In this document: piece by piece, positions 1 through 64,000 of the stretch
How the letters are laid out: each line of letters starts with the position of its first letter
Position numbering within the stretch: the stretch's first letter is position 1
Assembly: GCF_030818655.1 (NCBI RefSeq)
Contig: NZ_JAUTAN010000001.1
Coordinates: 3,596,001 to 3,660,000, forward strand
Length of the DNA: 64,000 nt
Direction: 5' to 3'
From: Nocardioides zeae
GTDB lineage: Bacteria; Actinomycetota; Actinomycetes; Propionibacteriales; Nocardioidaceae
Translations under genes and position numbers: made by a program
Notes under the pieces: generated by a model
The model's database searches: none
Seen by the model: the letters and a program-made list of their open reading frames with translations, nothing else
What the model was told of the DNA's origin: nothing

Positions 1-780
1 GTAGAGCGCCGCGGTGATCGCCGGCGTCGCCACGGCGTTCTCGATGCCGGCCTCGACGGTCCAACGACCCTCGCCGGAGTCGTCGGCGTAGCCCCGGATC
101 CCGCTGAGGTTCTCGTCCTCGTCGAGCGCGGCCACGAGCAGGTCGAGGAGCCACGAGCGGATGACCGTGCCCTCGCGCCACGAGCGGAAGACCTCGGTCA
201 CGTTCTCGACCATGTCGACCTTCTCGAGGAGCTCCCAGCCCTCGGCGTACGACTGCATGATCGCGTACTCGATGCCGTTGTGGACCATCTTCGAGAAGTG
301 GCCGGCGCCCACCTTGCCCGCGTGGACGGAGCCGAACTCACCCTCCGGCTTGAGCGCGTCGAAGACCGGCTGCACCTTCGCCACGTCGTCGGGCGAGCCG
401 CCGTACATGAGCGCGTAGCCGTTCTCGAGGCCCCACACGCCGCCCGAGACGCCGCAGTCGACGAACCCGATGCCCTTGGCGCCGAGCTGCTCGGCGTGGG
501 CCTGGTCGTCGGTCCAGCGCGAGTTGCCGCCGTCGACGACGAGGTCGCCCTCGCCCAGCAGGTCACCGAGCGCCGTGATCGTGTCGTGGGTCGGCCCGCC
601 GGCCGGCACCATCACCCACACGACGCGCGGCGAGGGCAGCGCCTCGACGAGCGCCTCCAGGCTGTCGACGTCGGCGAGGTCGGGGTTGCGGTCGTACCCC
701 ACCACCGTGTGGCCCGCGCGGCGGATGCGCTCGCGCATGTTGCCGCCCATCTTGCCGAGTCCGATCAGGCCGATCTCCAT
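1..780 (-). CDS. gnd: 6-phosphogluconate dehydrogenase, decarboxylating (3' end outside window)
   Basis: Oxidative decarboxylation of 6-phosphogluconate to ribulose 5-phosphate with NAD(P)+ in the cytosolic pentose phosphate pathway. The 260 visible residues begin MEIGLIGLGKMGGNMRERI, a GxGxxG Rossmann motif, followed by the family signature DGGNSRWTDD and CGVSGGVWGLENGYALMYGG. KVGAGHFSKMVHNGIEYAIMQ supplies the catalytic Lys and the substrate-binding HNGIEY. The ATG at 778-780 is preceded by a GAGGGAG ribosome site. The reading frame stays open to base 1, so the C-terminus is missing. The neighbour order dnaA-dnaN-gnd is typical of Streptomyces-type actinobacteria. The sequence resembles the shorter (about 300-residue) class, but total length cannot be seen. 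Confidence 0.95.
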   Translation of the reverse strand, partial: MEIGLIGLGKMGGNMRERIRRAGHTVVGYDRNPDLADVDSLEALVEALPSPRVVWVMVPAGGPTHDTITALGDLLGEGDLVVDGGNSRWTDDQAHAEQLGAKGIGFVDCGVSGGVWGLENGYALMYGGSPDDVAKVQPVFDALKPEGEFGSVHAGKVGAGHFSKMVHNGIEYAIMQSYAEGWELLEKVDMVENVTEVFRSWREGTVIRSWLLDLLVAALDEDENLSGIRGYADDSGEGRWTVEAGIENAVATPAITAALY

Positions 781-893
781 GACGCACTCCCTCGATTCAC
801 ACACGCTGTCGGATGAGGCCGGTCGCTCGACCGGCTCGCGTTGTCGACGTTACGCACCCGCTCCAGCGCCGTACGACGGGGAGCGGGGTCGGC

Positions 894-2030
894 TCAGGAC
901 AGGAGGCGGCGCGGCATCAGCAGGTAGCGGAAGCCGGGGTCCGTGCCGTCGTCGACGATCCCGCTCATGACGACCGGCTTGGTGGCCTGCGTGAACGCCA
1001 GCTGCACCGTCGGCTGGTCGATGGCGCCGAGGCCGTCGAGCAGGAACTGGGGGTTGAAGCCGGTCACGATGTCGCCGCCCGTGACGTCCGCCTCGACGGA
1101 CTCGGACGCCTGCGCCTCGTCGCCGGAGCCGGCGTCGAGGGTCAGCACGCCGTCGGCGAACGCGAGCTGCACGGCGGTGTTGCGCTCCGCGACGAGCGAG
1201 ACGCGCTTGACCGACTCGACGAGCGCCGCCTTGCTGAGCGTCGCGACCGTCTGGTGCTCGGTCGGGAAGAGGCTGCGGACCTTGGGGAACTCGCCGTCGA
1301 GGAGGCGGGTGGTCGTGCGCCGCACGCCGCCGTTGGCCGCGCCCTCGAAGCCGATGATGCCCTCGCCGGAGCCGCTCGCGGCGAGCGCGATCGTGACCTC
1401 GGTGCCGGCGGTCAGCGACTTCGCCGTCTCGGCGAGCACCTTGGCGGGCACCAGGGCCGCGAACGACTCGTCGGGGCTGCGCGGGTCCCACTCGAGCTCG
1501 CGCTGCGAGAGGCGGAAGCGGTCGGTGGCGAGCAGCGAGATCGTCGATCCCTCGATCTCGAGCCGCACGCCGGTGAGCACGGGGAGCATGTCGTCGCGGC
1601 CGGCGGCCGTGACGGCCTGGGCGACCGCGTGGGCGAACACGTCGCTGCGGACCGTGCCGGTGGCGGTCGGCATCTCGGGGAGCGAGGGGTACTCCTCCAC
1701 CGGGAGGGTCTGCAGCGTGAACCGGGCCGAGCCGCACACGAGCGAGACGCGCGCGCCGTCGAGGGTCATCTCGACCGGCTTGCTCGGGAGGCTGCGGGTG
1801 ATGTCGGCCAGGAGGCGGCCGCTGACGAGGACCGTGCCCTCGTCGATCACGTCGGCCGACAGGGTCGCCCGGGCGGAGGTCTCGTAGTCGAACGTCGACA
1901 GCACGAGGCCGTCCTCGGCCGCCCTGATGAGCAGACCGGACAGGACGGGGACGCTCGGCCGCACCGGCAGGCTGCGCGCAGCCCAGGCGACGGCGTCGGC
2001 GAGGACGTCGCGTTCGACGCGGAACTTCAC
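894..2030 (-). CDS. dnaN: DNA polymerase III beta subunit (sliding clamp)
   Basis: Ring-shaped processivity clamp that tethers the replicative polymerase and other DNA enzymes to DNA. The 378-residue length and the three repeated clamp folds fit the family. Recognisable stretches are the N-terminal KFRVERDVLADAVAWAARSL, LLSTFDYE-type motif LSTFDYETSA and the C-terminal YLLMPRRL hydrophobic-pocket end. I chose the GTG at 2028-2030 because AGGAGG lies at ideal distance upstream; a longer open frame to 2123 has no comparable support. It follows dnaA on the same strand after a 466-bp spacer with DnaA boxes and precedes gnd. Confidence 0.96.
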   Translation of the reverse strand: MKFRVERDVLADAVAWAARSLPVRPSVPVLSGLLIRAAEDGLVLSTFDYETSARATLSADVIDEGTVLVSGRLLADITRSLPSKPVEMTLDGARVSLVCGSARFTLQTLPVEEYPSLPEMPTATGTVRSDVFAHAVAQAVTAAGRDDMLPVLTGVRLEIEGSTISLLATDRFRLSQRELEWDPRSPDESFAALVPAKVLAETAKSLTAGTEVTIALAASGSGEGIIGFEGAANGGVRRTTTRLLDGEFPKVRSLFPTEHQTVATLSKAALVESVKRVSLVAERNTAVQLAFADGVLTLDAGSGDEAQASESVEADVTGGDIVTGFNPQFLLDGLGAIDQPTVQLAFTQATKPVVMSGIVDDGTDPGFRYLLMPRRLLS

Positions 2031-2496
2031 TGGAGGTCCTCCTGGATGCGGTGTCCGATCAGCCGCCACGGGCGGCACACGGGTGGGAATCGCATCCTGC
2101 CATGTGCGGGCAACGGACCGCACCGGGTGGGCCGGATCGTGTCATTCATCCCCAGGTCGGGGCCGTGGAGGACGTTCGCGGTCATCGGTCCTCGTGGGGT
2201 TACCAGGAGAAGTCGTAGCGGTTGTGCACTCTGTGGAGAGACGCCATCTGCCCAGGTCGGCCCGCGTGGAGGGGTGTGGACGAGAGGTGGACGGCGGTCG
2301 GGGTGAATCACAAGGACGCTGTGGACGCGATCCGGTCGTCCGCGTCCGCTCCCCAGGTGTCCACAGGGGGTGTGAACGACAACGGGGGTTCGTGGACAGG
2401 GCGCTCCACATCTGACAACCGTGTAGTTCGGCCTCGGTGCCCTGTCGGCGGCCGCCTGTCGTGGCCGCTTCCGTGGCCGCTTCTCGTGGCCCGCGC
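2031..2496. other. dnaA-dnaN spacer with DnaA-box-like sites (candidate oriC, part 1)
   Basis: This 466-bp spacer has no convincing gene. Relative to TTGTCCACA or its complement it holds near matches at 2275-2283 (TGTGGACGA), 2357-2365 (GTGTCCACA), 2320-2328 (TGTGGACGC), 2391-2399 (CGTGGACAG) and 2232-2240. In Streptomyces and Mycobacterium the origin lies in this spacer, so it is the default oriC candidate. The boxes are weaker than those on the other side of dnaA. A 14-mer, ACAACCGTGTAGTT at 2415-2428, recurs with one mismatch in the other spacer. Confidence 0.6.
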
Positions 2497-3927
2497 TCAG
2501 CCGCCCTGACGGGCGTGCATCTTGATGCGGTTGGTGAGCTCGCTGACCTGGTTGTAGACGGAGCGCCGCTCGGCGAGCAGCTGGTTGATCTTGTTGTTGG
2601 CGTACATGACCGTCGTGTGGTCGCGGTTGCCGAACTGCTGGCCGATCTTGGGCAGGGAGAGGTCGGTGAGCTCGCGGCACAGGTACATGGCGATCTGGCG
2701 GCCCTGCACGAGGTGGCGACCGCGGCTCGGGCCGGTGAGCTCGTCGATGGGCACGCCGAAGTACGCCGCGGTCTGGGCGATGATCGCGGCCGGCGTGATC
2801 TCGGGCTCGCCGCCCTCGGGGATCAGGTCCTTGAGCACGATCTCGGCGAGGGACAGGTCGACGCCCTGGCGGTTGAGGTTGGCGAACGCCGTCACGCGGA
2901 TGAGGGCGCCCTCGAGCTCGCGGATGTTGGTCTGGATCTTCGAGGCGATGAACTCGAGCACGTCCGGCGGAGCGGTGAGCCGGTCCATCGCGGCCTTCTT
3001 GCGCAGGATCGCGATGCGGGTCTCGAGGTCGGGCGCCTGCACGTCGGTGATGAGGCCCCACTCGAACCGGCTGCGGAGCCGGTCCTCCAGCGCCTCGAGC
3101 CGCTTCGGCGCGCGGTCGGAGGTCAGCACGATCTGCTTGTTGGCGTTGTGGAGCGTGTTGAAGGTGTGGAAGAACTCCTCCTGCGTCTGGGTCTTCCCCT
3201 CCAGGAACTGGATGTCGTCGATGAGGAGCACGTCGACGTCGCGGTACTTGCGCTTGAACCGGTCGAGCCGGTCGTCGCGGACCGCGTTGATGAACTCGTT
3301 CGTGAACTCCTCGGAGGAGACGTAGCGGACCTTCGCCCCTGCGTACAGGCTGCGCACGTAGTGACCGATCGCGTGCAGCAGGTGGGTCTTGCCGAGCCCG
3401 GAGTCGCCGTAGACCATCAGCGGGTTGTAGGCCTTGCCGGGCGCCTCGGCGACGGCGACGGCCGCAGCGTGCGGGAACCGGTTGGACGAGCCGATGACGA
3501 ACGTCTCGAACGTGTACTTGGGGTTGAGCCGGGTCTCCGTGCCGGAGGCCGCGGAGCTGGTGCGGGTGGCGTCGACGGCGGGCGGTTCGGGCTCGGTGGC
3601 CGACGGACCGGCGAACGTCGACGTGCCCGCGGTCTCGGCGGCCGGCGCGTCCTCGTCCTCGGGCGTGAGGTCGACGGGCAGGGTCGGGTCGATCGTCACG
3701 GCGATGCGGACGTCGTGGCCGAACGCGTCGCTCAGGCCGCCCTCGAGCTGGGACCGCAGCCGGCCCTCCAGCTGGGCGCGCGTGAACTCGTTGGGGACCG
3801 CGATGATCGCCGTGGTCTCGTGCAGCGTGACCGGCTGGCTGGCGCGCAACCACGCGCGCTGGTGCACCTGGAGGTCCGCGAGGACCGATCGCCACGCCTT
3901 CGCGAGCTCGGCCGCTCCGTTCTCCAT
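2497..3927 (-). CDS. dnaA: Chromosomal replication initiator protein DnaA
   Basis: AAA+ ATPase that binds DnaA boxes and melts the origin. The 476-residue protein shows domain I (residues 1-80), an acidic low-complexity linker (about 80-130), Walker A GDSGLGKT (174-181), Walker B LLIDDIQ (234-240), and the C-terminal helix-turn-helix with the DnaA signature around [11 protein letters not shown]. The ATG at 3925-3927 is preceded by GGGAGGAG, so I prefer it to an upstream in-frame start at 4002. The promoter-proximal spacer contains several DnaA boxes, consistent with autoregulation. The gene is divergent from rpmH. Confidence 0.97.
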
Positions 3928-4426
3928 CAGGGCTCCTCCCGATCGCTGCCGAGCGCCGGTCGGGCTCGGGGTCGGGGTCGATCCTGCCGCATCACCGACC
4001 AATTTCCACAGTCTTGTCCACAGGCTGTGCAGAACCGAGGGGAGGGCTGACGTGCGTCCCGCCGGGGGTGTCCGCGGCCGCCGTCGCGACCGTCGCCGCT
4101 GGTCAGCGAACGGTGTCGCGGGACGGCAGCCGGCGTCGCGGCCTGTCGCTCTCGGCGACCTCCGTCACCCTACGGCTTTCCACACCGGTGGACAGGCCTG
4201 TGGACAGAAGAACAACGGTGTAGTTTGTCCACAGCCTGTGAGGGTTTGACCCCCTTCCTCCCCAGCGCGTACCGTTCCTAGGTCGCCGGGGCTGTCTCGA
4301 CCGGTGCCGCATGTCCACGGAGGGGTCGACGTGACCCGAGCCGTGGGCGGGCGGTGCCAGCCGATGGCTGAGACCCCCGTCCCGGTGATGGACATCGTCG
4401 AATCCAGCTGACCCCCGGAGAGTCTC
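3928..4426. other. dnaA-rpmH divergent spacer with strong DnaA boxes (candidate oriC, part 2 / dnaA promoter)
   Basis: This 499-bp spacer contains two exact actinobacterial DnaA boxes, TTGTCCACA at 4014-4022 and 4225-4233. Close variants lie at 4002-4010 (ATTTCCACA), 4176-4184 (CTTTCCACA) and 4199-4207 (TGTGGACAG). It must also carry the dnaA and rpmH promoters. The 14-mer ACAACGGTGTAGTT at 4212-4225 matches 13 of 14 bases of 2415-2428 in the dnaA-dnaN spacer. The boxes may regulate dnaA, form part of the origin, or both. No gene is visible. Confidence 0.6.
4246..4275 (+). promoter_or_regulatory. Candidate rpmH promoter
   Basis: TTGACC at 4246-4251 and TACCGT at 4270-4275, separated by 18 bp, resemble a housekeeping sigma promoter. 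They sit about 150 bp before rpmH. This is pattern-based only; a long leader would follow. Confidence 0.4.
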
Positions 4427-4564
4427 GTGAGCAAGCGCACGTTCCAGCCGAACAACCGCCGTCGTCACAAGGTGCACGGCTTCCGCCTGCGGATGCGCAC
4501 CCGTGCCGGCCGCGCGATCATCACGGCGCGCCGCCGCAAGGGCCGCAAGAGCCTGACCGTCTGA
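4427..4564 (+). CDS. rpmH: 50S ribosomal protein L34
   Basis: Small basic protein of the large ribosomal subunit. The 45-residue product begins [19 protein letters not shown] and ends in an Arg/Lys-rich [11 protein letters not shown], the universal L34 pattern. It starts with GTG at 4427 after a GGAGA ribosome site. It leads the rpmH-rnpA-yidD-yidC-jag cluster, the standard bacterial order, and is divergent from dnaA. Confidence 0.97.
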
Positions 4565-4590
4565 CGTCTCCCCCTGCGGAGACGGCGATC

Positions 4591-4941
4591 GTGCTCGCGC
4601 GCGACCAGCGCATGCGTCGTGGGCACGATTTCGCCACGGCGGTGCGTTCCGGGCGCCGTGCGGGCTCCCGCACGTTGGTGTGTCACTGGGCCGACGCGGA
4701 GGATTCCCTCCGCGTCGGCTTCGTCGTGAGCAAGGCCGTCGGCAACTCCGTGGTGCGCAATCGCGTGAAGCGCCGGCTCCGGCACGACGTCGACTCCCTC
4801 GTACGGCGCGGGGCCACCCCTGCCAGCGGTCTGCTGGTCGTGCGGGCGCTCCCGGCCTCCGCGGACGCGACGTCGGCCGACCTGATGGCCGACTTGGAGC
4901 GAGGGCTGCAGCGCGTGTCCCGCCCCCGGGAGCGCGCATGA
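4591..4941 (+). CDS. rnpA: Ribonuclease P protein component
   Basis: Protein cofactor of the RNase P ribozyme, which removes tRNA 5' leaders. The 116-residue product has the expected basic start ([26 protein letters not shown]) and the RNR-type signature around [23 protein letters not shown]. Start is GTG at 4591, 26 bp after the rpmH stop. Its stop overlaps the yidD ATG by four bases (ATGA), indicating translational coupling. Confidence 0.95.
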
Positions 4942-5171
4942 AGTACCTGCTGATCGGCTTCCTCAAGCTGTACCGGCTGTTCATCAGCCCGCTGTACGGC
5001 CAGGTGTGCCGCTACCACCCGTCGTGCTCGGCGTACGCACTCGAGGCGGTGACCCAGCACGGCAGCGTCCGGGGGTCGTGGCTCGCGGTCCGGCGCGTGT
5101 CACGCTGTCATCCGTGGGCAGCCGGGGGTTACGACCCGGTTCCCGAGCGCCGGCCGGCGTCACGTCACTGA
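4938..5171 (+). CDS. yidD: Membrane protein insertion efficiency factor YidD
   Basis: Small membrane-associated helper of YidC-dependent insertion. The 77-residue protein carries the family pattern [21 protein letters not shown], then [15 protein letters not shown] and the [13 protein letters not shown] block with the conserved cysteines. It overlaps rnpA by four bases and ends 18 bp before yidC. Confidence 0.95.
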
Positions 5172-5189
5172 TAACGAGGAGCATTCCCC

Positions 5190-6242
5190 GTGTTCGAATT
5201 CTTCGGCACCATCGGCGGTCTGATCATGACGCCGCTCTACTACGTGGTGTCCGCGGTCATGCTGGCGTGGCACAAGCTGTTCTCGCTCTTCCTCGACCCC
5301 AACGGCGGTGCCTCGTGGCTGCTGTCGATCGTGGGTCTGACCCTCGTCATCCGCGCGGCCCTGATCCCGCTCTTCGTCAAGCAGATCAAGTCGAGCCGCA
5401 ACATGGCGCTGCTGCAGCCGCAGGTGCGTGAGCTGCAGAAGAAGTACAAGCACGACCGGGAGCGTCTCGCCCAGGAGACGATGAAGCTCTACAAGGAGGC
5501 GGGCACGAACCCGTTCGCCTCGTGCCTGCCGATCCTGCTGCAGATGCCGATCTTCTTCGCCCTGTTCCGGATGATCGACCAGGCGGCGAAGAAGGGCACG
5601 GCCCACGGCTTCCTGACGGAGGACCTGGCGGACCAGTTCGGCCAGTCGCGTCTGTTCGGCGCGGCCGGAACGAACGAGGGCATCCCGATCTCGGGCACCT
5701 TCCTCAGCGGTGACGGCACGGCCGTCATGATCCTGGCGGCGGTCCTGGTGGTCGCCATGACGGCGACGACCTTCCTCACGCAGCGGCAGCTGATGGCGAA
5801 GAACATGCCGCCGGAGGCGCTCACGGGCCCCTACGCCCAGCAGCAGAAGATGCTCCTCTACGTGCTCCCGGTGGTCTTCGCGGTGGGCGGCGTGGCTTTC
5901 CCGATCGGTGTCCTCATGTACTGGACGACGTCGAACCTCTGGACCATGAGCCAGCAGTTCTACGTCATCCGTCGCAACCCTGCCCCGGGCACGCCGGCCG
6001 CCAAGGCCAAGGCGGAGCGGGACGCGGAGAAGGCCAAGCGCAAGGGTGTCGCGACCGGCGACGTCTCCCTCGAGAAGGGCGCCGGCGGCACGGCCGTCAT
6101 CGACGAGGCGGCGGAGGCGCCGCGTCCGCGGGTGCAGCCCCAGCGTCAGACCAAGGCGCAGCGTTCGAAGCAGCAGGGTGGCGGCCCCCGGCCGTCGGGT
6201 GGCGCGAAGAGCGTCCCGACCAAGTCCAAGAAGAAGCGCTGA
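5190..6242 (+). CDS. yidC: Membrane protein insertase YidC/Oxa1
   Basis: Inserts and folds inner-membrane proteins, alone or with SecYEG. The 350-residue product has N-terminal hydrophobic segments (about 1-60), the conserved R in the hydrophilic groove region (LVIRAALIPLFVKQIKSS), a coiled cytoplasmic loop (about 75-100), and the block NPFASCLPILLQMPIFFALFR. More transmembrane helices follow, and the tail is highly basic (about 265-350, ending KSKKKR). It starts with GTG at 5190. The Lys-rich tail is usual in Gram-positive YidC and probably contacts ribosomes. Confidence 0.95.
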   Translation: MFEFFGTIGGLIMTPLYYVVSAVMLAWHKLFSLFLDPNGGASWLLSIVGLTLVIRAALIPLFVKQIKSSRNMALLQPQVRELQKKYKHDRERLAQETMKLYKEAGTNPFASCLPILLQMPIFFALFRMIDQAAKKGTAHGFLTEDLADQFGQSRLFGAAGTNEGIPISGTFLSGDGTAVMILAAVLVVAMTATTFLTQRQLMAKNMPPEALTGPYAQQQKMLLYVLPVVFAVGGVAFPIGVLMYWTTSNLWTMSQQFYVIRRNPAPGTPAAKAKAERDAEKAKRKGVATGDVSLEKGAGGTAVIDEAAEAPRPRVQPQRQTKAQRSKQQGGGPRPSGGAKSVPTKSKKKR

Positions 6243-6259
6243 GAGCGCTCGGAAGATCG

Positions 6260-6799
6260 GTGAACGAGATGTCTGACGTGGCGGAGACGACCGACGAGGT
6301 GACGGCGGGCGCGGGTGCGCCTGCGACGAGCGGCGGCGACCGGGTGGCCCGGCTCGAGCGTGAGGGTGACATCGCGGCGGACTACCTGGAGGAGCTCCTC
6401 GACATCGCCGACCTGGACGGCGACATCGACATGGACGTCGAGGGCGACCGTGCCGCCGTGTCCATCGTCGGCGGCGACCTCGACCAGCTCGTTGGCACCA
6501 GGGGCGAGGTGCTGGAGGCGCTCCAGGAGCTGACGCGGCTGGCGGTGTACCGCGAGACGGGCGAGCGGTCGCGCCTCATGCTCGATGTCGCCGGATACCG
6601 CTCGGACCGGCGTGCGGAGCTCGAGAAGATCGCTGCCGACGCCATCGAGGAAGTGAGGGCCTCGGGCGAGCGGGTCTCGCTGAAGCCGATGTCGCCCTTC
6701 GAGCGCAAGGTCGTCCACGACGCCGTGGCAGCCGCTGGGCTCACCTCCGAGTCGGAGGGTGCGGAGTCGCGGCGCCACGTGGTCGTGCTTCCCGCGTGA
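6260..6799 (+). CDS. jag: Jag/KhpB family RNA-binding protein (KH + R3H)
   Basis: Cytoplasmic single-stranded nucleic-acid-binding protein encoded next to yidC in most Gram-positive bacteria. The 179 residues have an acidic N-terminus, a KH-like core (DIDMDVEGDRAAVSIVGGDLDQLVGTRGEVLEAL, with GTRG as the loop) and a C-terminal R3H domain (MSPFERKVVHDAVAA). Start is taken as GTG at 6260 after GGAAG; an in-frame ATG at 6269 is the alternative. It ends eight bases before rsmG. Confidence 0.92.
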   Translation: MNEMSDVAETTDEVTAGAGAPATSGGDRVARLEREGDIAADYLEELLDIADLDGDIDMDVEGDRAAVSIVGGDLDQLVGTRGEVLEALQELTRLAVYRETGERSRLMLDVAGYRSDRRAELEKIAADAIEEVRASGERVSLKPMSPFERKVVHDAVAAAGLTSESEGAESRRHVVVLPA

Positions 6800-6806
6800 C
6801 GGCCCG

Positions 6807-7454
6807 ATGAACGACGTTTCACGTGAAACACCCCTCGCGCCTGCGTCGGCGCGGGGGGTGTTCTCGCCTGAGCGCTTCCCCCTCGCGGAGGCATACACGC
6901 ATTCGCTGGCGACGGCCGGCGTGGAGCGTGGGCTGATCGGTCCGCGCGAGGTGCCGCGGCTGTGGGAGCGCCATCTGTTGAACTGTGCCGTGGTGACCGA
7001 CGCTGTCCCGGAAGGCGCGTCGGTGGCGGACGTCGGGTCGGGCGCCGGGCTCCCGGGTGTGGTCATGGCCATCCGCCGACCGGACCTGCGCATGACGCTG
7101 ATCGAACCCCTCCTCCGTCGGGCTACGTATCTGGAAGAGGTCGCAGACGACCTGGGTCTCACGAACGTGCACGTCGTGCGAGCGCGGGCGGAGGATGTCG
7201 ATCCCGGGGACGGCTTCGACGTGGTGACGTCCCGCGCGGTTGCGGCCCTCGACAAGCTGGCTCGCTGGTGTATGCCGCTGGTCGCGGTCGGGGGGCAGAT
7301 GCTCGCGATGAAGGGCGAGCGGGCGCCCGAGGAGATCGCCGCCGCGGGGAAAGTCCTCCGCCGCTGGTCGCGTGGGAGCGCAGACGTGCTCGTGGTCGGC
7401 GAGGGCGTGCTTTATCCACCGACCACGCTGGTTCGAGTGGTGCGGACGAAGTGA
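6807..7454 (+). CDS. rsmG: 16S rRNA (guanine-N7) methyltransferase RsmG
   Basis: SAM-dependent enzyme that methylates G527 (E. coli numbering) of 16S rRNA; loss gives low-level streptomycin resistance. The 215-residue protein has the RsmG start (YTHSLATAGVERGLIGPREVPRLWERHLLNC) and the SAM loop VADVGSGAGLPGVVMAI. The conserved SRAVAALDKLARWCMPL follows. The ATG at 6807 is preferred; codons 4-8 encode VSRET and contain parS site 1. An in-frame start at 6759 would overlap jag without better support. Confidence 0.93.
   Translation: MNDVSRETPLAPASARGVFSPERFPLAEAYTHSLATAGVERGLIGPREVPRLWERHLLNCAVVTDAVPEGASVADVGSGAGLPGVVMAIRRPDLRMTLIEPLLRRATYLEEVADDLGLTNVHVVRARAEDVDPGDGFDVVTSRAVAALDKLARWCMPLVAVGGQMLAMKGERAPEEIAAAGKVLRRWSRGSADVLVVGEGVLYPPTTLVRVVRTK
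6815..6830. promoter_or_regulatory. parS: parS site 1 (inside rsmG)
   Basis: The 14-bp palindrome GTTTCACGTGAAAC at 6816-6829 matches the universal parS consensus TGTTTCACGTGAAACA except at the first base. ParB loads here to build the partition complex. It lies in the fifth to eighth codons of rsmG and reads V-S-R-E-T. Confidence 0.93.
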
Positions 7455-7630
7455 CCCGGATAGGTTGGGTCGCTGATCGTGCGGTGGATGCGTGTGTCGT
7501 GCGGGCGCCTCAGGCTGTTACACGTCCGACGTTTGTGCACAGGGCAGATCCGCGTGGTTGAGCGGGCTCCGCGCCGGTTTTCCACAGATTGACGAAGTTC
7601 TTCCACAGGCAGTGACGAAAGGTCGACAAC
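7455..7630. other. rsmG-parA spacer with DnaA-box-like sites
   Basis: A 176-bp spacer holding two DnaA-box-like sequences, TTTTCCACA at 7578-7586 and TCTTCCACA at 7599-7607, just before parA. They suggest that DnaA may regulate parAB. The exact promoter is not clear. Confidence 0.45.
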
Positions 7631-8608
7631 GTGGTTTCACGTGAAACGGCGGAGGGTGCTGCGGCGCCGTACCGCCCCCGCACGGCGGCCGACCTGGCGG
7701 AGGCGACGCCGCCGAGTGATGACACGACGACCCCGCTTGCTCGTGCGGTCGAGGCGTCGCTGTTGGTGCGCGATGGCGCGCGCCGTATGGCGATGCCCCG
7801 TCCCGCACGGACGCGAGTGATGGTCGTGGCCAATCAAAAGGGCGGCGTCGGCAAGACGACGTCGACGGTGAATCTCGGCGCGGCCCTCGCGCAGCTCGGT
7901 CAGCGCGTCCTCATCATCGATCTGGATCCGCAGGGCAACGCGTCGACTGCCTTGAACATCGAGCACCGCCGAGGCACGCCGTCGACGTACGACCTGCTGG
8001 TCGACGGCGCTCCGCTCGCGGACGTGCTGCAGCCCTGTCCGGAGGTGGAGGGGCTCGACGTCGTCCCGGCCACGATCGACCTGGCAGGGGCGGAGATCGA
8101 ACTCGTCAGCGTGGTGGCGCGCGAGAACCGGTTGAACAAGGCCATCAGCGCACACCCGGGTGTGGGTGGTCCGGAGGTCGGCGAGGACCGCTACGACTAC
8201 GTGCTGGTGGACTGCCCGCCGTCGCTGGGTCTGCTCACGCTCAACGCACTCGTGGCAGCCCACGAGATGTTGATCCCTATCCAGGCCGAGTACTACGCGC
8301 TCGAGGGCCTCGGTCAGCTCCTGGAGACCGTGGAGATGGTGAAGAAGCACCTCAATCCCGAGCTCCGCATCTCGACCATTCTGGTGACGATGTACGACGG
8401 ACGTACCCGCCTCGCAGCCGGCGTGGCGGAGGAGGTCCGCTCCCACTTCGGAGAGCAGGTCCTGAAGACGATGATTCCGCGGTCGGTGCGCGTGAGTGAG
8501 GCGCCGTCGTACGCCCAGACGGTAATGACCTATGACCCGGGCTCCCCCGGTGCGATGGCGTACCTGGAGGCCGCTCGGGAGATCACTCAGCGGGCGGTGC
8601 GGTCGTGA
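7631..8608 (+). CDS. parA: Chromosome partitioning ATPase ParA (Soj)
   Basis: Deviant-Walker P-loop ATPase that moves ParB-parS complexes and so segregates origins. The 325-residue protein has an N-terminal extension of about 65 residues, then [20 protein letters not shown] (deviant Walker A, both lysines present), DLDPQGNAS and [10 protein letters not shown]. The C-terminal [18 protein letters not shown] is typical of the family. GTG at 7631 is the start; codons 2-6 encode VSRET and contain parS site 2. Its stop overlaps the parB GTG by four bases. Confidence 0.96.
7634..7647. promoter_or_regulatory. parS: parS site 2 (inside parA start)
   Basis: Perfect palindromic core GTTTCACGTGAAAC beginning at the second codon of parA. 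ParB bound here could also affect parAB expression. Confidence 0.93.
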
Positions 8609-9654
8609 GCAAGCCGCAGCGCAAGCCCAAGCCCGGCCTGGGCCGCGGCCTGGGCTCCTTGATCCCGACGGCGGCGCCCGTGGCGTCCGACGTGGACGAG
8701 GATCTCGAGGACGCTCAGCCGGAGTCCGCCGCTGGCGGCGGCGCTGCCGACACCGGAGGTGCAGGCGGCGTTTCACGTGAAACGGACCGTAGCAGCGACT
8801 CCGCAGCGACTGGCGACATTCAGGGCCTCGCGCCGGTGGCGGGCGCGTACTTCGCCGAGCTGCCAGTGACGGCGATCGCCCCCAACGCGCGTCAGCCCCG
8901 CCAGGTCTTCGACGAGGACGCGATGGCGGAGCTGGTGCACTCGATTCGCGAGGTCGGGCTCCTCCAGCCGGTCGTGGTGCGCAAGACATCGGACGATGCC
9001 TACGAGCTCATCATGGGTGAGCGCCGCTGGCGGGCCACGCAAGAGGCCGGCCTCGACGTCATTCCTGCCATCGTGCGGGAGACCGACGACACGGACATGC
9101 TCCGCGATGCGTTGCTCGAGAACCTGCACCGGTCGCAGCTCAACCCGTTGGAGGAGGCGGCGGCCTATCAACAGCTGCTCGAGGACTTCGCGTGCACGCA
9201 CGAGGAGCTTGCTCAGCGGATCGGACGCTCCCGGCCGCAGATCAGCAACACGCTCCGTCTGCTCCGCCTGAGCCCCGCGGTGCAGCGCAGGGTCGCTGCC
9301 GGCGTGCTGTCGGCGGGCCACGCTCGCTCCCTGCTCGCGGTACCGGACGGTGACGCGCAGGACCGCCTGGCGGCTCGTGTCGTCGCTGAGGGCATCAGCG
9401 TGCGGGCGCTGGAGGAGATCGTCGCGCTCGGCGACGTGACGGACGAGGCACTGCCGCGCCGCCGGCCGTTGAAGCGGAGCGACCCGGCGACCAGTGAGTT
9501 CGCCGCGCGGCTCTCGGATCGCTTCGAAACCCGGGTGAAGGTCGACGTGGGAAAGTCGAAGGGCCGGATCACGGTCGAGTTCGCGACGCTCGAGGACCTG
9601 CAGCGAATCGTCGACATCATGGATCCCCGGAATCGGACCGACCGCGTGATCTGA
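8605..9654 (+). CDS. parB: Chromosome partitioning protein ParB (Spo0J), CTPase/DNA-binding
   Basis: CTP-dependent sliding clamp that loads at parS. The 349-residue protein has the ParA-interacting N-terminal motif [11 protein letters not shown] (11-21) and a flexible acidic region with VSRET at 56-60 (parS site 3). The CTP-binding core includes [14 protein letters not shown] and the [12 protein letters not shown] box with [15 protein letters not shown] helix-turn-helix ([16 protein letters not shown]) and a C-terminal dimerisation domain follow. Start is GTG overlapping the parA stop. Confidence 0.96.
8770..8783. promoter_or_regulatory. parS: parS site 3 (inside parB)
   Basis: Perfect core GTTTCACGTGAAAC in parB codons 56-60, again read as V-S-R-E-T. 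Confidence 0.93.
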
Positions 9655-10181
9655 GCGGCCTGCGGCTTCTCTGAGGGGCCGTGGCGCGTCTGGCGGCGTT
9701 GCGGTGCCGCTACGGGCTCCTGTGGCCTTGCGGGACGATTCCGGGCACGGCAACCCCCAACCGGCCGAGCCCACGGAAGACGCCGTACGAGCACGGTCCC
9801 CTGCGCAGTCCTCCAGCGTGGAGCAGGCCCGTCGTTCGGGCGCGCGGGTGGGACGACAGCATGTTTCACGTGGAACCTTGAATCTGCTGCTCCGTGACGT
9901 CGCCGGAGCAGTGCTCAGCAAGATCCCGCAGGCCCCTAGCGCGCCGCAGTCTCCGCCGCGGCTGATCCAGTGGGTCCCGCTGAGGTGTGGCCGTCAGCGA
10001 CATTGACCGATCACGGTCGGGCCGATTGACCCACGTGACCGAGTTCGGGACGTGCGCGGCCGGGATCACGACCGTCCTCTCAACGGACCAGGTGCAACGC
10101 TTACTGCGCCCGTGGCCAGGGAAGACGAGGTGCCCACAATCGAGGTGACGTGGAGGAGCCGACGCAGCTACGGTGACCAGC
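9655..10181. other. parB-SDR spacer
   Basis: A 527-bp stretch without a convincing gene. Short open frames here have no recognisable product or ribosome site. The only clear element is the degenerate parS at 9862-9877. No terminator hairpin stands out directly after parB. Confidence 0.6.
9862..9877. promoter_or_regulatory. parS: parS site 4 (one arm degenerate)
   Basis: TGTTTCACGTGGAACC resembles parS with one mismatch in the palindromic core (GTGG instead of GTGA) and one at the end. It is intergenic, about 210 bp past parB. It is a likely weaker ParB site. Confidence 0.65.
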
Positions 10182-10847
10182 ATGCCCATCGCCTTGATCA
10201 CCGGCGCGGGCCGGCCCAACTGCATCGCCGCGGGGATCACGCGCCAGCTTGAGGCGGAAGGTTGGGACGTCGCCACCAGCGATCTCGCCGCCGGGACTCA
10301 CCCCTGCGATCTGTCAGTTGCCGAGGGCCCGGCCCAGCTGGTCGAAGCAGTGACCCGCGAGAAAGGCCCCATCGAGGCACTCATCCTCAGCCACGCCCAC
10401 GGCGTCGAGTCGGGCATCCTCGACACCACCGCCGAGAGCTTCGACGCACACATCGCCGTGAACGCGCGCGCAAGTCTTCTGCTGATTGCTGCGTTTGCGC
10501 GACAGGTGCCGCACGAGGGCGGTGCCATCGTGGCGATGACCAGCGACCACACCACCGGGAACCTCCCCTACGGCGCTTCGAAAGGAGCGCTGGACCGCAT
10601 CGTGATCTCGGCAGCTCGCGAGCTGGGCCCTCTCCGTATCTCCGCCAACGTGCTCAACCCTGGGCCGATCGACACCGGGTGGATGGACGACGAGGCGAGG
10701 AGCACGACCGCTGACCACACGCCTCTCGGTCGGCTCGGAACTCCGACCGACATCGCCAAGATGGTTGCGTTCCTCGTTTCTCCGGCCGGGCGATGGACGT
10801 CGGGACAATTGCTGCAGGTGGACGGCGCGCTGTCCGCGCGCTACTGA
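10182..10847 (+). CDS. Short-chain dehydrogenase/reductase (SDR) family oxidoreductase
   Basis: NAD(P)-dependent Rossmann enzyme; the substrate is unknown. From ATG 10182 the 221-residue protein begins MPIALITGAGRPNCIAAGI (GxxxGxG-like cofactor loop). It has NARASLL in place of NxAG/NV helix alpha-4, the catalytic Tyr-Lys pair in YGASKGAL, LNPGPIDTGWM and a C-terminal VDGALSARY. The Ser of the usual Ser-Tyr-Lys triad appears to be the S of AMTSDHTTGN. An upstream GTG at 10173 is also possible. Base composition is somewhat less GC-biased than neighbours, and the gene interrupts the usual parB-trx block. Confidence 0.8.
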   Translation: MPIALITGAGRPNCIAAGITRQLEAEGWDVATSDLAAGTHPCDLSVAEGPAQLVEAVTREKGPIEALILSHAHGVESGILDTTAESFDAHIAVNARASLLLIAAFARQVPHEGGAIVAMTSDHTTGNLPYGASKGALDRIVISAARELGPLRISANVLNPGPIDTGWMDDEARSTTADHTPLGRLGTPTDIAKMVAFLVSPAGRWTSGQLLQVDGALSARY

Positions 10848-10914
10848 CCCAGGAACGAGCGCACGGGGGTGGCACCACGACACCGCCGTGCGGCACGCAG
10901 GAGTGGGTTGCAAC

Positions 10915-10940
10915 CGACAAAGCAATAACTCGCTTTGTCG
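10915..10940. terminator. Hairpin between convergent SDR and acyltransferase genes
   Basis: A 9-bp perfect inverted repeat, CGACAAAGC at 10915-10923 and GCTTTGTCG at 10932-10940, with an 8-base AT-rich loop. It lies between two convergent stops. No long U tract follows, so terminator function is plausible only. Confidence 0.45.
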
Positions 10941-10946
10941 ACAAAA

Positions 10947-11720
10947 CTACTTCTTGCCGGACGCCCGCTTCGCCGCGCGCTTCGCAGCCCGCGCCCGCTT
11001 CTCCTCGGCGTCGAGCTTGGCGGCCTCCTCCAGCGTCGGCGCCGAACCGCCGAAGCGAGCGGGGATCCACCAGGAGCCCGGCTTCTTCTCGTCGGCCGGG
11101 TACATCTCGACGGCCTTGTCCAGCAGCGAGCACAGCGACGCGTGGAGCTCGGCGGTCTCGCCGACGGGGTCGTCCCCGGTCGGGTGCAGGGCCTCCCCGA
11201 CGTGGATGCCGATGGTGGTGCCGCGGGAGAAGTCGCGCGGGTGGTCCTTGGTCCACATCCGCTGGGTGCCGAACACCACCACGGGCAGCAGCGGCACACC
11301 GGCCTCGGCCGCGATGCGCACCGCGCCGGTCTTGATCTCCTTGATCTCGAACGAGCGGGAGATCGTCGCCTCGGGGAAGATGCCGACGGCCTCACCACGG
11401 CGGAGGTAGTCGACGGCGATGGCGGCGGACTTGGCCCCGTCGCCGCGGTCGACCTCGATGTGGTGGAAGGACCGCATGACGGGGCCGCCCACCGGGTTGT
11501 CGAAGATCTCCTTCTTCGCCATGAACCGCACGTACCGGCCCGAGGGGTTCGCGGCGAGGCCGCCGTAGACGTAGTCGACGTACCCGACGTGGTTGACCGC
11601 CAGCATGACGCCGCCCGTGCGGGGGACACGCTCCGTTCCGGTCATCTGGAAGTTCTGCCCCAGTGCGCGGAAGGCGGTCTTCGCGGTGGCGATGACGACG
11701 GGGTAGGTCAGGTCGAGCAC
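10947..11720 (-). CDS. 1-acyl-sn-glycerol-3-phosphate acyltransferase (PlsC-like)
   Basis: Membrane-associated acyltransferase of phospholipid synthesis. The 257-residue protein has the catalytic NHVGYVD (HX4D) block, VDRGDG, and FPEATISRS in the FPEGT position. It also has a VPLLPVVVFGT block and ends in a Lys/Ala-rich helix (KRARAAKRAAKRASGKK). I start it at GTG 11718-11720, behind GAGGGAG; an upstream start at 11756 lacks such a site. Alanine in place of the usual glycine of FPEGT is seen in some family members. The exact acceptor is not certain. Confidence 0.85.
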   Translation of the reverse strand: MLDLTYPVVIATAKTAFRALGQNFQMTGTERVPRTGGVMLAVNHVGYVDYVYGGLAANPSGRYVRFMAKKEIFDNPVGGPVMRSFHHIEVDRGDGAKSAAIAVDYLRRGEAVGIFPEATISRSFEIKEIKTGAVRIAAEAGVPLLPVVVFGTQRMWTKDHPRDFSRGTTIGIHVGEALHPTGDDPVGETAELHASLCSLLDKAVEMYPADEKKPGSWWIPARFGGSAPTLEEAAKLDAEEKRARAAKRAAKRASGKK

Positions 11721-11777
11721 GGCGGACTCCCTCGGCGGCGTGGACGGACGCCACACCCTAGCGCGAGGAAATGCGGA

Positions 11778-11810
11778 CGGGGCCGGCCCCCGGAGAGGGA
11801 GCCGGCCCCG
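11778..11810 (-). terminator. Terminator-like hairpin after trxA
   Basis: Perfect 10-bp inverted repeat, CGGGGCCGGC at 11778-11787 and GCCGGCCCCG at 11801-11810, with a 13-base loop. It lies 16 bp beyond the trxA stop on the minus strand. A short T-rich stretch (ATTTCC) follows on that strand. Confidence 0.65.
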
Positions 11811-11825
11811 TCGGGGCGCATCCGA

Positions 11826-12152
11826 TCAGGCGATGAAGTCGCCGAGCTCGCGCAGCAGCGCGGCCTTCGGCTTGGCGCCGACGATCGTCTTGACGACCTC
11901 GCCGCCCTGGTAGACGTTGAGCGTCGGGATGCCCGTGACGCGGTACGTCGAGGGGGTCACCGGGTTCTCGTCCACGTTCATCTTGACGAACGTGATCTTG
12001 TCGCCGTGCTCCTTGGCGATCTCGTCGAGGATCGGCGAGACCTGGCGGCACGGACCGCACCACTCGGCCCAGAAGTCGACCAGGACGGGCTTCTCGGACT
12101 TCAGGACCTGCGCCTCGAACTCGGCGTCGGTCACGGCGGCGATGTCAGCCAC
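11826..12152 (-). CDS. trxA: Thioredoxin
   Basis: Small cytosolic dithiol oxidoreductase reduced by TrxB. The 108-residue protein has VLVDFWAEWCGPCRQ with the active-site CGPC (32-35). The cis-proline loop GIPTLNVYQGG is also present. GTG at 12150-12152 is the start, with GAGAGG upstream. It directly follows trxB on the minus strand with a 74-bp gap, and a hairpin closes the unit. Confidence 0.96.
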   Translation of the reverse strand: MADIAAVTDAEFEAQVLKSEKPVLVDFWAEWCGPCRQVSPILDEIAKEHGDKITFVKMNVDENPVTPSTYRVTGIPTLNVYQGGEVVKTIVGAKPKAALLRELGDFIA

Positions 12153-12226
12153 GGTGCTACCTCTCTTCTGTCGGGGGAACGTGGGGATGGAACGTCGGTC
12201 GGGGTCGAATCCTTCCCGCGCCGGTG

Positions 12227-13273
12227 TCAGAGACCGGCGGTCTGCACGACCTCGGAGACGGCGGCCTCGGCCGCGACGGCGTCCTGCGCCTGCTGCGCGG
12301 TGGCGGCCGTGTGGTCGAGGTCGGCGATGTAGCGCTCGGCGTCGAGGGCCGCCGCGCAGCCGGTGCCGGCCGCGGTGATCGCCTGGCGGTAGTGGTGGTC
12401 CACCAGGTCGCCCGCGGCGAAGACGCCGGGCACGTTGGTCGCGGTTGACGGGTGCTGCACGAGCACGTAGCCCTCGTCGTCGAGGTCCACCTGGCCGCCG
12501 AGCAGCTCCGAGCGGGGGTCGTGGCCGATCGCGACGAACAGGCCGGTGACCGCCAGGGGACGCGTGTCGCCCGTGACCGTGTCGCGCAGGGTCACGCTCT
12601 CCAGCTTGTCGCTGCCGTTGATCTCGGCGACCTCGGAGTTCCAGACGATCTCGAGCTTCGGGTCGGCGAGCGCGCGCTCGGCCATGATCGCGGAGGCGCG
12701 GAGCTCGTCACGGCGGTGGATCAGGTAGACCTTCGACGCGAACCGGGTGAGGAAGGTGGCCTCCTCGACAGCGGAGTCACCGCCGCCGACGACCGCGATC
12801 TCCTGGTTGCGGAAGAAGAACCCGTCGCACGTCGCACACCACGACACACCCTTGCCGGAGAACAGGTCCTCCTTGTCGAGCCCCAGCTTCCGGTAGCCCG
12901 AGCCCATGGCGAGCACGACCGAGCGGGCCGTGTACGTCGCGGTCTCGGTGCGCACGACCTTGATGTCGCCGGTCAGGTCGACCTCGACGACGTCGTCCGG
13001 GATGAGCTCGGCGCCGAAGCGCTCGGCCTGCGCGCGCATCTCGTCCATGAGGGCCGGGCCCATGATGCCGTCACGGAACCCGGGGAAGTTCTCCACCTCG
13101 GTGGTGTTCATGAGCGCGCCACCGGCGGTCACCGACCCCTCGAAGACGAGCGGGCTGAGGTTGGCCCGCGCGGCGTACACCGCCGCGGTGTAACCCGAGG
13201 GACCGGAGCCGATCACGATGACGTTGCGCGGCTCGGACGCGGTGCTGGCGGTCGAGGTGGACTGGTCGGTCAT
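12227..13273 (-). CDS. trxB: Thioredoxin-disulfide reductase
   Basis: FAD/NADPH flavoprotein that reduces thioredoxin. The 348 residues contain the FAD loop GSGPSG (22-27) and the redox pair CATC (146-149, in [11 protein letters not shown]). The NADPH loop [12 protein letters not shown] with HRRDELRAS and the C-terminal FAD motif [10 protein letters not shown] follow. The tail beyond about residue 315 is a variable Ala/Thr-rich stretch. Neighbours are the anti-sigma-like gene upstream and trxA downstream, the usual sigM-trxB-trxA arrangement. Confidence 0.96.
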
Positions 13274-13405
13274 GGAAATGCGACTCCTGGGATGGATGCG
13301 GTGGCGAGGGCGTGCCCTCCACGGTGCTCAACCGATGGTAGGGCAGGGAGATTCCCCGGCCACGTCCCTGCGCGGAGGGCGACCACGCCGGGTCACCGCA
13401 CGGGG

Positions 13406-14215
13406 TCACTCCGCGCCGTACTGCTCCTCCTGACGCGGCTCACCGTCGCAGCCGAGCACCCGTACGGCGGCGCCGCCGGGCGTCGGGGTGACCTCCACGA
13501 CGACGTTCTCGCCGTCGAGCTCGGAGACCACGCCGACGGCCCCGTCCGCGGGTTCCGCGCCGCAGCCCGTGGGGACGGCTGGCTCCGGGTCCGCGGCGAC
13601 GCGTCCGAGGAGCCCGGCGAGGTCGTCGTCGAGGGAGCTGCTGCTCAGCGTGCGGCCGTCGCCGTCGAGCAGGGTGCCGTCGTACGCCGCGAGACCGCCC
13701 GCCGCGGCGACGATGCGGTCCTCGGCGGTCGGGGGCGGCAGCGCGGACGCGCCGGGCTCCTCCTCCTCCGGGTTGCCCTCGGGCGAGGGCTGCTGGGGCA
13801 GCTGACCCGCCCCGGGGGCGCCCTCGGACTGCCCGCCGGAGTCGAACGACGTCGCGTCGTCGCCGGAGCCGCCCAGCCGGGGCACGGCGACCCCGCCGAC
13901 GCCGACCACCACGACCGCGGCCGCGGCGGCCAGGAGCAGGGACCCGCGGCGCCGGCGACGCTGGGCGGCGAGGTCGATGGGCGCGTCGCCGCCGGGGCGC
14001 GGCGGCAGCGCGGGCGGGGCGACCGGCGCGGTGCTGCCCCCGCGCTCGGCCCGCAGCCCGGCCAGCGTCGCGTCGAGCCGTGCGGCCACCGCGGGCGGGA
14101 CGGGTTCGTCGTGGCGCGCCTCGGCGAGCAGACGACGCACGGCCGCCGCGGTCGCCGGGTCGAGGACCGGGTCGGGACCGGTCTCGTCGGGAGTGTCGGG
14201 CGTCTCGGGGGGCAT
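13406..14215 (-). CDS. Putative anti-sigma factor for SigM (single-pass membrane protein)
   Basis: The 269-residue protein has a cytoplasmic N-terminal part (about 1-88) and a basic stop-transfer RRRRR. One transmembrane helix follows (SLLLAAAAAVVVVGVGGVAV, about 92-112). The large extracytoplasmic part is Pro/Glu-rich and then folded, with two cysteines (CGAEP and GCDGEPR). The ATG at 14213-14215 sits behind GGAGGTGA. It immediately follows the ECF sigma gene, where SigM anti-sigma factors are encoded in related genomes. No classical zinc anti-sigma HxxxCxxC motif is visible, so the role rests on context and topology. Confidence 0.6.
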   Translation of the reverse strand: MPPETPDTPDETGPDPVLDPATAAAVRRLLAEARHDEPVPPAVAARLDATLAGLRAERGGSTAPVAPPALPPRPGGDAPIDLAAQRRRRRGSLLLAAAAAVVVVGVGGVAVPRLGGSGDDATSFDSGGQSEGAPGAGQLPQQPSPEGNPEEEEPGASALPPPTAEDRIVAAAGGLAAYDGTLLDGDGRTLSSSSLDDDLAGLLGRVAADPEPAVPTGCGAEPADGAVGVVSELDGENVVVEVTPTPGGAAVRVLGCDGEPRQEEQYGAE

Positions 14216-14269
14216 GTCACCTCCTCGTCGGTCGTGCCGGGGCGGGTCGTCGGGCTCTCGGGTCGGGGG

Positions 14270-14998
14270 TCAGGGCGCAGCGGTCGGTGGGCCGCGCGGA
14301 TCGCCCGGTGATGGGACGTCGGCCGACGCCCACCGGTTCCCGGCGGCCGGGAGGCCCGGTGGCTCGTCCGTGGCAACCAGGTCGGCGAGCAGCTCGGCGA
14401 GCCGCGCGCGACCGCGCGCGCAGCGGGACTTCACGGTGCCGACCGCGCAGTCGAGGATCGCGGCGGCCTCGGCCACCGCGTACCCCTCCATGTCGACCAG
14501 CACCAGCGCGGCCCGCTGCTCGGCGCCGAGCTGTCCCAGCGCGCTCAGCACCCGTGCCCGACGGTCGCCGGCGAGCGCGAGATCCGCCGGGTCGTCGGGC
14601 GGGCGCGGCACGACGGCGGGCGACGCGTCCGAGCGCACCACGGCGCCCCGGCGCGAGGGGTCGTCGAGGTCGTCGGGCAACGGGTCTGCCGCCCGCACCT
14701 TGGCGGCCCGGATCCGGTCGAGGCAGGCGTTGACGACGACCCGGTGCAGCCACGTCGTGACGGCGCTGTCGCCACGGAAGGAGCCGGCCCGCCGGTACGC
14801 CGCGACCATCCCGTCCTGCAGGCCGTCGGCCGCGTCCTCGGGGTTGCCCGTCGTGCGCAGCGCCACCGCCCACAACCGGTCCCGGTGCCGTGCGAAGAGC
14901 ACGCCGAAGGCGTCCGGATCACCGGCGACGTGGGCCGCCAGCAGGGCGCGGTCGTCCGCGTCGTGCCCCTCCGGCTCCCCCGGGACCGGCGTCCTCAC
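14270..14998 (-). CDS. sigM: ECF-family RNA polymerase sigma factor SigM
   Basis: Extracytoplasmic-function sigma factor. The 242-residue protein has a sigma-2 domain (LLAAHVAGDPDAFGVLFARHRDRLWAVALRTTGNPEDAADGLQDGMVAAYRRAGSF with WLHRVVVNACLDRIR). The sigma-4 domain includes LGAEQRAALVLVDMEGYAVAEAAAILDCAVGTVKSRCARGRARL. A Pro-rich tail of about 35 residues follows. It starts with GTG at 14996-14998, overlapping the pseudokinase stop by four bases. Its place between the pseudokinase and the anti-sigma/trxB genes matches the conserved murJ-sigM-trxB block. Confidence 0.9.
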   Translation of the reverse strand: MRTPVPGEPEGHDADDRALLAAHVAGDPDAFGVLFARHRDRLWAVALRTTGNPEDAADGLQDGMVAAYRRAGSFRGDSAVTTWLHRVVVNACLDRIRAAKVRAADPLPDDLDDPSRRGAVVRSDASPAVVPRPPDDPADLALAGDRRARVLSALGQLGAEQRAALVLVDMEGYAVAEAAAILDCAVGTVKSRCARGRARLAELLADLVATDEPPGLPAAGNRWASADVPSPGDPRGPPTAAP

Positions 14999-17067
14999 CC
15001 GAGGACCTGCACCTCGGCGATCTCGCCCCGGAAGCCGCCGGAGACGCTGGGCAGGGAGGTGAGCCAGACCGTGACGTACTGCCCGGTCGTGCCCTCGGCG
15101 AGGTCGATCGTGCCCTCCTCGCCCGTGATGTCGGCGCTGCCGGCGGCCTCGAGGTCCTCGACGGAGGTCACGGGGTCGGCCGTCACGTAGACGGACACCG
15201 ACGTCGGCGACCCGGTGAGGTCGAGCCGCACCTGGCGGAGGTTCTGCGCCGTGCCCAGGTCGAGCTGGAGACCCACGCCGCTCTTGAGGCCGCTGGGGCC
15301 GAGCTGCTGGCGGTAGGTCAGCGTGTTCCAGGAGGTCGCGGGGTCGCCGTCGAGCGCGTTCGGGACGCTGTCGTCGTTCTCCTCGCCGTTCCCGTCCGGG
15401 GGCGGGTCGAACGGCACGGCCGTGATGCCGGTGATCGGCGTCGGGGCCGACGAGGGCAGGGGGGACGAGGGGGAGTCGGAGGACGCCGTGCTGCCCGAGC
15501 CCCCGCCGTCGTCGGAGGAGGAGCCGAGGATCTGGTAGGCCAGCGCGACCACGAGGAGCAGGGCGACGAGGGCGCCGAGGAACCCGGCGAGCTGGAGCCA
15601 CGTGCGTCCCGGCTTCTCGTTGCGCCGGGCGCCGGGCTCCCGCACGGGGTGCGGGATCACCGCGCCGGTCGTGTGCCCCGTGGCCCACGGCCAGTAGTCG
15701 TCGCTGCCGGACCCGTTCCCGGCGGCGGCCGGGGCGGTCGGCGACGACGTCGCCGCGGACTCGGCGGCCGCGCGGCGGCGCCGGGCCTCGATCTCCTCGG
15801 GCGTCTCCGGGGCGAACAGCGGGCGCTCGGGCGGCGGCTCGAAGTCCGGCGGGGGCGGCGGCGGCTCGGCGCGCTTCGCCAGCCAGGAGACCTCGTCGGC
15901 CTCCTCGTCGAAGATGGGCACCCCGGCCTGCGTCGGCACGTCACCCGTGGACGCGGCGCGCGCACGGGCAGGGGCCGGCTGGTCGGCGGACCCGGCGGCG
16001 GGCTCCTCCGCCGGAGCGGCGGCCGCGCCGGAGTCCCCGGACTCGCCGGACTCCGCGGGCAGCACGGGGCGCACCGCGGTGCCGCCGTCGAGGGGGTCGT
16101 GGGCCGGAGGCGTGGTGGTCGCTCCCTCGACCGCCATCGCGGCGACGGGGGCCACGGCGGGCGCGCTCGGGGTGCTCGGGCCGGCGGCCGGTCGCGCGTC
16201 GTGCGGCAGCACCGGCGGCAGGGGGTCGAGCAGCTCGGGCGGCAGCGTCGGCAGACCGCTCGTCGCGGTCGACCCGCGCTCGGCCTCGGCCGCGGCCATG
16301 CTGGCGGGGTCGCCGACGTACTCCCGCAGGTAGTCCGCGATCCCGCGCGCCGTCGCGAGGTCGTACGGCGCGCGCGGGGGCGCGTCGGCGTTGAGGACGT
16401 CGTCGCAGAGCTCGTCGAGCACGCGGGGGATGCCCGCCCGCACTTGGCGGGGCCGCAGCACGGAGCCGTTCTCCAGCGGCGCCGCCGGCATCTCGGACGG
16501 GGAGCGTCCGGGCCAGCGACCGGTGAGGCCCGCGTAGAGCAGGCTGACGAGCTCGTGGACGTCCCCGCGCTCGTCGGCGGTCGGCAGGCCCTTGAGGGCG
16601 GCGTCGACCTGCGCGCCGACGATCCGCACGGTGCCGGAGAGGTCGACGATGATGTTCTCGGGGACGAGGCGGCCGTGGCAGACGCCGGCGGCGTGGGCGG
16701 CGGCCATGGCGCCCGCGACCTCGCCGACGAGCCAGGCGGCCCGCCGCGGCGCGAGGGGCGCGTGCTGGAGCATGAGCTGGAGGCTCGTGCCGGTGCCCCA
16801 CTCCGTCACCACGTAGGTGACGCCGTTCTTCACCTCGGCGTCGAGCACGCGGAGGAAGCGGCGGTCGGTGAGGCGGGCACAGCCGCGGGCGGCGTCGAGC
16901 AGCACCTCGGCCCGGGGGGTGCCCGACGGGATGACGTGGACGGAGACGTGGCGTCCGAGCACGCGGTCGTGGGCCCGCCAGAAGCGGCCGTCACCGGTCT
17001 CGCTGAGCAGGTCGATCAGCAGGTAACGGTTGGCCAGCACGTCACCCGGCCGGATCGTCGTCGGCAT
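14995..17067 (-). CDS. Membrane pseudokinase with extracytoplasmic discoidin-like domain (MurJ partner)
   Basis: The 690-residue protein has a kinase fold at about 12-290 with key residues lost. VSVHVIP (41-47) replaces the VAxK lysine strand, HGRLVPEN (131-138) replaces HRDLKPEN, and IVGAQVDA (149-156) stands where DFG is expected. A long Pro/Ala-rich linker follows. One transmembrane helix (FLGALVALLLVVALAYQIL, about 515-535) leads to a C-terminal beta-rich domain with DGDPATSWNT, like discoidin/F5-8C carbohydrate-binding modules. In mycobacteria an equivalent pseudokinase module is fused to MurJ and recruits a forkhead protein. Here it is a separate gene 93 bp after murJ. No forkhead-domain gene is in the window. 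Confidence 0.82.
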   Translation of the reverse strand: MPTTIRPGDVLANRYLLIDLLSETGDGRFWRAHDRVLGRHVSVHVIPSGTPRAEVLLDAARGCARLTDRRFLRVLDAEVKNGVTYVVTEWGTGTSLQLMLQHAPLAPRRAAWLVGEVAGAMAAAHAAGVCHGRLVPENIIVDLSGTVRIVGAQVDAALKGLPTADERGDVHELVSLLYAGLTGRWPGRSPSEMPAAPLENGSVLRPRQVRAGIPRVLDELCDDVLNADAPPRAPYDLATARGIADYLREYVGDPASMAAAEAERGSTATSGLPTLPPELLDPLPPVLPHDARPAAGPSTPSAPAVAPVAAMAVEGATTTPPAHDPLDGGTAVRPVLPAESGESGDSGAAAAPAEEPAAGSADQPAPARARAASTGDVPTQAGVPIFDEEADEVSWLAKRAEPPPPPPDFEPPPERPLFAPETPEEIEARRRRAAAESAATSSPTAPAAAGNGSGSDDYWPWATGHTTGAVIPHPVREPGARRNEKPGRTWLQLAGFLGALVALLLVVALAYQILGSSSDDGGGSGSTASSDSPSSPLPSSAPTPITGITAVPFDPPPDGNGEENDDSVPNALDGDPATSWNTLTYRQQLGPSGLKSGVGLQLDLGTAQNLRQVRLDLTGSPTSVSVYVTADPVTSVEDLEAAGSADITGEEGTIDLAEGTTGQYVTVWLTSLPSVSGGFRGEIAEVQVLG

Positions 17068-17160
17068 GCCACCCCCTCCGGTGCTGGGCCTGTGCTCGGC
17101 CCGGGTCGGGCCACGCGTCCGCTCGTGGGCACATCGTAGGCCGCCGCCGTCAATCGTGGG

Positions 17161-19122
17161 TCAGCGGCGTCGAGCGGGCCGCACGCGTCGCACGACGGCG
17201 TCCACGACCTCGTTGACCTCGTCGATCCGCAGGAGACGGGCGAGGAGCACGACGGTCCCGCCGAGCACCGAGGCGAGCAGGCCGAGCGTCACGATCGCCT
17301 CGAGCTTCGCCGATCCGAGGGCCAGGTGGTCCTCCAGCAGCAGCCGCAGCCCCCACGCCAGCGCCGAGGCGAGGCCGACGGCCACCAGCAGGCGTGCGCC
17401 GAACCCGAGGGTCCGTGCGGTGCCGAGGCCTCCGACGGTGCGGGAGAGGACGGAGTACGAGACGAGCGCACCCGCGCCGTACGCCACGCCGTAGGCGACG
17501 ACGAGCGCCGGCACCGTGTCCTGGGCGCTGGCCCGGCTCACCAGCAGCAGCGCGACGCTGACGTTGACCGCCGCGATGACGCACTGGATCCAGAAGACGC
17601 GCCGCGTCTGCTCGAGGGCGTAGAACCCGCGCAGCATCATGTAGTGCACCGTGAACAGCACGATGGCGGGCGCGAACAGCACGAGGGTCGGGATGAAGTC
17701 GTCGAAGGTGTCCCGTGCGGCGCCGTACCCCCAGATGACGTTGGCGAGGCTGGGGGCGGAGACGGCGACGATGGCCGCGGCCGGTACGACGAAGGAGAGC
17801 GTCGTGCGCAGTGTCGCCGCCAGCGTGGTCGCCAGGCCGCCCAGGTCACGATCGGCGGCGGCGGCCGAGAGGCGCGGCAGGATCGCGGTCGTGAGGGACA
17901 CCGTCACCACGGAGTGCGGGACCATGATGATGAGCAGCGCGTTGGAGTAGACCGTGTAGCCGGTGCCGTCCTCGCCCGCGGTCGTGCCGCTCGAGGCGAG
18001 GCGCACGACGACGGTGTAGGCCGCCTGGTTGACCACGACGAACGCGATCGTCCAGGTCGCCAGCCTGAAGGTGTGGCCGAGACCGGTGCCGAGGAAGTCG
18101 AAGCGCGGCCGGAGGCTGACCCCCGCCTTGCGCAGGTAGGGCAGCAGGATCGCGAACTGGGCCACGATGCCCAGCGTCGAGCCGATGCCGAGCAGCAGCT
18201 CCTGGTTCGCCGAGAAGGCCGAGTCGAGCGCGTCGGGGGCGACCGGGCCGAAGACGACGAGGTAGACGACGAGCACCGCCACCGAGATGACGTTGTTGGC
18301 GATCGGCGCCCACATCATCGGGCCGAACCGGCCGCGCGCGTTCAGGATCTGCCCGAGCAGCACGAACATGCCGTAGAAGAACACCTGCGGGAGGCAGTAG
18401 CGCGCGAACGCGACGGCGGACTCCCGTTGCTCGACCAGCTCGGCGCCGTCGAACTTGCCGTCCAGGTAGATCGACATCACCCAGGGGGCGGCCACCACCA
18501 GCAGGACCGTCACCGTGCCGAGGAAGAGGACGGCGAGCGTGACGATCCGGTTGACGTACGCCGCGCCGCGGTCCTCGTCGTTCTTGAGCGCCCGCACGAG
18601 CTGGGGCACGAGCACGGCGTTGAACACGCCGCCCGCCAGCAGGATGTAGACCATGTTCGGGATCGTGTTGGCGATCGTGAAGATGTCGGCGTGGAGCTTC
18701 GTGCCCAGCGCGGCGGCCAGCAGGATGCCCCGCACGTAGCCGCTGAGCCGCGACACGATCGTGCCGGCGGCCATGATCGCGCTCGAGCCGAGCACGGCGG
18801 AGCTCGTGCCGGCGCTGCCCGCCGGCTCCTCCGCGGGCTCCTCCGGCGGTTCCTTCCCCGAGGTGGTCGTCGACCGTCCGCCGCCGACCACGGCCGCCAC
18901 CGCGTCGGCGTGCTTCGGGTGCCGCGCGGTGCCGTCGGGGGTGAGCACGGGGAACGTCGTCGTGCCGTCGGGCACGGTGTCGAACGTCGTGCCCTGGCCG
19001 CCGGTGGGGATCGTGTCGTAGAGCGGGTTGAGCACCGGCGGCGGCAGCGGGTCGGGCGTCGCGTCCGCGGGACCCGGGGCGCGGTGGCGCGCGCCGGAGC
19101 CGAGGGGGTCGTCGTGGCTCAC
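17161..19122 (-). CDS. murJ: Lipid II flippase MurJ (MviN)
   Basis: MOP-superfamily membrane protein that flips the peptidoglycan precursor lipid II. The 653-residue product has a disordered Pro/Thr-rich N-terminal region of about 115 residues. The conserved start SSAIMAAGTIVSRLSGYVRGILLAAALGT follows, then about 14 hydrophobic helices and a short basic tail. It includes IANTIPNMVYILLAGGVFNAVLVPQLVRA and NARGRFGPMMWAPIANNVI. I start at GTG 19120-19122, overlapping the DUF6049 stop by four bases; a far longer open frame upstream is the shadow of that gene. Position upstream of the pseudokinase and sigM is conserved. Confidence 0.94.
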   Translation of the reverse strand: MSHDDPLGSGARHRAPGPADATPDPLPPPVLNPLYDTIPTGGQGTTFDTVPDGTTTFPVLTPDGTARHPKHADAVAAVVGGGRSTTTSGKEPPEEPAEEPAGSAGTSSAVLGSSAIMAAGTIVSRLSGYVRGILLAAALGTKLHADIFTIANTIPNMVYILLAGGVFNAVLVPQLVRALKNDEDRGAAYVNRIVTLAVLFLGTVTVLLVVAAPWVMSIYLDGKFDGAELVEQRESAVAFARYCLPQVFFYGMFVLLGQILNARGRFGPMMWAPIANNVISVAVLVVYLVVFGPVAPDALDSAFSANQELLLGIGSTLGIVAQFAILLPYLRKAGVSLRPRFDFLGTGLGHTFRLATWTIAFVVVNQAAYTVVVRLASSGTTAGEDGTGYTVYSNALLIIMVPHSVVTVSLTTAILPRLSAAAADRDLGGLATTLAATLRTTLSFVVPAAAIVAVSAPSLANVIWGYGAARDTFDDFIPTLVLFAPAIVLFTVHYMMLRGFYALEQTRRVFWIQCVIAAVNVSVALLLVSRASAQDTVPALVVAYGVAYGAGALVSYSVLSRTVGGLGTARTLGFGARLLVAVGLASALAWGLRLLLEDHLALGSAKLEAIVTLGLLASVLGGTVVLLARLLRIDEVNEVVDAVVRRVRPARRR

Positions 19123-21506
19123 GCGTGTTCCTCGCTGCCGGTGGGGCCGTGGGGGGGCGGCGCGGGGGCCTGGGGGTCGGCCTGGGCGTCGGCCTGGGCG
19201 TCGGCGTCGTCGTCCGGCCGGGAGACCGCGGCGACCGAGGCCGGGGTGGAGATGCGCCGGCGGGGGCGGCCGCGGTACCACCACAGCGTCGCCCCGACCA
19301 GCAGCACCGTGGCGCCGATGATGATCGCCCAGATGATGTCGCTGACGGCCGCCGAGCGGACGGGCACGGCGACGGCGCCGCCCAGCGCCGTACCGGTCTC
19401 GTCGACGACGCGCACGTCGACGTCGTACACGCCGAGGCGGTGCATCGTCACCGTCATCCGCACGCTGGCGCTCCCGCCGGCCGGCACCTCGACCGGACCG
19501 GACGGTGCGACGGTGACCCGCCGGCTCTCGTCGCCGCGGAGCTCGACGACGACGGGCTGGTCGAGGCCGTTGACGACCCGGACGTTGAAGTCGCCGTCGT
19601 CGCCGGAGAGCGTGATGGTGGGCGGTGCCTCGACCGTGACGCTGGCGAGGAGGCCCTGCACCTGCTCGATCTGGTCGCGCACGCCGGAGCGCACGCGGGC
19701 GAGGTCGCCGCGGTGCTCGTAGGACAGCACGGCTGCGGCCGCTCGCTCGGTCTGGCTCCGCACCGCGTCGGTCTCGGGGAGGATCGAGTCGAGCCGCGAG
19801 CCCCGCGTCACGAGCGACCGCGACAGCACGAACAGGTCGTCCGGGAGCGCCTGGGCGGGGTCGACCTCGGTGGCCAGGTCGGCGAGACCGGTCGCGACGG
19901 GCTCGGCGTCGACCGCGGTCGCGAGGTCGGTGAGCGGCACCGAGCGGAGCCACCCGGTGGTGAGGCCCCGGGTCGGGGTGCCGGCGTCGCCCGGGTTCCA
20001 CAGCGCCGGGAGCAGCACGGCCCGCTCCTGCGTGGCACCTTCCTCGTCGGCGAGCGCGCCCGCCACCATCGTGGCCGCGAGCCGCTGACGCAGCAGCACG
20101 CCGGAGGTGCGGTCGCCCGGGGCGGGCCCACCCTCGGCGACGGCGTCGTCGACGACGACCACCTGACGTCCGTCGGCCTCGGCGTGCGGCGCGGCCGCCG
20201 ACAGGCCCTCGGGAGCGTCCGCGCCGAGCTCGCCGTCGCCCACGAGCACGACGACGTCGTCCTCGAGCGCGTCGACGACCCCCGTGGGCAGGCCCTCGCC
20301 CCGCGGTGCGACCGCCGGGGTGCCCTCGAGGCCGTAGCGGTCGAGGGCGTCGTCCGCGAGCAGCCGGGCGCGACCGTAGGCGACCGGGTCGTGGAGGGCG
20401 GCGGCGCCGAGGTCGACGTCGCCGTAGGGCAGCACGAGCAGGTCCCCGGCCGTCGCGGCGGCCAGCACGTCCTCCAGCCAGGAGGCTGCGGCCGCGGCCA
20501 GGGGACCGTCGGCCACCTGCAGGTCGCCCGTGTCACCCCCCACCGAACCGGGGTCGGTGGCGTCGTCGCTCGGCTCCTCCGTGGCGTCGGTGCCGGTCGA
20601 GCCCGGGTCGTCCGGCTCCTCCTCCGGCTCCTCCTCGGGGTCCGACGTCGGCGCCAGGGAGCGCGCCGGGTTGCCCTCCGCGAGGCGCCGCGCGACGTCG
20701 AGCAGGGCGGGGTCGAGCAGGATCGACGTCGGGCCGGCGCCGGAGTCGGGGTCGATCACGTCGGCGATCCGCCGCAGCCGCCCACCGTCGCCGAGCTGCA
20801 CCGCCCAGGCCTCGGGGTCGGCGATGCTGCCGTCCGCGGCGTACCGGACGGGGGCGCGGAGCGGGACGACGACGCTGGCGCGGCCGGCGGTGTCCGCCGC
20901 CCGGCCGCGGTCGAGGAGCGGCAGGAAGGTGCGGGCGCGGCCGACGGCGTTGCCGCTGCGCGTGCCGTCGCCGTCGGCACCGAGGGCGTGCACGCCCAGC
21001 CAGTACACGCCGGGGGCACCGCTGATCTGGAGCTGCTCGATGGGGAGGTCGAGGCGGTAGGGGCGGGTCTCGCCCGGGGCGAGGCGCGTGACCGACTCGT
21101 CGAACAGGCCGTCCACCAGGAGGCGCTCCCCGATGAAGGAGAGCGGGTCGGAGTCGGCCGCGGCCTCGAGCTCGGCCTCGGTGGTGAGCGGCGCGCTCGA
21201 GGTGACGGGGAAGATCTGCAGGTCCGTCCACGTCTCGTCCGAGGCGTTGGTCACGGTGCCCGTGACCGTCACCACCGTGCCCGGGGCGAGGACGCCCACG
21301 TCGGGGGTCACCCCGTCGATGGTCACGGTGAGCGGGGTGCCGGTCTCCTCGTCGGCCAGGGCCGGGCCCGCGGCGGGCCCGACCGCCCCGGCGGGGCCCG
21401 CAACCAGCGTCGACAGCGGCCCCAGCAGCACGGCGAGCACGAGCAGCAGCGCGGCGAGCCTCGGGGAGGTCGTCGCGCGGAGCGGCGACGCGTCCCGATC
21501 GAGCAT
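19119..21506 (-). CDS. DUF6049 family secreted/membrane-anchored protein
   Basis: The 795-residue protein has an N-terminal signal peptide (LAALLLVLAVLLGPLSTLVAGPAGA, about 18-42). A large extracytoplasmic region follows with beta-sandwich-like stretches (TVTIDGVTPDVGVLAPGTVVTVTGTVTN and a second near residue 650). Near the C-terminus is a transmembrane helix (DIIWAIIIGATVLLVGATLWW) and a basic RGRPRRR stop. A family of this size and topology is conserved between pcnA and murJ in actinobacteria; its function is not known to me. A TAGCAT -10 element six bases upstream of the ATG (plus-strand 21513-21518) suggests a leaderless transcript. Confidence 0.85.
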   Translation of the reverse strand: MLDRDASPLRATTSPRLAALLLVLAVLLGPLSTLVAGPAGAVGPAAGPALADEETGTPLTVTIDGVTPDVGVLAPGTVVTVTGTVTNASDETWTDLQIFPVTSSAPLTTEAELEAAADSDPLSFIGERLLVDGLFDESVTRLAPGETRPYRLDLPIEQLQISGAPGVYWLGVHALGADGDGTRSGNAVGRARTFLPLLDRGRAADTAGRASVVVPLRAPVRYAADGSIADPEAWAVQLGDGGRLRRIADVIDPDSGAGPTSILLDPALLDVARRLAEGNPARSLAPTSDPEEEPEEEPDDPGSTGTDATEEPSDDATDPGSVGGDTGDLQVADGPLAAAAASWLEDVLAAATAGDLLVLPYGDVDLGAAALHDPVAYGRARLLADDALDRYGLEGTPAVAPRGEGLPTGVVDALEDDVVVLVGDGELGADAPEGLSAAAPHAEADGRQVVVVDDAVAEGGPAPGDRTSGVLLRQRLAATMVAGALADEEGATQERAVLLPALWNPGDAGTPTRGLTTGWLRSVPLTDLATAVDAEPVATGLADLATEVDPAQALPDDLFVLSRSLVTRGSRLDSILPETDAVRSQTERAAAAVLSYEHRGDLARVRSGVRDQIEQVQGLLASVTVEAPPTITLSGDDGDFNVRVVNGLDQPVVVELRGDESRRVTVAPSGPVEVPAGGSASVRMTVTMHRLGVYDVDVRVVDETGTALGGAVAVPVRSAAVSDIIWAIIIGATVLLVGATLWWYRGRPRRRISTPASVAAVSRPDDDADAQADAQADPQAPAPPPHGPTGSEEHA

Positions 21507-21599
21507 GGACCGATGCTAGGGCAGCCGCGCTTCCGGTCGGGATTCCGTCGCGCCCGCGCGGCGGGGCCGGAGGGCGCCGATGACATAGGGTGATCGGTC

Positions 21600-23111
21600 G
21601 TGTCGCCCGATGGTCTCGAGTCCTCCCCGGCCGTCCCCGCGACGACGCCGGACGCCCCCACGCCGCCCCTCTCGATGGTCGAGGTGCAGCAGCGCGTGAG
21701 CAGCGAGCTGGAGCGGATCGGCGTGGTCGTCGACGAGCTCGGCGAGCGCTTCGAGGCGGCTGGCCACTCGCTCCACCTTGTCGGCGGTCCCGTGCGCGAC
21801 GCCATGCTCGGGCGCCTCCAGAACGACCTCGACTTCACGACGTCGGCCCACCCCGACGCCGTCGAGCGCCTCCTCAAGGGCTGGGCGGAGGCCGTCTGGG
21901 ACATCGGGCGGGCGTTCGGCACGATCGGCTGCCGCAAGGGCGACTGGACGATCGAGATCACGACGTTCCGCTCCGAGGCCTACAGCGCGGACTCCCGCAA
22001 GCCCGAGGTCGCCTACGGCACCGACCTCGTCGGCGACCTCGGCCGCCGCGACTTCACCGTCAACGCCATGGCCGTCTCCGTGCCGGGGCGGGTCTTCGAG
22101 GACCCCTTCGGCGGGATCGGCGACCTCGCCCACCGCGTGCTGCGCACGCCGGGCCGCCCGGAGGACTCGTTCTCCGACGACCCCCTGCGGATGATGCGGG
22201 CCGCCCGCTTCGCGGCGCAGCTCGGCTTCGACGTGGCGCCCGACGTCGTGGCCGCGATGACGGCGATGGCCGAGCGCATCGACGTCATCTCCGCCGAGCG
22301 GGTGCGCGACGAGCTCGTGAAGCTCGTGTGCGCGCCGTACCCCCGCCGGGGCCTGGCCCTCCTCGTCGAGACCGGCCTGGCCGCCCGCGTGCTCCCCGAG
22401 CTGCCCGCCCTGCAGCTCGAGCGCGACGAGCACCACCGGCACAAGGACGTCTACGAGCACTCGCTGACCGTGCTCGAGCAGTCGATGGACCTCGAGGAGC
22501 GGCTCGCCGCCCCGGACGGCCCGGGCACGCCCGACTTCATCGTGCGCTTCGCCGCGCTCGTGCACGACATCGGCAAGCCGCGCACGCGGCGGTTCCTCGA
22601 GGACGGCTCCGTCACCTTCCACCACCACGACGTGGTGGGTGCCAAGCTCGTGCGCAAGCGCATGAAGGCGCTCCGCTTCTCCGGCGAGCAGATCGACGCG
22701 GTCAGCAAGCTGGTGGAGCTGCACCTGCGCTTCCACGGGTACGGCGACGGCGGGTGGACCGACAGCGCCGTCCGCCGCTACGTGCGGGACGCGGGCGACC
22801 AGCTCCAGCGCCTCCACATCCTCACGCGCGCCGACTGCACGACGCGGAACCGGCGGAAGGCCGAGCGGCTGCGCCGCACGTACGACGACCTCGAGCGCCG
22901 CATCGGCGAGCTGGCCGAGCAGGAGGAGCTCGACGCCATGCGGCCCGACCTCGACGGCAACCAAATCATGGGGATCCTCGGGATCGGCCCCGGCCGCGAC
23001 GTCGGCGAGGCCTACAAGTTCCTGCTCGAGCAGCGCATGGACCACGGCCCGCAGGACCCGGCGACCGCCGAGGCCGCGCTGCGCGCGTGGTGGGCCGAGC
23101 GCCAGGGCTGA
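21600..23111 (+). CDS. pcnA: CCA tRNA nucleotidyltransferase
   Basis: Adds or repairs the 3' CCA end of tRNAs. The 503-residue protein has the nucleotidyltransferase core LVGGPVRDAMLGRLQNDLDFTTSA with the catalytic DLD. It also has DLGRRDFTVNAMA and the DDPLRMMRAARFAAQLGF block. A C-terminal HD domain (KDVYEHSLTVLE; VHDIGKP) is present. Start is GTG 21600; TAGGGT at 21586-21591 lies eight bases upstream, pointing to a leaderless mRNA. It is divergent from the DUF6049-murJ unit. The NUDIX gene often placed here in other actinobacteria is absent. Confidence 0.94.
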   Translation: MSPDGLESSPAVPATTPDAPTPPLSMVEVQQRVSSELERIGVVVDELGERFEAAGHSLHLVGGPVRDAMLGRLQNDLDFTTSAHPDAVERLLKGWAEAVWDIGRAFGTIGCRKGDWTIEITTFRSEAYSADSRKPEVAYGTDLVGDLGRRDFTVNAMAVSVPGRVFEDPFGGIGDLAHRVLRTPGRPEDSFSDDPLRMMRAARFAAQLGFDVAPDVVAAMTAMAERIDVISAERVRDELVKLVCAPYPRRGLALLVETGLAARVLPELPALQLERDEHHRHKDVYEHSLTVLEQSMDLEERLAAPDGPGTPDFIVRFAALVHDIGKPRTRRFLEDGSVTFHHHDVVGAKLVRKRMKALRFSGEQIDAVSKLVELHLRFHGYGDGGWTDSAVRRYVRDAGDQLQRLHILTRADCTTRNRRKAERLRRTYDDLERRIGELAEQEELDAMRPDLDGNQIMGILGIGPGRDVGEAYKFLLEQRMDHGPQDPATAEAALRAWWAERQG

Positions 23112-23188
23112 GGCTCCGACCCTTGCCTTGTTGACGCGCGTTCATTAGCGTCGGGGGGTCCCCTCCCCCGACCGCGACGGAGCCCGCC

Positions 23189-23653
23189 GTGACCGCAGCA
23201 CCCACCTCGACCGAGCTCGAGGCCACCATCGACATCGACGCGTCCCCCGCCCAGGTGTGGGCGCTGGTCTCCGACCTGCCCCGGCAGGCCGAGTTCAGCG
23301 ACCAGGTCGTGCGCACGTTCGTGCCCGGCGGGGTGCGGCTCGGCGCCACGATGGTCAACCTGAACCGGCAGGGCTGGAAGTTCTGGCCGACCACCGCGAA
23401 GGTCGTGCGCTTCGACCCCCAGCGCGAGATCGCGTTCCGCGTGCGGGAGAACCGCACCGTGTGGTCCTACCGGCTCGTGCCCTCCGACGGCGGTACGACG
23501 CTGGTCCACCGCCGCGAGACCCCCGACGGCATCTCCGGGGTGTCGCTCAACCTCACGAAGTACGTGCTCGGCGGCGTTCCGGGCTTCACGCGCGCGCTGC
23601 AGGAGGGCATGCAGCAGACGCTGGCGCGGATCAAGCGGACCGCGGAGGCCTGA
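23189..23653 (+). CDS. SRPBCC (START/Bet v1-like) family protein
   Basis: A 154-residue protein with the polyketide-cyclase/SRPBCC pattern. EATIDIDASPAQVWALVSDLPRQAEFS at the start forms the first strand and helix, central strands follow (VRFDPQREIAFRV, WSYRLVPSDGGTTLVHRRE), and a long C-terminal helix ends it (FTRALQEGMQQTLARIKR). These folds bind hydrophobic ligands in a cavity. The ligand cannot be read from the sequence. It lies between pcnA and the AIM24 gene on the same strand. Confidence 0.8.
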   Translation: MTAAPTSTELEATIDIDASPAQVWALVSDLPRQAEFSDQVVRTFVPGGVRLGATMVNLNRQGWKFWPTTAKVVRFDPQREIAFRVRENRTVWSYRLVPSDGGTTLVHRRETPDGISGVSLNLTKYVLGGVPGFTRALQEGMQQTLARIKRTAEA

Positions 23654-23684
23654 TCGCTGTCCTGCTGGGGTAGGAACCTCCGTC

Positions 23685-24350
23685 ATGAGAAGCGAACTCT
23701 TCGCCAAGGAGAACCTGCCCCAGCAGAGCGGTGACCGCTACCTGCTCCAGAACCCCCAGACGCTGCGCGTCGGCCTCGGCCCCGACGTCCTTGCAGCGAA
23801 GGGGTCGATGATCGCCTACCGCGGCAACGTCACCTTCGACCACGAGGGCGCCGGCAGCATCGGCAAGCTCGCGAAGAAGGTGTTCACGAGCGAGAACCTC
23901 GCCCTCATGCGGGTGCGCGGCCAGGGCGAGGTCTACTTCGCGGAGTCGGCGGGCTACGTCAACCTGCTGCACCTCGAGAACGAGGGCATCTCGATCAACT
24001 CCCGCAACCTGCTGGCCTTCGACGCCGACCTGCAGTGGGACATCAACCGCACCAAGGGCGCGGGCATGATGGGCGCGGGTCTCTTCAACACCACGATCGG
24101 CGGCACCGGCACGGTCGCGATCGTGGCCGTCGGGCTCGTCACGGTGCTCGACGCCTCGCAGGGCCCGGTCTACGTCGACTCCGACGCCGCCGTCTGCTGG
24201 TCGGCCAACCTGGCACCGGGCGTCCACAACTCGATGAACGCCAAGTCGCTGCTGCGCGGCGGCACGGGCGAGGCGCTGCAGTACGTCTTCCACGGCCCCG
24301 GGTTCGTCGTCATCCAGGCCTACGAGTGGGCGCCGGTGCCCACCTCGTGA
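23685..24350 (+). CDS. AIM24 family protein
   Basis: A 221-residue beta-rich protein of the AIM24/DUF124 family. Typical blocks are LRVGLGPDVLAAKGSMIAYRGNVTFDHEG, GQGEVYFAESAGYVNLLHLENEGISINSRNLLAFDADLQWDI and the hydrophobic Gly-rich GLFNTTIGGTGTVAIVAVG. The prokaryotic role is not established. TAGGAA at 23671-23676 sits eight bases before the ATG with no ribosome site, so the transcript is probably leaderless. A strong hairpin follows. Confidence 0.85.
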   Translation: MRSELFAKENLPQQSGDRYLLQNPQTLRVGLGPDVLAAKGSMIAYRGNVTFDHEGAGSIGKLAKKVFTSENLALMRVRGQGEVYFAESAGYVNLLHLENEGISINSRNLLAFDADLQWDINRTKGAGMMGAGLFNTTIGGTGTVAIVAVGLVTVLDASQGPVYVDSDAAVCWSANLAPGVHNSMNAKSLLRGGTGEALQYVFHGPGFVVIQAYEWAPVPTS

Positions 24351-24383
24351 CCCGCCCCTGACCCGGCTCCGCTCCGGTACGAC

Positions 24384-24420
24384 GAACGCCCCGCGACCTC
24401 GGTGAGGTCGCGGGGCGTTC
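24384..24420. terminator. Bidirectional terminator between AIM24 gene and ino1
   Basis: A perfect 17-bp stem (24384-24400 with 24404-24420) around a 3-base GGT loop lies between the two convergent genes, 34 bp after one stop and 55 bp after the other. Stem arms begin GAACGCCCCGCG. It is the strongest hairpin of this kind in the window. Confidence 0.85.
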
Positions 24421-24474
24421 GCGTGGAACGGGGTGGATCGGGGTGGATCGCGGTCGTTCAGGGGTGCGGGGAGG

Positions 24475-25560
24475 TCACTCCTCGCCGCGGATGAACGCCT
24501 CCACGCGACGACGACCCTCGTCGTCCGGCAGCTGCACCGGCGGGGACTTCATCAGGTAGGACGACGCGGAGATGATCGGGCCACCGATGCCGCGGTCCTT
24601 GGCGATCTTCGCGGCGCGGATGGCGTCGATGATGATGCCGGCCGAGTTCGGGGAGTCCCACACCTCGAGCTTGTACTCCAGGTTGATGGGGGCGTCGCCG
24701 AACGCGCGGCCCTCGAGGCGCACGTAGGCCCACTTGCGGTCGTCGAGCCACGCCACGTAGTCCGAGGGACCGATGTGGACGTTCTTGTCGTGGACCTTGC
24801 CGGCCAGGCTGCCGGTGAGGTTGGACGTGACGGCCTGCGTCTTCGAGACCTTCTTCGACTCCAGGCGCTCGCGCTCGAGCATGTTCTTGAAGTCCATGTT
24901 GCCGCCGACGTTGAGCTGGTAGGTGCGGTCCAGCGTCACGCCACGGTCCTCGAACAGCTTCGCCATCACGCGGTGCGTGATGGTGGCGCCGACCTGGCTC
25001 TTGATGTCGTCGCCGACGATCGGGACGCCCGCGGCGCGGAACTTCTCCGCCCACTCCGGGTCGGAGGCGATGAAGACGGGGAGCGCGTTGACGAACGCGA
25101 CGCCGGCGTCGATGGCCGCCTGGGCGTAGAACTTGTCCGCCTCCTCGGAGCCCACCGGGAGGTAGGACACCATGACGTCGGCCTTCGTGTCCTTGAGCAC
25201 CTGGACGACGTCGACCGGCTCGGCGTCGGACACCTCGATGGTCTCGCCGTAGTACTTGCCGATGCCGTCGAGCGTCGGGCCGCGCTGCACCGTGACGCCG
25301 GTGGGCGGCACGTCGCAGATCTTGATGGTGTTGTTCTCGCTGGCCTGCGTCGCCTCGGCCAGGTCGAAGCCGACCTTCTTGGCGTCGACGTCGAAGGCGG
25401 CGACGAACTCCACGTCGGCGACGTGGTAGTCACCGAAGACGACGTGCATGAGCCCCGGGACGGTGCCTGCGGGATCGGCGTCCTTGTAGTACTCGACGCC
25501 CTGGACCAGGGAGGTGGCGCAGTTGCCGACTCCCACGATCGCTACTCGAACCGAACCCAT
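24475..25560 (-). CDS. ino1: Inositol-3-phosphate synthase (myo-inositol-1-phosphate synthase)
   Basis: Converts glucose 6-phosphate to inositol 3-phosphate for phosphatidylinositol and mycothiol synthesis. The 361-residue protein starts [18 protein letters not shown] (NAD loop). It has [19 protein letters not shown], the conserved [29 protein letters not shown] and SKTQAV. This is the short actinobacterial/archaeal class. It follows padR on the same strand, an arrangement conserved in actinobacteria; PadR may control both. Confidence 0.95.
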
Positions 25561-25618
25561 GGGGCTCTCCTCACTTGCTCTTCCTGGTTGGACAGGTCTG
25601 GATGTGTCGCTGCTGGCG

Positions 25619-25657
25619 GTGCTGCGGTGCGTGCTGCTGCGGAGCGTGCTGCGGTGC
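25619..25657. repeat. Short imperfect tandem repeat in the padR-ino1 spacer
   Basis: GTGCTGCGGTGC at 25619-25630 recurs exactly at 25646-25657, with a longer variant (GTGCTGCTGCGGAGC) at 25631-25645 between them. It occupies the 102-bp spacer upstream of ino1. Its role is unknown; it may simply be a slippage product. Confidence 0.6.
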
Positions 25658-25662
25658 CCGGC

Positions 25663-26274
25663 TCAGGTGCCCGCTGCCGGTGCGGCGGCGGGCGGCGTGT
25701 CGGGGGGGTGACCGTCGCCGGGCGCCCGGTCGACGGGGCGACCGCGCTCGGCGTCGATCAGGTCCGAGAGCCACCGGACCTCACGCTCGACCGACTCGAC
25801 GCCGTGGCGCTGCAGCTCCGCGGCGTACTGGTCGACCTCCTGCTGGGTGCGCCGGAGGTCGGACTGCACGCGGTCCAGCCGCTCCTGCAGTCGGGTGCGC
25901 CGCCCCTCGAGGACCCGCAGGCGGATCTCCATGTCGGTGCGGCTGAAGAAGGCGAAGCGGATGTCGAAGGTGTCGTCCTCCCACGCGGCAGGACCCACCT
26001 CCGACATGAGGCGCTTGAACTCCAGCTTGCCGTCCTCGGTCACCTCGTAGACGATGCGCGGTCGCCGCGTCACGGGGGTGGTGGAGACCGTGGTCTCCGT
26101 GATGAGCCCGGTGCGCAGCATCCGCTTCAGCGCCGGGTAGAGCGAGCCGTAGGACAGCAGGCGACCCCACCCGAGCATCAGGTTCAGCCGCTTGCGCAGC
26201 TCGTAGCCGTGCATGGGTGCCTCGTGCAGCAGTCCGAGGACTGCTAGCTCGATGGTCTCTCCACGACGTGCCAT
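25663..26274 (-). CDS. PadR family transcriptional regulator
   Basis: Winged-helix regulator of 203 residues. The N-terminal DNA-binding domain reads TIELAVLGLLHEAPMHGYELRKRLN and YGSLYPALKRMLRTGLI, the PadR signature. A beta wing (PRIVYEVTEDG) and a coiled-coil C-terminus (RLRVLEGRRTRLQERLDRVQSDLRRTQQEVDQYAAEL) for dimerisation follow. I place the start at ATG 26272-26274. ATCGTA on the plus strand at 26282-26287 is a -10 match seven bases upstream, so the mRNA is probably leaderless. It lies between ino1 and ponA, which is divergent. Confidence 0.9.
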   Translation of the reverse strand: MARRGETIELAVLGLLHEAPMHGYELRKRLNLMLGWGRLLSYGSLYPALKRMLRTGLITETTVSTTPVTRRPRIVYEVTEDGKLEFKRLMSEVGPAAWEDDTFDIRFAFFSRTDMEIRLRVLEGRRTRLQERLDRVQSDLRRTQQEVDQYAAELQRHGVESVEREVRWLSDLIDAERGRPVDRAPGDGHPPDTPPAAAPAAGT

Positions 26275-26280
26275 GCGACC

Positions 26281-26293
26281 TATCGTAGCGATA
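26281..26293. promoter_or_regulatory. Candidate PadR operator overlapping the padR promoter
   Basis: TATCGTAGCGATA is a perfect dyad (TATCG, three bases, CGATA), followed by AT-rich TATATCC. It stands out in a very GC-rich region and covers the padR -10. Autoregulation is the natural reading but is inferred. Confidence 0.5.
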
Positions 26294-26428
26294 TATCCGC
26301 AACGGTGAACCACCGGTGAGCGCGCGTCGTCCGTCACGTGTCCGGGACGGGCCCACAGCGCGGGTGCGTACTCTGTCCGGGTTTGACCGCCCCCGCGGTA
26401 CCCGCACAGCAGGAGGAACCCCCGCCCC

Positions 26429-28729
26429 ATGTCTGGAAAGCGACGCGCCGACAGTCCCCCGCAGCAGGGGCGCAAGGGAGCGAAGGGCGCCAAGGGCCCG
26501 AAGCGGGCGCTCTGGAAGCGCCTGCTCCTGTGGTTCGCCGTCGTGTTCCTGTCCCTGTCGCTCGTGGCGGTCGGGAGCTTCATCGTGCTCTACCAGAGCA
26601 TCGACATCCCGGACCCCAACTCGGACTTCCAGACGCAGACGACGAAGATCTACTACAGCGGCGGTGACGCGGAGATCGGGTCGTTCGCCACCCAGAACCG
26701 CGAGTCGATCACCTTCGACGAGATGCCGGAGACGGCCCGCGACGCCGTCGTGGCGGCCGAGGACCGCAGCTTCTGGACCAACCGGGGCATCGACCCGAAG
26801 GGCATCATGCGCGCGGCCTTCTCCAACGCCTCGGGCGGCTCCACGCAGGGCGCGTCCACGATCACGCAGCAGTACGTGAAGATCCTCTACCTCACGCAGG
26901 AGCGCACGCTGACGCGCAAGGCGAAGGAGGCGATCCTCTCGCTGAAGATCCAGCGCCAGCTCAGCAAGGAGCAGGTGCTGGAGGGCTACCTCAACACCAT
27001 CTACTTCGGGCGCGGTGCGTACGGCCTCCAGGCCGCCGCCCAGGCGTACTTCGGCGTGCCCGCCAAGGACCTCACGCTCGCGCAGTCGGCCGTGCTCGCC
27101 TCGGTCATCAACAACCCGACGCGCTTCGACCCGGCCAACGGCCCCGACGCCGAGCAGCGGCTCCTCGGGCGCTACCAGTACGTGCTCGACGGGATGGTCG
27201 AGGCGGGCGACATCGCCGCCACCGACGCCGACGCGGTGCGCGACGCGCTGCCGGAGTTCCCCGTCATCGAGCAGAACGACACGTACGGCGGGCAGAGCGG
27301 CCACATGCTGACCCTCGTGCGCGAGGAGCTGTCGGACCTCGGGTTCAGCGCCTCCGAGATCGACGGCGGCGGCCTCCGCGTGGAGACCACCTTCACCGAG
27401 CAGGCGATGCAGGCGGCGGCCGACGGCGTCGCGGAGGAGTTCCCCGAGGGCTTCGCCAACTACTACGAGGACCCGGAGCAGAACCAGTCGGAGGCGCTCC
27501 ACGTCGGCGTCGCGATGGTGGAGCCCAACACGGGGGCGCTGAAGGGCTTCTACGGCGGCCAGGACTACCTCGACTCGCAGCTCAACTGGGCGGCGCAGCT
27601 CGTGCAGCCGGGGTCGACCTTCAAGGCCTTCGCCGTCGCGGCGGCGCTGACCGACGGCTACTCGCTGCGCGACCGCTTCAACGGCAACTCGCCCTTCCGC
27701 ACCGACGACGGCAGCGAGATCGAGAACCAGGGCAACCGGTCCTACGGTCAGGTCAGCCTCGAGACCGCCACCGAGGACTCGATCAACACCGCGTTCATCG
27801 AGCTCACCGAGGACATGGAGGACGGTCCGCAGCAGATCCTCGGCACGGCCAACCGCCTCGGCATCCCGTCCAACGACGGCGGCGACTTCGGCATCCCGAC
27901 CGAGTCGCGCGGCCTCGACACCAACCTCGGTGTGTCGCTCGGCTCGGGCGACGTCAGCCCCATCAACATGGCCGCGGCCTACGGCGCGATCGCCAACGAC
28001 GGCGTCTACAACCCCGTGCACGTCGTGCAGCGGGTGACCGACCGCTTCGGCACCGTCAAGTACGAGCACGAGAAGGCGCCCGAGCGGGCCATCTCCTCCG
28101 ACGTCGCCGCGGACACGTCGTACGCGCTGCAGCAGGTCGTGCAGCAGGGCTCCGGCACGCGGGCGGGCGAGATCGACCGCCCCGCGGCCGGCAAGACGGG
28201 CACCGCCACCAACGACGACGGCGAGGTCTCGTCGTCGTGGTTCGTGGGCTACACCCCCCAGCTCGCCACGGCGGTCACCTACGTGCGGGGCACGGGCCGG
28301 ATGCAGCTGCAGGGCTGGCTGCCGGAGTACTTCGGCGGTCGCTTCCCGGCCCAGACCTGGGCCGAGGTGATGGAGCGCGCCCTCGAGGGCACCGAGGAGA
28401 TGGACTTCCCGGACCCGGTCTTCCTCGACGGTGACAGCGGCCGGCCGCAGGCGCCGCAGGGCGGCGGCAGCGGGAACGGCGGCGGCGGCTCCGACGACGA
28501 GCCGTCGCAGGCACCGTCGACGACCGCGCCGCCGACCACGACGGCCCCGCCGACGAGCGCGCCCGTCGAGCCTGAGCCGACCGAGGAGCCCCCGCCCGCC
28601 ACGGAGACGGGCGAGCCCACCCCCGACCCGGAGCCGAGCGGTCCGCCGACGGGGCAGCCGACCGGACAGCCGACGGGCGAGCCCACGGGGATCCTGCCGG
28701 GCGGCGGCAGCCAGGGCCGCCAGGACTAG
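26429..28729 (+). CDS. ponA: Class A penicillin-binding protein (transglycosylase/transpeptidase)
   Basis: Bifunctional peptidoglycan synthase anchored in the membrane. The 766 residues have a basic cytoplasmic start and a transmembrane helix (about 31-55). The GT51 domain follows with EDRSFWTNRGIDPKGIMRA, GASTITQQYVK and RKAKEAILSLKIQRQLSKEQVLEGYLNTIYFG. The transpeptidase domain has STFK (396-399), SIN (451-453) and KTG (from 589). A disordered Pro/Thr/Gly-rich tail (about 675-766) ends the protein. It is divergent from padR and 154 bp away. Confidence 0.95.
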   Translation: MSGKRRADSPPQQGRKGAKGAKGPKRALWKRLLLWFAVVFLSLSLVAVGSFIVLYQSIDIPDPNSDFQTQTTKIYYSGGDAEIGSFATQNRESITFDEMPETARDAVVAAEDRSFWTNRGIDPKGIMRAAFSNASGGSTQGASTITQQYVKILYLTQERTLTRKAKEAILSLKIQRQLSKEQVLEGYLNTIYFGRGAYGLQAAAQAYFGVPAKDLTLAQSAVLASVINNPTRFDPANGPDAEQRLLGRYQYVLDGMVEAGDIAATDADAVRDALPEFPVIEQNDTYGGQSGHMLTLVREELSDLGFSASEIDGGGLRVETTFTEQAMQAAADGVAEEFPEGFANYYEDPEQNQSEALHVGVAMVEPNTGALKGFYGGQDYLDSQLNWAAQLVQPGSTFKAFAVAAALTDGYSLRDRFNGNSPFRTDDGSEIENQGNRSYGQVSLETATEDSINTAFIELTEDMEDGPQQILGTANRLGIPSNDGGDFGIPTESRGLDTNLGVSLGSGDVSPINMAAAYGAIANDGVYNPVHVVQRVTDRFGTVKYEHEKAPERAISSDVAADTSYALQQVVQQGSGTRAGEIDRPAAGKTGTATNDDGEVSSSWFVGYTPQLATAVTYVRGTGRMQLQGWLPEYFGGRFPAQTWAEVMERALEGTEEMDFPDPVFLDGDSGRPQAPQGGGSGNGGGGSDDEPSQAPSTTAPPTTTAPPTSAPVEPEPTEEPPPATETGEPTPDPEPSGPPTGQPTGQPTGEPTGILPGGGSQGRQD

Positions 28730-28732
28730 TCG

Positions 28733-30190
28733 GTGCGCCCCTCACCCGCGTCGCCGACGCTCGACGACCCGGCGGTCGCGCGGCTGAGCGAGGTGCTCGG
28801 CGGTCCGGGCGGCCTGCACGCGCGGGGCCGGTGGTGGACGCCCCTGGTCGTCGGCTGCCTCCTCGCCGGCTTCCTCGTGGCGCTCGGCGCGGGCCTGCGG
28901 GCGGGCTGCTCGACCGACGGCTGGACGGCCGACTCGCCGCGGTTCGCGCCCGGTTGCTTCTCCGCGCTCCCGCACGCGTACGTCGCGGGCGGCGGCGCCG
29001 AGGGCGTGTGGCCGTACGGCGAGCGCGTCGGCGACCCGTCGGCGACGCCCCCGGCGGGCGGGGCCCCCGCGCGCTACACGGTCGACGGCACGCAGGCGCT
29101 GGCGGGCGCGACGTACCTGCACGCGGCGCTGGCCTCGTTCGTCGCCCCCGGGGCCGACGTGCGCGAGGAGCGCGCGGGGCTGCCGGTGGCGGACCTCTAC
29201 CGCGACCACGACGTGCGGGCGGAGGCCGCCGCGACCGTCCTCTGGGCTGCCGTGCTCGTCGGCCTCGCGGCGATGCTCGTGGTGCTCGTCGTCGCCCGGG
29301 TCCGACCGCTGCGGGCGTGGGACGGGGTGCTCGTGGCCGCCTCTCCGCTGCTCGTCGTCGCCGCGCTCGTCGACGTCGGGCTCGTCGGCGTGGCCCTCGC
29401 GGCCGGGGCGCTGCTGGCGGTACGCCGCGGGCAGGCCCTCGCCGCCGGACTGATGCTGGGCGCCGCGGTCACCCTCACGTGGGCCGCGTGGCTCGTGCTC
29501 GCCGGCCTCCTCGTCGCCCTCGCGGCGCGGGCGCTCGCGCGGGACACCGCCGCGCGCACCCCCGGCGCCGACCCGCTCACCCTCGTCCTGGTCACGGCGC
29601 TCACCTGGCTCGCCGTGTCGCTGCCCGCCCTCGTCACGGGCGCCGGCGTCTGGCGGGCCGGCTGGCGCGCCGCCCTCGACGACGCCGCGGGCACCGGGTC
29701 CGTCCGCTGGATCGGCACGGCCGCCGGCGGGGGCGAGCTCCCGGCGTACCCGCTCGTCGCCCTCGTCGTGCTCGCGCTGTGGATCGGCGCCGTCGCGGTG
29801 CTCGCGTTCCGGGCGCCGCGGCCCCCGCGACCGGAGCAGGCGGTGTTGCTCGTCGTGGTCGCCGGCGCCGTGCTGTTCGCCGCCGGGCCGGGCGACGTGC
29901 TCGTGGTGCTGCCGTTCGCCGTGCTGGCGCGGCCGCGGCTGGAGCCGCTGCTCACGTGGCAGGCCGTCGAGCTGGCCCACGCCGCCGTGCTCTGGTGGAC
30001 GACCACCGGGGCCCTGGCGTCGGGGAGCTCGACCAACGACGCGCCCCTCGCCGCGCTCACCCTGCTGCGGGTGGTGGCGCTCCTCGCGCTCGCCGGATGG
30101 GTCGTGCGTGACGTCGCGATGCCGTCACGCGACCCCGTCGGGGTCGAGCGTCAGCTCACCTCGGTGCGGTCGAACGACGTCGCGGTGTAG
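28733..30190 (+). CDS. Polytopic membrane protein, possibly a GT-C type glycosyltransferase
   Basis: The 485-residue protein has about ten hydrophobic helices. It has one large extracytoplasmic loop after the first helix (about 60-160, with cysteines in AGCSTDGWT and APGCFSAL) and a DLYRDHD segment. It follows ponA by three bases and is probably co-transcribed. In mycobacteria the gene after ponA1 is a membrane protein of comparable type, proposed to be a DUF2029/GT87 mannosyltransferase. No catalytic motif can be confirmed. The 3' end overlaps the convergent alanine-racemase-like gene by 40 bp. Confidence 0.75.
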   Translation: MRPSPASPTLDDPAVARLSEVLGGPGGLHARGRWWTPLVVGCLLAGFLVALGAGLRAGCSTDGWTADSPRFAPGCFSALPHAYVAGGGAEGVWPYGERVGDPSATPPAGGAPARYTVDGTQALAGATYLHAALASFVAPGADVREERAGLPVADLYRDHDVRAEAAATVLWAAVLVGLAAMLVVLVVARVRPLRAWDGVLVAASPLLVVAALVDVGLVGVALAAGALLAVRRGQALAAGLMLGAAVTLTWAAWLVLAGLLVALAARALARDTAARTPGADPLTLVLVTALTWLAVSLPALVTGAGVWRAGWRAALDDAAGTGSVRWIGTAAGGGELPAYPLVALVVLALWIGAVAVLAFRAPRPPRPEQAVLLVVVAGAVLFAAGPGDVLVVLPFAVLARPRLEPLLTWQAVELAHAAVLWWTTTGALASGSSTNDAPLAALTLLRVVALLALAGWVVRDVAMPSRDPVGVERQLTSVRSNDVAV

Positions 30191-31218
30191 CGCACCCGCA
30201 CGTCGACCACGTCGCCGACGGCCGGCACGCGCGAGCCCGCCGGCAGGAAGAGCATCGAGGCCTGCATGTGGGGCGGCTCGGCGAAGAGCCGCTGCTTGCC
30301 GTCGATGGAGAACGGCGAGCGCACGAAGCCGACGGCGTCGAGCCCGCCCCGGGCCAGCGTCGCGGCGCGGGCCTTGAGGGACAGGTCGCCGGCGGGCGCC
30401 TCGAGGCCGATGCCGTGCGCCGTGCCGCCGGAGACGACGAGGATCGTGCCGGCCTTCGGCGCGGAGCGGCCGCGGTAGCCGAACACGTCGCCCCGCTCCA
30501 CCGGGTGCGTGTCGAGCACGGTGGCGGTCACGCGGGTCGCGCCGCGGGCGCCCAGCCACAGCCCCGTGCCGGCGCGCGGGCGGAAGGTGTAGTCGGGGTA
30601 CGCCGCGGCGAGCGTCGCGAGCTCCGCGTCGGAGAGGTGGCTGACCCAGATCGTCGTCGTGTGCAGGCCCGCGGCGATCACGTCGGTCATGAGCCGCCGC
30701 ACCTCGCCCACGTGCGAGCCCTGCGCCAGCGGGAGGTGGAGCGCCACGCCCTGCAGCTGGGAGGCGAGCCCCCCGCGGGCCTCGAGCAGCGCCCCGGCCT
30801 CGCGGAGCTCGCGGGCCGAGAGACCGTGGCGCAGCATGGACGTCGTGCGCTCCAGGACGAAGCGGGCGGACGGGTCGTGCGCGAGCAGCGCCTCGACGTC
30901 CTCGAGCCGGCTGACGGTGTGGATGACGCGGCGGGTTAGGGGGCTGCCGGGCGCGAGCTCGAGCGCGGCGCCGAACGGGCGCCACGGGGTGAGCACCAGC
31001 AGCGAGCCGTCGAAGCGGTTGGCGACCTCGCCGAGCTCCTCGTGGATGCCGACCGCGATGGTGTCGACGCCCAGCCAGGTGGACTTGCGGGCCAGCCGGC
31101 CCAGGCCGAAGCCGTAGCCGTTGCCCTTGAGCACGGGCACGAGGCCCGGGTGGGCCGCCGCGAAGGACTGCAGGTGGTCGCGCCAGACGGGACCGTCGAC
31201 GTTCAGGACCAGGCTCAT
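30151..31218 (-). CDS. Alanine racemase family (PLP fold type III) protein
   Basis: The 355-residue protein has an N-terminal PLP barrel with the candidate Schiff-base lysine in VLKGNGYGFGL (compare AVVKADAYGHG of Alr). A C-terminal beta domain follows (HPVERGDVFGYRGRSAPKAGTILVVSGGTAHGIG). It lies 13 bp downstream of a FemAB gene on the same strand, which suggests a role in cell-wall amino-acid supply, but its substrate is not known. Sequence away from the PLP lysine is distant from canonical Alr, so I do not assign alr. Confidence 0.75.
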   Translation of the reverse strand: MSLVLNVDGPVWRDHLQSFAAAHPGLVPVLKGNGYGFGLGRLARKSTWLGVDTIAVGIHEELGEVANRFDGSLLVLTPWRPFGAALELAPGSPLTRRVIHTVSRLEDVEALLAHDPSARFVLERTTSMLRHGLSARELREAGALLEARGGLASQLQGVALHLPLAQGSHVGEVRRLMTDVIAAGLHTTTIWVSHLSDAELATLAAAYPDYTFRPRAGTGLWLGARGATRVTATVLDTHPVERGDVFGYRGRSAPKAGTILVVSGGTAHGIGLEAPAGDLSLKARAATLARGGLDAVGFVRSPFSIDGKQRLFAEPPHMQASMLFLPAGSRVPAVGDVVDVRVRYTATSFDRTEVS

Positions 31219-31231
31219 CGTCGTACCTCTC

Positions 31232-32401
31232 TCAGCGCCGGCTCATGTAGAGGTCGAACGCCTTGTAGAGCAACCGGTTGACGGGGAGGTCCCACTCCCC
31301 GACGTGCTCCACGGCCTCGCCGCCCGTGCCGACCTTGAACTGGATGAGGCCCACGTGGGAGTCGTCGGCGTCGAGGGTCTCGGTGATGCCGCGCAGGTCG
31401 TAGACGTCGCAGCCCGCGGCCAGGGCGGCCCGGACCATCGCCCACTGCACGGCGTTGGAGCCGCGCACGTCGCGCTTCGCGGTGGAGGAGGCGCCGTAGG
31501 AGTACCAGTAGTGGGCACCGACCCGGATCGCGATGGTCGCGGCGACGAGGTCGCCCTCGTGGTGGGCGAGGAAGAAGGTGAACCGGTCGGGCTCCTCCGC
31601 GTTGAGCGCGTCGCGCATCGTGCGGAAGTAGGCCAGGGGGCGCGGGGTGAAGTGGTCCCGCTCCGCCGTGTGCACGTAGAGCGCGTGGAACGCCTCGAGC
31701 GCGGCGTCGTCGACCGACGTCGTCACCTCGACGCCCGCCTTGTCGGCCTTCTTGATGTTGCGGCGCCACAGCTGGTTCATGCCCTTGAGCACCTCGGCCT
31801 CCGTGCGCGGCTCGCCCTCGGGCGTGCGCAGCGGGACCTGGAAGTTGAAGGCGGGCTGGCCCGCCGCGAAGCCGCCCTCGGCCTCGAGCTTGCGCCAGCC
31901 GAGCTCCTGGAGCTGCGACACCACGGTCGCGCCGGCGGCCGACCGCTCCGTCGGGGGCAGCTGGCCGAGGCGGCGGACCTCCGGGTCGGCCACGCCCTCC
32001 TTCACGGTCGCGGCGTCCCAGCGGGCGACGACGACGGGCGGCCCGATGCGGATGCCGAAGGCGCCCTGGCCCTTGAGGTGGGTCGTGAGCGGGCGGAGCC
32101 ACCCCTCGAGGTCACCGTCGGCGTAGTCGATGACGGGACCCTCCGGCAGGTAGGCCAGGTAGCGCTTCACCTTGGGCACCTGGCGGTAGAGCACGAGCGC
32201 CGCGCCCACGAGCTCGGCGCCGGCGAACCAGCCGACCGACTCGCGGCGCCACTCGGCCTTCACCGCGCCCCACGCGGGGGTCTGCAGGAAGCTCGCCGAG
32301 CGACGGCTGCGGACGAACGCGAGGTGCTCCTCTCCCGTGATCGTGCGCACGGCCAGCGGGCCGCGGGCGGTGACCGGGGCGGAGGGGGTCGTCGTCGTCA
32401 C
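31232..32401 (-). CDS. FemA/FemB-like aminoacyltransferase (peptidoglycan bridge)
   Basis: The 389-residue protein matches the FemABX pattern. SASFLQTPAWGAVKAEW begins the first GNAT-like domain, LPEGPVIDY is the conserved box, and MNQLWRRNIKKADKAGVEV precedes the second domain. The end is NAVQWAMVRAALAAGCDVYDLRGI and LIQFKVGTGGEAVEHVGEWDLPVNRLLYKAFDLY. Such enzymes use aminoacyl-tRNA to add cross-bridge residues to lipid II. Start is GTG 32399-32401 with a TAGCCT -10 seven bases upstream (leaderless). Confidence 0.88.
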   Translation of the reverse strand: MTTTTPSAPVTARGPLAVRTITGEEHLAFVRSRRSASFLQTPAWGAVKAEWRRESVGWFAGAELVGAALVLYRQVPKVKRYLAYLPEGPVIDYADGDLEGWLRPLTTHLKGQGAFGIRIGPPVVVARWDAATVKEGVADPEVRRLGQLPPTERSAAGATVVSQLQELGWRKLEAEGGFAAGQPAFNFQVPLRTPEGEPRTEAEVLKGMNQLWRRNIKKADKAGVEVTTSVDDAALEAFHALYVHTAERDHFTPRPLAYFRTMRDALNAEEPDRFTFFLAHHEGDLVAATIAIRVGAHYWYSYGASSTAKRDVRGSNAVQWAMVRAALAAGCDVYDLRGITETLDADDSHVGLIQFKVGTGGEAVEHVGEWDLPVNRLLYKAFDLYMSRR

Positions 32402-32456
32402 GGGAGCGAGGCTACCGGTGGGCGGGGCGGTGCTCGGGGCGGTGCTCGGGGGCCCG

Positions 32457-33254
32457 TCAGAGCCGCTCGCGCAGCCAGGCGAAGTCGGCGACGTGCTCGT
32501 CGGCCCCGCCGGGCGTCTCGCAGATCACCGGGGCGCCCGCGTCGCGCACGACGGAGGCCAGCAGGTCGGGGTCGATGCGGCCGGCGCCGAAGTTGGCGTG
32601 GCGGTCGGCGCCCGAGTCGAAGTCGTCGCGGCTGTCGTTGGCGTGGACGAGGTCGATGCGTCCCGTGATGGCGCGGACGTCCTCCACCACCGACTCCAGC
32701 GCGTTGCCGCCGGCGTGCGCGTGGCAGGTGTCGAGGCAGAACCCGACCTGGTCGGCCCCCTCGGCGGACCCGATGGCGTTCCACACGCCCTGGATACGCT
32801 CGAGGTAGCGCGTCATGGCGTTGTCGCCGCCCGCCGTGTTCTCGATGAGCAGCGGCACCTTGATGTCGGTGGCCTCGACGGCCTTGCGCCAGTTGTCGAA
32901 GCCCTTCGCCGGGTCGTCGGCCTTGTTGACGTGGCCGCCGTGGACGATCAGGCCGAGCGCACCGATCTCCGCCGCGGCGTCCATGTGCTGCTGGAGCAGC
33001 TTGCGGCTGGGGATGCGGATGCGGTTGTTCGTCGTCGCGACGTTGACGATGTAGGGCGCGTGCACGTAGATCCCGACCCCGGCGGCGGCCGCGGCCTCCC
33101 GGAGCGCGGCGGGACCCCCGGCGTACGCCACCTCGGGACCCTTGTAGCCCTGCGGGTCGCCGAGGAACATCTGGACGACGGGGGCCTGCCGGGCCTGCGC
33201 CTCGGCGATCGGGTCGGTCTGGTCGACGTGCGCACCGATGACGAGCTCGCTCAT
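32457..33254 (-). CDS. nfo: Deoxyribonuclease IV (AP endonuclease, Nfo family)
   Basis: Zinc-dependent TIM-barrel endonuclease that cleaves 5' of abasic sites in base-excision repair. The 265-residue protein has the family zinc motifs: ENTAGG, CLDTCHAHAGG, LVHANDSRDDFDSGADRHANFGAGRI and ICETPGG. I start at ATG 33252-33254 because ATCGTA (plus strand, 33262-33267) gives a TACGAT -10 seven bases upstream, indicating a leaderless transcript. In-frame ATGs further upstream overlap that element. Confidence 0.9.
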   Translation of the reverse strand: MSELVIGAHVDQTDPIAEAQARQAPVVQMFLGDPQGYKGPEVAYAGGPAALREAAAAAGVGIYVHAPYIVNVATTNNRIRIPSRKLLQQHMDAAAEIGALGLIVHGGHVNKADDPAKGFDNWRKAVEATDIKVPLLIENTAGGDNAMTRYLERIQGVWNAIGSAEGADQVGFCLDTCHAHAGGNALESVVEDVRAITGRIDLVHANDSRDDFDSGADRHANFGAGRIDPDLLASVVRDAGAPVICETPGGADEHVADFAWLRERL

Positions 33255-33414
33255 GCCGGCCATCGTAGGCAGCGGCACGGACGGTCCTGACCGGTCGATC
33301 CCGCGCCCTGTCCCCGCGCGGGGCGGGCCTGTGGAGGATTTCTCCGGCGTCGTACGGCGCTGCTAGTCTCACGCGTCTGCTCTGCGCCCACCGACGGGTG
33401 GCGGAGCAGCGAAC

Positions 33415-33476
33415 CACCCGCCGCCCTCCCGGGGAGGCGGGTGACGCAGAGCCCTCCTGCCACGGAGAGACCGTGG
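33415..33476 (+). promoter_or_regulatory. Structured leader before rpsF (candidate S6:S18 leader)
   Basis: Two stem-loops lie between the promoter-like TAGTCT (33365-33370) and rpsF. The first is CACCCGC at 33415-33421 pairing with GCGGGTG at 33437-33443, with an internal CC-rich bulge. The second is CCACGG/CCGTGG at 33460-33465 and 33471-33476. In many bacteria S6:S18 binds a leader with a bulged CCG near here. The match is suggestive, not proven. Confidence 0.35.
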
Positions 33477-33506
33477 TCGCCTAGTCCAGAGGAGGTGGAG
33501 ACCGCT

Positions 33507-33800
33507 GTGCGTAGCTATGAACTGATGGTCATCCTCGACCCGAGCATCGAGGAGCGCACCGTCGGCGCGTCCCTCGACAAGTACCTGAACGTCGTCCGGA
33601 ACGACGGTGGCACGGTCGAGAACGTCGACGTGTGGGGCAAGCGCCGCCTCGCCTACGAGATCAAGAAGAACGCCGAGGCCATCTACGCCGTCGTGACCCT
33701 GCAGGCCGAGCCTGCCACGGTCAAGGAGCTCGACCGCCAGCTCACGCTGAACGAGTCGATCCTCCGCACGAAGGTCATCCGGCCCGACATCCGCGGCTGA
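33507..33800 (+). CDS. rpsF: 30S ribosomal protein S6
   Basis: Ribosomal small-subunit protein that pairs with S18. The 97-residue product begins [69 protein letters not shown] is the diagnostic block. GTG at 33507 is chosen; AGGAGG at 33490-33495 and a closer GGAG at 33497-33500 precede it. It heads the conserved rpsF-ssb-rpsR-rplI operon. Confidence 0.96.
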
Positions 33801-33930
33801 CTCGATCCGAGTCGTCCTGATCGAGCTGTGGATCGCGGGTCGCCAGGCAGCGTCGCTTCGGCGACGATGACCGGCACACCCGTCGCGCAGCCCGACCGGG
33901 GCACCGACGTCCCGAACGAGGAGACCTGAC

Positions 33931-34533
33931 ATGGCAGGCGAGACCGTCATCACCATCGTCGGCAACTTGACCGACGACCCCGAGCTCCGCTTCACCCCCT
34001 CCGGGGCTGCGGTCGCCAACTTCACCGTCGCGTCGACGCCGCGCAACTTCAACCGGCAGACGAACGAGTGGGAGGACGGCGAAGCCATGTTCCTCCGCTG
34101 CTCGATCTGGCGGCAGGCGGCCGAGAACGTGGCGGAGTCCCTGCAGCGCGGCATGCGTGTCGTCGTGCAGGGTCGGCTGAAGGCCCGCAGCTACGAGACC
34201 CGCGAGGGCGAGAAGCGCACCGTCTTCGAGGTCGAGGTCGAGGAGATCGGTCCGTCGCTCAAGTTCGCGACCGCGAAGGTCACCCGCGCCGGAGGCGGCG
34301 GGGGCGGACAGCGCGGTGGCGGCGGTGGCTACGGCGGGGGCCAGGGCGGTGGTGGCGGCTTCGGCGGCGACGACCGTGGCCCCTCCCGCTCGTCCGGTCC
34401 CGCGGCCGACGACCCGTGGGCCTCGCCCGCGCCGTCGGGTGGCGGCGGGTCGCGCGGTGGCCAGTCCGGTGGCGGCGCCGACCCCTGGGGTGCCCCGGGT
34501 GTCGGCGGCGGCTCCGACGAGCCCCCGTTCTGA
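33931..34533 (+). CDS. ssb: Single-stranded DNA-binding protein
   Basis: Tetrameric ssDNA-binding protein for replication and repair. The 200-residue protein has an N-terminal OB fold ([62 protein letters not shown]). A Gly-rich disordered linker (about 120-195) and the acidic tip SDEPPF, which docks partner proteins, follow. It lies between rpsF and rpsR. Confidence 0.96.
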
Positions 34534-34657
34534 TCCTGTCCTGATCCTCGCGGCGTCGCGTCGCACGCGACACCCATGACGGCCCCCGGGCCGTCCGAAC
34601 CAACCATCGACCCATTCCGGCAACTGAGCCGGGCTTTCTCGTGAGGAGAGCACCACA

Positions 34658-34894
34658 ATGGCGAAGCCAGTCATCCGCAAGCCCAAGAAGAAGCAGAACC
34701 CGCTCAAGGCGGCCGACGTCAAGGTCATCGACTACAAGGACGTCAACCTGCTCCGCAAGTTCATCTCGGACCGCGGCAAGATCCGCGCGCGCCGCGTCAC
34801 CGGCGTCACCGTCCAGGAGCAGCGCAAGATCGCCATGGCGATCAAGAACGCCCGCGAGGTCGCTCTGCTGCCCTACTCGTCCGCCGGTCGCTGA
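34658..34894 (+). CDS. rpsR: 30S ribosomal protein S18, cysteine-free (zinc-independent) form
   Basis: Small-subunit protein that binds S6. The 78 residues contain [26 protein letters not shown] and [12 protein letters not shown], typical of S18. Zinc-binding copies carry CxFC near the N-terminus and NCxxHQ after VTG. Here the corresponding stretches are [13 protein letters not shown] and VTVQEQR, with no cysteine at all. So the copy in the main operon is the C-minus type, which in several actinobacteria is the zinc-starvation paralogue. Whether a second copy exists cannot be seen. Confidence 0.95.
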
Positions 34895-34913
34895 GAAGGG
34901 GAGTCAGAGAACC

Positions 34914-35360
34914 ATGAAGCTCATCCTGACCCAGGAAGTCGACGGCCTCGGTGCCGCCGGCGACGTCGTCGACGTGAAGCCGGGCTACGGCCGCAACTAC
35001 CTCGTGCCCCGCGGTGTCGCCATCGCGTGGACGCGCGGTGCGGAGAAGACCGTCGAGTCGATCAAGGCCGCGCGGTCCGCGCGCGCCGTGCGCGACCAGG
35101 CGCACGCCGAGGAGATCAAGTCCAAGCTCCAGGGCGCGACGGTCGACGTCAAGGTCCGTGCCGGCCAGGGCGGCCGCCTCTTCGGTGCCGTCACGGTCGC
35201 CGAGATCGCCGAGGCGATCACGGGCGCCACGGGCGAGTCCGTCGACAAGCGCACGATCGTGGTCACCAACCCGATCAAGTCGCTCGGCGCGCACAACGTG
35301 TCGGTCAAGCTGCACGACGAGGTGTCGGCCGCCGTGTCGATCAACGTGCAGGCTGCCTGA
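34914..35360 (+). CDS. rplI: 50S ribosomal protein L9
   Basis: Two-domain large-subunit protein. The 148 residues begin [36 protein letters not shown], the L9 signature. A long connecting helix and a C-terminal domain ending ISINVQAA follow. The ATG at 34914 is in frame with a longer upstream open frame that covers rpsR, so the shorter start is right. It closes the ribosomal operon, 19 bp after rpsR. Confidence 0.96.
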
Positions 35361-35377
35361 CCCCAGCTCCACCACGA

Positions 35378-35405
35378 CGGGCCGCCCTCCTCGGAGGGCG
35401 GCCCG
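35378..35405 (+). terminator. Terminator after rplI
   Basis: A 13-bp perfect stem, CGGGCCGCCCTCC at 35378-35390 and GGAGGGCGGCCCG at 35393-35405, followed by TTCTGCGTT. It lies 17 bp after the rplI stop and ends the rpsF operon. Confidence 0.85.
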
Positions 35406-35423
35406 TTCTGCGTTCGGGGGGCC

Positions 35424-35515
35424 GACACTTTCCCCGGTCGACCGGGGAACACGCCGCTTAGACCATCAACATTGATACGCGAAGTGACACTTTCCCCGGT
35501 CGACCGGGGAAAGTG
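35424..35515. repeat. Two copies of a long palindrome between rplI and the MATE gene
   Basis: A 26-bp unit beginning GACACTTTCCCCGG is present at 35424-35449 and 35486-35511, exactly 62 bp apart. Its core, about SalI-type GGTCGACC, is palindromic. In the second copy the palindrome extends to 28 bp without a mismatch (35488-35515); in the first it is 20 bp (35430-35449). The second copy ends eight bases before the MATE stop. Termination of the MATE transcript or a dispersed REP-like element are both possible. Confidence 0.8.
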
Positions 35516-35523
35516 ACGCCCGG

Positions 35524-36867
35524 TCAGGCCGCCCCCGTCACCATCCAGGCGTCGGTGCGCGCGCGGCGCAGCAGCACGACGGCGCGGGCGCCCATGAACA
35601 CGAACGTCAGCGCGACCCACACCGCGACCAGGTGGGGCGCGAGCAGGGCCAGACCGAGCACGACCGGCGCGTAGACGACGAGCACCGCCAGGCCGCCCCA
35701 GGCGAGGTAGACCCCGTCGCCCGCCCCGATGAGCACCCCGTCGAGCACGAACACGACCCCCGCCAGGGGCTGGCCCAGCGCGATCACGAGGAGCGCGGCC
35801 GTCAGCAGGGGGTGGACCGACGCGTCGGGCGTGAACAGCCGCGGCAGCCACGGGCTCGACGCCGCGAGCAGCACGCCGGTGACGACCCCGCTGCCGACAC
35901 CCCACTGCACCATCCGGCGGGTGGTGTCGCGGGTCCCCTCCCGGTCCCCCGCCCCGAGGGACCGGCCCGTGAGCGCCTGGGCGGCAATGGCGATGGCGTC
36001 GAGCACGAAGGCGAGGAAGCCCCACAGCGTCGCCGCCAGCTGGTGCGCGGCGAGGGTCACCGCCTCGTCGGCGCCGGTGCCGCGCACGGCGGTCAGGGTC
36101 GCGGCGTACGTCGTCACGATCAGCGCCGCTCGCAGCGTCAGGGTGCGCACGACGAGGGGCACGCCGGCGCGCCCGGCGGCGCGGATGCCCGGGAGGCGGG
36201 GGCGCAGCGACGCCCCGTGGCGGTGGGCGCCGCGGGCGACCACGACGACGAGGGCGAGCGCACTGAGGGTCTGCGCGATCACCGACCCGAGGGCGGAGCC
36301 CGCGATGCCCAGGGCCGGGACGGGCCCGGCGCCGAAGACGAGCACCAGGTTGAGCACGACGTTGAGGGCGTTGCCGGCGATCGCGACGACGAGCGGGGTG
36401 GTCACGTCCTGCAGCCCGCGGAGCACGCCGGTGGCGGCGAGCATGACGAGCAGGGGGACGGCGCCGAGCAGGGAGACGCGGAGGTACGTCGCCCCCAGGT
36501 CCGTCACGGCCTCGCCGGCGCCGAAGACGGCCACGAGCGGACGGGACAGCGGGATGCCGACGGCCATGACGAGCACGCCGAGGAGCACGGCGAGCCAGAT
36601 GCCGTCGATGCCCTGGTCGAGGGCCCTGCGCAGGTCCCCCGCACCGAGGAGGCGCGCGACCGCCGCGGTCGTCCCGTAGGCGAGGAAGACGCACAGTCCC
36701 ACGAAGGTCTGCAGCACGACCGCGGCGATGCCGAGACCGGCCAGCTCGGCCGTGCCCAGGTGGCCGACGATGGCCGCGTCCGCGAGGAGGTAGAGGGGCT
36801 CGGCGACCAGCGCGAGGAACGCGGGCACGGCGAGGCGGAGGATCTCGCGGTCACGTGGTCCGAGCAC
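35524..36867 (-). CDS. MATE family efflux transporter (DinF-like)
   Basis: Cation-coupled multidrug/toxin exporter of the MOP superfamily. The 447 residues form about twelve hydrophobic helices, with LRLAVPAFLALVAEPLYLLADAAIVGHLGTAELAGLGIA at the start. LRGLQDVTTPLVVAIAGNALNVVLNLVLVFG and a C-half repeat (LDAIAIAAQALTGRSLGAGD) are conserved. Start is GTG 36865-36867 with TAGGAT six bases upstream (leaderless). A MATE gene between rplI and dnaB is seen in Streptomyces-type genomes. Substrate is unknown. Confidence 0.9.
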   Translation of the reverse strand: MLGPRDREILRLAVPAFLALVAEPLYLLADAAIVGHLGTAELAGLGIAAVVLQTFVGLCVFLAYGTTAAVARLLGAGDLRRALDQGIDGIWLAVLLGVLVMAVGIPLSRPLVAVFGAGEAVTDLGATYLRVSLLGAVPLLVMLAATGVLRGLQDVTTPLVVAIAGNALNVVLNLVLVFGAGPVPALGIAGSALGSVIAQTLSALALVVVVARGAHRHGASLRPRLPGIRAAGRAGVPLVVRTLTLRAALIVTTYAATLTAVRGTGADEAVTLAAHQLAATLWGFLAFVLDAIAIAAQALTGRSLGAGDREGTRDTTRRMVQWGVGSGVVTGVLLAASSPWLPRLFTPDASVHPLLTAALLVIALGQPLAGVVFVLDGVLIGAGDGVYLAWGGLAVLVVYAPVVLGLALLAPHLVAVWVALTFVFMGARAVVLLRRARTDAWMVTGAA

Positions 36868-37355
36868 CGACCGATCCTAGGAGGGTGCTCCGTCGCCCCC
36901 GAGGGCGGCCGGAGGTCCCGACTCGCCCGGGTTCGATGGACAAAGCGGCGGCCTGTGTGTAAAGGGGGTCCTCCTGTGCATAGCGGTGGTACCCGGTGCC
37001 GTCCGAAACGCCTCTCGGCGTGTCGTGCGACCGATTGCAATCCACAGGTCAGAAGTTTTCATCCACAGGGTGGAGAACCCGTTGCCGCAGGTCACAGGCC
37101 TGCGGGCCGACTAGCGGGCGCCGTTCCCACAGGCTTGTCCCCAGCAAGGGACGGTCCAGCGGCGTGTCCTCCACCGTTATCCACCGGTTCTCCACAGGCC
37201 CTGTGGACAAGGTGCTGTCGGAGGGGCGCCGCGCCACGTACGTTCAGCCGTCGCGGGACGACCCGGCTGGGTCGCCGCGAAACTGTCGGTGGTCCCCGGC
37301 ACCCTCGTCCCGAGGGCCTGGACCGGCCCGTCGGCGGCTCGAGATCGGAGGCAGC
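36868..37355. other. MATE-dnaB spacer with a DnaA-box cluster
   Basis: A 488-bp spacer without a gene that contains a dense group of DnaA-box-like sites at 37038-37210. They are CAATCCACA (37038-37046), TCATCCACA (37059-37067), GTTCCCACA (37123-37131), TTGTCCCCA (37135-37143), TTATCCACC (37177-37185), TTCTCCACA (37188-37196) and the exact TGTGGACAA (37202-37210). Such density is comparable to the dnaA flanks. It may control dnaB or titrate DnaA. Confidence 0.65.
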
Positions 37356-39907
37356 GTGAGCGTCGCGCACACGGACCAGTCGTTCGCCGAACCTCCTCCG
37401 GAGGAGTGGGGCGACGGGCCGTCGTCGTACGCGCCGGGCGAGGCCCCCCAGCGCTCCGGCGGCGACCGCACGCCCCCGCAGGACAACGCGGCGGAGCAGT
37501 CGGTCCTGGGGTCCATGCTGCTGAGCAAGGACGCGATCGCCGACGTCGTGGAGACGATCCGCGGCACCGACTTCTACCGCCCGGCCCACGAGGCCGTCTT
37601 CGACGCGATCATCGACCTCTACGGCCGCGGCGAGCCCGCCGACCCCGTGACCGTGGCCGCCGAGCTCCAGCGCAAGGGCGAGCTGCAGCGGGTGGGGGGA
37701 GCGCCCTACCTGCACACCCTGTCGGCCAACGTGCCCATCGCGGCCAACGCGGGGTACTACGCGGAGATCGTGCGCGAGAAGTCCGTGCTCCGGCGCCTCG
37801 TGGAGGCCGGCACGCGGATCGTCCACATGGGGTACGCCGGGGAGGGCGAGGTCGACGACATCGTCGACGTCGCCCAGGCCGAGGTCTTCAAGCTCGCCGA
37901 GAAGCGGTCGGGCGAGGACTACGCGCCGCTGGCGGACATCATGGAGGGCGTCCTCGACGAGATCGAGGCGATCGGCAACCGCGACGGCGGGGTCTACGGC
38001 GTGCCGACGGGCTTCGCCGACTTCGACGAGCTGACCAACGGCCTGCACTCCGGGCAGATGATCATCATCGCGGCGAGGCCTGCCATGGGGAAGGCGCTCG
38101 CGCTCGACACCCCGCTCCCCACCCCGACGGGTTGGACCACGATGGGTGAGGTCGCTGTCGGCGACGAGCTCGTGGACGCCGACGGTCGGGCGACGCGCGT
38201 CGTCGCGGCGACCGAGGTGATGGTCGACCGCCCCTGCTACGAGGTCGTCTTCTCCGACGGCACGACGATCGTCGCCGACGCGGAGCACCAGTGGCTCACC
38301 GAGACCAGAGCGGCGCGGAAGTCGGCGTGGGCGGCGGCCAACAACTACAACCGAGCCCGCAACCACAACATCCGGGCGTCCGTCGTGACGACCGAGCAGA
38401 TCGCCGCCACCGTGCGAGTCGGCGCCGAGCAGCGGGCGAACCACGCGGTCCTCAACGCCGCGCCACTCACCGGCCACGACGCGGCGTTGCCGGTCGCGCC
38501 GTACACGCTGGGCGCCTGGCTCGGCGACGGTCACACCGCGCTGGGAATCGCCTGACGTCCGAGACGCCGGAGATCCCGATGCACGTCGAGGCGGACGGCT
38601 ACGCGGTCGAGCCACGGGGCGGGATGACTTACTCGATCCGGCTCGCCCCCGAGGAGTCGATCGACGGGTGCTGCCTCTCGTGCGGTGCACCCCTGCCAGG
38701 CCCCCGGCCGCGGTGCGTCACCTGCTGGGCGGACCACGGCACCTTCACCGCTCTGCTGCGGAAGGCGGGTGTGCTCGGGCGCAAGCACATTCCCGCCGCC
38801 TACCTGCGTGCCCCCGAGGCTGACCGTCGAGCCCTGCTCGCCGGCCTGCTCGACACCGATGGCACGGTCGTCAAAGGTGTTGGCTCCTGCCAGTTCGCGG
38901 TGACGGATCAGCGCCTGGCTGACGACGTGCACGAGCTGGTCGTCTCGCTCGGCTACCGGTGCGGTCGCACGACGAGGGCTGTCAAGGGCCGCGACGCGGC
39001 GCACTCGGTGTGCCACATCCTCAACTTCTCGACGACCGACGACGTCTTCCGCCTCGAGCGCAAGCACCTGCTCCACAAGGAGGAGCGCCCGACGAGCACG
39101 GCTCGGATCGGGCGTCGCTACATCACCGAGGTCCGCCCGGTGCCCTCCGTCCCCGTGCGGTGCGTGCAGGTCGACAACGAAGCGCACCTCTACCTCGCGG
39201 GCCGGTCGATGGTGCCGACGCACAACTCCACCCTGGCCCTCGACTTCTGCCGCGCGGCCTCGATCCACAACAACATGACGAGCGTCTTCTTCAGCCTGGA
39301 GATGAACCGCGCCGAGATCACGATGCGTCTGCTCTCGGCCGAGGCGCGGGTGCCGCTCAACCACATCCGCAACGGCCAGATGACCGACGACGACTGGACG
39401 AAGCTCGCCACGAAGATGGGTGAGGTCTCCAGCGCGCCCATGTTCATCGACGACAGCCCCAACATGACGATGATGGAGATCCGGGCGAAGGCGCGGCGGC
39501 TCAAGCAGAAGCACGACCTGCGCCTCGTCGTCATCGACTACCTGCAGCTCATGAGCTCCGGCAAGAAGGTCGAGAGTCGCCAGCTCGAGGTCTCGGAGTT
39601 CTCCCGCCAGATCAAGCTGCTGGCCAAGGAGCTCGAGGTGCCGGTCATCGCGCTGTCGCAGCTCAACCGTGGCTCGGAACAGCGCGCCGACAAGCGACCG
39701 ATGGTCAGCGACCTGCGCGAGTCCGGCTCCATCGAGCAGGATGCGGACATGGTCATCCTGCTGCACCGCGACGACGTCTACGAGAAGGAGTCGACGCGCC
39801 CCGGCGAGGCCGACCTCATCGTGGCCAAGCACCGCAACGGCGCGACCCGCGACATCGTCGTGGCGTTCCAGGGCCACTACTCGCGGTTCGTGGACATGGC
39901 GCAGTGA
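37356..39907 (+). CDS. dnaB: Replicative DNA helicase DnaB with an intein; frame broken inside the intein
   Basis: Hexameric 5'-3' helicase at the replication fork. The N-exteins (37356-38093) show [25 protein letters not shown] and [27 protein letters not shown]. The C-extein (39227-39907) resumes with [33 protein letters not shown] and [34 protein letters not shown]. The intein lies inside the Walker A motif, between K and S of GKST. One base is missing in the GGG run at 38543-38545: the upstream frame stops at 38553-38555, while [11 protein letters not shown] continues in another frame. Restoring a G gives one 850-residue precursor. GTG 37356 follows GGAGG. As dnaB is essential, an assembly error is likely. 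Confidence 0.9.
38094..39226 (+). mobile_element. Class 3 intein with LAGLIDADG homing endonuclease (frameshifted)
   Basis: Self-splicing protein element of about 378 residues once the missing base is restored. It starts with Ala rather than Cys/Ser and carries the W-C-T trio of class 3 inteins. Block B is [14 protein letters not shown] (His65, Trp67), block F has [15 protein letters not shown] with Cys at position 4, and block G is PTHN with Thr before HN, followed by Ser +1. The two LAGLIDADG motifs are [10 protein letters not shown] and [11 protein letters not shown], so a homing endonuclease is present. Related inteins sit at the same P-loop site in actinobacterial and phage DnaB. Confidence 0.88.
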
Positions 39908-40752
39908 CGGCCGGCGAGCGTCCCCTCGAGCCCGGGGTCCGCACGGACCTCCGCTCGACGATGGACTACGGGTCCTACCTCGACCTCGACCGCCTGCTCT
40001 CGGCGCAGCACCCGGTCAGCGACCCGGTGCACCCCGACGAGCTGCTCTTCATCGTCCAGCACCAGACGACCGAGCTGTGGTTCAAGCTCGTGCTCCACGA
40101 GCTGCGCTCCGTGCGCGGCTACCTCGACGCCGACGACGTCAGCCGCGCCCGCAAGGCGCTGGCGCGCGTGAAGCACATCTTCAAGACGCTCGCCGAGCAG
40201 TGGTCGGTGCTCGCGACGCTCACCCCGAGCGAGTACGCGGAGTTCCGCGGCTCCCTCGGCGCGTCATCGGGCTTCCAGTCCCACCAGTACCGCGCTGTCG
40301 AGTTCATCCTCGGCAACAAGAACGCCCGCATGCTCGAGGTCTTCGACGCCAAGCCCGCGGCTCGGGCCGAGCTCCAGGGCCTCCTCGACACCCCGACCGT
40401 GTACGACGCGTTCCTCCGCCTCCTGGCCCGCCGGGGCCACGCGGTGCCGGCGGACGTGCTCGAGCGGGACGTGCGCGCGGCGTGGGTCGAGGTCCCCGGC
40501 CTCGTCCCGGTGTTCCAGCGGATCTACGGTGACACGTCGTCGGCCTGGGAGGAGTACGCGACCTGTGAGGACCTCGTCGACCTGGAGGACGCGTTCCAGT
40601 TCTGGCGCTTCCGCCACCTGCGCACCGTGCAGCGCACCATCGGGTTCAAGCCCGGCACCGGCGGCAGCTCCGGCGTCGGCTTCCTCCGTCGCGCGCTCGA
40701 CCTCACCTTCTTCCCCGAGCTCTACAGCGTGAGGACCGGTATCAGTGGCTGA
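39904..40752 (+). CDS. kynA: Tryptophan 2,3-dioxygenase
   Basis: Haem enzyme that opens the indole ring of tryptophan to N-formylkynurenine. The 282-residue protein has [43 protein letters not shown] (distal His/Gln region) and [20 protein letters not shown]. The C-terminal [37 protein letters not shown] carries the proximal His. Start is GTG 39904, overlapping the dnaB stop by four bases, which is unusual for a catabolic gene. It overlaps kynU by eight bases. Confidence 0.95.
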
Positions 40753-41992
40753 CATCCTCGACCTCCTCCCGACGCACCTCGTCGACCGGGCGGCGGCCCT
40801 CGACGCCGCCGACCCGCTCGCGGAGCACCGCAGCGCGTTCGTGCTGCCCGAGGGCGTCGTGGCCTATCTCGACGGCAACTCGCTGGGCCGGCCGCTGGCC
40901 AGCACGGCGGAGCGGCTCCGCACCTTCGTCGACACCGAGTGGGGCGAGCGCCTCATCCGGTCGTGGGACGAGCGCTGGATGACCCGGCCGACGGAGCTCG
41001 GCGACCTCATCGGCCGCGCGGCTCTCGGCGCTGCGGCCGGGCAGACGGTGGTCGCGGACTCCACCACCGTGCTGCTCTACAAGCTCGCCCGCGCGGGGGT
41101 GGCCGCCCGACCCGGGCGCACCGAGATCGTCGCCGACTCGGAGAACTTCCCGACGGACCGCTTCGTGCTGGAGGGCATCGCGGCCGAGCTGGGGCTGAGC
41201 ATGCGATGGATCCGTCCCGACCCCGCCACCGGCGTGACGCTGGAGGAGGTCGAGGCGGTCGTGGGGGAGCAGACCGCTCTCGTCGCGCTCAGCCACGTCG
41301 CCTACAAGTCGGCCTACATCGCCGACCTCCCCGGGATCACCGCCGCGGTCCACCGGGTGGGCGCCCTCGTGCTCTGGGACCTGTCCCACTCGGTGGGCTC
41401 GGTCGAGGTCGACCTCGACGCGGCGGGCGTGGACCTCGCGACCGGCTGCAGCTACAAGTACCTGAACGGCGGGCCCGGGGCGCCGGCGTTCGCCTACGTC
41501 AACGCGGCGCTCCAGCACGAGGTGACCCAGCCGATCGCCGGGTGGATGGGCCATGCGGACCCGTTCGCGATGGGCGAGGGCTACGAGCCGGCACCGGGCA
41601 TCCGACGGTTCATCAGCGGCACGCCCCCCATCCTCGGCATGCTGCCGCTCGAGGACATGGCGCGGCTCGTCGAGCGGGTCGGGATCCGCGTCGTACGGGC
41701 GAAGTCACGGGAGCTGACGGCGTTCGCGATCGCGGTCGCCGACGAGGCCCTCGCCCCGCTCGGCGTCACCGTCGCCTCACCGCGTGACCCCGACCGGCGG
41801 GGCGGGCACGTCACGCTCGAGCACCCGGCGATGGCCGCCGTCGTCGAGGAGCTGTGGCGGCGCGGGGTCGTCCCCGACTTCCGCCGGCCCATGGGTCTGC
41901 GGGCGGGCATGTCGCCGCTGAGCACGAGCTTCACCGAGGTGGCCGTGGCGCTGGCCCACGTGGCGGACCTCCTGCAGGAGGGGCGCGCCTGA
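40745..41992 (+). CDS. kynU: Kynureninase
   Basis: PLP enzyme that cleaves kynurenine to anthranilate and alanine. The 415-residue protein has [11 protein letters not shown] near the start and [45 protein letters not shown] (PLP-binding Asp). [16 protein letters not shown] supplies the Schiff-base Lys. GTG at 40745. With kynA it covers two of the three steps to anthranilate; the formamidase (kynB) is not in the window. Confidence 0.95.
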
Positions 41993-41999
41993 GCGGGCG

Positions 42000-43175
42000 T
42001 CATCCGCGCCGCTGGGCGGCGAGCCAGGTGTGGTCGCGGATCGCGGCGCTCACCTCGGCCCGGAGGCGCTGCGCGTCCGGCCCCCGGTAGAGGTCCCGCC
42101 CGCGGAACACCGAGTCCTCCCGGTGCGGACTCCCGTCGTGGATGCGCCGCGCGAGGGCGGTGAGGTAGTCGTGGCCGTCGGCCCGGTACGCCGCGAGCTC
42201 GCCCTCGTCGAGGCGCACCAGCGCGGAGTCGTCGGCCATGCTCCCGACGACGTACCGCGCGTCGAGGAGGAGGACGCCCCGCTCCTCGACGAGGAACCAC
42301 GCGCCGGGCTCGTGGTCGACGTAGTGCATCGCGTCCCGTGCTGCGGCCACCCGGGCCTCGTCGCCCCACTCCTCCACGGGCGGCACCGGACCCATCGGGC
42401 GGCGCTGGGCCCGGTCCAGCGACGTGCGGGCGACGGCCGGAGCGCCTCCGCGTGGCAGGGTCAGGCAGAGCACGGTGGCGCAGGTCGTGCAGGTCAGGTG
42501 GGCCTCCACCCGTTCCATGAGCCCGGACGTCGCGAGGGGGAGCACGTCGCCGAGCGGCACCCACGACGGGTCCTCCCGCAGGCGGCCGTCGGCCACCGCC
42601 GCCGCGAGCGTGCCGACCGTCGCCTCGAGGTCCAGCGCGTCGCCCGGTCCCCGCACGAGGAGGTCGCCGCACGTGGGGCAGAAGTCGGTGTCGGGCTGGT
42701 GGTCGCGGCCGGGCTGCTTGAGGCTGACGGTGAGGGCCAGCAGGTTGCCGGACTCGTTCCAGCCCCGGCGGTCGCGGTAGTCGCAGCGGGCGTAGGCCTC
42801 GCCCAGGACGAAGTACGGCGTGCCGAAGCCCCCGAAACCGCGACGGGTGCCGAGCGCGGCGCGCAGCACGTCGAGGGTGTCGTCGCCCGCGCCGAGCCAC
42901 GCGGTGAGGTCGAGCCCGCGGGGCACGCCCGGGACCGGCACGACGTGGAGGGTGACCGCGGCAACGATTCCGTCCTGCAGGAGGACCTCCCCGCCCGAGG
43001 CGAACCTCAGCCGCCGAGACCGGCGCGGCGGCTCCCCGACCAGCCGTTCCTCCTCGACGGACGCCGGCTCACCGCCGAACGCGGCGACGAGCCGCGCCAC
43101 CGCGGGATCGGCCTCGTCCGCCGCCAGGGCGTCGACGGCCAGCGACAACCGGGTGCCGGTCCGCCACGTCTGCAT
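42000..43175 (-). CDS. Hypothetical protein with two Cys-pair (zinc-ribbon-like) motifs
   Basis: A 391-residue protein I do not recognise. From the ATG at 43173-43175 it reads MQTWRTGTRLSLAVDALAADE. Two metal-binding-like clusters are visible: DTDFCPTCGDLLV near residue 170 and THLTCTTCATVLCLTL-type LTCTTCATVLC near 235. They could form one zinc ribbon. No hydrophobic segment suggests membrane location. Its stop lies eight bases beyond the convergent kynU stop. Confidence 0.7.
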   Translation of the reverse strand: MQTWRTGTRLSLAVDALAADEADPAVARLVAAFGGEPASVEEERLVGEPPRRSRRLRFASGGEVLLQDGIVAAVTLHVVPVPGVPRGLDLTAWLGAGDDTLDVLRAALGTRRGFGGFGTPYFVLGEAYARCDYRDRRGWNESGNLLALTVSLKQPGRDHQPDTDFCPTCGDLLVRGPGDALDLEATVGTLAAAVADGRLREDPSWVPLGDVLPLATSGLMERVEAHLTCTTCATVLCLTLPRGGAPAVARTSLDRAQRRPMGPVPPVEEWGDEARVAAARDAMHYVDHEPGAWFLVEERGVLLLDARYVVGSMADDSALVRLDEGELAAYRADGHDYLTALARRIHDGSPHREDSVFRGRDLYRGPDAQRLRAEVSAAIRDHTWLAAQRRG

Positions 43176-43282
43176 CCCGCGATTGTCCCGCACCCCGCCC
43201 GCGTCGACGGGGACGACGTCGTCGTGCATCGTTGTGCCCGGCCACCACGCTGTGCGGCGGGGCCCGACGAACGGAGGAGCGC

Positions 43283-43801
43283 GTGGAGACGATCGAGACG
43301 CGGCGGCAGGGTCACGTGCGGGTGCTGCGGGCCGCGTACGCCGTCGTGGCACTGCTGGCCCTGGCCCACGGCGTGCTGACGCTCGTGGAGCGCTGGCACG
43401 TCCTGCAGTCGGTGCAGGACGGCGCCGGCCTGGTGTGGTTCTCGTCGTGGACGCTGCCGCCCCTCGTCGTCGCGCTCGCCGCGGCCGTCGTCCTCCTCGC
43501 GACGCTGCTGGCGGCGCGGGCGCGCCGGCCCGGGTACGTCGCGGCGACCGCCGCGCTGCTCGTGCCCCTGTGGGCGGTGTCGCCGGCAGGGCCGTGGGAG
43601 CCGGCGATGCCCGGGATCTGGGCCTACGCCCCCACGGCGTGGAGGTCCGACCTCTCGCCCGACCCGTTCCTCCTGGCCGTCGCCATCGACAGCACCACCG
43701 TCGTCGGCGCCGTGGTGCTGCTCGCGCTGGTGGGCCGGACCGGGCGCCCCACCCCGTCGGACGTCATGCGCCCCGGCGCCCCCGGCGACCGCACCGCATG
43801 A
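43283..43801 (+). CDS. Small polytopic membrane protein
   Basis: The 172-residue protein has about four hydrophobic segments (VLRAAYAVVALLALAHGVLTLV, TLPPLVVALAAAVVLLATLLAA, PGYVAATAALLVPLWAV, TTVVGAVVLLALVG). GTG at 43283 follows GGAGGAG and is preferred to an upstream start at 43232. No family is recognised. It is divergent from the Cys-pair gene. Confidence 0.7.
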   Translation: METIETRRQGHVRVLRAAYAVVALLALAHGVLTLVERWHVLQSVQDGAGLVWFSSWTLPPLVVALAAAVVLLATLLAARARRPGYVAATAALLVPLWAVSPAGPWEPAMPGIWAYAPTAWRSDLSPDPFLLAVAIDSTTVVGAVVLLALVGRTGRPTPSDVMRPGAPGDRTA

Positions 43802-43841
43802 CGTCCTGGGGTGGGTGGGGGCGCCGGGCATCATCGGGGGC

Positions 43842-44432
43842 ATGGCTACCGACCACGTGGTGCTCCGTCCCGACGACGAGGGCGTCGACGCCTACCGCCT
43901 GCTGACGGCGCTCGTCGTGCCGCGGCCCATCGCCTGGGTCTCGACGATCTCCGCGGACGGGGTGGGCAACCTCGCGCCGTACTCCTTCTTCACCGTCGCG
44001 AGCGCCGACCCCCCGGTGGTGCAGGTGACGTCGGTGGGCGAGAAGGACACGTTGCGCAACGCCCGCGCCACGGGCGAGCTCACGATCAGCCTCGCCAGTG
44101 AGCCGCTGATCGACGCCGTCAACGCGACGAGCGCCGGCGTCGACCCGGACGTCGACGAGGCCGACCGGGTCGGGCTCCAGATGGCCCCCAGCCGGGTCGT
44201 GGCGCCGCCGCGCGTCGCGGGCTCGCCGGCGTCGCTGGAGTGCCGGCTGCGCACCACCATCCCCGTCGGCGGAGCGACCCTCCTGCTCGCCGACGTCGTC
44301 GCGTTCACGATCGACCCCGTTGTGCTCGACGGGGACCACCCCCGCTTCGACCTGCTCGCCCCGCTGGCCCGTCTCGGCGGCACCGAGTGGGGCCTGCCGG
44401 GCGAGGTCGTCACCCGCGACCGGCCGAGCTGA
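43842..44432 (+). CDS. Flavin reductase family protein (FMN-binding split barrel)
   Basis: The 196-residue protein has the flavin reductase/DIM6-NTAB pattern. RPIAWVSTISADGVGNLAPYSFFTVASADPPVVQVTS binds FMN, and DTLRNARATGELTISLAS follows. It probably provides reduced flavin to a partner or acts as an oxidoreductase; no partner monooxygenase is adjacent. Start ATG 43842 is preferred to an in-frame start at 43815. Confidence 0.85.
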   Translation: MATDHVVLRPDDEGVDAYRLLTALVVPRPIAWVSTISADGVGNLAPYSFFTVASADPPVVQVTSVGEKDTLRNARATGELTISLASEPLIDAVNATSAGVDPDVDEADRVGLQMAPSRVVAPPRVAGSPASLECRLRTTIPVGGATLLLADVVAFTIDPVVLDGDHPRFDLLAPLARLGGTEWGLPGEVVTRDRPS

Positions 44433-44441
44433 ACGCGTCGG

Positions 44442-45224
44442 ATGGCCGCACCGATCGTCGCGACCGCCGCCGCGGGCTGGGCCCTGGGCGCGCTGGTCGG
44501 TCTCCCGCTGCTCCTCGTGGTCGGGTCCGCGGCGGACACCCTGGACGCCGACGTGGGCCTGGGCACGCCGTTCCTCGCCCTCGTGGCGAGCGGCCTGGTC
44601 GCGGTGGCGGTCCACCTCGCGACCCGGCCCCCGCGACCCGCGCTCGCCGACCTCGCCGCCGCTCGTCAGCGCGGCGGTGAGGGCGTCGGTCGCGACGCGG
44701 ACACGCGCGGCTCCTGGCTCAGCGCGGCGGGACTGGTCCCGCTGCTCGGGTTGGTGCTGCTGCTCCTCGCCCTGCCCATGGACTGGCCCAACCTGCGCGA
44801 CCGGGAGCCGACGCCCAGCGGTCAGCGGGTGCCCCGGCTCGTCCTGACCGTGGTCGTGCTGGCCGGGCTCGTCGCCGTCGTCGGCGCTGCCCTCGCGGCG
44901 GCCCGGCGGGCCGAGCGACGACTGTTCGCCGAGCTCACGGGCCCCCTGCCCGAGGGCGCCGCACCGACGCCCGGCCGGCTCGCCGCGGCGCTGAGCCTGC
45001 GGCCCGTCGACGTCACCCTCGGGGGTGTCGGCGCGCTCGTCGCCTGCTGGTGCAGCGCCGTCGCGGCGATGACCGTGACGCCGGCACCCCTGGTCGCGGC
45101 CGCCGCCGTGGTCGTGGGCGGCGCCTCCCTCGCCGTACCGCTCCCGGGGGCGCGGCGCGCGCTCGACCGCGTCGCGCACGACCGCGCGATCCTGCGGGCG
45201 CGGTTCGGGGACCACCCCGCGTAG
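44442..45224 (+). CDS. Polytopic membrane protein of unknown function
   Basis: The 260-residue protein has about six predicted hydrophobic segments (for example WALGALVGLPLLLVVGSA, LVPLLGLVLLLLALPM, LTVVVLAGLVAVVGAALAAA, and two near the C-terminus). The tail is basic (RRALDRVAHDRAILRARFG). Its central SAAGLVPLLGLVLLLLALPMDWPNLRDREPTPSG resembles small actinobacterial membrane proteins of unknown role. It begins nine bases after the flavin reductase stop. Confidence 0.7.
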   Translation: MAAPIVATAAAGWALGALVGLPLLLVVGSAADTLDADVGLGTPFLALVASGLVAVAVHLATRPPRPALADLAAARQRGGEGVGRDADTRGSWLSAAGLVPLLGLVLLLLALPMDWPNLRDREPTPSGQRVPRLVLTVVVLAGLVAVVGAALAAARRAERRLFAELTGPLPEGAAPTPGRLAAALSLRPVDVTLGGVGALVACWCSAVAAMTVTPAPLVAAAAVVVGGASLAVPLPGARRALDRVAHDRAILRARFGDHPA

Positions 45225-45236
45225 TCCCCGACGTCC

Positions 45237-47594
<2,358 letters not shown>

Positions 47595-47631
47595 GCGGGC
47601 CATCCTCCGGGACGGTCGGCGGGCGGGGTGG

Positions 47632-48042
47632 TCAGGCGCGCTGCTGGATCCGCAGCTCGTTGCCGGCGGGGTCGCGCACGGCGCAGTCGCGCGTGCCGTA
47701 GTGCTGGTCCATCGGCTCCTGCACGACGTCGGCGCCGCGGGCGACGAGCCGCTCGAAGGCGGCGTCGACGTCCGGTACGGCGAGGTTGACGCCGAAGTAG
47801 GCGCCCTTGGCGACGATGCCCTCCAGCGTCGCGACCTCCTCGGGCGTCAGGCCCGGGATCGAGGCCGGCGAGTGGAGCACGATCGCCGTGTCCGGCTGGC
47901 CGGCCGGTCCGACGGTGATCCACCGCATGCCCTCGTACCCGACGTCGTTGCGCACCTCGAAGCCGAGCACGTCGCGGTAGAACGCGAGCGAGACGTCCGG
48001 GTCGACGTGGGGGAGGAAGGTGGCGTTGATGGTGATGTCCAT
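47632..48042 (-). CDS. VOC (glyoxalase/bleomycin resistance-type) family protein
   Basis: The 136-residue protein has the paired beta-alpha-beta-beta-beta modules of the vicinal oxygen chelate fold. It opens DITINATFLPHVDPDVSLAFYRDVLGFEV and ends YGTRDCAVRDPAGNELRIQQ, with metal-type residues at both. Start ATG 48040-48042 has TAGCGT eight bases upstream (leaderless). It lies 37 bp before the UvrA-like gene on the same strand and 11 bp after the AraC-type regulator. Confidence 0.87.
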   Translation of the reverse strand: MDITINATFLPHVDPDVSLAFYRDVLGFEVRNDVGYEGMRWITVGPAGQPDTAIVLHSPASIPGLTPEEVATLEGIVAKGAYFGVNLAVPDVDAAFERLVARGADVVQEPMDQHYGTRDCAVRDPAGNELRIQQRA

Positions 48043-48053
48043 GGCGGGAAACG

Positions 48054-48485
48054 CTACGATCGCCCGCCGGGGGTCGCTTCTCGATTCCTGACCGGTCGGG
48101 TGACGCGGCGGGCGACGCAGGGCACGAGAGCCGCGGCCGCGTGCTCCGGCTGCGCCCGGTAGGCGCTGGGGGACATCCCGACGAGCTCGCTGAACCGCGT
48201 GCTGAAGGTGCCGAGCGACGAGCAGCCCACCGCGAAGCAGATGTCGGTGACGTTGCGGTCGGTCGTGCGCAGCAGGGTCATGGCCCGCTCGATGCGGCGG
48301 GTCATGAGGTAGGAGTACGGCGACTCCCCGTAGGCCCGCTTGAACTCGCGGCTCAGGTGGCCCGCCGACAGGTGCACGCCGGCCGCGAGCGCGGCCACGT
48401 CGAGCGGCTGCGCGTGCTCCCGGTCCATCCGGTCGCGGACCCGCCGCAGCAGCGTCAGGAGCGTGAGGTCGGCCCCGCTGGTCAC
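48054..48485 (-). CDS. AraC family transcriptional regulator (DNA-binding domain only)
   Basis: The 143-residue protein is essentially the two helix-turn-helix motifs of AraC: LDVAALAAGVHLSAGHLSREFKRAYGESPYSYLMTRRIERAM and VTDICFAVGCSSLGTFSTRFSELVGMSPSAYRA. No separate sensor domain is present. It starts with GTG 48483-48485 and precedes the VOC and UvrA-like genes on the same strand, which it may regulate. A 13-bp inverted repeat lies just upstream. Confidence 0.9.
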   Translation of the reverse strand: MTSGADLTLLTLLRRVRDRMDREHAQPLDVAALAAGVHLSAGHLSREFKRAYGESPYSYLMTRRIERAMTLLRTTDRNVTDICFAVGCSSLGTFSTRFSELVGMSPSAYRAQPEHAAAALVPCVARRVTRPVRNREATPGGRS

Positions 48486-48521
48486 GGCGCGATCGTCCCA
48501 CAGGGGGGCCGCCCGCCCGGG

Positions 48522-48591
48522 TGTAACGCGGTGTCCGGGCTACTCCACACGCGGTCGACCACCGCAGAAGTAGCAGGAACACCGCGTTACA
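48522..48591. promoter_or_regulatory. 13-bp inverted repeat upstream of the AraC-type gene
   Basis: TGTAACGCGGTGT at 48522-48534 and its exact reverse complement ACACCGCGTTACA at 48579-48591, separated by 44 bp, lie in the spacer between the regulator and the divergent membrane protein gene. The spacing suits a looped or paired regulator site. Confidence 0.6.
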
Positions 48592-48649
48592 TGAGCTGAG
48601 GGGGCGGTACGGCGGACGCGGCGCCCCCTCCTGACCGAGACTCGCTCGT

Positions 48650-49282
48650 GTGAAGCAGCGCGAGCCCTCCGGTCTGTGGGTGTACGAGATCCCGTGCCCG
48701 CCGCAGGCGCCCTCGCCGCCACCGCCGCGGGCGTCACGGGTCGTCGTGGGGACGATGGCCGTCGTCGGCGTGCTCGTCGCCGGGTGTCTCGCCTTCCTCG
48801 CCGTCGCGTTCTACGAGTACGCCGACCACGACCGCCTGGAGTTCATCGAGGACGACACCATCCTGTTCGCGATCAACCCCGTCTGCGCCGAGGTCGAGCG
48901 CCTCGGCGACCAGATCGCACGCCCGGCGGAGGACCTCGAGCGGCGGCGCGCGCAGGTCGACGCCGTCCTGGCGGCCGCGCGACCGATCCCCGCCACGGTG
49001 CTCGCCCTCGACGACGACGTGCTCGACGGCGACCAGCCGGCCCGTGCGTGGGCGGCGGACTGGGGGCGGGTCATCGACGCGCTGACCGTCTACCGGCAGT
49101 CCCTCGACGACGACCCGGAGACGGCCCTGTTCCGCATGCCGTCGACGGAGGACGGCTACACCCTCACCTTCCGGATGGACACCGCCGTCGAGGGCTGCGT
49201 GCTCCCGGCGGCGATCGAGTCGCTGGCGGAGGACCCGCCCCGCTCGGCGGCCGAGGCCGAGCACGCGAACGGGCTGGACTGA
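48650..49282 (+). CDS. Single-pass membrane protein of unknown function
   Basis: The 210-residue protein has a Pro-rich cytoplasmic N-terminus, one transmembrane helix (VVVGTMAVVGVLVAGCLAFLAVAFY, about 31-55) and an extracytoplasmic domain with two cysteines (INPVCAEV, EGCVLPAA). Start is GTG 48650. No family is recognised. Its 3' end (49251-49285) is duplicated, with three mismatches, at 52698-52732. Confidence 0.7.
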   Translation: MKQREPSGLWVYEIPCPPQAPSPPPPRASRVVVGTMAVVGVLVAGCLAFLAVAFYEYADHDRLEFIEDDTILFAINPVCAEVERLGDQIARPAEDLERRRAQVDAVLAAARPIPATVLALDDDVLDGDQPARAWAADWGRVIDALTVYRQSLDDDPETALFRMPSTEDGYTLTFRMDTAVEGCVLPAAIESLAEDPPRSAAEAEHANGLD

Positions 49283-49285
49283 CGC
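49251..49285 (+). repeat. 35-bp direct repeat, left copy
   Basis: Overlaps the 3' end of the membrane-protein gene. It matches 52698-52732 at 32 of 35 positions, including the run GCACGCGAACGGGCTGGAC. The two copies bracket the acyl-CoA dehydrogenase/Rrf2 cassette. Confidence 0.85.
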
Positions 49286-49302
49286 CTCCCGCGCCCCGCT
49301 CG

Positions 49303-50607
49303 TCAGCGCCGGTCGGTGACGATGCCGTACCCCTCCATCGACCGGTCGAAGGGCAGCGAGCTGGAGTTGGAGAAGGTGTCCGGCGAGAACGCCGGGTCGG
49401 CCATGACGCCCCACGCGCGCCGGCGCTGCATCGCGAGGTTGCCCGCGTCGTACAACGAGAACACGGACGCCTCGCGGTAGAGCTTCGCCATCGGGAACTT
49501 CCGGTCGAGGGCGTTGACCCCCACGATCCGCATGCAGTCGACCACCACGCTCTGCATGAGGTCCCCGCAGAACACCTTGTCCATCGCGCCCAGCGCGTGT
49601 CCTTCGCCGGGATGCGTGTCCTGGTAGTGCGCCGCTTTCCAGGACAGGTAGCGGCCCGCCTCGATCTTCCCTGCGACGTCGCTGAGCAGGTTGCCCACAG
49701 CCTGGTGGTGGATGATCGGCGCGGAGCCGCCCCCCGTGAAGGTGCGGGCCCACTTGAGTGCGAAGTCGTAGGCCGCTCGCGCTACCGCGACCGCCGCGAT
49801 GCTGGCGATCGGGCTCGACCAGGTGAAGTTGCGGTTGATCAGGAGGTCGCCGTCGCCGACGGCGAGCAGGTTCTCCTCCGGGACGTGCACGTCCCGGAAG
49901 GTCATCGTCACGTTCTGGCAGGTGCGGTGGGCCAGCTTGTCGATCACCTCGTACTCGACGCCCGCCGTGTCCCGCTCCACGATCACGGCACCGAGCCCGC
50001 CGCGACCTCCGACGGTCCGGTCGGTGCGGACGACGCAGACGTTCACGTCCGCACCGCGCAGGTCCCACCCGCCGGCGTTGCACGGCCAGTGCTTCTCACC
50101 GTTCAGCGTGACCCTCCCGGTCCCGGCGTCCAGGTCGGCGACGACCTGGATGCCGGCGAGGGGGCTCGGGTGGTCGAAGTTCGCGGTGCCACCGCGCTCG
50201 CTGACGACCCATCCCGCCAGGAAGTCTCCGGTGGTGTCGGCGGCAGCACGCCCGATCCACCGCTCCCTCTGCTCCTCCGTCCCGTGCCACAGGATCGGCA
50301 TCAGCGCGAGGCCGTTGACCAGGAGGATCGTCGGGAAGCCGGGGTCGACGGCGCAGAGCTCCTCGATGGCGATGAGGAAGTCGACCTGCGACGAGCCACC
50401 GCCGCCGTACTCGCGCGGCAGGAACATCGAGGTCAGCCCGGCCGCCGCCGCCTGGGCGTAGACCGGCCGCATCGCGGCGAACGCCTGCTGCGGATCGGCG
50501 ATCCTGTCCGCGTGCTCCGCCGCGGGGCGCAGGACCTCCTCGGCGAACTCCCGCGCCGTGGACTTCAGTGCTCGTTGGGCGTCGCTGAGGTCGAAGTCGA
50601 TCGACAC
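49303..50607 (-). CDS. Acyl-CoA dehydrogenase family flavoprotein (1)
   Basis: The 434-residue protein starts VSIDFDLSDAQRALKSTAREFAEEVLRPAAEHADR and has MFLPREYGGGGSSQVDFLIAIEELCAVDPGF. A flavin-site region WVVSERGGTANFDHPS, KHWPCNAGG and a C-terminal helical bundle (INRNFTWSSPIASIAAVAVARAAYDFALKWA) follow. It is clearly paralogous to the second copy at 51218-52529. Start is GTG 50605-50607. The two genes flank the Rrf2 regulator and probably form one unit. The substrate is not evident; the catalytic base has not been assigned. Confidence 0.88.
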   Translation of the reverse strand: MSIDFDLSDAQRALKSTAREFAEEVLRPAAEHADRIADPQQAFAAMRPVYAQAAAAGLTSMFLPREYGGGGSSQVDFLIAIEELCAVDPGFPTILLVNGLALMPILWHGTEEQRERWIGRAAADTTGDFLAGWVVSERGGTANFDHPSPLAGIQVVADLDAGTGRVTLNGEKHWPCNAGGWDLRGADVNVCVVRTDRTVGGRGGLGAVIVERDTAGVEYEVIDKLAHRTCQNVTMTFRDVHVPEENLLAVGDGDLLINRNFTWSSPIASIAAVAVARAAYDFALKWARTFTGGGSAPIIHHQAVGNLLSDVAGKIEAGRYLSWKAAHYQDTHPGEGHALGAMDKVFCGDLMQSVVVDCMRIVGVNALDRKFPMAKLYREASVFSLYDAGNLAMQRRRAWGVMADPAFSPDTFSNSSSLPFDRSMEGYGIVTDRR

Positions 50608-50653
50608 GGCATCCTCTCGGCGTGCGGTCGTGGGCCGGTCCGGCCCCCACGGA

Positions 50654-51103
50654 TCAGTTGCCGACCACCCCGGGGACGAGTCCCAGCGCGCCCCGCAGTC
50701 CCTGCGGGTTCGACGCGATGTCCTCCAGGGTGGAGGCGTCGAGGACCGCGAAGTAGGCGTCGAGCGCCTCGGCGAAGACGCTGCGGGCGCCGCAGACCCC
50801 CGCGACCCGGCAGAAGCGCACCGGCCCGAGGCACTCGACCACCGCGAAGTCGGACTCCATGGCCCGCATCACCTCGCCGACGCTGATCGATGCCGGATCA
50901 CGCTCCAGGTGCACGCCGCCCCCGCGGCCGCGGACGGTCGTGACGAGCCCAGCGCCGGACATCCGCTGGACGACCTTGTCCAGGTGGTGCTGCGACACCC
51001 GGTGACTGGATGCGATGTCGGCGATGGAGGCGCGGCGCTCCGGGGCGACGCGCAGGTACAGCAGTACCCGGAGCGCGAAGTCCGCGTGGGTGGTGTGCTT
51101 CAT
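50654..51103 (-). CDS. Rrf2 family regulator, NsrR-like (Fe-S cluster)
   Basis: The 149-residue protein has the Rrf2 winged helix (DFALRVLLYLRVAPERRASIADIASSHRVSQHHLDKVVQRMSGAGLVTTVRGRGGGVHLERDPASISVGEVMRAME). Three cysteines follow in ECLGPVRFCRVAGVCGA (CX6CX5C), the cluster-binding pattern of NsrR-type regulators. NsrR senses nitric oxide through its Fe-S cluster. Start is ATG 51101-51103. An operator-like 11-1-11 dyad lies upstream of the cassette at 52600-52622, which supports the assignment. Confidence 0.85.
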   Translation of the reverse strand: MKHTTHADFALRVLLYLRVAPERRASIADIASSHRVSQHHLDKVVQRMSGAGLVTTVRGRGGGVHLERDPASISVGEVMRAMESDFAVVECLGPVRFCRVAGVCGARSVFAEALDAYFAVLDASTLEDIASNPQGLRGALGLVPGVVGN

Positions 51104-51217
51104 GGCCGGCTCGTCTCGATCAGCATCGACCACACGGTACTCCCGCGCGCTGCTCCGGACCGTCGCGATCCGCGGCACGAGCTGCGCCACGGACCGCGAC
51201 GGCGACGTTCCTGCGGT

Positions 51218-52529
51218 TCAGCCGACGAGCGTGCCGATGCTCTCGTGCTGCTTGCCGAACTCGACGTACTCGTCCTCCAGGATCGCGCGCGGGTTGAACG
51301 CGGGGTCGGCGATGATGCCGTGCACCCGGCGGCGCTGCATGCCCATGTTGCCGCCGTCGTAGATGGGCAGGACGGCGGCCTCCCGGAGCAGCTTGCCGAA
51401 GCCGTACTTCGTCTCGAGGCTGTTCACGCCCACGATCTGCATGCACTTGTAGACGCAGTCGAACATCAGCTCCGTGACCTGGATCTTGTTCATCGCGCCG
51501 ACGAGCTCGGCGTGCTGGTCGTGCTTGTCGAGGTAGTCGGCGGCACGCCAGCAGAACGCGCGCGCCATCTCGATCTTCGACGCGACGTCGCCCAGGACGT
51601 AGCCCACGTTCTGGAACCCGATGATCGGGCGGAGAGCGCCGGCCGTGTTGCCCTTGGCGAACTCGAGCGCGGTCTCGTACGCCGCACGGGCCATGCCGAC
51701 GGCGGCGATTGCAGCCACCGGCCCCGACCACGCGAAGTTCCGGTTGATCACCAGGTCGCCGTTTCCGGCCGCACCGGGGAGGAGGTTGGCGACCGGGATG
51801 CGCGCGTTGTCGAAGACGATCTCGGCGTTCGAGGCCAGCCGGTGACCGATCTTGTCGAGGTGGCGGTAGGTGACCCCAGGGGTGTCGCGCTCGAGCACCA
51901 GCGCGGAGAGCCCCTCCGTGCCGCCCTTCTCGGAGTCGGTGCGCACGATCAGCGTGCCCGCGTTGACCCCTCGCTCGTCCCACCCGGCCGAGGACGGCCA
52001 GTACTTGCGGCCGTTGACGACGAAGTCGTCCCCGTCCCCGCACGGCGGTGAGACCGACGCCCGCGGGACGCGGCAGCGGGATGTCGAAGTTGGCGGTGCC
52101 GGAGGGGCTGCCCGGCGGCTCGCTCGCCGTCCAACCCCCGAGGTACTCACCCGTCGGGTCGGAGGTGGCCGCCGTCAGGAACCTCTGCTTCTGCTCCTCG
52201 TTCCCGTACCAGGCGATGGGCATCAACCCGAGCCCGTTGCACAGCACGGTGCAGGCGAAGCCGGGGTCGACCGCGCAGATCTCCTCCGCGGCGATCACGA
52301 GGTCGACGCAGGAGATGCCACCTCCGCCGTACTCCGCGGGCAGCATGCTCATCGCGATGCCCGCGCGGTAGGCCTCGACGTAGGCCGGCTTGGTCATCTG
52401 GAACCCGACGAGGGGGTCGGGCTCGGCGTCCGCCGCTGCGACGACCGGGCGCAGGACGTTCTCGGAGAAGTCGCGGACCTCGTACTGCAGCTTCTTCTGC
52501 TGGTCGGACATCGTGAAGTTGATGGTCAT
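51218..52529 (-). pseudogene. Acyl-CoA dehydrogenase family flavoprotein (2), frameshifted
   Basis: Paralogue of the gene at 49303-50607. The upstream part begins MTINFTMSDQQKKLQYEVRDF and runs through MLPAEYGGGGISCVDLVIAAEEICAVDPGF to GTANFDIPLPRPAGVGLTAVR. The rest, from GDGDDFVVNGRKYWPSSAGW to the C-terminal MQRRRVHGIIADPAF and IGTLVG, is in another frame. The two meet near 52030-52039, where the minus strand has two GGGG runs. Removing one G restores a 436-residue protein, and the total span is 3n+1. Start ATG 52527-52529 follows GGGAG. It may be a true pseudogene or an insertion error in the assembly. Confidence 0.85.
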
Positions 52530-52599
52530 CTGACGCTCCCGTTGCTCGAAGGGTGGTGGCGACGCGGCCGCTCGATCGGCCGCTGCCAGGAGCGTGGAT

Positions 52600-52622
52600 A
52601 AGAAGTATTTCAAATGCTTCTT
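52600..52622. promoter_or_regulatory. NsrR-type operator upstream of the acyl-CoA dehydrogenase cassette
   Basis: Left arm AAGAAGTATTT at 52600-52610, one central base, right arm AAATGCTTCTT at 52612-52622. The 11-1-11 layout and the ATTT-N-AAAT centre match the NsrR consensus arms. Only one base pair of the dyad (T against G) is unpaired. It is AT-rich in a very GC-rich context and about 70 bp before the gene start, a promoter position. Confidence 0.7.
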
Positions 52623-52671
52623 TGAACGGTGTCACCTGGGTTTCCAGGTTCTCTCGCGGCCCTGCGCCCGG

Positions 52672-52968
52672 CTACAGGCTCAGCCCGAGGGCGGACACCG
52701 GGGCCGGGCACGCGAACGGGCTGGACCGACGCGCGGGCGGCGTGATCTCGTCCACCGTCACGTCGACGGCCCCACCCACGAGCGGGGCGACGGCGCGCCG
52801 TACGGCCTTCGTCGTCGTGCCGACCGACGCCTCCCACGCCATCGCGACGTGCACCTCGCAGCCGCTCAGGTGCAGCCGCACCCCGGTCACCAGGCGGTCG
52901 GGCAGGTAGGTGACGGCGAGGCCGTCACGACCGGCCCGCAGCCCGACGACGCCGGGCACACCGAGCAC
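52672..52968 (-). CDS. Asp23/Gls24-like small protein, possibly N-terminally broken
   Basis: The frame encodes LGVPGVVGLRAGRDGLAVTYLPDRLVTGVRLHLSGCEVHVAMAWEASVGTTTKAVRRAVAPLVGGAVDVTVDEI, resembling small Asp23-type actinobacterial proteins of about 100 residues. In-frame sequence upstream (RPVALAEQVAAAV) continues the fold, but the only start is the internal GTG at 52966-52968. An ATG-started frame (MTTTSEQCC, from about 53101) runs into this region in another phase, so a further frameshift is possible. The C-terminus overlaps the right direct-repeat copy. It occupies the place after jetC where jetD would be expected. The rest of 52530-53178 has no other gene. Confidence 0.45.
   Translation of the reverse strand: MLGVPGVVGLRAGRDGLAVTYLPDRLVTGVRLHLSGCEVHVAMAWEASVGTTTKAVRRAVAPLVGGAVDVTVDEITPPARRSSPFACPAPVSALGLSL
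52698..52732 (+). repeat. 35-bp direct repeat, right copy
   Basis: Matches 49251-49285 at 32 of 35 positions. It lies just beyond the NsrR-type operator, so the 3.4-kb segment with both dehydrogenases and the regulator is exactly bracketed. Confidence 0.85.
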
Positions 52969-53178
52969 CGCCGCGGCGACCTGCTCCGCCAGTGCGACGG
53001 GTCTGAGGGCGGGACCGGCCCGACGACGCCGACACCCGGGGGTCGTGGTTCATCGTGCCGCGCGCTCCGCGGTCCGCAGCACTGTTCCGACGTCGTCGTC
53101 ATGGGACCCCGATCTCTCCGACGTGTGGTGGTCGTCGGAAGACGCACGACCGTCACGCGGATGACGCGAGGAGACCGC

Positions 53179-56100
53179 TCAGGAGGGAGTGGCGTCCACC
53201 ACACGTCGCACGCGGGCGGCGTTGGTCACGGGGTTCTTCACGACCTCGAGGAACTCGTCCATGTGCCGCTCGAGCCCCGTGAACTTGTCGAACGGCGCGC
53301 CCACGACGAGCTGGAACCCGAGGCCGCGCCAGGCCGCGACGGCACGACCGGCGAACTCGGCGTCCGCCTTCACGAACCCCTCGTCGAGGAACACCGGCGC
53401 GAACCGGGGCCGCGAGCGGAGCTCGTCGCCCAGCCGGAAGCGCAGCGCAGCGCCGATGACGAACGCGATGAGCTCCTGCGACTCGCCACCCGACTTCTCG
53501 CCGAGGGTCCGGTACCAGGCCTGGTGCGCCCCCGTCCGCGGGTCGTAGCGCTCCGCGGAGACCTCGACGTGCCGTCGTACGTCGAGGAGCGCGTCCCGCA
53601 GGCGCGCCTCGGCCGCGCCGGCGCGCGGGTCGTCAGCGGTGCGCAGCTGCGCCATGAACCTCTGGAGGCGCACGAACCGGGCCTCCAGCTGCTCGCCGGC
53701 GAGCCGCTCGCCCGTGCCCTGCGAGAGCTCCCGCAGGTCACCGAGGAAGAGGGTGACCGCGGTCGGGGTCAGTCGACGGATCCGGATGCGCAGCCGGTCG
53801 GAACCGGCACCGAACGGCAGGCGCCGCAGGATGTCGTTGATCGGTGCGAGCCGGTCCTCGATGTCCTCGATGGCGGCGGCCATGGCGCCGGCGAGCGGCA
53901 CGAGATCCTGCCCGGACCAGTCGGCCAGCCGCCGGCGCCACTCCTCGCGACGGTCGGCGAGCCCCGTGCGGCGGATCTCCGCGAGGATGTCGGCGTAGTC
54001 GCGGTAGCTCGTCAGCGCGGTGCCGCGGTTCGGGTCAGGCCAGCGCTCGGCGTAGAGCGTGAAGATCCGCACCAGCTCGCGCGACGCGGCCGCGATCTGC
54101 TCCGACGCCGTGCGCGCCGCCTCGCCGAGGCGGTCACGGAGCCGCGAGCAGTTCTCGGCGAAGCGCTCCAGCGAGCCTTCCACGCCCGGCCCGACAGCGG
54201 CGGCGAACTCGGCGTCGAGGCGGGCGGCCTGGTCGTCGGTGAGGTCCGCCGCCTGCTCGACGCGGTCGAGCTCGTCGTGGCAGGCGTCCTCCGCGTCGAC
54301 GAGGCGGGCGTGCTCCTGCTCGAGCTCGGCGCGCTCGTCGGCCGCGAGCGTGCGCTCGACCTCGGCGGCGCGCATCGCCGCCTCGATCTCGTCGACCTGG
54401 CCGGCCAGGGTGCGCAGGTGGGCGTCGGAGCCCAGCACGCGCTCCCGCTGGGCGCTCAGCTCGTCGCAGCGCTCCTGGCTGCTCGCCACGTCGAGGTCGG
54501 CGAAGGGGACGTCGGCGATGGTCTGGTACGCCGCGAGCCGCGCCTCGGCGGCCCGCTTGCGGCCCGCGACCTCGGTGCGCTCGCGGTCGAGGCCGTCGAG
54601 CTGGTCCTCGATCCGGCCCAGGGCGGCGTCGACGGCCGCGAGGGCCTCGCTGTTGGAGAAGCCGATGATGTCGGCGCCGCCGCTGCGGCCGTGGGAGCCG
54701 CGACGGCCCGACCGGGTCTGGCCCGCGAGGGTGACGCGGAAGCCCCCGCCGTCGAGGTCGGCGGCGGACTCGACGCAGAGCGCGTCGCGGGAGGGGTCGG
54801 CGAGGTACCAGCGCACCCAGCCCGCGAAGGGCCCGTCCTGGTGGTCGAGCTTGCCGGAGATCCGGTCGGACGACCCCGGCGTCGGCGGGTCCACGTCGAG
54901 GTCGGCGCCGACGAACGTGATCCGGCGCGGCAGGTCGAGGTGGTCGATCGCGGCGGAGAAGTCACGCAGCTTCTCGGCCGGCACGAGCAGCTGCCGGGCC
55001 GCGCCGCCCAGCACGGTCTCGACGGCGGTGCGCCAGCGCTCCTCGTCGGGCCGCACCTCGACGAGCTCGGCGAGGAACGGCAGCTCGGCGGTCGTCAGGC
55101 CCGCGGTCTCGGCGAGCAGGCGGCGGATCTCGTCGAGCTCGCGGGGCACCCGGCCCCGCCGCCCGGCCAGCGAGGCCCGGTCCTTGCGCAGCTCCGCGCG
55201 GCGCTCGAGCAGCGGGCCCTGGCGCCGGGCCACGTCGACGACGCCGTCCTCGAGGCGGGCGAGCTCCGCGTCGTACCCCGCCAGGAAGACCCGGCCCTCC
55301 GCCTGGGCCGCGGCGTAGGACTCCGCCGAGGTGAGGTCGACGCCGAGCACGGCGGCGCGGGGAGCGAGCCGGTCGCGGCGCTCGGCGAGCTCCTCGGCGC
55401 GGGCCTGCTCCTTCTTCAGCTCCGCGCCCAGCAGCTCGAGCGTCTCGCCGCCCGCGCCGCGGTGGGCCTCGCGCGCGGTCGACAGCTCGACCTGGAGGTC
55501 GGCGACCTTCCGCGCGATGCTCGCGCGACGTTCGCGGTTGGTCTCGCGGGCCGCCTGGTTGGCGCGCACCGCCTCGGCCAGCAGGCCGGCGTGGCGTCGC
55601 AGCTCCCACAGCCGCAGGGGCGAGGGGCCGGGCGACGTGGCGCCGTAGGCGTCGAGCTCGCCGATCCGGTCCTGCGCCGCGACGAGCACGCGGTGGTGGT
55701 CCTCGATCGGGGCCAGCAGGTCGGACTTCTGCTGCTCCGTCACCATCGTCTCGTAGGACGCCTCGAGGTCGTCGAAGTGCTCGACAGCGCGGTCGGCCGC
55801 GGCGTACGTCGCGGGACGCTCGAGCACCATCTCCTTGTAGAGCTCGTCCACCGAGCGCACCGGCTGCGAGGCCTGGATCCGCGCGAGGAGCCGCAGCGCC
55901 TTGTCGCCGTCGCCGTTCGCGCCGATGCCGAGGCGGGCGTGGAGACGGGCGGCGAAGACGGCGTAGGTCTCGTGGCACTGCAGCCGCGGGAACAGCGCCC
56001 GCAGCTCGCGCGGCGCGAAGCGGGAGCCGACGGCCTGCTGCAGCTCGGAGAGGTCGAGCTCGCCCTCCACCGTCGCGAGGCGGGTGAGCACGTCGCTCGT

Positions 56101-56703
56101 GCGGGTGGCGCGACGCGGGACGTAGAAGATGCGGAGCACCGTGAACCGCCGCTGGCGGTCGTCGACGAAGGTCGCGGCGACGGCGCCCCAGGTGTCCTCG
56201 TCGGAGCCGCGGAGCGTGACCTGCCGCGACCCGCCGCCGGCGCGGTCCTCGGCCTGGTCGACGACACCGCGGAGGTAGGACAGCGGGCTGCGCTGGCCCG
56301 CCGAGCGGGCCCGCCCGGGCGCGACGTCGTTGGAGGCGCCGTTGAGGCGGGTGTCCGACGGCATCATCAGCGTCGTCCACGCGTCGAGCAGCGAGGACTT
56401 GCCGACGCCCGAGGCACCGGTGAGCAGCGTGGTCTCGCTGTGCAGCGGCACCACGTGGTGGCCGTTGAAGCCACCCCAGTTGACGAGCTGGAGCGACGTG
56501 ATCCGCCACTGGGTGCTGCCCTCGGTGGCGCCGTGCATGCCGAACAGGGCCTCGTCGGCGGCCTCCAGGAGGCCCTCGTCGGGCACCTCGGGGGCCGTGT
56601 ACGCCGCGAGATCGGCCGCGTCGAGCGTGGGGTCCACCTCGAGGGTGGGCTCGAGGGTCGGCTCGAGGGGAGCCTCGGTGGTCTCCGTCGTCTCCTCGGT
56701 CAC
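53179..56703 (-). CDS. jetC: JetC/MksB-like SMC ATPase (Wadjet-type)
   Basis: Large SMC-like motor of 1174 residues. The N-terminal part has the QLVNWGGFNGHHVVPL strand and Walker A GASGVGKS (96-103). Long coiled-coil stretches follow, with an RRGSHGRSG/ADIIGFSN-type hinge region near 660-680. The C-terminal signature GEKSGGESQELIAFVIGAALRF (about 1066-1087) and Walker B FAPVFLDEGFVKAD are present. GTG at 56701-56703 overlaps the jetB stop by four bases. MksBEF/JetABC complexes load on DNA and, with JetD, cleave circular plasmids. JetD is not found nearby. Confidence 0.9.
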   Translation of the reverse strand: MTEETTETTEAPLEPTLEPTLEVDPTLDAADLAAYTAPEVPDEGLLEAADEALFGMHGATEGSTQWRITSLQLVNWGGFNGHHVVPLHSETTLLTGASGVGKSSLLDAWTTLMMPSDTRLNGASNDVAPGRARSAGQRSPLSYLRGVVDQAEDRAGGGSRQVTLRGSDEDTWGAVAATFVDDRQRRFTVLRIFYVPRRATRTSDVLTRLATVEGELDLSELQQAVGSRFAPRELRALFPRLQCHETYAVFAARLHARLGIGANGDGDKALRLLARIQASQPVRSVDELYKEMVLERPATYAAADRAVEHFDDLEASYETMVTEQQKSDLLAPIEDHHRVLVAAQDRIGELDAYGATSPGPSPLRLWELRRHAGLLAEAVRANQAARETNRERRASIARKVADLQVELSTAREAHRGAGGETLELLGAELKKEQARAEELAERRDRLAPRAAVLGVDLTSAESYAAAQAEGRVFLAGYDAELARLEDGVVDVARRQGPLLERRAELRKDRASLAGRRGRVPRELDEIRRLLAETAGLTTAELPFLAELVEVRPDEERWRTAVETVLGGAARQLLVPAEKLRDFSAAIDHLDLPRRITFVGADLDVDPPTPGSSDRISGKLDHQDGPFAGWVRWYLADPSRDALCVESAADLDGGGFRVTLAGQTRSGRRGSHGRSGGADIIGFSNSEALAAVDAALGRIEDQLDGLDRERTEVAGRKRAAEARLAAYQTIADVPFADLDVASSQERCDELSAQRERVLGSDAHLRTLAGQVDEIEAAMRAAEVERTLAADERAELEQEHARLVDAEDACHDELDRVEQAADLTDDQAARLDAEFAAAVGPGVEGSLERFAENCSRLRDRLGEAARTASEQIAAASRELVRIFTLYAERWPDPNRGTALTSYRDYADILAEIRRTGLADRREEWRRRLADWSGQDLVPLAGAMAAAIEDIEDRLAPINDILRRLPFGAGSDRLRIRIRRLTPTAVTLFLGDLRELSQGTGERLAGEQLEARFVRLQRFMAQLRTADDPRAGAAEARLRDALLDVRRHVEVSAERYDPRTGAHQAWYRTLGEKSGGESQELIAFVIGAALRFRLGDELRSRPRFAPVFLDEGFVKADAEFAGRAVAAWRGLGFQLVVGAPFDKFTGLERHMDEFLEVVKNPVTNAARVRRVVDATPS

Positions 56704-57398
56704 GCCTCGTCCTCGGGGGTCTCGTCGGTCGCGGGCTGCTCGGTCGGTTCGGTCACCGGTTCGGTGGCCTGCTCCTCCAGCCAGGACAGGAGGTCGACGA
56801 GCCGCTCCAGCGGGAGCAGCGTCTCGACGGCCGGGCTGATCTCGAACCGCTCGGCCGTGGCCGGCCCCAGGAGCAGGCCGGCCTTGTAGACCGACGCGAC
56901 CGCGTTGCGGGCCCGGGCCTCGTCGCCGGCGTCGTCGGTCGCGTCGGCCGGGCGCATCGAGAGCAGGTGCTCGACGACCTCGGCGACGTCCACCCAGGAG
57001 CGCTCCTCGCCCCGCGCGGAGTCCGTGAAGTGGCGGTTGCGGAGGAAGACGAGCGTGATGGTCTCCTCGCGGTTCCACGCGGTGTCGTGGAGCAGCGTCG
57101 GGAAGCGCCCGCCGGCCTCGGGCACGGCCTGGCGCTTGAACGCCACCTCGCGCTCGGTGTCGACGACGAGCTCGAGGAAGAGGTCGTTGAGGCGCGACAC
57201 GATCGCGCGGGGGTTCTCCATGAGCGCCGCCCACTCGCGGGGGTGGGTGCGGGCCGTGATGAACCGCAGCTTCACGAGCGCGAGCAGGGCGCGGCGCTGC
57301 TCGAGCAGCAGGCCGCCCTCGTCGCCGTCGAACAGCGACAGCGAGCTCGTCGCCTTGAGCTCGGGGTTGAGGTCGACGCCGGTGTCGGTGTCGGTCAT
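56700..57398 (-). CDS. jetB: JetB/MksE-like protein (DUF4194)
   Basis: Kite-type subunit of the SMC complex, 232 residues. It contains LFDGDEGGLLLEQRRALLALVKLRFITARTHPREWAALMENPRAIVSRLNDLFLELVVDTEREVAFKRQAVPEAGGRFPTLL. DTAWNREETITLVFLRNRHF and WVDVAEVVEHLLSM are the further winged-helix regions typical of DUF4194. It starts with ATG 57396-57398 overlapping the jetA stop, and its stop overlaps the jetC start. The three genes are therefore translationally coupled. Confidence 0.88.
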   Translation of the reverse strand: MTDTDTGVDLNPELKATSSLSLFDGDEGGLLLEQRRALLALVKLRFITARTHPREWAALMENPRAIVSRLNDLFLELVVDTEREVAFKRQAVPEAGGRFPTLLHDTAWNREETITLVFLRNRHFTDSARGEERSWVDVAEVVEHLLSMRPADATDDAGDEARARNAVASVYKAGLLLGPATAERFEISPAVETLLPLERLVDLLSWLEEQATEPVTEPTEQPATDETPEDEA

Positions 57399-58906
57399 CG
57401 GGCGTCCTCCGGGAGGTCGGGGTCGTCGTCGGGAGGCGTGGTGCGGGTCAGCACCGTCGGCAGGCGCAGCGTGCGGGTCGAGCCGTCGGGGCGCACCGTG
57501 ACGACGTCGGTGGACCCGGCGCCGTCCACCAGCCCGCGGCGCTCCGCGAGGTGGAGGAGGCCGATGACCTCGACCGGCCGCCGCAGGTGCACCGGCAGGG
57601 AGTCGAAGAGCTCGGCGATGGTCGCGGGGCCCGGTAGGAGCATCGGGTCGAGCACCGTGTCGAGGGCGTCACCGAGGTCGGTCAGCGAGGGACCGCCGGC
57701 CGCCCGGAGCTCGTCCCACGACACGTCGCCGCCGTCGCTGTCGTCGACGGGCTCCAGCGGCGGCGGCACCCGCTCCTCGCTGGGGTCGAAGAAGCGCTCA
57801 CGGAGGTGGTCGACGCCCGCCCGCTCGGCGAGGAGCGGGACGCCGGCGGTCGCGCGGGGGCCGGTCGCGGCGTACCAGGTCCCCAGCCGCCCCTCGAGGT
57901 GCCGCAGCACCCGCTCGAGCTCGCGGTCGCGGTTGACGTCCCGGGCCTCGATGTTGCTGCGGAGCGTCGCGGTCGCGCGGTTGCGCTGGACGAGCACGCG
58001 GTCGAGGCCGGCACGGATGAGCTTGACGGTGTCGCGGAGCTCGCGGCGGTCGGCCTCGGACAGGATCGCGTCGGTGCTGGGGTGCTCGAGCAGGGCGGCG
58101 ATGTCGGCGCGCAGCTGGCCGAGCAGGTCCTCGTCGCGCAGCAGCGGGAACGCACCCTCGAAAGCCCGTCCCTCGGGGGTCGCGGTGGTCAGCTGGTCGA
58201 TGCGGGCGAGGTAGTCGTCGACGAGCTCGCCCGCGGGTCGCTCGTCGGCCCGGAACGCGTCGTGGATGTCGTTGCGGATGCGCGCGAACGCCTCCTCGAC
58301 CCGCGCGAAGTCGCTGGGCAGCGCGCTGACGAGGGAGCGGAGCTCGCCGAAGCCCTCCGCCATGTAGTCCTCGCTCGCGGGCGGCATCTCGCCGCCGTCG
58401 ACCAGCCGGTCCCGCTCGATGCGGAGCCGGTTGATCTCGTCGTTGAGGAGGGTGACGCGGGTGGTGCGGTCGGGGTTCGCCTCGGAGTTGAAGCGCCGGA
58501 ACGCCGACACGATGGTCGCCACCCGGTGCTCCGACAGCGTCGCGCGCTCCCGGGCGAGGGACCGGGCCTGCTCGAGCGACTCCTGGGCCGACGAGGTCAG
58601 CACGTAGACCTCGCCGTCACCGTCGGCCGCGTTGGCCCGGATGAGCCACTTGCGGCGCATCCAGGTGAGGCACAGCTCCCGCCCGGTGCCGCTGGGCAGG
58701 CCCTCGACGCCCGCCATCCGCAGCTCGCCGAGGTAGGTCTCGACCTGGTGGTGCAGGCGGCTCGTCGGCACGGGCTGGTTGTCGCGGCCGAAGGCCAGCC
58801 GGAAGATCGTCAGCACGAGCGGTGCGTGCTGCTGGTGCAGCAGGCGGAGCGTCGGCTGCTCGAACGCCTCGCGCATGCGCGCGAGCTCGTCGGCGACGTC
58901 GCTCAT
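57395..58906 (-). CDS. jetA: JetA/MksF-like protein (DUF3375)
   Basis: Kleisin subunit of the SMC complex, 503 residues. It begins MSDVADELARMREAFEQPTLRLLHQQHAPLVLTIFRLAFG. RKWLIRANAADGDGEVYVLTSSAQESLEQARSL contains the wing. A long helical middle and VLIGLLHLAERRGLVDGAG-type C-terminal winged helix follow. I start at ATG 58904-58906, behind GGGAGGA; an in-frame start at 59113 overlaps the PPOX gene. It leads the operon jetA-jetB-jetC. Confidence 0.9.
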   Translation of the reverse strand: MSDVADELARMREAFEQPTLRLLHQQHAPLVLTIFRLAFGRDNQPVPTSRLHHQVETYLGELRMAGVEGLPSGTGRELCLTWMRRKWLIRANAADGDGEVYVLTSSAQESLEQARSLARERATLSEHRVATIVSAFRRFNSEANPDRTTRVTLLNDEINRLRIERDRLVDGGEMPPASEDYMAEGFGELRSLVSALPSDFARVEEAFARIRNDIHDAFRADERPAGELVDDYLARIDQLTTATPEGRAFEGAFPLLRDEDLLGQLRADIAALLEHPSTDAILSEADRRELRDTVKLIRAGLDRVLVQRNRATATLRSNIEARDVNRDRELERVLRHLEGRLGTWYAATGPRATAGVPLLAERAGVDHLRERFFDPSEERVPPPLEPVDDSDGGDVSWDELRAAGGPSLTDLGDALDTVLDPMLLPGPATIAELFDSLPVHLRRPVEVIGLLHLAERRGLVDGAGSTDVVTVRPDGSTRTLRLPTVLTRTTPPDDDPDLPEDAR

Positions 58907-58965
58907 CGCAGTCCTCCCACCCGTGTCGTGACCGGGTGAGGATGCCACGGCGGGCGGCGACCGGC

Positions 58966-59316
58966 TCAGTCGAGCCCCCAGGAGGAGACGTGGGTCGGCG
59001 TCAGGCGGATGGCGGCGACGTCCGCGTCGTACCGCGCCGGTCCGCGCAGCGTCACCCCCCACGGACGCCAGCCGGGGCCGTCCCCCACCCCGTCGATGAC
59101 GGCGGCCGCCCACGGGTGGGCGGCGACGTTGCGCACCCGCACCGTCCCGGCGAGCGACCGGCCCGTCAGCAGCAAGTCGCCGGTGGCGGGGTCGTGCTTC
59201 CAGACGGTGGGTACGACGTGGGGCAGGCCGTCGGCGTCCACGGTGGCCATCCGGGCCAGGCCGGTGGGGCGGGACAGGACACGCAGCTCGGCGTCGTTCG
59301 GCTCGCGGCGGGGCAT
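58966..59316 (-). CDS. Pyridoxamine 5'-phosphate oxidase-like (PPOX/F420 split-barrel) protein
   Basis: The 116-residue protein has the split-barrel pattern of deazaflavin/FMN enzymes: ELRVLSRPTGLARMATVDADGLPHVVPTVWKHDPATGDLLLTGRSLAGTVRVRNVAAHPWAAAVIDG. It may bind F420 or FMN. I prefer ATG 59314-59316; an upstream GTG at 59386-59388 that overlaps the restriction gene stop is also in frame. It sits between jetA and the restriction-modification pair but need not be part of either. Confidence 0.75.
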   Translation of the reverse strand: MPRREPNDAELRVLSRPTGLARMATVDADGLPHVVPTVWKHDPATGDLLLTGRSLAGTVRVRNVAAHPWAAAVIDGVGDGPGWRPWGVTLRGPARYDADVAAIRLTPTHVSSWGLD

Positions 59317-59384
59317 GGCCACGATCAGACGACCTCGACCGCGGTTGAGGTCAAGCGGGCGCTGCGAAGTCCACCCTTGGCGGC

Positions 59385-60239
59385 TCACACGTCACTGAGG
59401 TCGAGCCACTCCTCGATGATGACGGGCAGCCGGGTGACGACCTCGCGACCAAACAGCACCTCGTCGACGAGACCCATGTGAAGCATGTCAACTATTCGGC
59501 ATAGGTACGACCGTCCCATGCCCCACCAGGTGTAGTGGCTGTCGACGATGAGGTAGTGCTTGACCTTGATGCCCTCGTGCTCGCGTAGCTCCTTCAGCTC
59601 CAGACCGTCCAGCATCGTCTCGTAGACGCCGTCCGCGACTCGACTGCCGAATGTAGTCGTGTGGTAGTATTCCTTTATTTCCCACACAGCAATCGGGTTC
59701 ACGACCGCCGGATAGGCGCCGTCGACCCGGCGCGCGAGCGTTCGGACAGGCAGCCCGTCTCGTGTGACCGTGGTGAGCTGCCGGGGGTCGTAGTCGCAGT
59801 CGTCGCCGATGTGGGACTCCAAGATCATGTTGACCATGCCCGTCAGCAGCGCTGGCCCGGATTTGTCACCTCTCTGCTTGTTCATCGCGAAGGGGCGCCG
59901 AGGACGTAAGTCGTCTCGGAGCTCGTCGAACAGTGCGCGTGCTTCCTTCACGTCCATCAGGTTTGGCTCAGCGGTCTCCTCAAGGACTGCGGCGCGGTAC
60001 GGGAAGTACTCCATCAGAGTCCTGCCCAATTCCGTCGCTCGCCCAGTCCGGGGGAACAGGTGCTCGCTGGACAGCCCGAGGTGGCGGTACAGCGTGACTA
60101 TCTCATCAGCGGTCGGAACCTTGATCTGACTTGTCTGTCCCGGCCGAGCACGAACGGTGTAGCCGAGGCCTTGGCTGATGGTGCGAACGTTGGCCCAGAA
60201 GGCCTGAGGCAATTCGAGGAAGTAGTCGTCCGGTTGCAT
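59385..60239 (-). CDS. Putative type II restriction endonuclease (PD-ExK)
   Basis: The 284-residue protein has a nuclease-like motif, Asp173 ... Glu187-Ile-Lys189 in RRVDGAYPAVVNPIAVWEIKEYY. The residues after it (FGSRVADGVYETMLDG, VKHYLIVDSHYTWWGMGRSYLCRIVDMLHMG) form the end of the core. It is divergent from a DNA adenine methyltransferase, with a 103-bp gap, as in restriction-modification pairs. The GC content is visibly lower than in neighbours (for example TTTGTCACCTCTCTGCTTG), suggesting acquisition. I infer restriction from motif plus context; the family is not certain. Confidence 0.75.
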   Translation of the reverse strand: MQPDDYFLELPQAFWANVRTISQGLGYTVRARPGQTSQIKVPTADEIVTLYRHLGLSSEHLFPRTGRATELGRTLMEYFPYRAAVLEETAEPNLMDVKEARALFDELRDDLRPRRPFAMNKQRGDKSGPALLTGMVNMILESHIGDDCDYDPRQLTTVTRDGLPVRTLARRVDGAYPAVVNPIAVWEIKEYYHTTTFGSRVADGVYETMLDGLELKELREHEGIKVKHYLIVDSHYTWWGMGRSYLCRIVDMLHMGLVDEVLFGREVVTRLPVIIEEWLDLSDV

Positions 60240-60342
60240 TCAGCGACCGTCTCACGGAGTTGCCGACCCCGTCGTGCTTTCGTGGCGACCGACCCGAGCC
60301 AGTGCGCCGGAGCTGTCGGTGGTGGCGGATAACGTTCGTCCC

Positions 60343-61236
60343 ATGACCGCTGCAGCCACCGTGTACGACCTGGATGCGCGCCGACCCGTGCTGCCATTCA
60401 AGACCCAGTTGCTTAAGTGGATTGGCAACAAGCAGCGGTTCGCGCACGAGATCGCCGGCTACCTGCCGCCCCTTGATGGTGGCACGTACTGGGAACCATT
60501 CTTGGGCAGCGCAGCGGTGCTCGGCACGCTGCAGCCTGGCCGGGCGGTCGGGTCCGACGGCTTCTTGCCGTTGATCGGAATCTGGCAGATGTTGCACGAC
60601 GACGTCGGCACGCTCCTCGACTGGTACACGGAGCGGTGGGAGCGCTACGACGCCGCGGCGGACCGGCGCGAGGCCTACGAGGAGATTAAGGCGTCCTACA
60701 ACGCTGGTCCGAACCCGGCAGACCTGCTCTTCCTGAGCCGCTCCTGCTACGGCGGCGTGGTCCGCTTTCGTGCTGCGGACGGATACATGTCGACACCGAT
60801 GGGCGTCCACAAGCCGGTGAACCCAGACTCGTTCACCAAGCGCGCGAAGCTCTGGCGCGAGCGCACTGCAGGTGCCACATTCGAGCACTTGGACTACCGC
60901 GAAGCATTCGCTCGGATGCAGCCGGGCGACGCGGTCTACTGCGATCCGCCCTACACGCACACGCAGACTATTCTCTATGGCGCACAGCGATTCGACCTCC
61001 AAGATCTGTTTGCCTGCATTGCCGACGCCAAGCAGCGGGACGTAAAGGTGGCCCTGAGCATCGACGGTAGCAAGGTCACCAACAGTGACGAACTGCTTCA
61101 CGTCGGGATTCCGGACGGGGTTTTTGAGCGAGAGGTGCTGGTCAACGTCGGGCGTTCGATGTTGAAGCGGTTCCAGATGGAGGGACGGTCGCTCGAGTCT
61201 CACGTGGTGACCGACAGGCTCCTGTTGACGTACTGA
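60343..61236 (+). CDS. D12-class DNA adenine-N6 methyltransferase
   Basis: Methylates adenine in its target site to protect host DNA from the paired endonuclease. The 297-residue protein shows motif X KWIGNK (25-30), motif I EPFLGSAAV (51-59) and motif IV DPPY (201-204), the D12/alpha order of Dam-like enzymes. ATG 60343 is chosen because TAACGT at 60330-60335 lies seven bases upstream (leaderless); an in-frame upstream start at 60274 is less likely. Lower GC than the neighbourhood. The target sequence cannot be read. Confidence 0.9.
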   Translation: MTAAATVYDLDARRPVLPFKTQLLKWIGNKQRFAHEIAGYLPPLDGGTYWEPFLGSAAVLGTLQPGRAVGSDGFLPLIGIWQMLHDDVGTLLDWYTERWERYDAAADRREAYEEIKASYNAGPNPADLLFLSRSCYGGVVRFRAADGYMSTPMGVHKPVNPDSFTKRAKLWRERTAGATFEHLDYREAFARMQPGDAVYCDPPYTHTQTILYGAQRFDLQDLFACIADAKQRDVKVALSIDGSKVTNSDELLHVGIPDGVFEREVLVNVGRSMLKRFQMEGRSLESHVVTDRLLLTY

Positions 61237-61246
61237 CGTGGTTTGC

Positions 61247-61286
61247 GTGCCGCGGGCCGACGCCCCCCGACGTCGACCCGCGGCAC
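61247..61286. terminator. Hairpin between the methyltransferase and M28 peptidase genes
   Basis: Perfect 10-bp stem, GTGCCGCGGG at 61247-61256 and CCCGCGGCAC at 61277-61286, with a 20-base loop between the two convergent stops. Terminator role is likely. Confidence 0.6.
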
Positions 61287-61321
61287 GGATCAGGGTCCTG
61301 CGCGCCTCGCGGCGCGGAGGG

Positions 61322-63019
61322 TCAGCCGGCGCTCACCAGCCGCCATGGCGAGCTGCGGCGGGTGCTCGGCTCCTTGTCGCGCGAGGGTCGGGTGGCCTCC
61401 CAGAGCCGGCCGTCGTGCACCACCCGGTCGCCCCGGTGGTAGCGCTGCTCGGCGCTCCAGTCGGGGGCCCCGGGCACGCCGTTGACGGTCTCGGTGCTCT
61501 CCGCGAGGGCCTGCGTGGCGTGGCCGATGGCCGGCGCCATGATGTCGAGGGCCTCCTGCGACACGTTCGTGATGTCGTCGGCCGGCGTGTGGTAGTTCGG
61601 GTCGAGCAGCTCGCCCGCCGTGCCGCCGAACGTCGCCGCGTCCTCCTCGGTCTTCACCTCGTCGGCGCCGGTGAAGAGGCCGGAGGCGGGGATGCCGTTG
61701 GTGATGAAGGCCTGGTAGTCGCTGCGGCCGGAGAACTCCGAGTCCACCCAGGGCTGGTCGACCGCGTCGAAGTAATCGGTGAAGACCGCCTCGGTCGCGA
61801 TCGAGCCCTCGGGCACCTCGACGGGGGCCTCGTAGGTCGACTCGTCCGCGTCGTACACCCCGATCGTGTAGTTCGGCGAGCCCACCATGTCGAAGTTCAG
61901 GTAGGTCGCGACCGCCTCCAGCCCGGCGGGGTCGTTCGTCGCCAGGTCGTCGACGTAGTGCGCGGAGCCGAGCAGCCCGATCTCCTCCGCACCCCACCAG
62001 GCGAAGCGCACCTTGTTGTTGAGCGGGCCGGCCTCGGCCAGCTGCACGGCCGTCTCGAGGATCGCCGCCGACCCGGAACCGTTGTCGTTGATGCCCGGAC
62101 CCTCCGGCACGCCGTCGAGGTGCGCGCCGACCATGACGACGTTGGAGTCGCGGCCGGTCGACGTCTCGGCCAGCACGTTGAAGGTCTCGATGGTCTCGAC
62201 CGACGCCTGGAGGTCGAAGGTGGCGGTGAGCGGGCCGGCGGCGATCGCCTCGCGCAGGGCCGCACCCTCGGCCTGCGTGATGCCGACCGCGGGCGCCGAC
62301 CCCTCGAGGGTCCCGCCGAGCGTGCCGTTGAGGGCACCGTCGGTGTTGTTCGCGACGACCAGGCCGGCCGCGCCCGCCTCGCCGGCCGCCGCCGCCTTCT
62401 GCCCGAAGGAGCAGGTGCCGCGGTCCACGAGCACGACGTCGCCGGTGACGTCACCCCCCGCGTACGCCGCCGCGTCGCAGCCCAGCGGATCGGCCGCCGG
62501 CGTGGTCACGGGGGCGGTGACGCCGCCGGCGGGCGTCGAGGAGGAGTACGACATGGCGACGGGCTCGAGCGCGACGCCCGGGACCTCGAGGACGAGGGTG
62601 TCGACCTCGTAGGTCTCCACGTCGAAGTACTGGCGCTCCGGGGCGTACCCGGCCGCGGTCAGCACCTCCTCGACGTAGGCGGCGCCGGCTTCGTAGCCCG
62701 GCGTGCCCACGGCGCGGTTGCCGCCGTTCGCCTCGGCGATGGCCTGGAGCTGCTCGAGGTGGTCGTGCACCGCGGCGCCCGTGACCGTCTCGGCCAAGTC
62801 GGGGGTGTCGTGGCCGTGGCCCGGTCCGTGCCCCGGTCCGTGGCCGTGGCCCGGTCCGTGGCCGTGCCCTGGTCCCCGTCCGGGTCCGCGGTCCTCGTCG
62901 CCGGGTCCGGCGGCAGCAGGACCGGTGGCGGCCGCCACGGCGAGACCGGTGACGACGGCGGTCACGGTCCCCATCACCGGACGCCTGGTGCGTCCGGACA
63001 GCATCGAGCTCGTCCTCAC
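61322..63019 (-). CDS. Secreted M28 family metallopeptidase with PA domain and C-terminal chitin-binding-like module
   Basis: The 565-residue protein has a signal peptide (MGTVTAVVTGLAVAAATGPAAA) and a Gly/His/Pro-rich stretch (GRGPGHGHGPGHGHGPG). The PA domain (CDAAAYAGGDVTGDVVLVDRGTCSFGQKAAAAGEAGAAGLVVAN) precedes the M28 domain. The zinc ligands are in GAHLDGVPEGPGINDNGSG, WWGAEEIGLLGS, NFDMVGSPN and HTPADD. The C-terminus (DWSAEQRYHRGDRVVHDGRLWEATRPSRDKEPS) resembles a carbohydrate-binding module type 5/12. Start is GTG 63017-63019 after GGGAGG. It is likely an extracellular aminopeptidase. Confidence 0.9.
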   Translation of the reverse strand: MRTSSMLSGRTRRPVMGTVTAVVTGLAVAAATGPAAAGPGDEDRGPGRGPGHGHGPGHGHGPGHGPGHGHDTPDLAETVTGAAVHDHLEQLQAIAEANGGNRAVGTPGYEAGAAYVEEVLTAAGYAPERQYFDVETYEVDTLVLEVPGVALEPVAMSYSSSTPAGGVTAPVTTPAADPLGCDAAAYAGGDVTGDVVLVDRGTCSFGQKAAAAGEAGAAGLVVANNTDGALNGTLGGTLEGSAPAVGITQAEGAALREAIAAGPLTATFDLQASVETIETFNVLAETSTGRDSNVVMVGAHLDGVPEGPGINDNGSGSAAILETAVQLAEAGPLNNKVRFAWWGAEEIGLLGSAHYVDDLATNDPAGLEAVATYLNFDMVGSPNYTIGVYDADESTYEAPVEVPEGSIATEAVFTDYFDAVDQPWVDSEFSGRSDYQAFITNGIPASGLFTGADEVKTEEDAATFGGTAGELLDPNYHTPADDITNVSQEALDIMAPAIGHATQALAESTETVNGVPGAPDWSAEQRYHRGDRVVHDGRLWEATRPSRDKEPSTRRSSPWRLVSAG

Positions 63020-63151
63020 GTGTACCTCCCGATCGAGCACCCCGAGTGCCCTCGTTCGTCCGCGCGGCGCACCCCGATGCGCGCCGAGCCGGTGTGAGGA
63101 CCCGCACGCTACGTGCTCCGGCGCCCGCTGGGAACCGTGCGGCGTCTCACG

Positions 63152-63508
63152 TCAGCGACGGCGGGGCGGGCTCGCGCACGGCACGCAGGTGGTGGCCGAG
63201 GGGCGCACCGCGAGCCGCGCGGGGTCGATGGGCCGGCCGCAGACGACGCACACGCCGTACGCGCCACGGGCCACCCGGTCGAGGGCGGCGTCGATCTCCC
63301 GCAGCCGCTCGGCGCCCTCGCGCAGCAGCGTCTCGACCTGCGCGCGCTCGAAGGCGATGGTGGCGCCCTCGGGGTCGTGCTCGTCGTCGGCGTTGCTGTC
63401 CCGGCTCGCGGCGACGAAGGCCGCGTGCTCCTCCCGCAGGCGCGCGAGCCGCGCCAGCGTGGCGGCGCGCTCGGTGCGGAGCGCGCCGGCGTCCTCGGGG
63501 TCGGTCAC
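63152..63508 (-). CDS. DksA/TraR family C4 zinc-finger protein
   Basis: The 118-residue protein has a helical coiled-coil N-half (LRTERAATLARLARLREEHAAF; LLREGAERLREIDAALDRV). A C-terminal zinc finger, GAYGVCVVCGRPIDPARLAVRPSATTCVPC, is typical of DksA/TraR-like proteins, which act at RNA polymerase. It starts with GTG 63506-63508 and is divergent from the final methyltransferase gene. Regulatory function is inferred from family. Confidence 0.88.
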   Translation of the reverse strand: MTDPEDAGALRTERAATLARLARLREEHAAFVAASRDSNADDEHDPEGATIAFERAQVETLLREGAERLREIDAALDRVARGAYGVCVVCGRPIDPARLAVRPSATTCVPCASPPRRR

Positions 63509-63555
63509 CCGTTCGAGCCTGCCACGCGCGGGCCCGACGGCCTAGGGTCGAGAGG

Positions 63556-64000
63556 GTGACCCCGGATCCCACCCGCGCCCGCGTGTTCGGCTCGTTCGCC
63601 GAGGACTACGACCGCTACCGGCCCGACTACCCGGCGGAGGCCCTCGAGTGGGTGCTCGGCGAGGGGGTCGACGAGGACAACGGCGAGGAGCCCCGCCGCG
63701 TCGCCGACGTGGGGGCCGGCACCGGCAAGCTCACCGCCGCGCTGGCGGCCCGCCGCCTCGACGTGGTGGCGATCGACCCGGACGAGGCCATGCTCGCGCA
63801 GCTCGCGGAGCGGGTCCCGAGCGTCGAGCGGCACGTCGGGCGCGCCGAGGAGCTGCCCCTGGAGGACGACTCCGTCGACATGGTGCTGCTCGGCCAGGCC
63901 TGGCACTGGGTGGAGCTCGAACCCGCCGTCGCGGAGGTACGCCGCGTGCTCCGTCCCGGCGGCAGCCTCGCGCTGCTCTGGAACACGGTCGAGGACGACC
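63556..64000 (+). CDS. Class I SAM-dependent methyltransferase (3' end outside window)
   Basis: Visible 148 residues: MTPDPTRARVFGSFAEDYDRYRPDYPAEALEWVL, then motif I VADVGAGTGKLTAALA, VVAIDPDEAMLAQLAER and VDMVLLGQAWHWVELEPAVAEVRRVLRPGGSLALLWN. Substrate is not evident. GTG 63556 is preceded by TAGGGT at 63543-63548, seven bases upstream, so the mRNA is probably leaderless. The gene runs off the right edge. Confidence 0.88.
   Translation, partial: MTPDPTRARVFGSFAEDYDRYRPDYPAEALEWVLGEGVDEDNGEEPRRVADVGAGTGKLTAALAARRLDVVAIDPDEAMLAQLAERVPSVERHVGRAEELPLEDDSVDMVLLGQAWHWVELEPAVAEVRRVLRPGGSLALLWNTVEDD

Follow-up and report, generated by a model that had tools for sequence, protein, structure and literature searches.

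A class 3 intein in the P-loop of Nocardioides zeae DnaB, interrupted by a frame break that is most likely an assembly error

Class 3 inteins are defined by a WCT triplet, and one of them, DnaBi1 of Mycobacterium smegmatis (PDB 6BS8), is inserted at site b of the P-loop of the replicative helicase DnaB, as described in the available part of PMC6195587. DnaBi1 is a 139-residue mini-intein without endonuclease. When split artificially, by a designed cut at residues 94/95 between its Hint halves, it trans-splices (PMC10559147, available part). Class 3 also has a natural split intein, AceL NrdHF, encoded in another gene, nrdHF of a phage-like contig. Its split, into parts of 98 and 48 aa, falls between the Hint halves and leaves both nucleophiles to the C part, and a GIY-YIG endonuclease is encoded by a separate gene; its authors found no split form among the 1701 others that they searched (PMC7891396, available part). 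Titles and abstract openings among the literature matches listed named no natural split class 3 dnaB intein, and a query that combined intein, frameshift, dnaB and pseudogene returned no paper.

Anatomy and class of the dnaB intein

We analyzed a stretch of 64,000 nucleotides (hereafter the window) from Nocardioides zeae, in whose assembly (G000) the chromosome is one contig of 4,380,404 bp, with a completeness of 97.78%. The window carries a dnaB gene with an intein and a broken frame, with the following features:

37356..39907, + strand: dnaB, gene of the replicative helicase precursor with intein, frame broken (Pfam and NCBIfam matches to both parts)
37356..38093, + strand: N-extein, the DnaB N-terminal domain up to the Walker A Lys (PF00772 and the start of PF03796)
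38094..39226, + strand: class 3 intein with a LAGLIDADG endonuclease part (residue signature; matches to solved class 3 inteins)
38286..38294, + strand: codons of block B from His65 to Trp67 (residue signature)
38508..38531, + strand: LAGLIDADG motif 1 (residue signature)
38538..38545, + strand: frame-break interval, with a net surplus of two bases over two sister species (DNA alignments)
38553..38555, + strand: TGA stop that ends the N part (sequence)
38569..38581, + strand: GGAG followed by an in-frame ATG (38579-38581), the whole basis for a putative restart; coding letters in the sister species
38834..38863, + strand: LAGLIDADG motif 2 (residue signature; PF14528)
39161..39163, + strand: codon of the block F Cys (residue signature), the initiating nucleophile of class 3 inteins according to the available part of PMC6195587
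39218..39229, + strand: intein end Thr-His-Asn (39218-39226), then Ser+1 (39227-39229) (residue signature)
39227..39907, + strand: C-extein, the DnaB ATPase domain from the Walker A Ser, stop included (PF03796)

The gene starts with GTG at 37356 and has its final stop, TGA, at 39905-39907. Its N part (37356-38552) is a single open frame comprising the N-extein and the N part of the intein, with Pfam matches to DnaB (PF00772, 6.8e-35) and the start of DnaB_C (PF03796, 1.3e-10). The C part is open from 38531 to 39904 in a different frame, with homology resuming at 38543, and it matches LAGLIDADG_3 (PF14528, 1.4e-5) and the remainder of DnaB_C (3.8e-88). Downstream, the GTG start of the next ORF overlaps the dnaB stop and a further overlapping ORF follows (window 39904-41992); the two presumably resemble genes for tryptophan 2,3-dioxygenase and kynureninase.

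The intein interrupts Walker A at the K/S junction; it begins with an Ala codon (38094), ends with an Asn codon (last base 39226) and directly precedes the Ser. Its first residue, Ala, is not a nucleophile, as is typical of class 3, and the WCT triplet is complete, with Trp67 in block B, the Cys in block F (39161) and the Thr in block G (39218). The translation further shows the DxxH of block B (Asp62 to His65), the terminal His-Asn and the Ser+1 nucleophile. Both LAGLIDADG motifs are there, in different frames of the deposited sequence. The preliminary description had thus been right about the intein's coordinates, its class 3 residues with the two endonuclease motifs, and the split between K and S.

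Solved class 3 DnaB inteins were matched by the N part (6RIY, 3.3e-32) and the C part (6RIX, 5.3e-11), and 6BS8 was matched as well. Because residues 1-76 and the last 39 residues align to these structures, the break, near residue 149, falls into the endonuclease insertion, outside the Hint halves. The window intein shares P-loop site b, Ala1, His65 and Trp67 at identical residue numbers, the block F Cys, Thr-His-Asn and Ser+1 with all three, DnaBi1 included. Unlike the mini-intein DnaBi1, it has a LAGLIDADG part, the deposited frame of which is broken. Among 48 distinct intact long inteins, which were taken from the retrieved loci by a pattern fixing the insertion site and the terminal His-Asn, 47 share Ala1, HxW, the block F Cys and Thr-His-Asn; the remaining one (L077) starts with Cys and is of another kind. 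Judged by its residues, the intein is an ordinary class 3 member, a known kind at a known place.

Two side observations concern the endonuclease part. Between the LAGLIDADG motifs (window 38674-38738) lie Cys-x-x-Cys pairs that resemble a small zinc ribbon; similar pairs occur in the inteins of many relatives and are absent from some, and one might speculate that they bind zinc. In addition, the first LAGLIDADG motif is eroded or missing in several inteins at the same site (L041, L045, L047, L048 and L051), a picture of endonuclease decay in stages.

The frame break in sister species and in the assembly

In two sister species, G064 (one contig) and G234, dnaB is intact and open, with the intein present. 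Alignment over 2552 nt gave DNA identities of 93.5 and 93.7%, with a single gap, located at the break, where the window is longer by two bases; the intein has 1133 nt in the window and 377 codons in both sisters, a difference of 2 nt. Nocardioides terrigena (L032, about 79% identity) shows the same two-base gap, together with other gaps elsewhere. The inteins of these three relatives share the site, the signature and the two LAGLIDADG motifs with the window, but their frame is open and they are two bases shorter at the break. This comparison, which the preliminary description had proposed as a check, changes part of its account. It had placed a one-base break at 38543-38545 and considered a single G dropped by the assembly its most likely cause. 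The break itself is confirmed, within 38538-38545, but its one-base nature is not, and a dropped G was rejected as the cause, since all three relatives differ by net two bases. Net two extra bases shift the frame exactly as one missing base would. The sequence has no long single-base run at the break site.

A second complete dnaB, which together with reads confirming three Gs would have pointed to a true pseudogene according to the same description, was not found: the N part as query had one match in its own genome, at the stated completeness of 97.78%. The substitution pattern is that of a working gene. In the comparison with G064, we counted 26 synonymous differences and 1 non-synonymous difference in the N-extein (dN/dS 0.012), 27 and 0 in the C-extein (dN/dS 0), 30 and 18 in the N part of the intein (dN/dS 0.19) and about 45 and 15 in its C part (dN/dS 0.10); the dN/dS values against G234 are nearly equal. 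As far as substitutions can tell, the exteins are under strong purifying selection and dnaB was functional until very recently, which is expected of an error and of a very young mutation alike.

How often such breaks occur in this assembly was estimated from a two-way comparison of 1.055 Mb of G000 (24% of the chromosome, including the window) and 1.07 Mb of G064. Genes were counted if the G064 coding sequence aligned at >=85% over at least 70% (n = 505). Breaks were counted if they were single events of 1-2 nt, with at least 100 aa of the ORF before and 25 aa after the break and a third-position substitution bias on both flanks. In this 24% sample, simple mid-gene frame breaks affected 17 of 505 genes in G000 versus 1 of 513 in G064 (Fisher p 6e-5, with genes treated as independent and with cut-offs picked after the list was seen). 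The 18 events in G000 were 16 insertions (13 of one base, 3 of two bases) and 2 deletions; the single event in G064 was a deletion. With a start cut-off of 60 instead of 100 aa, there were 19 events in 18 genes (3 deletions) in G000 and 2 events in G064. All clusters together numbered 100 in G000 and 84 in G064, and those that changed the frame with a coding bias on both flanks 24 and 10, respectively. The 17 broken genes may include true pseudogenes or wrongly delimited ORFs. Two of the 18 events share one 1017-aa ORF of uncertain quality, and another lies in a 566-aa ORF whose family match starts downstream of the break; the true number may be around 14.

The broken genes, identified from their G064 copies, include hemL (G000:C1 2972056-2973437) and a NADP-glutamate dehydrogenase gene, both above NCBIfam cut-offs. 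Below these cut-offs are a mutM-like gene (2934861-2935690) and two genes that do exceed Pfam cut-offs, for a GH65 enzyme and a gamma-glutamyltransferase. Genes for a TrpA-family protein (2639688-2640510), a desaturase, a luciferase-like oxidoreductase and an RNase H protein are broken as well. In a bacterium of this kind, hemL is an essential gene, as is dnaB. hemL is open in G064, G234 and a further genome, G007, and no other hemL match above 36% identity was found in G000. The gene of the TrpA family, open in both sisters (G064 and G234), lacks a match in G007 and has distant relatives elsewhere in G000, so that it may be dispensable. Within the window, dnaB is the sole break relative to G064, and relative to G007 the sole true break among 22 matched ORFs. 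A candidate second broken gene near window position 26300 was rejected, as the relative's ORF overruns the antisense of a neighboring gene.

Error, split intein or recent mutation

Most likely, and we hold this with considerable confidence, the living cell has a normal dnaB whose P-loop carries a full-length class 3 intein, and the break between the LAGLIDADG motifs comes from one or two wrong bases in the consensus or assembly, one of many such errors in this chromosome. That dnaB and hemL are both broken in one closed chromosome, with a bias toward insertions, indicates consensus errors. What we observed directly is the intein anatomy, the single copy, the unbroken dnaB of the sisters and an excess of insertion breaks in the assembly. 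Some unpolished long-read data are rich in insertions. On the other hand, this reading is weakened by the lack of a second broken gene within the window, and also by the two-base length of the difference, since one-base homopolymer errors are the more usual kind. Fragmentation of genes by long-read errors has been described (PMC12007338, available part). The preliminary description had likewise favored an assembly error, and the insertion breaks in the sampled 24% of the chromosome, hemL included, support it in this respect.

If the break were real, the locus could encode a natural split class 3 intein, with the N part ending at the TGA at 38553, the C part restarting at the ATG at 38579, and the halves trans-splicing to DnaB. 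Such an intein would resemble AceL NrdHF in its split between the Hint halves and in having both nucleophiles on the C part, as well as the artificially split DnaBi1, another class 3 DnaB intein cut between the Hint halves. The break spares both Hint halves, and a GGAG (38569) lies 6 nt upstream of the in-frame ATG, which itself follows the stop by 23 nt. The trans-splicing of the artificial construct and the existence of the natural case, as given in the available parts of PMC10559147 and PMC7891396, also favor this reading. Furthermore, 6 of the best 120 C-part proteins start at the matching Met (P0052, P0061, P0072, P0082, P0092 and P0119), one of them on a contig of 98.9 kb. Against it, the letters of the putative restart are plain coding sequence in the open sisters, which have one gene, and other genes of the assembly are broken likewise. 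The window intein differs from AceL NrdHF in its internal endonuclease and in a break that is probably not real, and from the artificial construct, which was cut by design in a mini-intein. We consider it very improbable that the break is a real split of this kind, and give equally little credence to its corollary, that one small indel in the endonuclease part made a two-gene trans-splicing DnaB intein, with an essential helicase built from two polypeptides.

Nor was a second case established in genome searches of three genera, where 125 of 129 listed intein copies are open. In Nocardioides (215 genomes), 29 of 31 strong matches (E 7.6e-80 or better; 9 weaker matches left out) are open with >=846 aa, the others being the window and G195, where a contig end truncates the copy. 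In Microbacterium (295 genomes), 17 of the 18 listed copies are open with at least 779 aa. The exception, G784 (L282, the source of P0020), has more than one frame change, the earliest some 30 residues past the intein start and within the Hint N half; this genome of few contigs is probably another assembly with errors. In Mycobacterium (297 genomes), 79 of 80 copies are open with >=759 aa, among the listed matches that reach query residue 403 or beyond, with G491 (595) as the exception. Many dnaB fragments start or end in the endonuclease part (among the best 120 of 1565 and the best 120 of 2128 protein matches), and the length limits of these protein searches favor such fragments. Recurrent splitting at the conserved Met was therefore rejected, as the genome searches in the three genera gave it no support.

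Two further observations stand beside these searches. In G023, a single-contig Nocardioides genome for which no intein match was listed, the C part of dnaB is in pieces, with internal TGA codons (G023:C1:3518360-3519041); trans-splicing could not explain this, because the C part is broken multiple times. P0146, a Mycobacterium-like DnaB N part of 461 aa with 8 members, departs from the homologous frame in the endonuclease part, and a chance read error is less easy to assume here because there are several member sequences. Its source genome was not found among the 297 Mycobacterium genomes (best match 90% and open, among the matches listed).

A real break could also have arisen recently in the culture or clone, with replication sustained by an unseen helicase, by an intact copy outside the assembly or by a mixed population. 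The incomplete genome leaves room for an unseen copy, and the low dN/dS would be expected of a very young mutation no less than of an error. Yet the chromosome is one contig with one dnaB match, and the broken hemL would require a second such escape, which makes this account improbable. Recoding, that is, ribosomal or transcriptional slippage that restores the frame of a truly broken dnaB, is suggested by the overlap of the two open frames and by nothing else. The sisters require no slippage, the site offers no long single-base run, the window has no Rfam match at gathering score, and slippage would be needed at many unrelated sites. We regard recoding as extremely improbable.

Implications for the helicase and its intein

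With the break taken as a consensus or assembly error, the frame would be continuous in the real DNA, and the DnaB precursor would be made as one polypeptide. By analogy with M. smegmatis DnaBi1, we infer that the intein splices in the same way. The block F Cys would attack the N junction, Ser+1 would receive the N-extein and the Asn would cyclize. The exteins would then be joined, and the Lys-Ser of Walker A restored.

The annotation of this genome needs care because small breaks, mostly insertions of 1-2 nt, affect 17 of the 505 genes compared. More generally, an apparently dead essential gene or an apparent split intein should first be weighed against the frame-break rate of its own assembly. 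Intein-bearing dnaB fragments are common in protein collections, and could pass for natural split inteins. Should the break be real after all, the locus would be a rare case, an essential gene with a natural split intein of class 3.
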